Shown here piece after piece: positions 1 to 35,021 of a stretch of DNA of 35,021 nucleotides. Position 1 is the stretch's first letter; the number at the start of each line of letters is the position of its first letter. The notes below the pieces were generated by a model. It was not told the origin of the DNA. It worked only from the letters and a program-made list of their open reading frames with translations, and ran no database searches. Source of the stretch: Candidatus Cloacimonadota bacterium. GTDB lineage: Bacteria > Cloacimonadota > Cloacimonadia > Cloacimonadales > TCS61. The DNA lies in contig JAIPGO010000037.1 of the NCBI GenBank assembly GCA_021736135.1, positions 1 to 35,021 of the forward strand, in the 5' to 3' direction. The position numbers and the translations under genes were made by a program.

Positions 1-3
1 CAT
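1..3 (-). CDS. Possible start codon of a divergent gene leaving the window
   Basis: On the minus strand an AAAAGGAG Shine-Dalgarno (complement of about 9-16) precedes an ATG at 3..1 by five bases. That is a good initiation signal for a gene reading out of the left edge. Only the start codon is visible, so nothing can be said about the product. Confidence 0.35.
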
Positions 4-73
4 CTTGACTCCTTTTAATTTATTGTCCCGCAAGACATTAAGACAATAATTTGTCAGTTAGGAGGTAGTCAAG

Positions 74-115
74 ATGTTTTTAAGAAATTTAACTTATTCT
101 TTATCAATAAGTTAG
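74..115 (+). CDS. Possible 13-residue leader ORF before pyruvate kinase
   Basis: A strong AGGAGG ribosome-binding site (60-65) precedes ATG at 74. The frame is MFLRNLTYSLSIS followed by TAG at 113-115, 45 bases before the likely pyk start. It may be a leader peptide or simply chance. A weak promoter-like pair (TTGTCC at 23-28, then an AT-rich ATAATT at 46-51) lies just upstream. No attenuator hairpin is obvious, so regulation is not claimed. Confidence 0.25.
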   Translation: MFLRNLTYSLSIS

Positions 116-159
116 GAAATATGAAAAAGGCTTATATTTTTAAAACACAGGGAGAAATA

Positions 160-1572
160 ATGGATAAAAAAACGAAGATTGTCGCAACAATTGGACCGGC
201 TAGCAACAGTCGTGAAGTAATTGCAGCAATGATCGAAGCAGGAATGAACGTGGCCCGTTTGAATTTTTCGCATGGGACACATGCTGAGCATCAGAAAGTT
301 TTAGAGATAATACGGGAACTGACAAAGAATAAACCACAGGTCAGCATTCTGCAGGATATTGCCGGACCCAAGATCAGGATCGGGGAAATTGCCGGTAACA
401 CTGTATATCTGCAAAAAGGGCAACAATTTATTCTAACTGAGGATGTAATTGCCGGAACAAAAGACAGGGTAACAGTTAATCTTCCTGATTTCAGCAAATG
501 CGTGCATCCGGAGGATATTATACTACTGAATGACGGCATAGTAGAACTCCGCGTAAAGCAGATCAGTGAAAGAGAGGTTATCTGTCTCGTGGAAAATGAA
601 GGAATGATTTCCAGCCGTAAGGGAATAAGCCTGCCTTCAACGACTAAAGGGATAAAACTGCTAAATGAAAAAGACATCGACGATATAAGATTCGGGATAA
701 AGATGGGAGTGGATTTTATAGCAATTTCTTTTGTGCGAAATGGAGCTGATATCCGCGAAGTGAAAAATCTGATTTCTTCTGAAAAAGCTGATATTCCCGT
801 TATAGCCAAGATCGAGAAACCGGAAGCGCTGGATAATTTTGAAGAAATTCTGGCAGCAGCAGATGGCATAATGATCGCTCGCGGAGACCTGGGTGTGGAA
901 GTGCCTTTTGAAAAAGTTCCCATTATTCAGAAAAAACTGATCAGAAAAGCTAATCAAGCCTGCAAACCTGTTATAACTGCCACCCAGATGCTGGTTTCCA
1001 TGGTGTCAAACCTGCGTCCTACGCGCTCGGAAGCTACTGATGTGGCCAATGCGATACTGGATGGCACGGATGCGATTATGCTGTCTGAAGAAACAGCTGT
1101 CGGTAAAAATCCGGTTTTAGTGGTAAATACTATGACCAGGATTGCACTGGAAGTAGAAAAGAGTCTCGACCGGGTATATAACATTAATGCGCTGGAGGAA
1201 CATGAACCTCATACTGCGGATCTGCACGTGGCAGAAAATGCCTGCCGTCTGGCTTATGGGACCAGTAGTAAGGCGATTGTGTGCTTTACGATGAGTGGCT
1301 CCACTGCGCGCAAGGTGGCAAGATTTCACCCGCGGATGTCAGTTACAGCACTGACTCTGAATATCCAGACCTGCCGCGAATTAAGCCTGAGTTGGGGAAT
1401 TAATCCCGTAATGACCCAGGGAGTGGATAGTCTACTGGAAATGATCTCAGCTGCCAGAGAGGAAATTTTTAAGGCAGGAGTTGTGGTGCCAGGTGATAAT
1501 TTTGTTATCACATCAGGCATACCTTTTAATGAGGTGGGAAATACTAATCTTTCGGGTGTGTTTGAAGTTTGA
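160..1572 (+). CDS. pyk: Pyruvate kinase
   Basis: Transfers phosphate from phosphoenolpyruvate to ADP, the last step of glycolysis, in the cytosol. The start at 160 gives MDKKTKIVATIGPAS, the normal family N-terminus, after a GGGAG site at 150-154. An in-frame ATG at 121 would add 13 residues and lacks a good ribosome-binding site. Visible signatures are MNVARLNFSHG near the N-terminus, the active-site stretch AKIEKPEALDNF followed by IMIARGDLGVEVP, and TQMLVSM...PTRSEATDVANAILDGTDA. At about 470 residues it is the standard length without the extra C-terminal PEP-utilising domain of some Firmicutes. It is followed 11 bases later by the first palindrome of the RAYT-linked array. Two phosphofructokinases lie 3 kb downstream, so this is a glycolytic neighbourhood. 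Identification is firm. Confidence 0.96.
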   Translation: MDKKTKIVATIGPASNSREVIAAMIEAGMNVARLNFSHGTHAEHQKVLEIIRELTKNKPQVSILQDIAGPKIRIGEIAGNTVYLQKGQQFILTEDVIAGTKDRVTVNLPDFSKCVHPEDIILLNDGIVELRVKQISEREVICLVENEGMISSRKGISLPSTTKGIKLLNEKDIDDIRFGIKMGVDFIAISFVRNGADIREVKNLISSEKADIPVIAKIEKPEALDNFEEILAAADGIMIARGDLGVEVPFEKVPIIQKKLIRKANQACKPVITATQMLVSMVSNLRPTRSEATDVANAILDGTDAIMLSEETAVGKNPVLVVNTMTRIALEVEKSLDRVYNINALEEHEPHTADLHVAENACRLAYGTSSKAIVCFTMSGSTARKVARFHPRMSVTALTLNIQTCRELSLSWGINPVMTQGVDSLLEMISAAREEIFKAGVVVPGDNFVITSGIPFNEVGNTNLSGVFEV

Positions 1573-1582
1573 GTTTAGTTTG

Positions 1583-2175
1583 GGAGTACATTAAGAATTC
1601 TTAATGTACTCCAAAAGTATAACTGACTGGAGATTAGATGAGGTAAACGATTTTGATTTTTGCAGTTTAGGGAAAGTTATATGATTGATGCAGACAGTAG
1701 AAGCGAAAGTATTGAATTTATCTGGAGTACATTAAGAATTCTTAATGTACTCCAAAAGTATAACTGACTGGAGATTAGATGAGGAAAACGATTTTGATTT
1801 TTGCAGTTTAGGGAAAGTTAAATGATTGATGCAGACAGTACAAGCGAAAGTATTGAATTTATCTGGAGTACATTAAGAATTCTTAATGTACTCCAAAAGT
1901 ATAACTGACTGGAGATTAGATGAGGTAAACGATTTTGATTTTTGCAGTTTAGGGAAAGTTATATGTTGATGCAGACAGTAGAAGCGAAAGTATTGAATTT
2001 ATCTGGAGTACATTAAGAATTCTTAATGTACTCCAAAAGTATAACTGACTGGAGATTAGATGAGGAAAACGATTTTGATTTTTGCAGTTTAGGGAAAGTT
2101 ATATGATTGATGCAGACAGTAGAAGCGAAAGTATTGAATTTATCTGGAGTACATTAAGAATTCTTAATGTACTCC
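1583..2175. repeat. Array of five perfect 30-nt palindromes with 141-bp period (REP-like)
   Basis: Five identical self-complementary 30-nt elements lie at 1583-1612, 1724-1753, 1865-1894, 2005-2034 and 2146-2175. Each has the arm GGAGTACATTAAG, the centre AATT and the reverse-complement arm, so a single strand can form a 13-bp stem with a 4-nt loop. The roughly 111-bp spacers are near-identical, differing by a few substitutions (GAGGTAAACG alternates with GAGGAAAACG) and one 1-bp deletion, so the whole is a tandem repeat with a 140-141-bp period. The near-identical spacers rule out CRISPR. The array abuts a RAYT transposase gene, which makes a REP/BIME interpretation natural. The last palindrome overlaps the 5' leader of that gene. 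Confidence 0.93.
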
Positions 2176-2199
2176 AAAATAATCCAAAAGGGGGTAACA

Positions 2200-2736
2200 A
2201 TGGAACAGTTCAAAAAATACCAGCACAATCCACCACATTTATTTAAACAGAACTGCAAATACTTCGTTACCGGGGCAACTTTTATGAGACAACCTTATTT
2301 TAATGATGATGTGACGAAGGAGAAGTTATTATATTGCTTGCAAAAAGGATTTACTGATGCGGGATGGCAACTTGAAGACTGGGTAATTTTGCCTAATCAT
2401 TATCACCTGATGGCAGATACATTGGATAGTACTGTGAAAATAACTCTTATTATAAAGAAAATACATCAATTCAGCAGTATCTGGCTGAATAAAAGAGATA
2501 ATATGCACGGTAGAAAAGTTTGGTTTAATTACTGGGACAGCTGTATTACTTTTGAGAGTTCATATTTTGCACGCTTAAATTATATCTGGCAAAATCCGGT
2601 TAAGCATGGATGCTGTTTGAATGCTGAGGATTATAAATTTAGCAGTTTTAATGAACGATATGTGACTGATAGGGATTTGGTGGACGGGATTAGAGAGAAG
2701 TATCCTTGTGACCTGGTGCAGGTTGTGGAAGTGTAA
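2200..2736 (+). CDS. REP-associated tyrosine transposase (RAYT, Y1_Tnp/HUH family)
   Basis: A single-strand DNA endonuclease/transposase of the IS200-like HUH superfamily, expected to nick and rejoin REP-type hairpins. The ATG at 2200 follows an AAAAGGGGG site. An in-frame ATG at 2167 lies inside the preceding palindrome and is a less likely start. Visible motifs in the 178-residue protein are the metal-binding HUH triad H67-Y68-H69 in WVILPNHYHLM and a candidate nucleophile Y128 in YIWQNPVKHG, which matches the family pattern YI..NPV+.G. Length fits RAYTs. Identical palindromes lie on both sides (2146-2175 and 2743-2772, then 2909-2938), the layout of a RAYT with its own REP set. No frameshift or stop is seen, so it may be active. 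Domesticated rather than self-mobile behaviour is inferred from other RAYTs. Confidence 0.9.
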   Translation: MEQFKKYQHNPPHLFKQNCKYFVTGATFMRQPYFNDDVTKEKLLYCLQKGFTDAGWQLEDWVILPNHYHLMADTLDSTVKITLIIKKIHQFSSIWLNKRDNMHGRKVWFNYWDSCITFESSYFARLNYIWQNPVKHGCCLNAEDYKFSSFNERYVTDRDLVDGIREKYPCDLVQVVEV

Positions 2737-2742
2737 TTATTT

Positions 2743-2772
2743 GGAGTACATTAAGAATTCTTAATGTACTCC
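2743..2772. repeat. Sixth copy of the 30-nt palindrome, just after the RAYT
   Basis: Identical to the array upstream of the RAYT and starting 6 bases after its stop codon. It closes the RAYT between two palindromes and could also act as a transcript-end hairpin, though no U-run follows. Confidence 0.93.
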
Positions 2773-2908
2773 CAGACTTTAACTGACTGGAGTTTGGAAA
2801 TGGCAGAGGATGATGATTTTGAACTGTTTGATGGAAAGATATTATAATGATACGGATTCGGGTTAGTTGCTCTGGGACCTGGTGCTGGTTGTGGAAGTGT
2901 AATTATTT
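2773..2908. repeat. Diverged array unit containing a duplicated RAYT 3' end
   Basis: The first part (about 2781-2800) resembles the spacer of the upstream array (TAACTGACTGGAGTTTGG versus TAACTGACTGGAGATTAG), then diverges. The last part (about 2876-2908) repeats the last codons and stop of the RAYT with one mismatch (GACCTGGTGCTGGTTGTGG versus GACCTGGTGCAGGTTGTGG), running straight into palindrome 7. It is a non-coding remnant, not a second gene. Confidence 0.75.
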
Positions 2909-2938
2909 GGAGTACATTAAGAATTCTTAATGTACTCC
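2909..2938. repeat. Seventh copy of the 30-nt palindrome, 7 bases from the tRNA-Leu 3' end
   Basis: A perfect copy of the palindrome. It sits directly downstream of the minus-strand tRNA cluster, so its hairpin could help define the 3' end of the tRNA transcript. That role is inferred from position only. Confidence 0.93.
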
Positions 2939-2945
2939 AAATTTA

Positions 2946-3032
2946 TGGTACCAGAGGCCGGACTTGAACCGGCACGAGCTTGCACCCGAGGGATTTTAAG
3001 TCCCTTGTGTCTACCAATTCCACCACTCCGGC
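2946..3032 (-). tRNA. tRNA-Leu (anticodon UAA)
   Basis: Read on the minus strand the gene begins GCCGGAGTGGTGGAATTGG and ends with an encoded CCA. It has an 87-nt class II form with a long variable arm (CTCGGGTGCAAGCTCGT), a T-arm GTTCAAG and an anticodon loop CTTAAAA, giving UAA. The acceptor stem pairs fully with two G-U wobbles. It is last in a Gly-Cys-Leu cluster. Confidence 0.96.
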
Positions 3033-3039
3033 AAATTTT

Positions 3040-3113
3040 TGGAGGCGACACCCGGATTCGAACCGGGGGTGAGGATTTTGCAGACCCTTGCCTTACCACT
3101 TGGCGATGCCGCC
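3040..3113 (-). tRNA. tRNA-Cys (anticodon GCA)
   Basis: The minus strand begins GGCGGCATCGCCAAGTGG and ends TCGCCTCCA, with CCA encoded and U as discriminator base, as expected for tRNA-Cys. The anticodon loop CTGCAAA gives GCA, and the T-arm GTTCGAATC is standard. Seven bases separate it from tRNA-Leu. Confidence 0.97.
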
Positions 3114-3126
3114 ATTATAATAAAAT

Positions 3127-3201
<75 letters not shown>

Positions 3202-3216
3202 TCACCTGTGAATTGC

Positions 3217-3245
3217 AAAGTGTGAATACCGGTGATTAATGTCAA
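3217..3245 (-). promoter_or_regulatory. Likely sigma70-type promoter of the tRNA cluster
   Basis: On the minus strand a perfect TTGACA (complement of 3240-3245) is followed after 17 bases by a weak -10 hexamer CACTTT (complement of 3217-3222). Transcription would start about 8-10 bases before tRNA-Gly. The same GCTTGACA context recurs in the 22.1-22.2 kb intergenic region. The weak -10 keeps confidence moderate. Confidence 0.5.
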
Positions 3246-3354
3246 GCAAATTTTAACAATTTTAAAAATATTACAAATTTATTACTGTGAATTCCGAGAA
3301 ATATCTTTACAGTTTGGCTTATGCAGCAGAGAGGTTATGTAAGAGGTAAAGAAG

Positions 3355-4134
3355 ATGGATATAAAGGAATCATACAGTATTTTTGCCCGGTTCTATGATG
3401 ATTATATGGAACATGTGGATTATGACAACTGGGTAAATTTTATATTGAGTCAATATAATCAGCGTCATGCTGATGGAATGGGAATTATACTGGAATTAGC
3501 CTGTGGCACGGGTAATATTGCCAACCGGCTTGTTAAGCGTAGATTTACGGTAGAAGCATCCGATATATCAGAGGAAATGATAGCCATTGCCGGGAGTAAA
3601 CCTTTTGCGGCAAATTTTCATCAGGCAGATATGCTCACACCTCTTCCCCACAACAGATATGATCTAATACTGCTGCTTTTTGACAGTTTAAATTATCTGC
3701 AGACCCCGTTTCAGGTAAAAAAGCTTTTCGCTAATGTGAAAAGCAGTTTATGCACTAATGGCATGTTTATTTTTGATATATCCACCGAGAAGAACTGTCT
3801 TGATAATTTTGATGGTTTCCTGAATATCGAGGATAATGAGGATTCCTTTCTGGTGCATCAGAGTTTTTATTTACCTGATGATAAAATACAAGAGACACAG
3901 CTGACTTTATTTACGAAAGAAGGAGATTATTACAGACGAGATGATGAACAGCACCATCAGAAAATATATCCAATCCCGGAACTGATAAAAATGATCAGAA
4001 AAAGCAAACTGGAAATATTTGGCATATATCGTCTTTCCGTAAATCAGGAAATCCCGATACCGGAAGAGGAATACGAAATAGCAGGACAGTGTTATAATCG
4101 GGTATTTTTCGTCCTCGGAGCAGCGAGTGCTTGA
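3355..4134 (+). CDS. Class I SAM-dependent methyltransferase
   Basis: A 259-residue Rossmann-fold methyltransferase. Motif I is ILELACGTGNIA at about residues 45-56, followed by the acidic motif II (VEASDISEEMI) and QADMLTPLP. These are typical of the Methyltransf_25/11 group, which uses S-adenosylmethionine. The N-terminus (YSIFARFYDDYMEHVDY) resembles the small-molecule or tRNA-type methyltransferases often beside conserved housekeeping genes. The substrate cannot be told from sequence. The ATG at 3355 has a GAGG-type site nearby. The stop overlaps the start of the RNase HII gene by 8 bases, so the two are probably translationally coupled. Confidence 0.85.
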   Translation: MDIKESYSIFARFYDDYMEHVDYDNWVNFILSQYNQRHADGMGIILELACGTGNIANRLVKRRFTVEASDISEEMIAIAGSKPFAANFHQADMLTPLPHNRYDLILLLFDSLNYLQTPFQVKKLFANVKSSLCTNGMFIFDISTEKNCLDNFDGFLNIEDNEDSFLVHQSFYLPDDKIQETQLTLFTKEGDYYRRDDEQHHQKIYPIPELIKMIRKSKLEIFGIYRLSVNQEIPIPEEEYEIAGQCYNRVFFVLGAASA

Positions 4135-4735
4135 GTTAGATAGAATATATTATCAAAGATACGAATTACTAACCGGTATTGATGAGGCAGGAAGAGGACC
4201 TCTTGCCGGACCTCTGGTCGTAGCCGGAGTAACAGTCAATAAAGGTTTTGAGTTGCCAGGATTAAATGATTCCAAGCAGTTAAGCGACAAGAAACGACGT
4301 GAGTTATATACGGAAATAATGGCATCAGTATTAAGCAGTGAGATTGTGATCATCTCAGAACAGGAAATTGATGAATTGAATATTTTAGCAGCAACGATGC
4401 AGGGCATGACAACGGTCTGGCAGAAATTAAATATCAAAGGTATGATCTTAATAGATGGCAACCGATTACCTGAAAAACTCAAACATACGGAAGCAGAAGC
4501 AGTGGTTAAAGGAGACGGCAGGATATCTGCCATAGCGGCTGCTTCCATACTGGCGAAAGTAACCCGCGATAATATTATGCTTGAACTGGATAAGATATAT
4601 CCGGAATATGGTTTTGCCCGTAATAAGGGTTATGGTACGGCTGAGCATCTTCGGATTATTGGTCGATTGGGTATCACACCCTGTCACCGCAAAAGTTATC
4701 GCCCCGTATCCCAGATAGCAATAAATTTTGAATAG
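4127..4735 (+). CDS. rnhB: Ribonuclease HII
   Basis: Cleaves the RNA strand of RNA-DNA hybrids and single ribonucleotides embedded in DNA. The 202-residue protein has the family hallmark GIDEAGRGPLAGPLV (D19, E20), the second acidic site MILIDGN (D110) and KVTRD (D148), completing the DEDD metal centre. The region AIAAASILAKVTRD is diagnostic of type II. Start is GTG at 4127, overlapping the methyltransferase end. This start gives the expected short N-terminus before the DEAGRG motif. The phosphofructokinase gene follows 24 bases after the stop. Confidence 0.95.
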   Translation: MLELDRIYYQRYELLTGIDEAGRGPLAGPLVVAGVTVNKGFELPGLNDSKQLSDKKRRELYTEIMASVLSSEIVIISEQEIDELNILAATMQGMTTVWQKLNIKGMILIDGNRLPEKLKHTEAEAVVKGDGRISAIAAASILAKVTRDNIMLELDKIYPEYGFARNKGYGTAEHLRIIGRLGITPCHRKSYRPVSQIAINFE

Positions 4736-4759
4736 AATTGATTGGGAGGACATAAAGGT

Positions 4760-5860
4760 ATGCAGAAGAAAAAATGCCTGATAGTAACCGGAGGAGGTGA
4801 TTGCCCTGGCTTGAATGCCGTAATCAGGGCAGTTGTACACCGGGCAGAGCAGGAAAGTGACTGGGAAATCTGGGGCAGTTATGATGCCTTCAACGGTTTG
4901 CTGGAAGATGAAATGCGGCTGGTGAAACTTGATAAGAGAAAAGTTGCCGGGATTCATTTTTTAGGAGGAACGATCATTGGGACAACCAATAAGGGTGGAC
5001 CCTTCAACTGGCCTGTATTAAACGAAAAGGGTAATTGGGTAACCGAAGACCGTTCGGACCTGATGCTGCAGCGGCTGCAGGAATTGAATATCGAAGCAGT
5101 GATCAATATCGGTGGTGACGGATCTCAAGCGATCTCCCAGCAGTTATTTGAAAAAGGGGTACAAATTATTGGAGTACCCAAGACAATAGACAATGATCTT
5201 TCGGCAACGGATATGACATTTGGATATCAGACGGCGGTGGAAACAGCCACTCAGGCAGTTGACAAGCTTGTCACAACTGCGGCAAGCCATCACAGGATAT
5301 TCATCCTGGAAGTAATGGGAAGAAATGCGGGTTGGATTGCTTTGAATGCAGCCATTGCCGGAGGGGCGGAAGTTTGCCTGATCCCGGAAATACCATACAA
5401 TATCGATTCCATAGTCAAGAGCTTGAAACCTCGTTCAGACGGAAAACGAAGTTTTGCAAATATTGTTATTGCCGAAGGAGCCCGACCTGTAGGTGGAAAA
5501 GTATCTGGTTATAATCCGCAACAGCCGGGATATGCCAATTTTCATTTAAGTGGTGCCGGACACCGTCTTGCCTGGGAACTGGAGCAGGAAGGCGTAAAAG
5601 CAGAAGTGAGAGTATCCGTTCTGGGGCATCTGCAGAGAGGTGGCATTCCAATAGCTTTTGATAGAGTACTGGCGACCAGCTTTGGAGTAAAAGCCTTCGA
5701 AATGGTGCTGGCAGAAGAATGGGGCAAAATGGTAGCTTATAAATTTCCTGATTATGTGAGCGTGCCAATCAAAGATGCCATAGCGGAATATAATTATGTG
5801 GATGCCGATGCTTCCTTGATCCACACTGCCCGGGGAGTAGGAATTAGTCTGGGTGAATGA
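4760..5860 (+). CDS. pfkA: 6-phosphofructokinase (probably ATP-dependent, GGDG type)
   Basis: Phosphorylates fructose 6-phosphate to the 1,6-bisphosphate. Start is ATG 4760 with a GGGAGG site; a TTG frame opening at 4742 is ignored. Visible motifs in the 366 residues are GGGDCPGLNAVIR (11-23), GTTNKGGPF, INIGGDGSQ (GGDGS at 118-122), GVPKTIDND (139-146), EVMGRNAGW and LGHLQRGG. Glycine in the second position after GGD is the ATP-type residue, while lysine in PKTIDND is usual in PPi-using and group III enzymes. The protein therefore resembles the mixed group III, and ATP as donor is the more likely but not certain reading. A PPi-type paralogue follows 84 bases downstream. Confidence 0.9.
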   Translation: MQKKKCLIVTGGGDCPGLNAVIRAVVHRAEQESDWEIWGSYDAFNGLLEDEMRLVKLDKRKVAGIHFLGGTIIGTTNKGGPFNWPVLNEKGNWVTEDRSDLMLQRLQELNIEAVINIGGDGSQAISQQLFEKGVQIIGVPKTIDNDLSATDMTFGYQTAVETATQAVDKLVTTAASHHRIFILEVMGRNAGWIALNAAIAGGAEVCLIPEIPYNIDSIVKSLKPRSDGKRSFANIVIAEGARPVGGKVSGYNPQQPGYANFHLSGAGHRLAWELEQEGVKAEVRVSVLGHLQRGGIPIAFDRVLATSFGVKAFEMVLAEEWGKMVAYKFPDYVSVPIKDAIAEYNYVDADASLIHTARGVGISLGE

Positions 5861-5944
5861 ATTAATCAGCTCTGACGAATTAAATTACTTGATTAGTAAA
5901 GGCTAGTTGAAAAATTAGGATTAAATTATCCGGAGGCGAAATAG

Positions 5945-7168
5945 ATGATTAAACCCAAAGTTGGGATTTTAACTGCTGGAGGGTTGGCGCCGTGCTTATC
6001 CTCATCAATAGGGAGACTGGTGAGACAATACACCAGGCAGGTTCCCGATATCGAGATCATAGGCTACCTGTATGGTTATCAGGGATTATTAACCAATGAA
6101 AAGATAGATCTGTGCCAGAATTTTCCGCATGTGGCAGAAGTTCTATATAATTTTGGTGGCAGCATTCTGGGTAACAGCCGGGTTAAGTTGTCAAACGTTA
6201 AGGACTGCCTGAAGCGAGGTTACATTCATCCTGGTGAAAATCCGCTGGAAGTGGCGGCTAATCGTCTTGCTGCTGATGGGATTACAATATTACATACGAT
6301 TGGGGGTGATGACACAAATATAACGGCTGCAGAGCTAGCCAGCTATCTGGAACGCAAGAACTATGAATTAACCGTAGTGGGATTACCAAAAACGGTTGAT
6401 AATGACATATACCCAATTGTGCAAACTCTGGGAGCCTGGACGGCAGCAGAGGAAACGGCCAGGTTCTTCACCAATATTGCAAATGAGAACACAACCAGTA
6501 GTCGTCACCTGATAATTCATGAAGTAATGGGCAGGAATTGTGGCTGGCTGACGGCTTATGCAGCCAAGCTTTATCGTGATAACCTTGAGATGCGCACTTT
6601 TTATCCTCAGATCAAGGGACTCAGCAAAGCCCGTTGGGATATTCATGCAGTTTATATTCCAGAACTGATCATTGATTTTAAGGAAGAGATCAAACGTCTC
6701 CAGAGATTGATGGAAGTGAATGACTGCGTTAATATATTTTTATCGGAAGGCGCTGGAGTGGAAACCATTGTAGCCGAAATGGAAGCTGCTGGCGAGGAAG
6801 TTCTGCGAGATGCTTTCAATCATGTGCGTCTGGATGAGATCAATCCGGGACAGTGGTTTGCCAAAAGACTAAAAAACGAGTTACAGGCAGATAAAGTACT
6901 AGTGCAGAAAAGTGGATATTTTGCCCGTTCTGCCGCTCCGAATACTCAGGATCTGGAATTAATTCTCAAATCAGCAGATCAGGCAGTAACCTTTGGTTTG
7001 AATGGACAGAGCGGTGTGATCGGCATTGATGAGAAAGAAGGAGAGATGCGCTGCATCGAATTTGGAAGAATACGTGGGGGTAAACCTTTTGATATCACAC
7101 AGCCCTGGTTTAATGAAATGTTGAAAGAGATAGGTCAATACCGGGAAGAGATTTATCATCAATTATAA
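5945..7168 (+). CDS. pfp: Pyrophosphate-dependent phosphofructokinase (GGDD type)
   Basis: Reversibly phosphorylates fructose 6-phosphate using inorganic pyrophosphate, so it could serve both glycolysis and gluconeogenesis. A good CGGAGG site precedes ATG 5945. In the 407 residues the N-terminal loop is TAGGLAPCLSSSIG instead of the usual GGDAPG/N form. The donor-site motif is GGDDT (120-124), where the second Asp blocks ATP and marks PPi enzymes. PKTVDND follows at 148-154, then HEVMGRNCGWLTAYAA. The altered GGLAPC loop is typical of a PFP subgroup, from memory of the family. It is distinct in sequence from the neighbouring GGDG enzyme, so it is not a recent duplicate. Confidence 0.9.
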   Translation: MIKPKVGILTAGGLAPCLSSSIGRLVRQYTRQVPDIEIIGYLYGYQGLLTNEKIDLCQNFPHVAEVLYNFGGSILGNSRVKLSNVKDCLKRGYIHPGENPLEVAANRLAADGITILHTIGGDDTNITAAELASYLERKNYELTVVGLPKTVDNDIYPIVQTLGAWTAAEETARFFTNIANENTTSSRHLIIHEVMGRNCGWLTAYAAKLYRDNLEMRTFYPQIKGLSKARWDIHAVYIPELIIDFKEEIKRLQRLMEVNDCVNIFLSEGAGVETIVAEMEAAGEEVLRDAFNHVRLDEINPGQWFAKRLKNELQADKVLVQKSGYFARSAAPNTQDLELILKSADQAVTFGLNGQSGVIGIDEKEGEMRCIEFGRIRGGKPFDITQPWFNEMLKEIGQYREEIYHQL

Positions 7169-7243
7169 AAAGAGTAATAAATTAACTGGACAAAAGAAAA
7201 TTAATTTTCTGTATTTGTTTTTAATAAAACAGATGAGGTAGTA

Positions 7244-7531
7244 ATGAATATCAGGTTTCGAGATGTATCGTCAGGAATAGTGGAAGCAAGAGCGGTAGTG
7301 GAAGTAACGGAAGGTTTATATTTGAATGAGATAACGATTTTGAGCAGAAATGGTCAGATCGAAGTGGAGCTACCCCGTAAAAGTTTTAAGGGTAAAGATG
7401 GAAAGATGCACTTTATGGATATCATTACTTTCGAGAATGATGACAGCAGAACTTTGTGGCAGATGACTGTAAAAGAAGAATACCTTCTCTGGCGTCAAAG
7501 TAACAAGAAAGTCCTTATTTATGAAGTGTAA
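7244..7531 (+). CDS. Small SpoVG-like protein
   Basis: A 95-residue cytosolic protein. The order of features matches SpoVG-family proteins: an N-terminal strand ending in ARAVVEVTEGLYLNEITIL, then NGQIEVELPRKSF, then DGKMHFMDIITF, and a C-terminal helix (TVKEEYLLWRQ). SpoVG proteins are small nucleic-acid-binding regulators of about 85-100 residues. Identity is low by eye, so this is a tentative family call. It lies directly upstream of hflX (36 bases from its stop to the first possible hflX start) and after the PPi-phosphofructokinase. A short palindrome AGAAAATTAATTTTCT (7195-7210) followed by a T-rich stretch precedes it. Confidence 0.5.
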   Translation: MNIRFRDVSSGIVEARAVVEVTEGLYLNEITILSRNGQIEVELPRKSFKGKDGKMHFMDIITFENDDSRTLWQMTVKEEYLLWRQSNKKVLIYEV

Positions 7532-7567
7532 TATATATACAATCAAATAAGCTAAGGAGCTACCACG

Positions 7568-8866
7568 ATCAAAACAGAATCCCCCAGAACCAGAGTATTT
7601 ATTGCAGGCATCTGGCGTAAAGGAATCAGTTCGGAGAGTTTTGGCAATTCTTTTGATGAATTAAACGAACTGGCAAAAACAGCGGGAGTTAAAGTGAAAG
7701 GCAGATATTTTCAGCAGCTAGAGAAGCCTGTAGCGGCAACTTTTCTGGGAAAAGGTAAAATCGATGAAATAGCCAGAAATGCCCGAGAACAGCAGGTTAG
7801 CACTTTGATCTTCAATGATGATCTAACCCCCTCGCAGGCTCGCAATATTGCCAATCTCACTCATTGCAACGTGGTTGACCGTACGGAATTGATACTGGAT
7901 ATATTTGCCAAGCATGCCCGTACGCATCAGGCAAAATTGCAAGTGGAACTGGCACAGCTTGAATATGCCTATTCGCGACTTAAGAACAAATGGAAACATC
8001 TTTCCCGCATACAGGGTGGTATTGGGTTCAGAGGTCCTGGTGAAAAACAGATAGAGACTGACCGGCGTGAGATCAACTACAGAATAACAATACTCAAAAA
8101 GAAGCTTATAGAAATCCGTCAAACAGCCGAAATAAAACGAAAGAAAAGAGATAGTATTATTAATATATCTCTGGTAGGTTATACTAATTCCGGAAAATCC
8201 ACCTTGTTTAATCTGCTTGCCAGAGATAATCGTTATACTGCTAATCAACTGTTTGCTACACTGGACTCTAAAACACGAAAAGTTGTTTTACCTGATGAAC
8301 AGGATTTTGTTATTTCAGATACTATTGGTTTTATTGAAAATATCCCGCATCACTTGATCGAATCCTTCAATTCAACTTTACTGGATGTGCGTTCGGCAGA
8401 TCTGCTTCTGCATGTGGTGGATATAACCAATCCCCGGTTATCTGAACAGATGGCATCAGTGAATGCAGTACTGGAAGATTTGAATATAAACCAGAAAAAC
8501 ATCCTGCTGGTCTTTAATAAAGTTGATCTTGTTCAAGGTATTGGTTTCTCATTTTTAAAGAAGCAATTGCGTGCTGAATATCCGGACAGTGTATTTATAT
8601 CAGCACTAACCGGAGAGGAACTGGAGCAATTGCAATCGCATTTAAGTTATTTTATACAAGAGCTTTATGGACTCAAACATCTTATCATTCCTGATATACT
8701 CACCGAACTGCTGCAATATGTCAGGAAGAGTGGAGTCATTTTTATTGAAGAATATGATGAAAAAAATAAGCAACATAAACTTGACGTAAAATTGAGTGAT
8801 TCCATCTATAATAACGTGGTTTCTCAGATAGAGAAATACCACCTTTTGCATTATATTAATAGTTAA
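7568..8866 (+). CDS. hflX: GTPase HflX (ribosome-associated), non-AUG start
   Basis: A ribosome-binding GTPase that splits or rescues stalled ribosomes. Family signatures are TFLGKGKIDEI near the N-terminus, RIQGGIGFRGPGEKQIETDRR, the G1 loop GYTNSGKST (about 204-212), DTIGF (G3), NKVD (G4) and ISALTG (G5). The first ordinary start codon in frame is GTG 7694, but it would remove conserved N-terminal sequence (RVFIAGIWRKG...SFDELNELAKTAGV) encoded without a stop upstream. The frame is open from 7556. An AAGGAG site at 7554-7559 is followed 5 bases later by ACG (7565) and 8 bases later by ATC (7568). I place the start at 7568 as the best-spaced candidate. Either a rare start codon is used or the base call is wrong by one. 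Gene identity is secure; the start is not. Confidence 0.92.
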   Translation: MKTESPRTRVFIAGIWRKGISSESFGNSFDELNELAKTAGVKVKGRYFQQLEKPVAATFLGKGKIDEIARNAREQQVSTLIFNDDLTPSQARNIANLTHCNVVDRTELILDIFAKHARTHQAKLQVELAQLEYAYSRLKNKWKHLSRIQGGIGFRGPGEKQIETDRREINYRITILKKKLIEIRQTAEIKRKKRDSIINISLVGYTNSGKSTLFNLLARDNRYTANQLFATLDSKTRKVVLPDEQDFVISDTIGFIENIPHHLIESFNSTLLDVRSADLLLHVVDITNPRLSEQMASVNAVLEDLNINQKNILLVFNKVDLVQGIGFSFLKKQLRAEYPDSVFISALTGEELEQLQSHLSYFIQELYGLKHLIIPDILTELLQYVRKSGVIFIEEYDEKNKQHKLDVKLSDSIYNNVVSQIEKYHLLHYINS

Positions 8867-8896
8867 AAAAAAATAAAAAAAAACAAGGAGGCTATC

Positions 8897-10111
8897 ATGG
8901 TCAGTGACCTGCAAGTTATTCTATCAAACAACATTAAGGGGATGAAGCGCTCTGCGATCAGAGAGTTACTGAAACTAACAAATCGTCCAGAGGTTATCTC
9001 TTTTGCGGGAGGTTTACCTGCTTCAAACACATTTCCGCTGGAGCAACTGAAGGAAATCGTTTTGGAAGTGCTCAATAAGGATGCTGAAAAAGCGCTGCAA
9101 TATGGCGCTACTGAGGGAGATCTTGCGCTCAGGGAAGAACTCGTGAAACTATATAAAAGATGGGATTTTAATATTGACGTAAATAACCTTGTGATCACCA
9201 CCGCCAGTCAGCAGGGGCTTGATCTGCTGGCAAAAATATTCGTTAATCCGGGAGATATAGTTATTTGCGGATTACCCTCGTATCTAGGGGGATTGAGTGC
9301 CTTTAACTCATATGGAGCAAAGATGATCGGCATCAAATTTGATGAGCACGGTATGCGTTCTGATAGACTGAGAGAAGTTTTAGTGGAATTGAAGGCAGAG
9401 GGTAAAAAACCTAAATTCATCTATATAATTCCTGATTTCCAGAATCCTGCCGGGGTAACCATGCCCGATTTCCGTCGCCGCGAAATAATTGAACTGGCGC
9501 ATGAATATGACGTTCTCATCGTGGAAGACAGTCCTTATAAAGAACTTCGCTTTGAAGGAGAGCACCAGACTTCACTCTACGTGATGGATGGTAATGGTCA
9601 GGTTATAACGATGGGAACATTTTCCAAAATATTTGTGCCTGGATTCAGGATTGGCTGGATAATAGCTCATCCTGACATCGTTGATAAATTCGTAGTCGGC
9701 AAGCAGGCAGCTGACTTATGTACCTCAGCCTTCGTACAGAAGATAGCCGCACTGTATTTATCCAAGGGTTATTTTGCTGAAAATCTCAAGGAAACCATAA
9801 GAAAGTATAAAGAGAAAAAAGAACTCATGATGGAATGTTTTGAAAGAGAAATGCCCGAAGGCGTCACCTGGACTCGTCCTGAAGGAGGATTATTCCTCTT
9901 TATGTACCTGCCGGAATGGATGGATGCGGGTAAGCTCTTTATGCGAGCCATAAAGTATAATGTTGCATTCGTTACAGGAGATGTTTTCCATTGTGATGGT
10001 TCCGGAAAAAATACTTTGCGTATCAATTTCTCATATTCTTCTAAAGAGCAGATTTGCGAAGGTGTAACCCGTCTGGCAAGAGCTATTCGCGAAGAAATGG
10101 CTGAAAAGTAA
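8897..10111 (+). CDS. PLP-dependent class I/II aminotransferase (2-aminoadipate aminotransferase-like)
   Basis: A fold-type I aminotransferase of 404 residues. Visible are the family opening EVISFAGGLPASNTFP, the cofactor stacking region TTASQQGLDLLAKIF, YIIPDFQNPAGVTM, VEDSPYKELRF, and the PLP lysine K244 in TMGTFSKIFVPGFRIGW. The pattern matches the LysN/aromatic aminotransferase group whose members act on 2-aminoadipate, aromatic or branched amino acids with 2-oxoglutarate. The exact substrate is open. An ideal AAGGAGG site lies six bases before the ATG. The gene is followed by a GC-rich hairpin and then by the aspartate-pathway cluster. Confidence 0.88.
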   Translation: MVSDLQVILSNNIKGMKRSAIRELLKLTNRPEVISFAGGLPASNTFPLEQLKEIVLEVLNKDAEKALQYGATEGDLALREELVKLYKRWDFNIDVNNLVITTASQQGLDLLAKIFVNPGDIVICGLPSYLGGLSAFNSYGAKMIGIKFDEHGMRSDRLREVLVELKAEGKKPKFIYIIPDFQNPAGVTMPDFRRREIIELAHEYDVLIVEDSPYKELRFEGEHQTSLYVMDGNGQVITMGTFSKIFVPGFRIGWIIAHPDIVDKFVVGKQAADLCTSAFVQKIAALYLSKGYFAENLKETIRKYKEKKELMMECFEREMPEGVTWTRPEGGLFLFMYLPEWMDAGKLFMRAIKYNVAFVTGDVFHCDGSGKNTLRINFSYSSKEQICEGVTRLARAIREEMAEK

Positions 10112-10116
10112 TTATT

Positions 10117-10141
10117 GAGGGGGATGTTTCGGCATCCCCTC
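10117..10141 (+). terminator. Possible transcription terminator after the aminotransferase
   Basis: A hairpin with stem GGGGATG/CATCCCC and loop TTTCGG begins just after the stop at 10111. It lacks a real U-run (ATATAACTATT follows), so it may stabilise or only partly terminate the transcript. Confidence 0.5.
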
Positions 10142-10152
10142 ATATAACTATT

Positions 10153-10536
10153 ATGAACTGGATAAAACTAATCTTTACGGGATTGTTAGCCTGGGGTATT
10201 CCCTTTGTTCTAACTGAATTACTTTTCCCTGAAATACCAGAAAGTTATGCTTTCATACTCATCCTTCTGGCAGCCGCAATCGCCCTGGCAAGCTTCAGTA
10301 GCAATGTCTCCATCGGATATTTGAGAAAAAGGTTCAAGATTACCGTCGGCATAGGTTTTATTATCGGAACCACCTGGTTTTTTATAGCTTTATTGGGAAG
10401 TGGAGTATATCACACTATCATAAAAGAGGAAAATCTGATTGATTTTATTATTCAAAAAGCTCCTGTATATTTGCTGTATTTCATCATAAGCGCGTTTCAT
10501 GGATATTGTGAAGAAAGACGCGGCAGAAGACGATAA
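10153..10536 (+). CDS. Small four-helix membrane protein, unknown function
   Basis: I do not recognise this 127-residue protein. It has four hydrophobic segments (about residues 5-22, 33-50, 66-86 and 103-119) and a basic tail ending CEERRGRRR, which suggests a cytoplasmic C-terminus. It is the first gene of a tight + strand cluster, with only three bases between its stop and the asd start. Co-transcription with aspartate-pathway genes is likely, but no functional link can be read from it. The start ATG 10153 lies just after the hairpin at 10117-10141 and has no strong ribosome-binding site. Confidence 0.7.
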   Translation: MNWIKLIFTGLLAWGIPFVLTELLFPEIPESYAFILILLAAAIALASFSSNVSIGYLRKRFKITVGIGFIIGTTWFFIALLGSGVYHTIIKEENLIDFIIQKAPVYLLYFIISAFHGYCEERRGRRR

Positions 10537-10539
10537 GAT

Positions 10540-11550
10540 ATGAGCAGACGAAAACCTGTTATTGCCCTGCTGGGAGCTACCGGCGCAGTCGGTAGAGAAA
10601 TGCTGAAGATCATTCATGAGCAGAACATTGAATATGATACTTTGAAACTGCTTGCCTCTAAACGCTCTGCCGGAAGCATTATAACCTGCCAAAGTCATAA
10701 ATTCCCGGTGGAAGAGGTTAGTGAAGAATCTTTTTCCGGTATAGACATCTGCCTGGCCAGCGCCGGCTCAGAAGCCAGTAAATACTGGATTCCACTGGCT
10801 GTAAAAAAAGGTGTAACGGTAATTGATAATTGCAGCTACTGGCGTCTTAAAGATGATGTGCCACTGGTGGTTCCCGAAGTTAATCCGGAAGAACTTCACC
10901 GGCATCATAAGATAATTGGCAATCCCAATTGCTCCACAATACAACTGGTGCAGGTTCTAGCGCCACTGCACAAGAGATTCGGCTTAAAAAGGGTTATAGT
11001 CAGTACCTATCAATCAGTTTCAGGTGCCGGGAATAAAGGGATTATGTCTCTTCAGGCAGAAACAGCAGCTTTTCCGAAAAAAGCTTCCGGTTGTTTTTCC
11101 CGCAGAATTGCCTATAATGTAATCCCCCAGATTGGTGATTATGAAGCTAACGGTTTCACCACCGAAGAAATGAAGCTGCTGCACGAAACCAGAAAGATAC
11201 TTAAGGACAATTCATTACTTATAACCGGCACAGCCGTGCGGGTTCCGGTATTTTATGGACATTCGGAATCGGTATTACTTCAATTTCAGAGCAAAGTTTC
11301 ACCTGCGGAAGTCAGACAGGAACTGACAGATACACAAAACCTGCAGATCATGGATAATAACCACTTAAATCTCTTCCCCACACCTCAGGATTGTGAGAGT
11401 AATGATAACACTCTGGTGGGGCGTGTCAGACAGGATATTATGGGTGAAGACTGGATAAACCTCTGGATTGTGAGCAATAATCTCCGCAAGGGTGCTGCCC
11501 TTAATGCCGTTCAAATAGCCGTATACTTAATAGATAAAGACATTATATGA
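10540..11550 (+). CDS. asd: Aspartate-semialdehyde dehydrogenase
   Basis: Reduces aspartyl phosphate to aspartate semialdehyde with NADPH, the second step of the lysine/threonine/methionine pathway. The 336-residue protein opens with the dinucleotide loop IALLGATGAVGRE. It has the catalytic cysteine C131 in IIGNPNCSTIQLV, the substrate-binding STYQSVSGAGNKG, and the catalytic histidine H241 in RVPVFYGHSESV. The final 4 bases overlap aspartate kinase (ATGA), so the two consecutive enzymes are translationally coupled, although asd precedes the kinase in gene order. Identification is firm. Confidence 0.95.
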   Translation: MSRRKPVIALLGATGAVGREMLKIIHEQNIEYDTLKLLASKRSAGSIITCQSHKFPVEEVSEESFSGIDICLASAGSEASKYWIPLAVKKGVTVIDNCSYWRLKDDVPLVVPEVNPEELHRHHKIIGNPNCSTIQLVQVLAPLHKRFGLKRVIVSTYQSVSGAGNKGIMSLQAETAAFPKKASGCFSRRIAYNVIPQIGDYEANGFTTEEMKLLHETRKILKDNSLLITGTAVRVPVFYGHSESVLLQFQSKVSPAEVRQELTDTQNLQIMDNNHLNLFPTPQDCESNDNTLVGRVRQDIMGEDWINLWIVSNNLRKGAALNAVQIAVYLIDKDII

Positions 11551-12725
11551 AACTTGTGATTCTCAAATTTGGCGGCACATCTCTGGATACATCCGAGCAT
11601 CGCCAGGCTGCTGCCACTATTGTAAAAGATAAAGTTACTGCCGGGTTTTTCCCCGTGGTCGTCGTATCTGCTATGGGCAGAATTGGTGAACCTTACTCTA
11701 CCGATACTCTCCATAACTTATTACCGGAAAATACCAGTGAAGATGTAAGTGATTTTCTGGCAAATTGTGGAGAAATGATCAGTGCTTCTCTATTTTCTGC
11801 CGAGTTGCAGAATTTGGGATTAAAAGCCAGGCCAGTAACGGGCTGGCAGGCAGGAATAATTACTGATAAGTTTTTTAGAGACGCCCAGGTATTAGAGATC
11901 AATACAGGTACAATCGAGAAACTGATTCACAATAACATTGTCCCAGTTGTTTGCGGTTTTCAGGGAATAACACCAGACGGTGAATTAACCACTCTTGGCA
12001 GAGGCGGCAGCGATACAACGTCAGCCCTTTTAGCTCAAGCTCTCAAGGCAGAAAGCCTGGAAATCTATAAGGATGTTGATGGCATATTTACTGCCAATCC
12101 GCACCAGGTTAACGATGCCCGTCTTATCAAAGTAATAAACTATGAAGAACTGGCAGAAATAACCGGCAATGGTGCGCAGGTGGTAAATAATCGAGCAGCG
12201 CTAATAGCGGCTGGCAGTAATATTCCCATCGGTATTGGTAACACTTTTACAGGCAAAACAGGCACTTTAGTAAAAATAGTGAAACAGAACCGGCTAATCA
12301 CGTCATTAACCAGCAGATCAAACCTGCTGCTGGTGAGAATTGCTACTGCTGCGGAGAATCGGCTCAGTGAGATTTTCCCTTTATTTTCATTAGTCGGATT
12401 AAGCCTTGATTTTATTACTGTTGACAACTGTCATATTTCTTTTGTTATTGAACAGAATAAAATAGCTGCGGTTCAGGAAGTTCTGACAAAGATCGAAGAT
12501 GATTATGAAGTAACTGAACTTTACAGTAAAATATCCTTAGTAGGAAGTGGAATGACCGGACAGCCGGGAGTTATGGCTAAAATCAGCAGAATTTTAAATG
12601 AGAACATGATTCCTGTGATCCTCGCAACGGATTCCTATTCAACCATATCTGTGCTGGTGAAATCTGAATACGAGCTTCTGGCTCTGCAAAAACTACATCA
12701 GGCACTTATTTCGGAGGAAGTATGA
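11547..12725 (+). CDS. lysC: Aspartate kinase (monofunctional, C-terminal ACT domains)
   Basis: Phosphorylates aspartate, the committed step of the aspartate family of amino acids. Residues 4-12 contain the family motif VILKFGGTS. TTLGRGGSDTTSALLA (149-164) and IYKDVDGIFTANP complete the kinase domain. The last 130 residues form a paired ACT regulatory region (ACT2 begins near ISLVGSGMTGQPGVMAKI), so feedback inhibition by an end-product amino acid is expected; which one is unclear. There is no homoserine dehydrogenase fusion. It overlaps asd at its start and galE at its end, each by ATGA. Confidence 0.94.
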   Translation: MKLVILKFGGTSLDTSEHRQAAATIVKDKVTAGFFPVVVVSAMGRIGEPYSTDTLHNLLPENTSEDVSDFLANCGEMISASLFSAELQNLGLKARPVTGWQAGIITDKFFRDAQVLEINTGTIEKLIHNNIVPVVCGFQGITPDGELTTLGRGGSDTTSALLAQALKAESLEIYKDVDGIFTANPHQVNDARLIKVINYEELAEITGNGAQVVNNRAALIAAGSNIPIGIGNTFTGKTGTLVKIVKQNRLITSLTSRSNLLLVRIATAAENRLSEIFPLFSLVGLSLDFITVDNCHISFVIEQNKIAAVQEVLTKIEDDYEVTELYSKISLVGSGMTGQPGVMAKISRILNENMIPVILATDSYSTISVLVKSEYELLALQKLHQALISEEV

Positions 12726-13729
12726 ACGTTTTAGTTACAGGTGGTGCCGGTTATATCGGCAGCCATACCTGCCTGGAATTACTGGCAGAAGGTTATAATG
12801 TAAGTGTTATTGATAATCTTAGTAACAGTAAAGTTACAGCCATTCAACGTGTTGAAGAATTAACCTCCAGGAAGATCAATTTCTTTGAGGAAGACCTTTT
12901 AAACACAGCCGCATTGAATGAGATATTTACTGCAAATAATTTTGATGCCGTAATCCATTTTGCCGGTCTGAAAGCAGTTGGTGAATCTGTTGCCAAACCT
13001 CTATTATATTACCATAATAATATAACCGGGACTTTGAATCTGTTAGCGGCAATGATTGAGCACAAAGTCGATAATATTGTGTTTTCTTCTTCTGCCACGG
13101 TATATGGAAATCCTCATCAGGTTCCGATCAAGGAAACATTTCCTCTGCAACCCACTAATCCCTATGGCAGAACTAAATTAATGATTGAAGAAATATTACA
13201 GGATATGCAGATGGCTCAACCACAGATGAATGTGGCCCTGCTTCGTTATTTCAATCCTATAGGTGCTCATAAAAGCGGCAGGATCGGTGAAGATCCTAAC
13301 GGTATTCCCAATAACCTGCTGCCTTATATTGCTCAGGTAGCAGTGGGCAAGCTGCCATTTCTTAAAATCTTTGGTAATGATTATCCTACTCATGATGGAA
13401 CAGGTATCCGGGATTATATTCACGTGGTTGACCTGGCAAAAGGACACTTAAAAGCACTGGAAAAATTGAATACTGCCCCCGGAGTCGAAATTTACAATCT
13501 CGGAACCGGGATAGGTTACAGTGTTCTGGAAGTGATTGCAGCCTTTGAAAAAGCTTCCGGTATTCATATCCCCTTCAAAATCACTTCCCGACGCGCCGGT
13601 GATATTGCCAGAATGTTTGCTGACCCCGCTTTGGCAAATAAGGAGCTATGCTGGCAAGCTAAATTTGATATTTTTGCCATGTGCAGAGATACCTGGAACT
13701 GGCAGTCTCAAAATCCCGATGGTTATTAA
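12722..13729 (+). CDS. galE: UDP-glucose 4-epimerase
   Basis: Interconverts UDP-glucose and UDP-galactose with bound NAD+, feeding envelope polysaccharide or galactose metabolism. This is an extended short-chain dehydrogenase of 335 residues with VTGGAGYIGSHTCLELL (5-21), HFAGLKAVGES, FSSSATVYGNP and the catalytic Y148xxxK152 pair in NPYGRTK. The C-terminal DPALANKELCWQAK is also typical. It starts within the last codons of lysC (4-base overlap). Its presence in an amino-acid gene cluster is not explained by pathway. Confidence 0.95.
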   Translation: MNVLVTGGAGYIGSHTCLELLAEGYNVSVIDNLSNSKVTAIQRVEELTSRKINFFEEDLLNTAALNEIFTANNFDAVIHFAGLKAVGESVAKPLLYYHNNITGTLNLLAAMIEHKVDNIVFSSSATVYGNPHQVPIKETFPLQPTNPYGRTKLMIEEILQDMQMAQPQMNVALLRYFNPIGAHKSGRIGEDPNGIPNNLLPYIAQVAVGKLPFLKIFGNDYPTHDGTGIRDYIHVVDLAKGHLKALEKLNTAPGVEIYNLGTGIGYSVLEVIAAFEKASGIHIPFKITSRRAGDIARMFADPALANKELCWQAKFDIFAMCRDTWNWQSQNPDGY

Positions 13730-13749
13730 TAATAAGGATAAACAATATT

Positions 13750-14985
13750 ATGAAGTATGATTTTGATCAGACAGTTGACCGCCGGAATACCCGCTGCTTC
13801 AAATGGGATCTAAACAAAGTCAATTTCAAACGTGAGGATATCATTTCTATGTGGGTCGCCGATATGGACCTGCCAGCTGCACCAGAAATCACGGAAGTTA
13901 TTATCAACAGGGCGAAACATCCCGTTTATGGTTATTCATTTAGAGATAACAGGTTTTATAATGCTTACATTAACTGGCAGAAACATAGAAATAACTGGCA
14001 GATTAAAAGAGATTGGATAGTAAACAGCAACAGCGTTGTTACTTCCCTATGCCTGATCCTGCAGGCCTTGACTGCTCCAGAAGATAAAGTATTGATCAAT
14101 AGCCCCGTGTATGGTCAATTTGCTCTGGCAGTGTCAGGATCCGGCAGAACTCTGGTGACTTCCCCGCTGCGCAATAACGAGGGCTATTACACTCCGGATT
14201 TCCAGGATATGGAAAATAAATTCCGCTCCGGTATTGCTGCCTTTATACTTTGTTCCCCGCATAATCCGGTTGGACGTGTCTGGAAAGAAGAGGAACTGCG
14301 CCTTATGGCTGAACTCTGCCTGAAATATAATGTACTCCTGATATCTGATGAAATTCACTCAGATCTGATTTTCAGCGAATCGCATCACATCCCCATAGCC
14401 TCATTATCGGAAGATATTTCACGCATCACTGTAACCTGCACATCACCCGGTAAAACATTTAATGTTTCCGGTATGTGTATTGGGTTCGTCATCATTGAAA
14501 ACAAGATCCTGCGTGAAAAAGTGAAGGATATTTTCACCTCCAGTCATCTGCTGGCTGCCAGTATATTTGCCATTGAAGCCTGCCAGGCGGCCTATGAAAA
14601 GGGAGAACGCTGGCTTTCTGAAATGCTGGGCTATCTGCAGACGAACCGTGATTATCTGGTAAAATTCATCAGAACTGAAATTCCCTCTCTGAAAGTTTAC
14701 ACACCGGAAGGCACTTATCTTGCCTGGATTGATTTCAGGTTATTGCACCTCTCACAATCAGACCTGCTCTGTTTTCTGGTTTTTGCTGCCGGACTGGGAC
14801 TGGATAATGGCACTAAATTCGGTGAAGAAGGTCGAGGATTCATGCGTCTCAATTTTGCCTGCTCATTTTCTCTCTTGCAGCATGCACTGCATAATCTGGC
14901 AGCAGCCGTAAAAGAACTGCAAAGTAATGATCTGGATATAAAAAAACTAATAAAAGAATCAGAAGTAATTGAAGATTGCGACTGA
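13750..14985 (+). CDS. MalY/PatB-type PLP aminotransferase (probable cystathionine beta-lyase)
   Basis: A fold-type I PLP enzyme of the MalY/PatB subgroup, members of which cleave cystathionine or cysteine C-S bonds. Its N-terminus MKYDFDQTVDRRNTRCFKWD and MWVADMDLPAAPEI are diagnostic. Also visible are CSPHNPVGRVW, LISDEIHSDL and the PLP lysine K235 in TSPGKTFNVSG. The ATG at 13750 gives the classical start; an upstream frame opening at 13681 overlaps galE and is ignored. A C-terminal tail (NDLDIKKLIKESEVIEDCD) extends slightly beyond the usual end. It lies 20 bases after galE. A role in methionine synthesis or sulfur-amino-acid breakdown fits the asd/lysC neighbours (inference). Confidence 0.88.
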   Translation: MKYDFDQTVDRRNTRCFKWDLNKVNFKREDIISMWVADMDLPAAPEITEVIINRAKHPVYGYSFRDNRFYNAYINWQKHRNNWQIKRDWIVNSNSVVTSLCLILQALTAPEDKVLINSPVYGQFALAVSGSGRTLVTSPLRNNEGYYTPDFQDMENKFRSGIAAFILCSPHNPVGRVWKEEELRLMAELCLKYNVLLISDEIHSDLIFSESHHIPIASLSEDISRITVTCTSPGKTFNVSGMCIGFVIIENKILREKVKDIFTSSHLLAASIFAIEACQAAYEKGERWLSEMLGYLQTNRDYLVKFIRTEIPSLKVYTPEGTYLAWIDFRLLHLSQSDLLCFLVFAAGLGLDNGTKFGEEGRGFMRLNFACSFSLLQHALHNLAAAVKELQSNDLDIKKLIKESEVIEDCD

Positions 14986-14997
14986 GATTGAGGTTAT

Positions 14998-15561
14998 ATG
15001 ATTAAGGATTTAATCACTAAAAATCGCAGTTACAGACGTTTTCAGGAATCCTTTCCTGTTTCAAGGCAGATACTTTCAGACCTTGTGAACCTGGCACGTC
15101 TCTCACCCTCTGCTTCCAACCGACAGATTTTGCGTTTCTACCTGGTAAATGAACCAGAAGAATGCATAAAGGTCTTTTCCTGTTTAAGATGGGCTGGCTA
15201 TCTCACTGACTGGGATGGTCCACCTCAGGGTGAAAGACCTTCCGCTTACATAATAATTCTTAAACCGCAGAATCTGGAAGCTTACGTAGGTCATGACACC
15301 GGTATCGCAGCCCAATCAATTCTTTTAGGGGCAGCTGAACTTGATCTGGGCGGCTGTATGTTCGGTTCTGTTGATCGTCCTCGCTTAAAAACACTTCTCA
15401 CACTTCCGGATGAGTACGAAATCGAACTAGTTATCGCGATAGGAAAACCTGTCGAAAAAGTTGTGATTGAGGAAGCGAGTGTAGATACTATAAAGTACTG
15501 GCGTGATGACGGGCAGGTGCATCACGTTCCGAAAAGGAAGCTGACAGATATTATTCTGTAA
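14998..15561 (+). CDS. Nitroreductase-family FMN oxidoreductase
   Basis: A 187-residue flavoprotein of the nitroreductase superfamily. The N-terminal NRSYRRFQESFPV and LARLSPSASNRQILRFYLV match the FMN-phosphate-binding RSxR and PSxxNxQ motifs. GIAAQSILLGAAELDLGGCMFG is the dimer and flavin region, and the C-terminus (KYWRDDGQVHHVPKRKL) is typical. It is probably a homodimeric NAD(P)H-dependent reductase; the substrate is unknown. It begins 12 bases after the MalY-like gene and ends the cluster. No clear terminator follows within 130 bases. Confidence 0.88.
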   Translation: MIKDLITKNRSYRRFQESFPVSRQILSDLVNLARLSPSASNRQILRFYLVNEPEECIKVFSCLRWAGYLTDWDGPPQGERPSAYIIILKPQNLEAYVGHDTGIAAQSILLGAAELDLGGCMFGSVDRPRLKTLLTLPDEYEIELVIAIGKPVEKVVIEEASVDTIKYWRDDGQVHHVPKRKLTDIIL

Positions 15562-15693
15562 ATATTTGTTTACCTGTGATATATCTATGCCTGACTTCAT
15601 CTCCTGATAATTTATTAACCGGTTGTAGTAGAGTTATATTCAACGAACAGAGAGAGAATGCCTTTTGCGGGGATAACTCAATACGGAGAGATT

Positions 15694-16323
15694 ATGTTAC
15701 TTGAAGATTTTTTTATAGATTCTGATGAACTGGTTTTAGCAGCGCTTTCTCAGGCAAAGGTTGCCATTGCCGGTGCGGGTGGATTGGGTAGTAATTGTGC
15801 GGTTGCCCTGGCGCGCAGTGGCACTGGCAAACTGATAATCTGCGATTTTGACCGGGTGAGTGCTGCGAATCTGAATCGTCAGTATTATTTTCGTGAGCAG
15901 ATCGGTTTATATAAAGTAGAAGCACTAAAGCATACTTTAAAAAGGATAAATCCCTTTAGTGATTATGACATTCATAATGTTAAGCTGGATAAAGATAACC
16001 TGGTGGAATTATTTGAAGACGTTGATATAATCATAGAAGCCTTTGATGAGGCTTCTATGAAGCAGATGCTGATTGAGATGTGGTCTGAGTTTATGGGAGA
16101 AATACCTTTGATCGTAGCATCCGGAATTGGCGGTTTTGGGAAAAATGAGGAGATACGGCAGCGGCAAAGTGGTAATTTATTTCTGATTGGTGATGAAATC
16201 TCAGACGTGCATAAGGGTTATAAGCCTCTGGCACCGCGCGTGGGCGTAGTTGCCAATATGCAGGCGAACCTGGCAGTGGAACTGCTGGTAAAAAAGTTTT
16301 ATGGAAAAGGAAGGAAAGTGTAA
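15694..16323 (+). CDS. thiF: ThiF-family sulfur-carrier adenylyltransferase (short form)
   Basis: An E1-like enzyme that adenylates the C-terminal Gly-Gly of a ThiS-type sulfur carrier for thiazole synthesis. The ATP-binding loop VAIAGAGGLGSNCAVALA and the DFDRVSAANLNRQYYF motif are clear. It lacks the CxxC zinc pairs of E. coli ThiF/MoeB and matches the roughly 210-residue form common in anaerobes. ATG 15694 follows a GGAG site at 15684-15687; an in-frame ATG at 15658 (GAGAGAGA upstream) would add 12 residues and remains possible. Its stop overlaps the ThiS-like gene by one base. No thiG or thiH lies beside it. Another sulfur-carrier pathway cannot be excluded. Confidence 0.83.
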   Translation: MLLEDFFIDSDELVLAALSQAKVAIAGAGGLGSNCAVALARSGTGKLIICDFDRVSAANLNRQYYFREQIGLYKVEALKHTLKRINPFSDYDIHNVKLDKDNLVELFEDVDIIIEAFDEASMKQMLIEMWSEFMGEIPLIVASGIGGFGKNEEIRQRQSGNLFLIGDEISDVHKGYKPLAPRVGVVANMQANLAVELLVKKFYGKGRKV

Positions 16324-16529
16324 TGAAAGGATTGTTTTTACTCAATAACCGACCGGAAGAATGGGTTGAGGGTTTGACCGTTGCCGAATTGTTGAAACTA
16401 AAGAATTATACCTTCAAGATGCTGGTTATTAAAATAAACGGGGAATTGATCAAGAAATCTGAATATGACAAGGCTTATATTCCGGAAAGTGCGGATGTAG
16501 TTATATTACACCTGATGAGTGGCGGTTAA
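16323..16529 (+). CDS. thiS: ThiS-like sulfur carrier protein
   Basis: A 68-residue beta-grasp protein ending in the required Gly-Gly (VVILHLMSGG). The ubiquitin-like pattern LTVAELLKLKNY, KMLVIKINGELIKKSEYDKAYI and ESADVVIL matches ThiS. The C-terminal glycine would be adenylated by the adjacent ThiF and then carry the sulfur for the thiazole ring. The ATG overlaps the thiF stop (TAATG), showing coupling. Order here is thiF-thiS, opposite to the usual thiS-first operon. The last four bases overlap the convergent minus-strand gene. Confidence 0.82.
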   Translation: MKGLFLLNNRPEEWVEGLTVAELLKLKNYTFKMLVIKINGELIKKSEYDKAYIPESADVVILHLMSGG

Positions 16530-17683
16530 ATCCAGACTACTTCCGGGCAGCCGTTAAAGAGAGCAAATTCAGCAATACTTTCTTCAAGTAATTTCTTAAG
16601 TTCATTATCGTAATTTCTTAATTTAATGAATTTTAGAATAATTAGTCTTTTAGTTTTTCGTTCAGCTTTGGCATCCAGCATTCCGATGAATTCATCCTGA
16701 TATAAGAGTGGCAGCATGAAATATCCGAGTTTCCTTTTTGCTGCCGGTACGTAACACTCGAGGCGATAACGCAGGGCAAAAATGTTTTCCAGTCGCTGAC
16801 GATTGATAGTCAGGTTATCAAAGGGTGAAATGATAAAGACCTTGTTTTTGTAATCTTTTTCCGGCTCTATCCGGTTAAAGAGGTAATATTCCTCACCTTC
16901 CACCTGGGCCTTAATAATTTCCCCCTTCTTTTCCATTTGCTGCAGAGACGTCAGAAGTGTACTGTCCGGGGCAAAACAAAGATAATTGCTGATCTCTTTA
17001 AACGTCATAATACCATTTGCCTGCAAAGCCTGACGAATCTGGTAAAAGGCAGTTTCCTCAGGTTCTGGTATCTTCAGAACTGCTGATGCCGGATACACTC
17101 GTTCTGTGAGGTCATAAACACGGCGAAAACTTCTTCTTTTCTTAACCATAAGTTTACCCTGGTGAAAAAGAGTTTCCAGCGCTGTTTTAGAAGGCTTCCA
17201 GAACCAGACTCCATTCTTTTCCTGTCCGCCGTCCTGAAAATGTATCGTCTCAGTTTCACCTTCCTGAACAACCCTTTCATAAACCTTTCGGGTCAGTTCC
17301 AGAAATTTCTCCGAAGTCAGATCACTATCCTTCCAGGAAAAATTATTTTTCCGGTGCAAAGTATGCGGAAAGACCGTAATCGGCAATATGGCTGCCGCAT
17401 GAGTCCAGTACTCAAACAACTGCTGTCTGACGAGTAATGCCTGAAGGTCTTCTTCTTTAAAATCCGGCAGACGGCTCCACAGCACGTGCAGGTGAGCACG
17501 CTGAATAATATTGATGGTATCAATCTGGACGTAACCCAACCGGTTTATAACAGACATAATGCCAGCCTGCCCGGCAGGAAATTCTTCGCAGAAACCCTGA
17601 GCCTGAAGAATTAACTTCCGGCATTCTTTTCTATTAATTATTTTCATTGATTCAATTTCAGGAATATGGGAGATTGTGTCCAT
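16526..17683 (-). CDS. YcaQ/AlkX-type winged-helix DNA glycosylase
   Basis: A 385-residue HTH_42 (DUF1006) protein. In this family YcaQ (AlkX) unhooks DNA interstrand crosslinks and AlkZ removes bulky alkylated purines. The catalytic-site region reads LGYVQIDTINIIQRAHLHVLWSR, with Q53-I-D55; a Q-x-D pair points to the YcaQ/AlkX side rather than the Q-x-Q AlkZ group (from memory of the family). FEYWTHAAAILP and FIISPFDNLTINRQRLENIF, then RLECYVPAAKRKLGYFMLPLL, are also conserved. The start ATG at 17683 has no strong Shine-Dalgarno; ATG at 17647 is an alternative that begins nearer the conserved core. Confidence 0.85.
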   Translation of the reverse strand: MDTISHIPEIESMKIINRKECRKLILQAQGFCEEFPAGQAGIMSVINRLGYVQIDTINIIQRAHLHVLWSRLPDFKEEDLQALLVRQQLFEYWTHAAAILPITVFPHTLHRKNNFSWKDSDLTSEKFLELTRKVYERVVQEGETETIHFQDGGQEKNGVWFWKPSKTALETLFHQGKLMVKKRRSFRRVYDLTERVYPASAVLKIPEPEETAFYQIRQALQANGIMTFKEISNYLCFAPDSTLLTSLQQMEKKGEIIKAQVEGEEYYLFNRIEPEKDYKNKVFIISPFDNLTINRQRLENIFALRYRLECYVPAAKRKLGYFMLPLLYQDEFIGMLDAKAERKTKRLIILKFIKLRNYDNELKKLLEESIAEFALFNGCPEVVWI

Positions 17684-17706
17684 AAAAAGGAAAATTATTC
17701 AGTGAT

Positions 17707-17790
17707 CTGGCACCAGAGCGAATGCAATGAGTCTGGTGCAGAGATAATGGTGACTTTGCACCAAACTCACTACGTTCGCTTTAGTGCCAG
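17707..17790. repeat. Imperfect 34-nt inverted repeat
   Basis: The left arm 17707-17740 (CTGGCACCAGAGCGAATGCA...) and right arm 17757-17790 are reverse complements apart from several mismatches, with a 16-nt loop. It lies just upstream of the YcaQ-type gene. It could be a relic palindromic element or a structured 5' region. No similar copy is seen elsewhere in the window. Confidence 0.7.
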
Positions 17791-18146
17791 GTAGTTCAAA
17801 CCGGGTGGAATGTTATATTCTAGGCAGCGCTAGATATTATAAGTGCAATAATCCGGAAAATACAGATATTCGAGAAAACATAAAGTTATGGGAAAGGTAT
17901 CTTTCCAGCAAATTAGTTTGACAAATTTCTGTTTCAATTTTTCATTGGTTCTGAATAAGGAATTATTTAGAGTGTAGATTATATATGAAAGTAATTCTTT
18001 ATTTCAATTTCTTTAGAGAGAAGTTATTTTTTTTCTCAAGAGGCATGATTATTGAAGGCAGTTTCTGTCTTATTCCTGAGAAACTTGCCGGTAGATTCAG
18101 GATGATTAATTGGCTATTAATTAAGATTTTTGTGTCCTCTTGAAAG
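17791..18146. other. Intergenic region with no supported gene
   Basis: This is AT-rich sequence between the TonB receptor terminator and the inverted repeat. A 52-codon frame on + (17985-18143) has no ribosome-binding site and no recognisable protein pattern. TTGACA at 17919-17924 could be a -35 box, but no convincing -10 follows. Confidence 0.5.
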
Positions 18147-18170
18147 GCGTCAGGATTTAGATCCTGACGC
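18147..18170. terminator. Terminator hairpin after the TonB receptor
   Basis: A perfect 10-bp stem GCGTCAGGAT/ATCCTGACGC with a 4-nt loop starts 11 bases past the receptor stop (minus-strand direction). A short U-run (CTTTC) follows on the minus side, and TCTTTAATTTTT on the plus side, so it may work in both directions. Confidence 0.7.
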
Positions 18171-18180
18171 TCTTTAATTT

Positions 18181-20628
18181 TTAGAAAGACAGTCTGATAC
18201 CGGCAGTGAAGTTCCTTCCTGCGGCTGGGTAATAGAAATTATCATTATAATCATCTTCACCATCACCATCATCCAGATAGCCGGCAGTTTCGTATTCCAG
18301 GTTAAAAGCATTATTCAAGCGTAACTGAAGCATGATAGTTGTTTTACCGATGATTTCCGCCAGTTTCAGATTACAACCCAGATTATAGACGGTGTAAGCC
18401 TTGATAATATGCTCATTGCTCTGCGTATTATCGAGATACTGTTTTCCGGTGTGCTGCATTTGAACAAAACAACCCATTATGCCCGGATCCCATGCGAGTT
18501 TCAATTGACCTGATATTTGAGGAAATCCTGCCAGTTGATTACCTGTAAGGTCAATTTCTTCACCATAAAAATTGTAGATAAATTTCCGGAAATAATTATC
18601 TGACCAGGCGCAGGTACCTGAAAATCTCAGGTCGAAAGGCAGGTAATACTGCAACTGAGTTTCAATACCGCGATGAATGGTGGCATCAGCATTGCCGCGG
18701 ATGGAAGTGCCATAATCATCATCAAAACCGCCATAATCAACTATCTCATTTTTGAAATCCATATAATAAGCCGTTAAACTCCATTTCAGAAAATTGCTGT
18801 CATACCCGATACCTGTTTCGTAATCCAGCACAAATTCGGGTTCGACAAGAGGATCACTCCAGTCGTAGCCGCAAATATTACCATCTTCGTCATAAAGTGC
18901 TTCGGCATTTTTAAATAAAGGTGCTGCACCAAGATCATCAGGACCATCCCAGATGCCATAGAGTTCATTATCAGCCGGTTCCCGATGAGCAACGGCCACA
19001 CTTCCGAAAAAGTTCCAGTCCCGGTTGAGATTATAGTTAAGCCCGATCTGGGGGTTAAAAAAGGAATAATCCACCTCATATTCGTTCAGATATTCGCCTG
19101 TGAAATTACCGGCTTCTTTCTGCCGGAAATCGTAGGAAATATACTGATAGTGAATATTAGCCTGCAGATTAAGATACTTCAGGGGCTGGAAATTCTCATT
19201 CGCATAGGCTGTGAGATATTTTTTGGTTCCCAGATAACGGTGATAGACGAAATTTTCATGAAAGTTCTCCATATTTACTGGGTCGAAGACGTCATCCACC
19301 TCTCCCCAATGGTTACTGGTGAAATAGCTCAGATATGTGCCACAGGCAAACTCTCCGAGAGCGTGCTGGTGTGAAAGAGACGTGATCCAGCCATAATGGT
19401 TCTTTTCCACCCATTTTTGACGGATAATAGAAGCAGAAATAGTATCGGATATAGCAGCCAGACCATATTGACTGAGCTTTGCGTCATCTTTCAGCTGTTC
19501 ATAATAACCTTTGCCTTTAATATAGAACAGGGAATTTTTTAAAATGGTGGCATCATCAATAGAATAGAAATTATGCAGCTCAAAATGCGGCTGTTCAAAG
19601 TCGTCAATTTCATTGGCATAAGAGATGGGATTATGGTGATGATTTTGTGCCAGGTAACCTTCCCAGGAAGCATACCAGGCTGCATGCGTGATCTCATGTC
19701 CGGTAAAAAAATTAAACTCGGTAGCCAGTTTCGCCCCCGTATGACGCAAAGTGGTATAGATTGAAGAAAGCTCAGAGGCGGAATTATCACGGTAACCATC
19801 CGAGATGATGCGAGATAAGCGAATATTCAGGCTCAGGTCATCAGCGAGCAGAGCATTATATTTCATACCGTATTTACGGGAATCATAGCTACCGAACTGG
19901 GCAAAGAGCTCATCATGACCTTCAGACTGCGCAGAGCTGGTTTGAATATTCAAAGAACCACCCAGCGAGGCAATACTATATTTGGAAGCGCCCACACCGT
20001 GCTGAAATTGGATATCCTGAATGCTTTCGGCAAAATCTGGCATATCAACCCAATAAACCTGGTGATCTTCAGGATCATTAAGCGGGATACCGTTGATCAT
20101 AATGCCAATACGTTTCTGGTCAAAGCCCCGGACTTTGATATAAGAATAACCGGAACACGAGCCGGATTCGGAATAACTGGTGAGACCCGGAATTTCATCT
20201 AATATTAGAGGCAGATCCTGTCCCTGCATTTTACCGCGGATCTTCTCATTACTGATGTTTGTTACTGCCACTGGTGTTTTCCTCTCCTCAGCCCTGGTAT
20301 CTGTTATACTGATGCCGGAAATAGAAAAAGACTTCCTTTCCAGTTGAATAATCAGCACATCATATTTAGGGACATTGACAGTTTCCTCATGTTCCTGAAA
20401 TCCAATATGCCGAGTATGAATCTGATATTCTCCGGGCAGGATACTTTTTAATTCAAAAAGACCATTTCCATCGGAAATCGCTCTAATCTCCTCATCCTGC
20501 AACCAGATCAGGGCACCTGGAACACCCTGCAGTGTCTTATTGTCAATAATCCTGCCGGAAATTGTTTCGGAACTCAACATTACAAAGGCACACAAACAAA
20601 GAAAACTCACAAAAATTTTGCAATTCAT
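18181..20628 (-). CDS. TonB-dependent outer-membrane receptor, probably for thiamine compounds
   Basis: An energised outer-membrane importer of 815 residues. A signal peptide (about 1-24) is followed by a carboxypeptidase-regulatory-like domain (about 23-97; SGRIIDNKTLQGVPGALIWL, then GLFELKSILPGEYQI). The plug domain (about 117-225) contains IPGLTSYSESGSCSGYSYI, VRGFDQKRIGIMINGIPLNDPE and the GGSLNIQT end. The beta-barrel ends in FTAGIRLSF, with the terminal Phe needed for Bam-mediated insertion. AAGGAG precedes the ATG. A TPP riboswitch and an intrinsic terminator lie in the 5' leader, which predicts repression when thiamine pyrophosphate is plentiful. On that evidence the ligand is thiamine or a precursor; the sequence alone would only say TonB receptor. 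Confidence 0.9.
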   Translation of the reverse strand: MNCKIFVSFLCLCAFVMLSSETISGRIIDNKTLQGVPGALIWLQDEEIRAISDGNGLFELKSILPGEYQIHTRHIGFQEHEETVNVPKYDVLIIQLERKSFSISGISITDTRAEERKTPVAVTNISNEKIRGKMQGQDLPLILDEIPGLTSYSESGSCSGYSYIKVRGFDQKRIGIMINGIPLNDPEDHQVYWVDMPDFAESIQDIQFQHGVGASKYSIASLGGSLNIQTSSAQSEGHDELFAQFGSYDSRKYGMKYNALLADDLSLNIRLSRIISDGYRDNSASELSSIYTTLRHTGAKLATEFNFFTGHEITHAAWYASWEGYLAQNHHHNPISYANEIDDFEQPHFELHNFYSIDDATILKNSLFYIKGKGYYEQLKDDAKLSQYGLAAISDTISASIIRQKWVEKNHYGWITSLSHQHALGEFACGTYLSYFTSNHWGEVDDVFDPVNMENFHENFVYHRYLGTKKYLTAYANENFQPLKYLNLQANIHYQYISYDFRQKEAGNFTGEYLNEYEVDYSFFNPQIGLNYNLNRDWNFFGSVAVAHREPADNELYGIWDGPDDLGAAPLFKNAEALYDEDGNICGYDWSDPLVEPEFVLDYETGIGYDSNFLKWSLTAYYMDFKNEIVDYGGFDDDYGTSIRGNADATIHRGIETQLQYYLPFDLRFSGTCAWSDNYFRKFIYNFYGEEIDLTGNQLAGFPQISGQLKLAWDPGIMGCFVQMQHTGKQYLDNTQSNEHIIKAYTVYNLGCNLKLAEIIGKTTIMLQLRLNNAFNLEYETAGYLDDGDGEDDYNDNFYYPAAGRNFTAGIRLSF

Positions 20629-20650
20629 ATAGACTCCTTTTTTAAAAACA

Positions 20651-20688
20651 AAAAAAACGCCTTAACAGATATTACCATTAAGGCGTTT
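20651..20688 (-). terminator. Intrinsic terminator downstream of the TPP riboswitch
   Basis: On the minus strand AAACGCCTTAA pairs with TTAAGGCGTTT (arms 20678-20688 and 20655-20665, 11 bp, 12-nt loop). A run of U residues follows (complement of 20651-20657) and the receptor ribosome-binding site comes next. It is the expected expression platform of a transcription-terminating riboswitch. Confidence 0.85.
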
Positions 20689-20708
20689 AAGATAAACAGT
20701 AAATGCCA

Positions 20709-20784
20709 TATCCCTACGCCGGCATTATCCGGATCAGGTTCAAAGGGTATTTCTCAACCGCTTTACAGCAGTACCCCTGTAGCT
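20709..20784 (-). promoter_or_regulatory. TPP (THI-box) riboswitch
   Basis: Read on the minus strand it contains the conserved blocks ACAGGGGTAC, CTGTAAAGCGGTTGAGAAAT, ACCCTTTGAACCTGATCCGG and ATAATGCCGGCGTAGGGA in the right order and spacing. The CUGAGA-type pyrimidine sensor appears as TTGAGA, and the pyrophosphate helix element ACCCTTTGAACCTGAT is intact. It lies about 80 bases upstream of the TonB receptor with a terminator in between. TPP binding would favour termination and shut off the receptor. Boundaries are approximate. Confidence 0.95.
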
Positions 20785-20860
20785 TAAAATCAAACTTTAT
20801 AAAGAACTTTCCCGTTTATTAACGAAGCAAACAATTCCTGACAGAGAATATCAGATAATT

Positions 20861-21073
20861 TTAGTTTTCGTCCTCGTCATCATCACTGTAACTGCCCCAG
20901 TCATCATCATCATCATCGTAGTCTTCATCGTCGTCATCATCGTCGTCATCAAGGAAATTGTCTTCATCGTAATCTTCAAAATCCTCTAATAATTCATCGA
21001 TTTTTGCTCCACAATATGGGCAAGCTTGAACGTCAACGTCAATTTCTTCACCACAATTTTTGCAATACGGCAT
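20861..21073 (-). CDS. Zinc-ribbon protein with a long Asp/Glu-rich tail
   Basis: A 70-residue protein. Residues 4-21 hold two CxxC knuckles (CKNCG and CPYCG; C4, C7, C18, C21), a zinc-ribbon of the zf-ribbon_3 or DUF2116-like type. From about residue 28 to the end the sequence is almost entirely acidic, with long Asp runs and a few Tyr, Phe and Trp. The Asp stretch is encoded by GAT/GAC repeats, so its length may vary by slippage. The tail could mimic nucleic acid or bind basic proteins or metal ions (inference). A strong GGAGG site precedes the ATG. A weak promoter (TTGACT, 17 bases, CTTTAG) lies upstream near 21126-21154. The gene ends about 76 bases upstream of the TPP riboswitch. Confidence 0.85.
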   Translation of the reverse strand: MPYCKNCGEEIDVDVQACPYCGAKIDELLEDFEDYDEDNFLDDDDDDDDEDYDDDDDDWGSYSDDDEDEN

Positions 21074-21085
21074 AGCAACCTCCGC

Positions 21086-21478
21086 TCAATTTTTTTTTAT
21101 TACACTTCAATCACAAAGCCCTAAAGCTTTCCCCTCTAAATTAAGTCAAGAAAAATCGGGGAAAAATAGCATATTTTAAATAATGTCCCCGTTTGGGTTC
21201 CTAAACCGGGAATTAATCAAAAGCATTAATACTCATTTTAGCACGATTCTACTTACATTTTCCAGTTCAGAATTTTTTCAATTCATCCCTGTATTTATTT
21301 CTGACTAATTGTGGATGTGTGTGTGTGTAAAGAGTGATACTATCAGCGCGAAGCGACACTTAAATACAGGGCGAACACGCAGGTTCGCCCTATGTCAATT
21401 ATTTATGTATCCCGGGCAGGCAAGTGTTCCTGGCTCCTATTAATTGTAAAAAAGCAATGAGATAGCTTTTGCATAATA
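21086..21478. other. Intergenic region with one dispersed hairpin repeat
   Basis: No gene is supported in these roughly 390 bases. They hold a GT dinucleotide run (about 21316-21327) and the GGGCGAAC hairpin listed separately, which may also help end the transcript of the barrel gene to its right. The rest is AT-rich without a recognisable signal apart from the weak promoter of the zinc-ribbon gene. Confidence 0.5.
21368..21391. repeat. Dispersed hairpin repeat, copy A
   Basis: Arms AGGGCGAAC and GTTCGCCCT form a perfect 9-bp stem around the loop ACGCAG. It shares the ACACGCAGGT core with copies at 33279-33300 and (inverted) 33206-33227, while the outer arm bases differ but remain paired. 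Confidence 0.8.
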
Positions 21479-22075
21479 TTAGAAAGCCATACCACTTAAT
21501 GTGAACATTAAAACCGTAGATTTTGTAGTCCAGGTTGAATCATAAAAACTTGTTGACGGATCATTAATAAAAACATTCATACTAAACCGGTAATGTCTGG
21601 AAAATTCATAACCTGCTCCGAAAAAGAATCCGGAACCTGTCCAAGCCTCGGAACCATCTTCATATGGAGTATTCCAGGCTGATAATCCGAGACCACCGCT
21701 AAGATAGAATGAAGGGCACCAATCTATTGTTTCTAATCTTGGTGATGTAAAGTAGGAAAGTGATATAGCGGCAACACCATCTGATATTGTTACTTCATCT
21801 CCATACACATTAGTAATGTTAAACCAGGCTACCTGACTTGAATAATATATCTCCACTCGATTATTAGGGGCGAAACCTATTTTGAAATCAGTTGCAAAAC
21901 CAGTTTCCTTTTCATAGTCCATACCCATGTCATTACCATCGATTTCCTGCTTAAAGGAAATATTGGAAAATCCAGCGCCGAAGCCCAATAGAAAACCTTG
22001 TCTCTTTCCATCAAAAGCTGAAAGATTGGTAAAAATCAATAATAAAAGAATAATTACTATAAATCTGATTTTCAT
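21479..22075 (-). CDS. Small outer-membrane beta-barrel protein
   Basis: A 198-residue exported protein. Residues 1-20 are a clear signal peptide (basic MKIR start, then hydrophobic IVIILLLLIFTNLSAF). The mature part alternates polar and aromatic or hydrophobic residues in short strands (GFLLGFGAGFSNISF, RVEIYYSSQVAWFNI, PSFYLSGGLGLSAWN, GSGFFFGAGYEF) and ends in aromatic Phe (LSGMAF). This matches OmpX/OmpW-sized 8-stranded barrels. Ligand or role is unknown. A GGGG-type site precedes the ATG. A promoter with a possible Fur-like box is described separately. Confidence 0.78.
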   Translation of the reverse strand: MKIRFIVIILLLLIFTNLSAFDGKRQGFLLGFGAGFSNISFKQEIDGNDMGMDYEKETGFATDFKIGFAPNNRVEIYYSSQVAWFNITNVYGDEVTISDGVAAISLSYFTSPRLETIDWCPSFYLSGGLGLSAWNTPYEDGSEAWTGSGFFFGAGYEFSRHYRFSMNVFINDPSTSFYDSTWTTKSTVLMFTLSGMAF

Positions 22076-22117
22076 TTAAAACCCCTTTGTCTTTTTTTGA
22101 GTTCTTCGTTTAAATTT

Positions 22118-22146
22118 TTAAATGATTATCGTTAATTTATTGTCAA
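22118..22146 (-). promoter_or_regulatory. Likely promoter of the barrel-protein gene
   Basis: On the minus strand TTGACA (complement of 22141-22146) is followed after 17 bases by ATTTAA (complement of 22118-22123). The spacer and -10 overlap GATAATCATT, half of a Fur-box consensus. The promoter call is moderate; the Fur site is weak. Confidence 0.45.
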
Positions 22147-22177
22147 GCAAATAACATTCCAGGTAGATGTTCAATGC

Positions 22178-22206
22178 TTGACATAAATAACATAGTAAGA
22201 GTATTG
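22178..22206 (+). promoter_or_regulatory. Likely promoter of tsaB
   Basis: TTGACA at 22178-22183, then 17 bases, then a weak GTATTG -10 (22201-22206; TATTGG with an 18-base spacer). It lies about 30 bases before the tsaB start and reads away from the divergent barrel-gene promoter. Confidence 0.4.
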
Positions 22207-22238
22207 GCAATAATGGAATCGAAAAAAGGAGTAAAGAA

Positions 22239-22922
22239 TTGAATATTCTTGCCATCGAAACTTCTTCCACCTGGGGAAGCGTAGCAGTTTCCCGAGACTC
22301 GCAGATAGTATATAACTCCTATCTTGATATTAAGATAACGCATAGTGAAAGGTTATTACCCCAGATAGACGAAGCTTTCAAACAGACCGGTATGCTGCTG
22401 AAAAACCTCGATTTGATAACCATATCCAACGGACCCGGTTCGTTTACCGGCATCAGGATTGGTCTGGCAGTAGCCAAAGGATTATGCCTGGGAGCGGAAA
22501 AACCATTATACCCCGTAAATACACTACGTTTACTGGCTTATAATTTATATGGCAGCCGTTTACCGGTAGTACCCTTTATGGATGCACGTATGGGTGAAAT
22601 ATATGCTGCCATGTATTCAGGAGAAATTGCAGAACTGATAGCACCCTGTAATGCCAGACCGGCAGAATTTTTGGAGCAGATAGACAGGGAAGTAATCTTA
22701 ACCGGGAGCGGAGTAAATAGATTTGCTGCAGAGATCAAAGCCTCCGGCATAAAGTTCAGCAGTGCTCTTTTGCATCAGCAAATACCGCAGGCCCAAACTT
22801 TGCTAGCTCTCGTTTTACATGAAAATCCGTCTCTTATCTATGACCTGGAAAAGATATCAACTCTGGAACCCTGGTATCTGCGCAAATCGCAGGCTGAATT
22901 ATTAAAAGAAGATAAATCTTAA
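22239..22922 (+). CDS. tsaB: tRNA threonylcarbamoyladenosine biosynthesis protein TsaB
   Basis: A partner of TsaD and TsaE in making the t6A modification at position 37 of ANN-decoding tRNAs. The 227-residue protein starts MNILAIETSSTWGSVAVS (from a TTG codon at 22239, with AAAAAGGA about 8 bases before it) and carries the signature ISNGPGSFTGIRIGLAVAKG. VPFMDARMGEIYAAMYSG is also typical. No conventional ATG gives the conserved N-terminus, so the TTG start is well supported. It is followed 19 bases later by the dCMP deaminase gene. Confidence 0.94.
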   Translation: MNILAIETSSTWGSVAVSRDSQIVYNSYLDIKITHSERLLPQIDEAFKQTGMLLKNLDLITISNGPGSFTGIRIGLAVAKGLCLGAEKPLYPVNTLRLLAYNLYGSRLPVVPFMDARMGEIYAAMYSGEIAELIAPCNARPAEFLEQIDREVILTGSGVNRFAAEIKASGIKFSSALLHQQIPQAQTLLALVLHENPSLIYDLEKISTLEPWYLRKSQAELLKEDKS

Positions 22923-22941
22923 TAAATTTAAGGAAGTGATT

Positions 22942-23421
22942 ATGAGTTTAGACAGACCTGACTGGCACACTTATTTTATGGAAATGGCATATCTGATCAG
23001 CAAGCGCTCCACCTGCCTGCGCAGAAAAGTTGGCGCACTTATTGTGCGCAACAATCAAATAATATCCACCGGTTATAATGGAGCTCCCAAAATGACACCG
23101 CATTGTTCGGAAACCGGCTGTCTGCGAGCCAGTTTAAACGTTCCGTCTGGAGAGAAACATGAGCTTTGCCGGGGAGTGCATGCTGAGCAGAATGCCATCA
23201 TTCAATCTGCTGTAAATGGAAATTCACTGAAGGGTTCTGATCTATACTGCACACATCAGCCCTGTTCGATATGCGCAAAAATGCTTATCAATGCAGAGAT
23301 CAAGGCTATCTATGTGGCAAATACTTATGAAGACAAACTGGCTCGTCAACTTTTAGAGCAGGCAGGTGTAAGTGTATTTCACTTTGATCTGGAAACAAGA
23401 GAATTGACCCGGATAATTTAG
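22942..23421 (+). CDS. dCMP deaminase / ComEB-type cytidine deaminase
   Basis: A zinc-dependent deaminase of 159 residues, converting dCMP to dUMP for dTTP supply. Zinc motifs are GVHAEQNAI (HAE) and HQPCSICAKMLIN (PCxxC). The N-terminus RPDWHTYFMEMAYLISKRSTC and GALIVRNNQIISTGYNGAP are family-typical. GCLR and the HELCRG segment before HAEQ match the dCMP rather than the tRNA-adenosine branch. ATG 22942 is preferred over GTG 22936 because AAGGA is better spaced and it starts at MSLDRPDW. It is probably co-transcribed with tsaB. Confidence 0.93.
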   Translation: MSLDRPDWHTYFMEMAYLISKRSTCLRRKVGALIVRNNQIISTGYNGAPKMTPHCSETGCLRASLNVPSGEKHELCRGVHAEQNAIIQSAVNGNSLKGSDLYCTHQPCSICAKMLINAEIKAIYVANTYEDKLARQLLEQAGVSVFHFDLETRELTRII

Positions 23422-23451
23422 CTGTAATAATTCCTGATAAAATACAAACCA

Positions 23452-23689
23452 GTCAAGCTACCTTGCGTATGGTCGCAGACCTTCGCAATGGTGGCAACTC
23501 ACAGCTTCAAACAACCCGGTCAAGCTACCTTGCGTATGGTCGCAGACCTTCGCAATGGTGGCAACTCACAGCTTCAAACAACCCAGTCAAGCTACCTTGC
23601 GTATGGTCGCAGACCTTCGCAATGGTGGCAACTCACAGCTTCAAACAACCCAGTCAACCATTGCGGAGGTCTGCGACCATACGCAAGGT
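23452..23689. repeat. 67-bp tandem repeat (three units) with an inverted terminal copy
   Basis: Units start at 23452, 23519 and 23586 (period exactly 67) and are almost identical. Each contains a hairpin: TTGCG-GGTC paired with GACC-CGCAA around GCA, at 23463-23488 in the first unit. After the third unit the 33-nt core appears in reverse complement at 23657-23689 with one mismatch to 23594-23626, so the right end can fold into a long stem. The array lies between the convergent dCMP deaminase and MATE genes. Open frames across it only echo the repeat and are not genes. Confidence 0.9.
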
Positions 23690-23778
23690 TTCAACCGGGT
23701 GATTGGTGCTTCAGAAAACTGACGTTTTCTATAAATTATCACGGTTAATTTACTCCAAATGGGAAGGTTTCAGACAGA

Positions 23779-25215
23779 TCATGAAATGACCCTGGCATAT
23801 TTCCATTTACCTTTACGATAAATATAGATAGCCCAGAGTGCAGAAAATATATTACTGATGAGCATGGAATACCAGAGCGCAAAATAGGGTCTTTCTCTTA
23901 AAGGGAAAGCGAATAGCTTTAAGATTGGCTGCAGAATATCATTCTGAAAAAAAGACACATTTAGCAATAATCCGGATAACAGGAATACCAGTGGCAGGCG
24001 AACCAGCCAGAGCCGCGAAATATTGATCATCATCGTAGCCTTCGTATATCCGGCGCCATTAAATACTCCCAGGAAGACGAATAAGATTCCAAAGGTCAGA
24101 GATGTGAAGCAGGTGATGCGCATTACCTGTCCGCCTAATCTTACCACCAGGGGATCGCTGATGAAAAAACTGTAGATCAAGCCGCCAAAGAAGAAAACAG
24201 TAATTCCTCCTACTGCCATAATGCCGATGGCAAATTTAAAAGCTACTTTCACGCTCTCCTGAACGCGGTTTATCTCACCAGCTCCCAGATTTTGACCTAC
24301 CACCGCAGAAAGCGCATTGGAAATCCCCATTGCCGGCATCATAAAAAGACTTTGTATCCTGTTATTCAACACGTGAGTGGAAATCACCAGCGTACCATAA
24401 GTATTTACGAATCCCTGCAATACGATGAATCCAAAAGTTGAAACAGATTGACCTATGGAAGCAGGAATGCTAATTCTTAAGATCTGAGACAGCATTTCTC
24501 TATCCGGCAACAAATCTTTGAGACGAGGCAGCAATTCCCTGTGCGAGCGAAATAGTGAAATAAGCGCCAGCACGGCAGCCAGAATGCGGGCAAATAATGT
24601 TGCCCAGGCAGCACCAACGATCTCCAGGCGCGGGAAAAAAGCAATGCCGAATATAAGCAGCGGATCAATGAGCAGATTCACTCCTACGGAAATCATCTGG
24701 ATTTTCATAGGTGTTACCGTGTCTCCCACTCCCTGATAAAAACTCTGGATGCTGATTACGATCATCATAAAAGCCTGGGCAGGAATGATGATGGCAAGGT
24801 AACTGCGGGTACTTTGAAATATCTCAGCCGGTGTTTGCAGCCAGGTAAGAATGTGATCAAGCAGTAGTAAACTACCCGTGAGAAAAATGAATACAAATCC
24901 AATTAATATAATAAAATACTGCCCGATAACGCGATGTATCATCTCCGGCTGCCGGGCACCTTTGTAACGTGCCACCAGTGAATTGCCGGATACCACAAAG
25001 CCAAAACTGAATGATTGCAAAAAGAAGATGAGAGGAAAGCTGATGCCTACTGCAGAAACAGCATCCCTGGCTCCACTGCCAAGTTTGCCCAGCCAGAAGG
25101 CATCCGTGAGGTTATAAAGGGTTTGCACCAGGTTTGATGCCATAATGGGCAAAGCAAGAATCGCCAGGTTACGGAAAAGATTTCCCTGGGTAAGATCAGT
25201 CTGGCGTGATTTCAT
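23779..25215 (-). CDS. MATE-family multidrug/cation efflux transporter
   Basis: An inner-membrane antiporter of 478 residues with about 12 hydrophobic segments in two repeats. It opens with LTQGNLFRNLAILALPIMASNLVQTLYNLTDAFWLGKLG, the standard MATE N-terminus. SFYQGVGDTVTPMKIQ and, in the second half, AVVGQNLGAGEINRVQESVK and GVFNGAGYTKATM are family signatures. It probably expels cationic or aromatic toxic compounds using Na+ or H+; the substrate is unknown. It starts 3 bases after the hslU stop, so the two are co-transcribed. Confidence 0.93.
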   Translation of the reverse strand: MKSRQTDLTQGNLFRNLAILALPIMASNLVQTLYNLTDAFWLGKLGSGARDAVSAVGISFPLIFFLQSFSFGFVVSGNSLVARYKGARQPEMIHRVIGQYFIILIGFVFIFLTGSLLLLDHILTWLQTPAEIFQSTRSYLAIIIPAQAFMMIVISIQSFYQGVGDTVTPMKIQMISVGVNLLIDPLLIFGIAFFPRLEIVGAAWATLFARILAAVLALISLFRSHRELLPRLKDLLPDREMLSQILRISIPASIGQSVSTFGFIVLQGFVNTYGTLVISTHVLNNRIQSLFMMPAMGISNALSAVVGQNLGAGEINRVQESVKVAFKFAIGIMAVGGITVFFFGGLIYSFFISDPLVVRLGGQVMRITCFTSLTFGILFVFLGVFNGAGYTKATMMINISRLWLVRLPLVFLLSGLLLNVSFFQNDILQPILKLFAFPLRERPYFALWYSMLISNIFSALWAIYIYRKGKWKYARVIS

Positions 25216-25218
25216 AGA

Positions 25219-26577
25219 TTAAAGGATATATTTAGCCAGGTCTACACTCTTGATAATTCTATCCAGTTTTTCTATAACCAGTTCCCTGGTTATATTGATC
25301 TTTTTAATTTTAGCATCAGGAATATCAAACAGAAATCCTTCCAGCAGAGCGTTCATCACAGTTTGCAGTCTTCTGGCACCAATATCCGTCATCTTTTCAT
25401 TTGCTAAAGCAGTATAATCTGCCAATGCTTCCAGAGCATCATCGTTGAAGGATAACTCCACTTTTTCAGTTTCCAGTAATGCCTTATACTGAATAGTCAG
25501 CGAATTTTTGGGCAATGTGAGGATTTTTAGAAAATCTTCCCGAGTAAGACTGTTCAATTCTTCTCTGATCGGGAACCGACCCTGCAATTCCGGGATCAGG
25601 TCAGAAGGTTTCGAGGATGAAAAAGCACCTGAGGCAATAAACAATATATGTGATGTATCAACGATGCCATGCTTGGTTGGAACATGTGAACCTTCCACGA
25701 TAGGCAGCAGATCGCGCTGTACTCCGCTACGGGAAACATCGTTCCCCATTTTATGTTCGGGAGTAGCTATCTTATCTATTTCATCAATGAAGATGATCCC
25801 GTTATTCTCCACCCGGTATTTGGCTTCTTCAATCACTTTTTCTTTATTGACCAGCTTTTCAGATTCCGTTTGATAAAAATAGTTTATAGCTTCCGGGACT
25901 TTGAATTTCTTGGGTTCTTTCTTTCCCTTGAAAGGAAGAATACCTCCGATGATGTCACCTAACTGAAAATCAATGGTTTCCAGTCCCGAATTAGAAAATG
26001 CTTCGATTTGAGAAAAAGGATTACGCTCGGGTATAATTTCTATTTCACGGTCATCCAATTTACCTTCGTCCAGCAGGTTACGGATTTTATCTTTTTGCCG
26101 CAGATAGCGTGCTTCACGTTCTTTCTTTTCTTCTTCAGTTTCATTAGGTGCTTCCGGGATCCTGGGAGTAAGCTTATCCACTACTTGCAGACGTGCCATT
26201 TCCAATGCAATTATAGCGACTTCCTCTGCCATTTCCTGGCGGACTTCATTAATGGCAATACTAAGCAGTTCGCGAACCATTGATTCCACATCGCGCCCCA
26301 CATAGCCTACTTCCGTATATTTGCTTGCTTCCACTTTAATGAACGGGGCATTTGTTAAGCGGGAAATGCGCCGGGCAATTTCAGTTTTTCCAACTCCTGT
26401 TGGTCCGATTAGAATGATATTATTCGGCATTATTTCCTTACTGAGCTCACCCTTGATCTGCTTTCTGCGCCAGCGGTTCCGCAAAGCGATGGCAACGGCC
26501 CGCTTCGCTTTATCCTGACCGACAATGTATTTATCCAGTTCCGCAACAATTTTCTTTGGCGTTAATATATCTTTCAT
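25219..26577 (-). CDS. hslU: ATP-dependent unfoldase subunit HslU
   Basis: The AAA+ ATPase of the HslUV (ClpYQ) protease. The 452-residue protein starts MKDILTPKKIVAELDKYIVGQ. It has Walker A GPTGVGKT (58-65), the pore loop GYVGRDVESMVREL, Walker B GIIFIDEIDKIA, the I-domain with its long charged insert, and the C-terminal DIGARRLQTVMNALLEG and IIKSVDLAKYIL, whose tail normally activates HslV. That ending LAKYIL resembles the usual LSRFIL, so an HslV partner is expected. HslV is not present here: SppA lies upstream and MATE downstream. GAGAGG precedes the ATG. Confidence 0.96.
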   Translation of the reverse strand: MKDILTPKKIVAELDKYIVGQDKAKRAVAIALRNRWRRKQIKGELSKEIMPNNIILIGPTGVGKTEIARRISRLTNAPFIKVEASKYTEVGYVGRDVESMVRELLSIAINEVRQEMAEEVAIIALEMARLQVVDKLTPRIPEAPNETEEEKKEREARYLRQKDKIRNLLDEGKLDDREIEIIPERNPFSQIEAFSNSGLETIDFQLGDIIGGILPFKGKKEPKKFKVPEAINYFYQTESEKLVNKEKVIEEAKYRVENNGIIFIDEIDKIATPEHKMGNDVSRSGVQRDLLPIVEGSHVPTKHGIVDTSHILFIASGAFSSSKPSDLIPELQGRFPIREELNSLTREDFLKILTLPKNSLTIQYKALLETEKVELSFNDDALEALADYTALANEKMTDIGARRLQTVMNALLEGFLFDIPDAKIKKINITRELVIEKLDRIIKSVDLAKYIL

Positions 26578-26623
26578 CTATTTACCTCTCACGCGGTAAT
26601 ATTCAATATAACTATTATGTCAA

Positions 26624-26652
26624 TAAAAAACGGGCCAATAAATGACCCGTTT
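26624..26652 (-). terminator. Intrinsic terminator after sppA
   Basis: On the minus strand AAACGGGTC pairs with GGCCCGTTT (arms 26644-26652 and 26628-26636, one mismatch) and runs straight into UUUUUUA. It closes the transcript of the five-gene operon 24 bases after the sppA stop. Confidence 0.85.
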
Positions 26653-26675
26653 CTGGTTATTAAAATCTCAATTTA

Positions 26676-29099
26676 TCATTCACTGATCTTCACTGGCATC
26701 AGCATAAGTGCTTTTTCATTTTCATAAAGCTTGTAATTGTGCCACCAATCCAGTAACGTCTGCATTTCCTGGGGTAATTCAGCGTCATACCCGCGATTGA
26801 AATACATCTCCGTATCGAAGCTAATCTCCATTTTGTTTTCGTAACCGGAAAAATCAACCAGTTCTACTTCTTCTTTAATACCGGCAAGGATCTTCATCTC
26901 TGCAACTGCGTCGTCCATGCCTCCCAGTTGATCAACCAGTCCCCTTTCCAGAGCCTGAGTTCCCGTCCACACTCTACCTTGAGCAATTTTATGCACTTCT
27001 TCTTTGGGCATTCCTCTGCCTTTGGCTACAATGGTGATAAAGTCATCGTAACTTTTGGCAATATAGTTGGTGACCTGATCAATTTGATCCTGTGACGGTC
27101 TTTTGTGGGTAACACCAAAATCAGCATGTTCCCCGATCTTTACCGTACCCCAGTTAATAAGGATTTTCTCATATAATCTCTCAAAATAAGGGAATACACC
27201 GATAACCCCGATGGAACCGGTAATGGTAGCTGGTTCGGCAATGATCTTATCTGCATTGGCAGCAATATAATACCCGCCGGATGCTGCTGCCCCGGACATG
27301 GAAGCAATTACGGGTTTTTTATTTTTTCCCTCTTTACACAGCTCAATTTCACGATTGATAACATCACTGGCGAAAGCGCTGCCGCCACCGCTATCTATAC
27401 GTAATATTATGCCTTTTACCGATTTATCTTCTCTGGCTTTCCGAATGGCTTTAGCAGTAGTCTCAGAACCTATGATCATTCCCTGCTTTCCTTTACCTTT
27501 GATGATATTGCCTACGGCATAGATCACTGCCACTTTGTCAACATCCTGTTTATGCCATTGGGTCTGCAGTTCTTCGGTATCATTTTCCTTAGTAAAGCTT
27601 TTGATCTTATATTCTTTTTTTACCAGGTCCATAAGTTCATCTTCATAAATCAGATAATCAACTAAACCTGCATCATAAGCACGACTGGCATCAAGATATG
27701 GTCCCTGGTCAATTATATCCTTAATACTGCCTTTTAATTTCTCTCTCCTGCCACTTACTATCATTGCTGTTATTTCATCATAAAGCCCCTGCAGCAGATA
27801 TTCATAAGTCTCTTTTTCCGCGTCAGTCATATGATTTTCGCTGAAACTGTTGAAAGCGGTTTTAAATTCATGACTCTGGAAGTTTATTATATCAATGCCC
27901 AGTGTATCCAGCAGGTCTTTATAGTATGGAAGGCTCACGCTCAGTCCGCGCAGATCGATGCTTCCCTGTTTGTGCACATAGATCTCATCAGCAACACCTG
28001 CTGCCAAAAAGTACTGCGAACCGCTCAGGAAGTCAGCATAGACGATAACCTTTTTACCGGATTTCTTAAAATCCTGCAGGGCTGTATAAATTTCCTGGCG
28101 TATGGCAAAAGAACAGGAGAAATTCGGATTTTTAAAGATTATGCCGGTTATATGTTTATCTTCTGTAAGTTCTTTTATTTTATCTATCACGTCTTTCGTA
28201 GTGGTTTGACCTTTACTTACCAGGGATATTGGACCGATCTTGAAGCCGCTCTTTTGTTCCTTGATCTCGCCCTTTAATTCCCAGATGTAAAATTTATCCG
28301 GAGTAACCAGTTCCTTCAAAGAATGCAGATTATCATCCGTAAGATTGATATAATGGTTTCCATGCACATATTTGTCATTATCGTTAAAGCCAAAAAGATT
28401 ACCGATCCGCAGATTAGAAAAAGACAGCGAAGTATTCAACCCTATCTGTTCCAGTTCCAGATCATAAGCAGCACTCAGATATAGCCCGTCAACGATCTCG
28501 GAACTTACCGAGATGATAGGTTTCTGCCAGTCCGCCTCTTCCCCATCTAATTGAGCATGAATGATATCTGCACTCACTGTCAGTTTTCTGCCCAGGTCTT
28601 CCCGCATTCCGAAAGGACGAATGGACATTCCGATGCGGTATTCTTTATCATCGGCACCTGTATCATTGGCTGTGGCTGCCAATGACAACATATTACTGGG
28701 ACGCCATAAAGCGCTCCAGCTTAAAAATCCGTCCTTGATATACTTATTTTTCCAGTCATATTTTGCACCCAGATAAAAATTCCTGCCGATGTCACCAACT
28801 CCTGAGGCCAGAGTATGTCTGTCATTATCCATATCTTCTCTGCCATCCCGCTGGAAAACGTAGGAAAGACCATCCATATTGAAAAACAGCGAATAAAATT
28901 TCTTCTGATTCTTTCCGTCCAGGTCTTCACCAACATAGGCAAAACCGTTACTATTGCCAAAATCCAGAGCTGCGGGATTCACCAGCGGTGACCAGAAATC
29001 ATCAGTTTCGGCAATCGGCAGATTACGCAGATTGTCCGCCTGGGCAAAAATTATTGATAGCGAAAAGGCTATCATAATGATCAAAAACAGTTTTTTCAT
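26676..29099 (-). CDS. sppA: SppA-type signal peptide peptidase fused to an N-terminal barrel-like region
   Basis: A serine protease of the long (67K) SppA class that digests residual signal peptides. The 807-residue protein has a signal peptide (1-20), then about 250 residues of alternating strands (NPAALDFGNSNGFAYVG, FYSLFFNMDGLSYVFQ, LTVSADIIHAQLDGE) resembling an outer-membrane porin of the FadL/PorV style. Two SppA domains follow. The lysine base is K413 in SHEFKTAFNSF of the first domain, and the nucleophile is S607 in SGAAASGGYYIAANADKI of the second. This split of the Ser/Lys dyad matches E. coli SppA. TGSIGVIGVFPYFE and GRVWTGTQALERGLVDQLGG are also conserved. The N-terminal addition replaces the usual membrane anchor. 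It starts 5 bases after the DUF4097 gene stop. Confidence 0.9.
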   Translation of the reverse strand: MKKLFLIIMIAFSLSIIFAQADNLRNLPIAETDDFWSPLVNPAALDFGNSNGFAYVGEDLDGKNQKKFYSLFFNMDGLSYVFQRDGREDMDNDRHTLASGVGDIGRNFYLGAKYDWKNKYIKDGFLSWSALWRPSNMLSLAATANDTGADDKEYRIGMSIRPFGMREDLGRKLTVSADIIHAQLDGEEADWQKPIISVSSEIVDGLYLSAAYDLELEQIGLNTSLSFSNLRIGNLFGFNDNDKYVHGNHYINLTDDNLHSLKELVTPDKFYIWELKGEIKEQKSGFKIGPISLVSKGQTTTKDVIDKIKELTEDKHITGIIFKNPNFSCSFAIRQEIYTALQDFKKSGKKVIVYADFLSGSQYFLAAGVADEIYVHKQGSIDLRGLSVSLPYYKDLLDTLGIDIINFQSHEFKTAFNSFSENHMTDAEKETYEYLLQGLYDEITAMIVSGRREKLKGSIKDIIDQGPYLDASRAYDAGLVDYLIYEDELMDLVKKEYKIKSFTKENDTEELQTQWHKQDVDKVAVIYAVGNIIKGKGKQGMIIGSETTAKAIRKAREDKSVKGIILRIDSGGGSAFASDVINREIELCKEGKNKKPVIASMSGAAASGGYYIAANADKIIAEPATITGSIGVIGVFPYFERLYEKILINWGTVKIGEHADFGVTHKRPSQDQIDQVTNYIAKSYDDFITIVAKGRGMPKEEVHKIAQGRVWTGTQALERGLVDQLGGMDDAVAEMKILAGIKEEVELVDFSGYENKMEISFDTEMYFNRGYDAELPQEMQTLLDWWHNYKLYENEKALMLMPVKISE

Positions 29100-29104
29100 T
29101 CTTA

Positions 29105-30655
29105 TTACTCCTTATCTGTATTCTTATAAATATCAATATTAGCATTTGAGGTTTCAATATCAAGCAACTCTCCCCCACCCTGATACTCTGCTTTCAGCCT
29201 GGTTTTGGAACTGCTGCTGATATCCAGTTCCATATCGTGCAGTTCTATTCTGCCGTTGGACGTACTTGCCTTAATGTTAAGACCCTGCTCTGCCAGGATC
29301 ACAATGACGATGGAACCATTTGATGAGAAAACTGGAGTTGTTTCTGTAATTTGATTTACTTCTACATAAATTTTGGCATTGGAGGTTTCTACTCTTTCCA
29401 GGATGTCGCAGTCCGAGATATCAATTTTTCCATTAGAAGTTTTCGCTGAGATCCTGCCTTTGACATCATCTGCAACAATTGCTCCATTGCTGGATAGTGC
29501 ATATACGTTACCTTCAATGTTCCTGACCGTAATTTTTCCATTAGAGGTGCGCAGCCCCAGACCACCCTGGTGGGCTTCCACTTCAATGCTGCCATTATTG
29601 GTTTGCAGAGAGCAGTTACCCATTGTTTCGCTTATTACAATCCTGCCATTGCTGGTTTCGATATCTTTTAAAGCAATTCCTTCCGGAAGCTCTACTTCAT
29701 ATTTTATAGAACAGCGCGAATTTGTGACCAGGGCTACACCCTTGATCAAAAAATCTTTCCCGTCCACTTCTTTTAACTCCACATTTTTCAGGTTCGCTTC
29801 TATATCACTGGAGATAGTTGTTGTGATCTTCATCTCGTTATTACTGCTTTTCTTAATAATAACCGGACCATTAAAGTTATCTATACTAAGAGTGTTTATA
29901 CCTTCACTGCTGAAGACGGAAGTTTGCACTTCCTGGTATTTATCGCCGTAAAAACTCCCTGTTTTATCGTTGACCTTATCCAGCACTTCATCAATGCTGT
30001 TACGCCAGCCGTGCTCTTTTAATACGTTTACCAACACTTCTTCCGGAGTTTCACCAATTGCTTCCATGGCAGATTTCACGGCAAATCTCACTACTCCTGC
30101 CGCTAATTTACCCCAGAATCCGGATAAATCCTCTTCCTGTAAATACTCATCCCATTCATCGGTCTTGCGCGTAAAGAAACCTTCTTTATTGATCAGCAAC
30201 TCGTCATTGCCATTGGAAACTATTAAGATGTCCCCATTATTATGCAGCGTGACTTTTAGATCATCTTTTGTCACCTGCAGAGTATCTCCGTTCATTTCCA
30301 CTTTCCCGTAATCCGGTCCCAGGTAAACTAAACCCTGCTGGTCAAAATATAAATTCCCATCCTCATAAACTATATGATAACGCTTGTTTTCCGGTAACTG
30401 CAGATTGATACTGGTTTTTTTGGGGGAAGTTATACTCAGAAAATTATCTGACTTGTTATAGATAATATCCTGGTTCTCTGCTTCCACAATGATCTCATTA
30501 CCATCATAATAACTTACTTTTTTCACTTCCACATTATCCAGTTTCAATTCCATCAGGTTCTTTTCTGCAAAGAATGACTGCTCATCCTTTTTACTGCAGG
30601 AAAAAAGAACCATTACCATCATCAGCAATATCAGTAAAAATGATCTCCTAACCAT
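29105..30655 (-). CDS. DUF4097-family lipoprotein (right-handed beta-solenoid repeats)
   Basis: A 516-residue lipoprotein. Residues 1-20 are a hydrophobic signal with lipobox LFSC, so it is anchored by Cys20 and probably periplasmic or on the outer membrane. The C-terminal half repeats the pattern TSNG-I-V with roughly 20-residue spacing (ETSNGRIVISETMGN, QTNNGSIEVEAHQGG, RTSNGKITVRNIEGN, SSNGAIVADDVKGR, KTSNGKIDIS, SSNGSIVIVI, STSNGRIELHD). This is the DUF4097/DUF2807 adhesin-like beta-helix. The N-terminal half is a second strand-rich region without a recognised family. DUF4097 genes often accompany GntR/ABC envelope operons, as here. Function is unknown; sensing or scaffolding at the envelope is possible. 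Confidence 0.85.
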   Translation of the reverse strand: MVRRSFLLILLMMVMVLFSCSKKDEQSFFAEKNLMELKLDNVEVKKVSYYDGNEIIVEAENQDIIYNKSDNFLSITSPKKTSINLQLPENKRYHIVYEDGNLYFDQQGLVYLGPDYGKVEMNGDTLQVTKDDLKVTLHNNGDILIVSNGNDELLINKEGFFTRKTDEWDEYLQEEDLSGFWGKLAAGVVRFAVKSAMEAIGETPEEVLVNVLKEHGWRNSIDEVLDKVNDKTGSFYGDKYQEVQTSVFSSEGINTLSIDNFNGPVIIKKSSNNEMKITTTISSDIEANLKNVELKEVDGKDFLIKGVALVTNSRCSIKYEVELPEGIALKDIETSNGRIVISETMGNCSLQTNNGSIEVEAHQGGLGLRTSNGKITVRNIEGNVYALSSNGAIVADDVKGRISAKTSNGKIDISDCDILERVETSNAKIYVEVNQITETTPVFSSNGSIVIVILAEQGLNIKASTSNGRIELHDMELDISSSSKTRLKAEYQGGGELLDIETSNANIDIYKNTDKE

Positions 30656-30679
30656 AATATTCTCCTATTTAATATCGAT

Positions 30680-30768
30680 TCCCGTCTCCCGTTTCCCGTT
30701 TCCCGGTTTTCGACTCACGACTCACGCTTTTCGACTCACGACTCACGTTCTTCGACTCACGCTTTTCG
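30680..30768. repeat. Low-complexity direct repeats between permease and lipoprotein genes
   Basis: The 114-base gap carries TCCCGTTTCCCGTTTCCCGG followed by imperfect repeats of TTTTCGACTCACGACTCACG (about 30717-30764). The units are short and unevenly spaced. No hairpin or gene is evident. The gap lies inside an otherwise tight operon. Confidence 0.7.
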
Positions 30769-30769
30769 C

Positions 30770-31651
30770 CTAATTGATCTCTTTCCTGGAATATACGAAA
30801 ACACCTGTAATAAAGAATAAAGCCGAAGCTGCAATCTGCAATAAGCAATGCCAGTTAAATAAGAGATTTCGCATGCTCAAAAAACTGTATAGTCCCGAAA
30901 GCGAATCAGGTTGTTCAAGATTTGTGATATGTGAGAAATTTTGCAAGGGATTTATTAATTTTATTATGTAACCGAATAAATTGAGCAGCGGGACGTCAAA
31001 ACTGAAATGGATAAATGCAAAAAGTATCTGAACTGTTACTATGACTAACAGCAGCTTCATGAATGCTTTCTCGCGGAATACGGCTGATGCCAGAAAACCT
31101 ATGCTGCCCAGGATCATAATAGAACGCATGTAGATCAGTATTGCGCTGAATAATCCCTGTAATGATGGAAAAAGGTCAAATCTGAAAATGGGAACTAGAA
31201 ATGGAATTACCAGTAATAGATTGAATAATCCTATTCCCAGCATAATTATAAAAGGCACAAATACACTTATCATATATTTGGAGCTGGCATATGTCCAGAT
31301 GCTGATGGGATGTGAACGATAAAATATTTCACACTTGCGCGAATGATCGAGGTTCAGTGCCGAACTCCCTAAGGAAATACTCGATATCAGCATTACAAAT
31401 CCCACGAAGCTGACTACTCCCATTCCAATCAGGATCCAGATATTGTTGAATATTTCTACACTTTGCTGGCTTATGTCCCCATCTAATTCAAAGGTGATAA
31501 AATTTAGATCAGTTACTCCACTCTGATGCTTGAAGATGAAAAAAGCTATTATTGCCAGAAAATCGATTATAAGAAATAACATGATTTGACTTAAAAGAGT
31601 CTTCTTGTTTATCCTTAAGTCATTCTTAAATTGTTTTATAAAATTATTCAT
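30770..31651 (-). CDS. ABC-2 type transporter permease
   Basis: A 293-residue integral membrane protein with six hydrophobic segments (for example LFLIIDFLAIIAFFIF, WILIGMGVVSFVGFVMLI, FVPFIIMLGIGLFNLLLVIPFLV, MILGSIGFLASAVF). LNLDHSRKCEIFYRSHPISIWTYASSKYM is the cytoplasmic region seen in YtrC/YtrD-like and related ABC-2 permeases. It overlaps the ATPase gene by 8 bases, so they form one transporter. The substrate is unknown; related YtrA-regulated systems respond to cell-wall stress or acetoin. Confidence 0.85.
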   Translation of the reverse strand: MNNFIKQFKNDLRINKKTLLSQIMLFLIIDFLAIIAFFIFKHQSGVTDLNFITFELDGDISQQSVEIFNNIWILIGMGVVSFVGFVMLISSISLGSSALNLDHSRKCEIFYRSHPISIWTYASSKYMISVFVPFIIMLGIGLFNLLLVIPFLVPIFRFDLFPSLQGLFSAILIYMRSIMILGSIGFLASAVFREKAFMKLLLVIVTVQILFAFIHFSFDVPLLNLFGYIIKLINPLQNFSHITNLEQPDSLSGLYSFLSMRNLLFNWHCLLQIAASALFFITGVFVYSRKEIN

Positions 31652-32495
31652 TACTGCCTCCCGTAAATGCCAGGAAAAGATCTGCCAGTCCGGGACGATT
31701 GTATTCCGCCCCTTCTATCTCGACGTCAGCCGGCAATATGCCATGATAACGCCCAAAAGTATGCGAGATCTGCCGCGCTCCTCTGCTGGTCAATTCCTCC
31801 AGCCTGTCCCCGCTGATTGATACCAGATGGTAACTGTCTTTCAAATGCTCCACGTTATCATGCAAGATTATCTTGCCTTTATCGATGAAAATTATTTCCT
31901 GTAATATCTGCTCCACTTCTTCAACCTGATGCGTGGAGATTATTATTGACTTTTCCTCTGAAAAATAATCACCAAGTATGGTATTTAAAAATTCTTTCCG
32001 GAATGCTATATCCAATCCCAGGGTCGGTTCATCAAGCAGGAGCATATCCGTATCCAGCGAAAGAGTCAGCAAAAGGTACAGCTTTGTCTTCATACCCTTA
32101 GATAATTTACCGATAGACTTATCCAGAGGCAGATCGCTTTTTGCCAGTAAAATCTCATACTGCTCCATGTTCCAGCGGGGATGTATCCCTTTCACGTATT
32201 CTATCAGTTCTTTCACTTTTAACCTGTCGTCAATATTATTAACATCAGGTATAAAAGCCACATCCTCAAATAAATGATGTTTCAATTGCCTGATATCAAC
32301 TCCCTGATATGATATTTCTCCTTGGTAATGCAGTAAGCCCAGCATCGAACGCAGCAGGGTTGACTTTCCCGCGCCATTCCGCCCCAGAAGCCCGATTATC
32401 TTACCTTTTCCAATGGATATGTCCACATCCTTCAATGCCTGAAATTTGCCGTAATACTTGTTCAGTCCCTTGATCTCATAAAGGTTATCGCTCAT
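31644..32495 (-). CDS. ABC transporter ATP-binding protein
   Basis: The ATPase partner of the adjacent permease. The 283-residue protein has Walker A GRNGAGKST (38-46), the Q-loop region FIPDVNNIDDRLKVKELIEYVKG, signature LSKGMKTKL, Walker B MLLLDEPTLGLD and the H-loop STHQVEEVEQI. The signature LSKGM in place of LSGGQ is common in YtrB/BcrA-type exporters. The last 60 residues beyond the H-loop are a C-terminal extension. It overlaps GntR by 4 bases and the permease by 8. Confidence 0.93.
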   Translation of the reverse strand: MSDNLYEIKGLNKYYGKFQALKDVDISIGKGKIIGLLGRNGAGKSTLLRSMLGLLHYQGEISYQGVDIRQLKHHLFEDVAFIPDVNNIDDRLKVKELIEYVKGIHPRWNMEQYEILLAKSDLPLDKSIGKLSKGMKTKLYLLLTLSLDTDMLLLDEPTLGLDIAFRKEFLNTILGDYFSEEKSIIISTHQVEEVEQILQEIIFIDKGKIILHDNVEHLKDSYHLVSISGDRLEELTSRGARQISHTFGRYHGILPADVEIEGAEYNRPGLADLFLAFTGGSNE

Positions 32496-32863
32496 GATTC
32501 CCCCTTATATATCCGCTTTACCAGTTCTATCAATTCGTTCTCATCAAGCCCCAGCATCCGGGCATGTTCCACAAGACGCTTCACTTCTTCCATTTCAAAC
32601 TTCTTCATACGCTGCATCCGCAGCTTCTGCAAAACTCCCACTTTTACAAACATACCGATACCTCGCTTCTTATAAATTATTTCTTCATTCAACAATTCGG
32701 AAATGGCGCTGTTCACCGTATTAGGGTTCAGCTCATATTCCCTCGCCATTTCCCGCACTGACGGGATGCGTTCGTCTTCCTGCACGGCACCGGATAGGAT
32801 CATATTCTCTATGTCTTCCTTCACCTGCAGGAACAAGGGTACATTCGGATCAAATAACCTCAT
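32492..32863 (-). CDS. GntR-family regulator, YtrA subfamily
   Basis: A 123-residue winged-helix repressor. FDPNVPLFLQVKEDIENMILSG and ERIPSVREMAREYELNPNTVNSAISELLNEEIIYKKRGIGMFV give the GntR DNA-binding domain, and there is only a short helical C-terminus (EMEEVKRLVEHARMLGLDENELIELVKRIYKG). This matches the YtrA subfamily of about 120-130 residues, which regulates its own downstream ABC transporter. An inverted repeat immediately upstream is the likely operator. It starts the operon that ends at the sppA terminator. Confidence 0.93.
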   Translation of the reverse strand: MRLFDPNVPLFLQVKEDIENMILSGAVQEDERIPSVREMAREYELNPNTVNSAISELLNEEIIYKKRGIGMFVKVGVLQKLRMQRMKKFEMEEVKRLVEHARMLGLDENELIELVKRIYKGES

Positions 32864-32874
32864 ATTTTTACCTC

Positions 32875-32902
32875 TGTCTTAGTGTCTGGGTCAACTAAGA
32901 CA
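32875..32902 (-). promoter_or_regulatory. Probable GntR operator (inverted repeat)
   Basis: TGTCTTAGT (32875-32883) and ACTAAGACA (32894-32902) are a perfect 9-bp inverted repeat with a 10-base spacer, 12 bases upstream of the GntR start. A weak promoter (TTACAA or ATTACA, then CATAAA) lies just upstream on the minus strand, so a bound repressor would block the operon. Autoregulation is inferred from position and family habit. Confidence 0.6.
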
Positions 32903-33026
32903 CTGTAGCTATTTATGTCCAGAACTTTTTTTTGTAATTTCTGTGTTGAGCGCTTGAATGCCGATTATCACTTGATTTATAGTAAAAAATATTTTTTAGC
33001 AGCATTTTCAGGCCTTGATCACAGCC

Positions 33027-33074
33027 GAAACAAAGCACAATCTAACGAAATTCTGTTAGATTGTCCTTTGTTTC
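33027..33074. repeat. 20-bp inverted repeat (strong hairpin)
   Basis: Arms 33027-33046 (GAAACAAAGCACAATCTAAC) and 33055-33074 are reverse complements with one mismatch, around the loop GAAATTCT. A CACGGTGAAAAAA stretch follows on +. It could be a bidirectional terminator or a solo palindromic element. No gene ends next to it on either side. Confidence 0.8.
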
Positions 33075-33158
33075 CACGGTGAAAAAACCATGAAAATCAA
33101 AAAACATAGAGTGAGTAGATTATTTGATAATTTTATCCTCCGGAGAAAAGGAGATATT

Positions 33159-33182
33159 ATGGCAACTGAAACTTACCGATAA
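33159..33182 (+). other. Strong ribosome-binding site with a 7-codon ORF (gene remnant?)
   Basis: AAAAGGAG at 33146-33153 leads into ATG at 33159, then GCA ACT GAA ACT TAC CGA TAA: peptide MATETYR and stop. The signal looks like a real gene start, so it may be the 5' stub of a lost gene or a leader peptide. Nothing downstream continues it. Confidence 0.3.
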
Positions 33183-33205
33183 AGTTCTTACCAGGTATGG
33201 TGTAT

Positions 33206-33227
33206 GGGCAGACCTGTGTGTCTGCCC
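33206..33227. repeat. Dispersed hairpin repeat, copy C (inverted)
   Basis: Arms GGGCAGAC and GTCTGCCC pair perfectly around CTGTGT. On the opposite strand the core reads GACACACAGGTC, matching the ACACGCAGGT core of the other copies. Confidence 0.8.
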
Positions 33228-33278
33228 TATATTGCAGGAATATTGAATACATATCCTATCTTGTAAATATTTGCGAGA

Positions 33279-33300
33279 GGGTAAACACGCAGGTTTACCC
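33279..33300. repeat. Dispersed hairpin repeat, copy B
   Basis: Arms GGGTAAAC and GTTTACCC pair perfectly around ACGCAG. It is only 52 bases from copy C and in the opposite orientation. The outer bases differ from copy A but stay complementary. Confidence 0.8.
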
Positions 33301-33956
33301 CTACATTTTTATATCACGAGTGTACTATCCACATCTCTTGATTTAGTGTTCCTCTAATAGAAGGTCTTTAATTTCATCTTTCCCTTTATGGGATATTTAT
33401 TAGAACATGTGTAATATTATAGTGCTGTAAGTTAAAATAGAAAATGAAAGGAACCAGCCAAGCCATAGGGATGCCAATCGGAGGGTACCGGGAGACAGGA
33501 AAAGATGATATTTAATTATATATTATAAAGATATATAGATTTTGCCTGAAAATAGTAATTGAAAAAGATTAGAATACGTTACGAGAATTAAATTGAGATA
33601 AAAGTGGAGGAACGTTCAATTCAATGGACGATGGATAATGGGGCTTCACTACGTTCTGAAGTGAACGGTAATCGGAGATCAGTAATTGGATTTCAGACTA
33701 TTAGTCGTAAAGTTGCCCGCTTTTCCCGGTTTATAAAATAGCTTGGAATACCGAGCCAAACTTACAAAATACCTGTTTATCGTGGGAAAAATACTCCGTA
33801 ATAACCCTGATATCTAATGATTCCATAAATATGTCTGCAAATTTATTAGTTATTTCAGAAAAATAATGTGTGGTGGTGTCACACTTTGGCAATTATTGGG
33901 ACTATATATTAAGAAGCTATATAAGAAATGGCCAAACAAAAAAACTTGGAGGAAGA
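33301..33956. other. Gene-free region before the secreted protein
   Basis: About 650 bases with no supported gene, tRNA or clear terminator. The sequence is AT-rich with a few stretches that look like decayed coding or repeat DNA, such as TTCACTACGTTCTGAAGTGAA (33644-33664), an imperfect palindrome. The upstream frame from 33870 to 33956 is open but lacks a signal for translation. Confidence 0.5.
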
Positions 33957-34910
33957 ATGAAGCGAATTATTTTTTGTCTCGTAATTCTGGCTTTATTGGG
34001 GCTACTCTCAGGTAATGCTTATACTGAGTATTTTAAATGTCCTGAAAACTCATTGCCGGATCCCGTCTTATTTCAATACTCAAGTGACCGTCCTATGGAT
34101 GCAGATCATGTAATCCCGGAAAATGGCGGTACTATTGGTGAAGATTCTTTCTATAATCCCACAAATGGGATTATCTACGTTTATGGAGGGATGTATTTAA
34201 CTCTGATCGATGCAGATGACAATTCATTGATCACATCACTTCAAGTTACTAACCAACTATGTAAAAGACATAGTAGCTTGACATACCCCAGAGATAACAA
34301 TCTGTTTGCTTACGTTGAAGCGACTAATACTCTTTTTTGTGCTACAGAAATCGGGAGTATCGTTGTTATAAATTGCGACACAAACTCAATAGAATCAGAA
34401 ATGAATGATTATGCAATTTTAAATAAAATACCCAGCCAGCATCGTCTTCTTTATGATAATATGTCACAAACCTTATTCCAATATTTTAATACAGATGAAT
34501 ATGCTGGAACAGGTTCAGCAAGGTTAATCGCATATTCGGTAACTTCTACTTATCCTTATCTTGAAGTGAAGTATTCAACACCAGATTTGACGGGTAATGA
34601 TAAAATATTCGATTTAATCCTTCATTATGACACTAGTTTGACTGGTACAAGATGGTTGTTATTTTCTACAGAGGCTGGAGATATTAAATACATAAACTGT
34701 TTCGATGATAATTTTAATAATGTTCATGTAGCTTATAGTGTAACAGTAGATCGACAGGCAAGAGGATTTTGCATGTCAATGGATCCCATGGACCCAGAAA
34801 ATCCAGCAGATGATCAACCGGAAATATTATGCGGAACATATCATTCTACAGAGTGTGGTTATATTCGTATACTTAAAATTGTCAGTAGAGTAGAGACAGG
34901 CTTCAGTTGA
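33957..34910 (+). CDS. Secreted protein with beta-propeller-like repeats, interrupted by a group II intron
   Basis: An exported protein starting at ATG 33957 after a TTGGAGG site, with signal peptide IIFCLVILALLGLLSGNAYT. The mature part has blade-like repeats of short strands (NPTNGIIYVYGGMYLTLIDADDN, EATNTLFCATEIGSIVVINCDTNSIE, RWLLFSTEAGDIKYINCFDD), which suggests a YVTN/WD40-like propeller; no precise family is recognised. The reading frame ends at 34910, but the last codons lie within sequence that folds as domain VI of an antisense group II intron. The genuine host coding therefore probably ends near 34884 and resumes beyond the intron, outside this window. What is seen is the 5' exon of a longer gene. 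Confidence 0.65.
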   Translation: MKRIIFCLVILALLGLLSGNAYTEYFKCPENSLPDPVLFQYSSDRPMDADHVIPENGGTIGEDSFYNPTNGIIYVYGGMYLTLIDADDNSLITSLQVTNQLCKRHSSLTYPRDNNLFAYVEATNTLFCATEIGSIVVINCDTNSIESEMNDYAILNKIPSQHRLLYDNMSQTLFQYFNTDEYAGTGSARLIAYSVTSTYPYLEVKYSTPDLTGNDKIFDLILHYDTSLTGTRWLLFSTEAGDIKYINCFDDNFNNVHVAYSVTVDRQARGFCMSMDPMDPENPADDQPEILCGTYHSTECGYIRILKIVSRVETGFS

Positions 34911-35021
34911 GCTTCCCCCTGTCCCCCTCATCAAACCGTGCATGCGGTTTTCCCGCACACGGCTTTCCGACAAAGTTCGTTCCAAACGTTCACAGTTTCA
35001 TCAGACGAACCTGCTTGAAAG
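34885..35021 (-). mobile_element. 3' end of a group II intron (antisense to the host gene), cut by the window edge
   Basis: On the minus strand the sequence has a domain V hairpin and, just after it, a GGGACAGG/CCUGUCUC stem as domain VI, ending in CTCTACTCTAC, a common intron 3' end. The 3' boundary is therefore near 34885. A short minus-strand frame ending AVCGKTACTV and stop (just before domain VI) is the usual read-through of domain V, not a protein. Domains I-IV and any reverse transcriptase lie to the right of the window. Confidence 0.85.
34933..34965 (-). ncRNA. Group II intron domain V
   Basis: A roughly 33-nt hairpin on the minus strand: AAGCCGTGTGCGG, tetraloop GAAA, then ACCGCATGCACGGTTT. 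It carries the catalytic AGC triad near its 5' side and the two-base bulge opposite, matching the domain V consensus closely. Confidence 0.88.

Follow-up and report, generated by a model that had tools for sequence, protein, structure and literature searches.

A RAYT clade with GGAGT-tagged REP elements and a fully symmetric REP in Candidatus Cloacimonadota

The REPs associated with RAYT transposases carry, as published, a GT[AG]G tag, and two minor groups have CnGA or atypical structures. The REPs of E. coli bear GTAG and are imperfect hairpins with a required bulge. On the REPs assayed, the E. coli transposase TnpAREP acts on the single-stranded REP only, the inverse sequence is inert, and the enzyme cuts the dinucleotide CT either 5' or 3' of the hairpin; A3 and G4 of GTAG have been proposed to choose this CT (PMC8266576). 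Residues Q95, E100, H101 and R104 of the E. coli protein lie in the region contacting GTAG (PMC6006769, PMC8266576). TnpAY1 subclass 2.4 has a 'double foot' REP, in which one hairpin is tagged on both sides (GT[AG]G/C[TC]AC) in a REPtron arrangement, with a protein containing the motifs WQ and YIxNNP (PMC6006769). Quentin et al. 2018 (PMC6006769) proposed that a double foot originates when an inverted pair of REPs loses its central part. Subclass 2.8 has been reported from Cyanobacteria only, with canonical GT[AG]G REPs (PMC6006769). Tags other than GTAG are found in the CnGA elements, which accompany class 3 proteins (Y----Q; Quentin et al. 2018, PMC6006769), and in the CGTC-tagged, REP-like hairpins, which do not lie beside transposase genes (Di Nocera et al. 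2013, PMC3733652). No GGAGT-tagged REP was found in the REP/RAYT papers searched.

The window analysed here is a stretch of 35,021 nucleotides from a Candidatus Cloacimonadota bacterium. Between a pyruvate kinase gene (pyk, 121-1572) and a tRNA-Leu/Cys/Gly cluster, it carries a RAYT gene surrounded by seven exact copies of GGAGTACATTAAGAATTCTTAATGTACTCC, a perfect 30-bp palindrome that has no occurrence in 100 dinucleotide shuffles. The earlier note had described seven perfect palindromes around one intact RAYT, and all were located, five upstream and two downstream. The upstream copies, like the others without strand assignment, lie at 1583-1612 (11 bp beyond the stop codon of the pyruvate kinase gene), 1724-1753, 1865-1894, 2005-2034 and 2146-2175, the RAYT start codon following the last of them 24 nt further downstream. 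The downstream copies lie at 2743-2772 and 2909-2938, the latter 8 bp before the tRNA-Leu gene (2946-3032, minus strand). Each copy is composed of a GGAGT foot, a 20-nt hairpin core ACATTAAGAATTCTTAATGT and an ACTCC foot, with 15 of 15 positions paired, so that the palindrome is hairpin-forming and adjoins its tag. The foot of every copy is GGAG(T), and the count of TGTAG in the flanks of the RAYT gene is zero. The element thus resembles the double foot of subclass 2.4, with GGAGT/ACTCC in place of GT[AG]G/C[TC]AC, and differs from the GTAG-tagged, bulged REPs of E. coli in being fully symmetric.

The upstream palindromes are spaced at 141, 141, 140 and 141 bp and form a tandem array (1583-2145, plus strand) of four 140-141-bp units, each a palindrome with a 110-111-bp spacer, the units being 98-99% identical. 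The downstream spacer (2773-2908, plus strand) has three parts, namely a spacer homologue, unrelated sequence and a copy of the RAYT 3' end. Its first ~84 nt are homologous to the upstream spacer at ~72% identity (57/79 columns), and at its end, positions 2873-2905 reproduce the final 33 bp of the RAYT gene at 94% identity. The earlier description of spacers that vary slightly therefore applies to the upstream array and does not extend to the downstream spacer. The identity of the palindromes had also been taken as a sign of activity or selection. Within the upstream array it is uninformative by itself, as the array's spacers hardly differ either; the comparison across the gene is the informative one, since upstream and downstream palindromes agree at 30/30 positions although their spacers have diverged to ~72%, an outcome with a chance of about 6e-5 at the divergence rate of the spacer. 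A palindrome unchanged beside a diverged spacer agrees with selection acting on the palindrome or with its concerted evolution. Neither the 141-bp array nor the copied RAYT 3' end is unusual for a REPtron. Nunvar et al. 2010 (PMC2817692) reported a rayt 3' terminus built into a BIME, and the copying of the RAYT 3' end is thus a known REPtron habit.

The RAYT/TnpAREP gene (2200-2736, plus strand) has an open frame of 178 aa from ATG at 2200 to TAA at 2736. Its product contains the HUH motif NHYH (66-69), the guide-region motif WFNYWD (108-113) and the catalytic-tyrosine motif YIWQNPVKH (Y128), which has the class-2 form Y---NP rather than Y---Q. The protein scores 37.6 bits against Pfam Y1_Tnp (cut-off 23) and 88.3 bits against NCBIfam NF047646 REP_Tyr_transpos (cut-off 80), which it passes, and 22.2 bits against the IS200 transposase model, far under the cut-off of 55. 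The sole meaningful match in a PDB sequence search was 4er8, the E. coli TnpAREP. Foldseek with the AlphaFold model matched IS200 transposases and 4er8; this model is of low confidence (pLDDT 56), as it was built from four sequences only, and was used for the fold alone. Like the E. coli REPtron, the locus has a Y1/HUH fold, a REP-flanked single-copy gene and the motif Y---NPVKHG. Where the subclass 2.4 protein carries WQ and YIxNNP, this protein carries WF/NYWD and YIWQNP. Eight further Y1_Tnp matches exist in the source genome, all only distantly related to the window RAYT. We read the window protein as a single-copy, domesticated Y1/HUH transposase of the RAYT/TnpAREP family.

Genome-wide counts were obtained by pattern searches in the window's own assembly (4.14 Mb). 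Outside the window, no exact copy of the 30-mer was found in the rest of the assembly, and the sole variant, with 3 mismatches, lies on another contig (G000:C87:12828-12857), directly after a typA/bipA-like gene and followed by CAGAC, as is window copy 6. This solo copy keeps all 15 stem pairs despite the changes G13C/C18G and C7T, with the G13-C18 pair turned into C-G by a compensatory swap and C7-G24 into T-G, a G-T wobble. The loose pattern TGGAGTN{10,40}ACTCC gave mostly chance matches in this genome besides the window and the solo copy. The window REP has not proliferated in its own genome, where it counts seven local copies and one divergent copy, and its arm sequence is private to the window's lineage. 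Counting the 30-mer, as had been proposed as a test of its link to the RAYT, would therefore have failed as such a test. A sequence that is not dispersed in its own genome is no basis for that link, which is carried instead by the conserved foot described below.

The near absence of spread, with one divergent solo copy, is a point against reading the locus as an active REPtron. Together with the near-identity of the tandem upstream units, it speaks for a dead remnant, that is, a minisatellite produced by slippage or unequal recombination, made symmetric by quasi-palindrome correction and no longer acted upon by the RAYT. We regard this as improbable, because the RAYT frame is open with every catalytic motif present, the palindrome is unchanged between units whose spacers have diverged, and the solo copy has retained its pairing through a compensatory change. 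A mobile insertion sequence of the IS200/IS605 or 'TIRYT' type, transposing as a whole unit with perfectly palindromic ends, is less credible still. Similar sequences do stand on both sides of a Y1 transposase here, and TIR-bounded RAYT-like genes, some with self-complementary TIRs, have been described (Di Nocera et al. 2013), but the unit has one genomic copy and no close relative among the eight further Y1 genes, the protein falls below the IS200 cut-off and has the class 2 tyrosine motif, and the seven repeats stand in arrays instead of forming two ends.

The orthologue search covered 196 genomes and then further genome contigs. The orthologues, 33-54% identical to the window RAYT, came from the source organism's own family, order and class, from a single distant family and from Candidatus Stahlbacteria MAGs. 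A plasmid collection contained distant RAYTs only, the cyanobacterial and Chloroflexota examples examined falling outside the clade and being without GGAGT, and a phage search for the window RAYT gave no match. A RAYT tree, which the earlier note had suggested, was built by maximum likelihood from 54 Y1 proteins, and the 20 clade members tested form one monophyletic branch (UFBoot 100, SH-aLRT 98). The clade signature is HNPPHL / NHYH / [NQ]YWD / YIxxNPVKH. In the clade alignment H67, H69 and Y128 are invariant, and the invariant or nearly invariant positions comprise H9, P11, H13, N66/H67/H69, Y111-W112-D113, Y128, N132 and H136. By motif description, the clade consensus resembles TnpAY1 subclass 2.8 (Quentin et al. 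2018) in NHYH, W[YH], YIHYNP, the proline-rich N-terminus and length; the clade has W[YHF], YIxYNP and an HNPPHL N-terminus, the window protein itself has WF and YIWQNP, and the clade's REPs bear GGAGT where those of subclass 2.8 are reported to be canonical.

The flanks of the orthologues contain repeats on both sides of the gene that start with (T)GGAGT and end with ACTCC(A), with unrelated hairpin arms between. Such GGAGT...ACTCC elements with differing arms surround the gene in nearly all orthologues having both flanks assembled. The layout in most orthologues is GGAGT-hairpin-linker-hairpin-ACTCC, a REPIN with two hairpins, and the single-hairpin form occurs in the window and in one relative (G158). 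The window element, with its single hairpin, lacks the two inverted hairpins per element of a REPIN. Enrichment was tested by comparing the count of GGAGT at most 450 bp from the gene with Markov-resampled flanks, at p<0.01. GGAGT was enriched at 19/22 clade loci vs 0/52 other Y1 loci (Fisher 7e-15), the 52 including Y1 genes from the clade members' own genomes; this test was run on the very clade that had revealed the motif, and the out-of-sample loci are the four further clade members from a wider later search, two of which pass and two of which fail for exact GGAGT. At the failing loci, L028 ends at a contig border, L020 and L021 have the feet GGAGT/GGATT and GGAGT/GGAAT, respectively, and the later members L119 and L126 have GGAAT/GGAGT and the variant feet GGAAG/GGACG. 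Near-identical feet are thus present in at least 3 of the 5 clade loci failing the enrichment. Of the GGAGT feet, 58% lead directly into a stem of 6 bp or more, compared with 5.8% of positions drawn at random from those flanks. The proposal that this RAYT has cognate palindromes, with GGAG(T) at the stem base as the tag, is borne out, and the foot is conserved across the clade while the remainder of the palindrome is not.

Three clade or clade-like loci show further forms of the element. At L126 (G307:C111), with a clade-like RAYT, repeats of GGAAGCCTCAACTTGTTGAGG lie upstream and repeats of CCCCAACAAGTTGGGGCGTCC downstream, and this variant tag may show how tags drift. At L030 (G114:C347), a clade member, the GGAGTGC...GCACTCC elements are ~115 bp with nested stems, compared with the usual ~50 bp. 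At L029 (G119:C49), also a clade member, an identical 22-bp palindrome, GTCTCCCGATAAATCGGGAGAC, stands on both sides of the gene.

A high dispersed copy number, absent from the source genome, is found in the relatives G021 and G022, with tens of copies. In G021, which has a clade RAYT, 23 two-hairpin copies are listed on both strands, and the commonest dispersed REPIN type matches the element beside its RAYT. For G022, the listed GGAGT REPINs number at least 20, and no clade RAYT was found in this genome at 96% completeness. These REPINs may be orphan REPs left by the loss of the RAYT, or the gene may fall in an assembly gap; the decay of REPs following RAYT loss has been described (PMC3686654). 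Across 19 genomes with a clade RAYT, the pattern TTGGAGTN{14,44}ACTCCA occurs 128 times vs 24 for the reversed control, and across 71 other relatives, mostly of the same order and class, 206 times vs 95 (Mann-Whitney p=2e-4). The excess is real, and elements also occur in some genomes in which no clade RAYT was detected. A second fully symmetric GGAGT double-foot element, TTGGAGTGCATCCCGAAGCTTCGGGATGCACTCCA, was observed at G125:C33:2329-2363; no clade RAYT was found in this genome, which is 59% complete.

The least probable reading makes the palindromes double-stranded operators, or attenuator or terminator hairpins, for the RAYT, pyk or tRNA genes, with the RAYT incidental: a dimeric regulator would be well served by a perfect 30-bp palindrome and copy 5 is close to the RAYT start codon, but the feet stay while the arms change completely among orthologues, relatives carry such elements dispersed away from RAYT genes, and no T-run follows the hairpins. 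A secondary regulatory effect of the palindromes on the RAYT mRNA is possible. Transcription terminators, operators and insertion-sequence ends were all considered for the palindromes and dropped.

The guide positions were aligned through a phmmer alignment to 4er8 and the clade alignment. Like the E. coli TnpAREP, the clade keeps W94 and W99; it differs at Q95, which becomes Y/F/H, at E100, which becomes D, at H101, which becomes mostly S/T/K/R, and at R104, which becomes T/R. The RAYTs observed here with GTAG hairpins keep WQ....[DE]H..R, namely L007, L134 (GTAG 14 vs 2.8 expected) and L081 of E. coli. In the aligned sequences, the change in guide residues appears to track the change in tag, as a correlation over few cases. 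L007 (G000:C147:26230-29508) is a canonical GTAG REPtron inside the source genome itself. Its RAYT has the guide motif WQSENYDHLIR and is surrounded by five TCCTG[TC]AGCACAGACGTCCCCGTCTGTG hairpins, with GTAG directly 5' of CACAGACGTCCCCGTCTGTG.

The source genome contains other Y1 loci with repeats. At L010 (G000:C106), a GTAG-tagged double-foot palindrome, TGTAGATTCCATAGCAATGGAATCTACA, lies at positions 2317-2344 near another Y1 gene. L006 (G000:C5:32368-35712) and L005 (G000:C123:6213-9545) are two Y1 genes whose motif, Y---Q--HH, resembles that of subclass 1.2, and both of their flanks hold long arrays of ~53-54-bp hairpin units (for example TTCTACAAATAGATAATCCCTACGGGATAA; CCGCGTAGCGGATATTTATTTGTAGAA) or ~200-bp repeats at 96% identity. 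No REPs have been reported for TnpAY1 subclass 1.2, and these arrays are possibly the REP-like elements of a class believed to be REP-free.

From these comparisons, we consider it highly probable that the locus is a REPtron of a clade whose REPs have a GGAGT 5' foot replacing GT[AG]G, and that the window element represents two inverted REPs collapsed into one. The ancestral element of the clade was most likely a REPIN of the form GGAGT-hairpin-linker-hairpin-ACTCC. The lineage of the window would then have seen both inverted REPs collapse into one hairpin footed on both sides, giving the fully symmetric 30-mer. The central-deletion origin put forward for double feet is supported for the window element, since most orthologues have two hairpins. 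The hairpin would extrude on single-stranded DNA, either the lagging-strand template or transcribed DNA, and the window RAYT would bind the stem and read GGAG as the guide tetranucleotide. The guide bases A3-G4, common to GTAG and GGAG, would then select the CT dinucleotide, for which there are two kinds of candidate site, one within the opposite foot (A-CT-CC) and one immediately preceding copies 2-5 (ATCT before GGAGT). Cleavage at CT by Y128 and strand transfer would copy or rejoin the units locally. Because the window element equals its own reverse complement, either strand is a predicted substrate. A bolder reading, in which the GGAGT clade forms a REP/RAYT lineage apart, with a guide specificity of its own, and the window enzyme no longer discriminates between strands and processes either, seems to us doubtful. 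If true, a self-inverse REP with both strands processed would be a natural test of the purpose of REP strand specificity.

The suggestion of an undescribed REP/RAYT type stands for the GGAGT tag, which is unreported in the papers searched, and gives way in part for full symmetry, as GT[AG]G 'double foot' REPs are known (PMC6006769). The anatomy is that of an ordinary REPtron, its GGAGT tag is undescribed and defines a clade of RAYTs, and the window's REP is an extreme form in its full symmetry. A single base (T2 to G) separates the two tags, and the positions aligned to the E. coli guide contacts change alongside. The presence of a GGAGT-clade RAYT and a canonical GTAG RAYT in one genome offers a clean natural comparison of how the guide tetranucleotide is read, and the perfectly symmetric element tests the finding that TnpAREP acts on the REP and not on its inverse.
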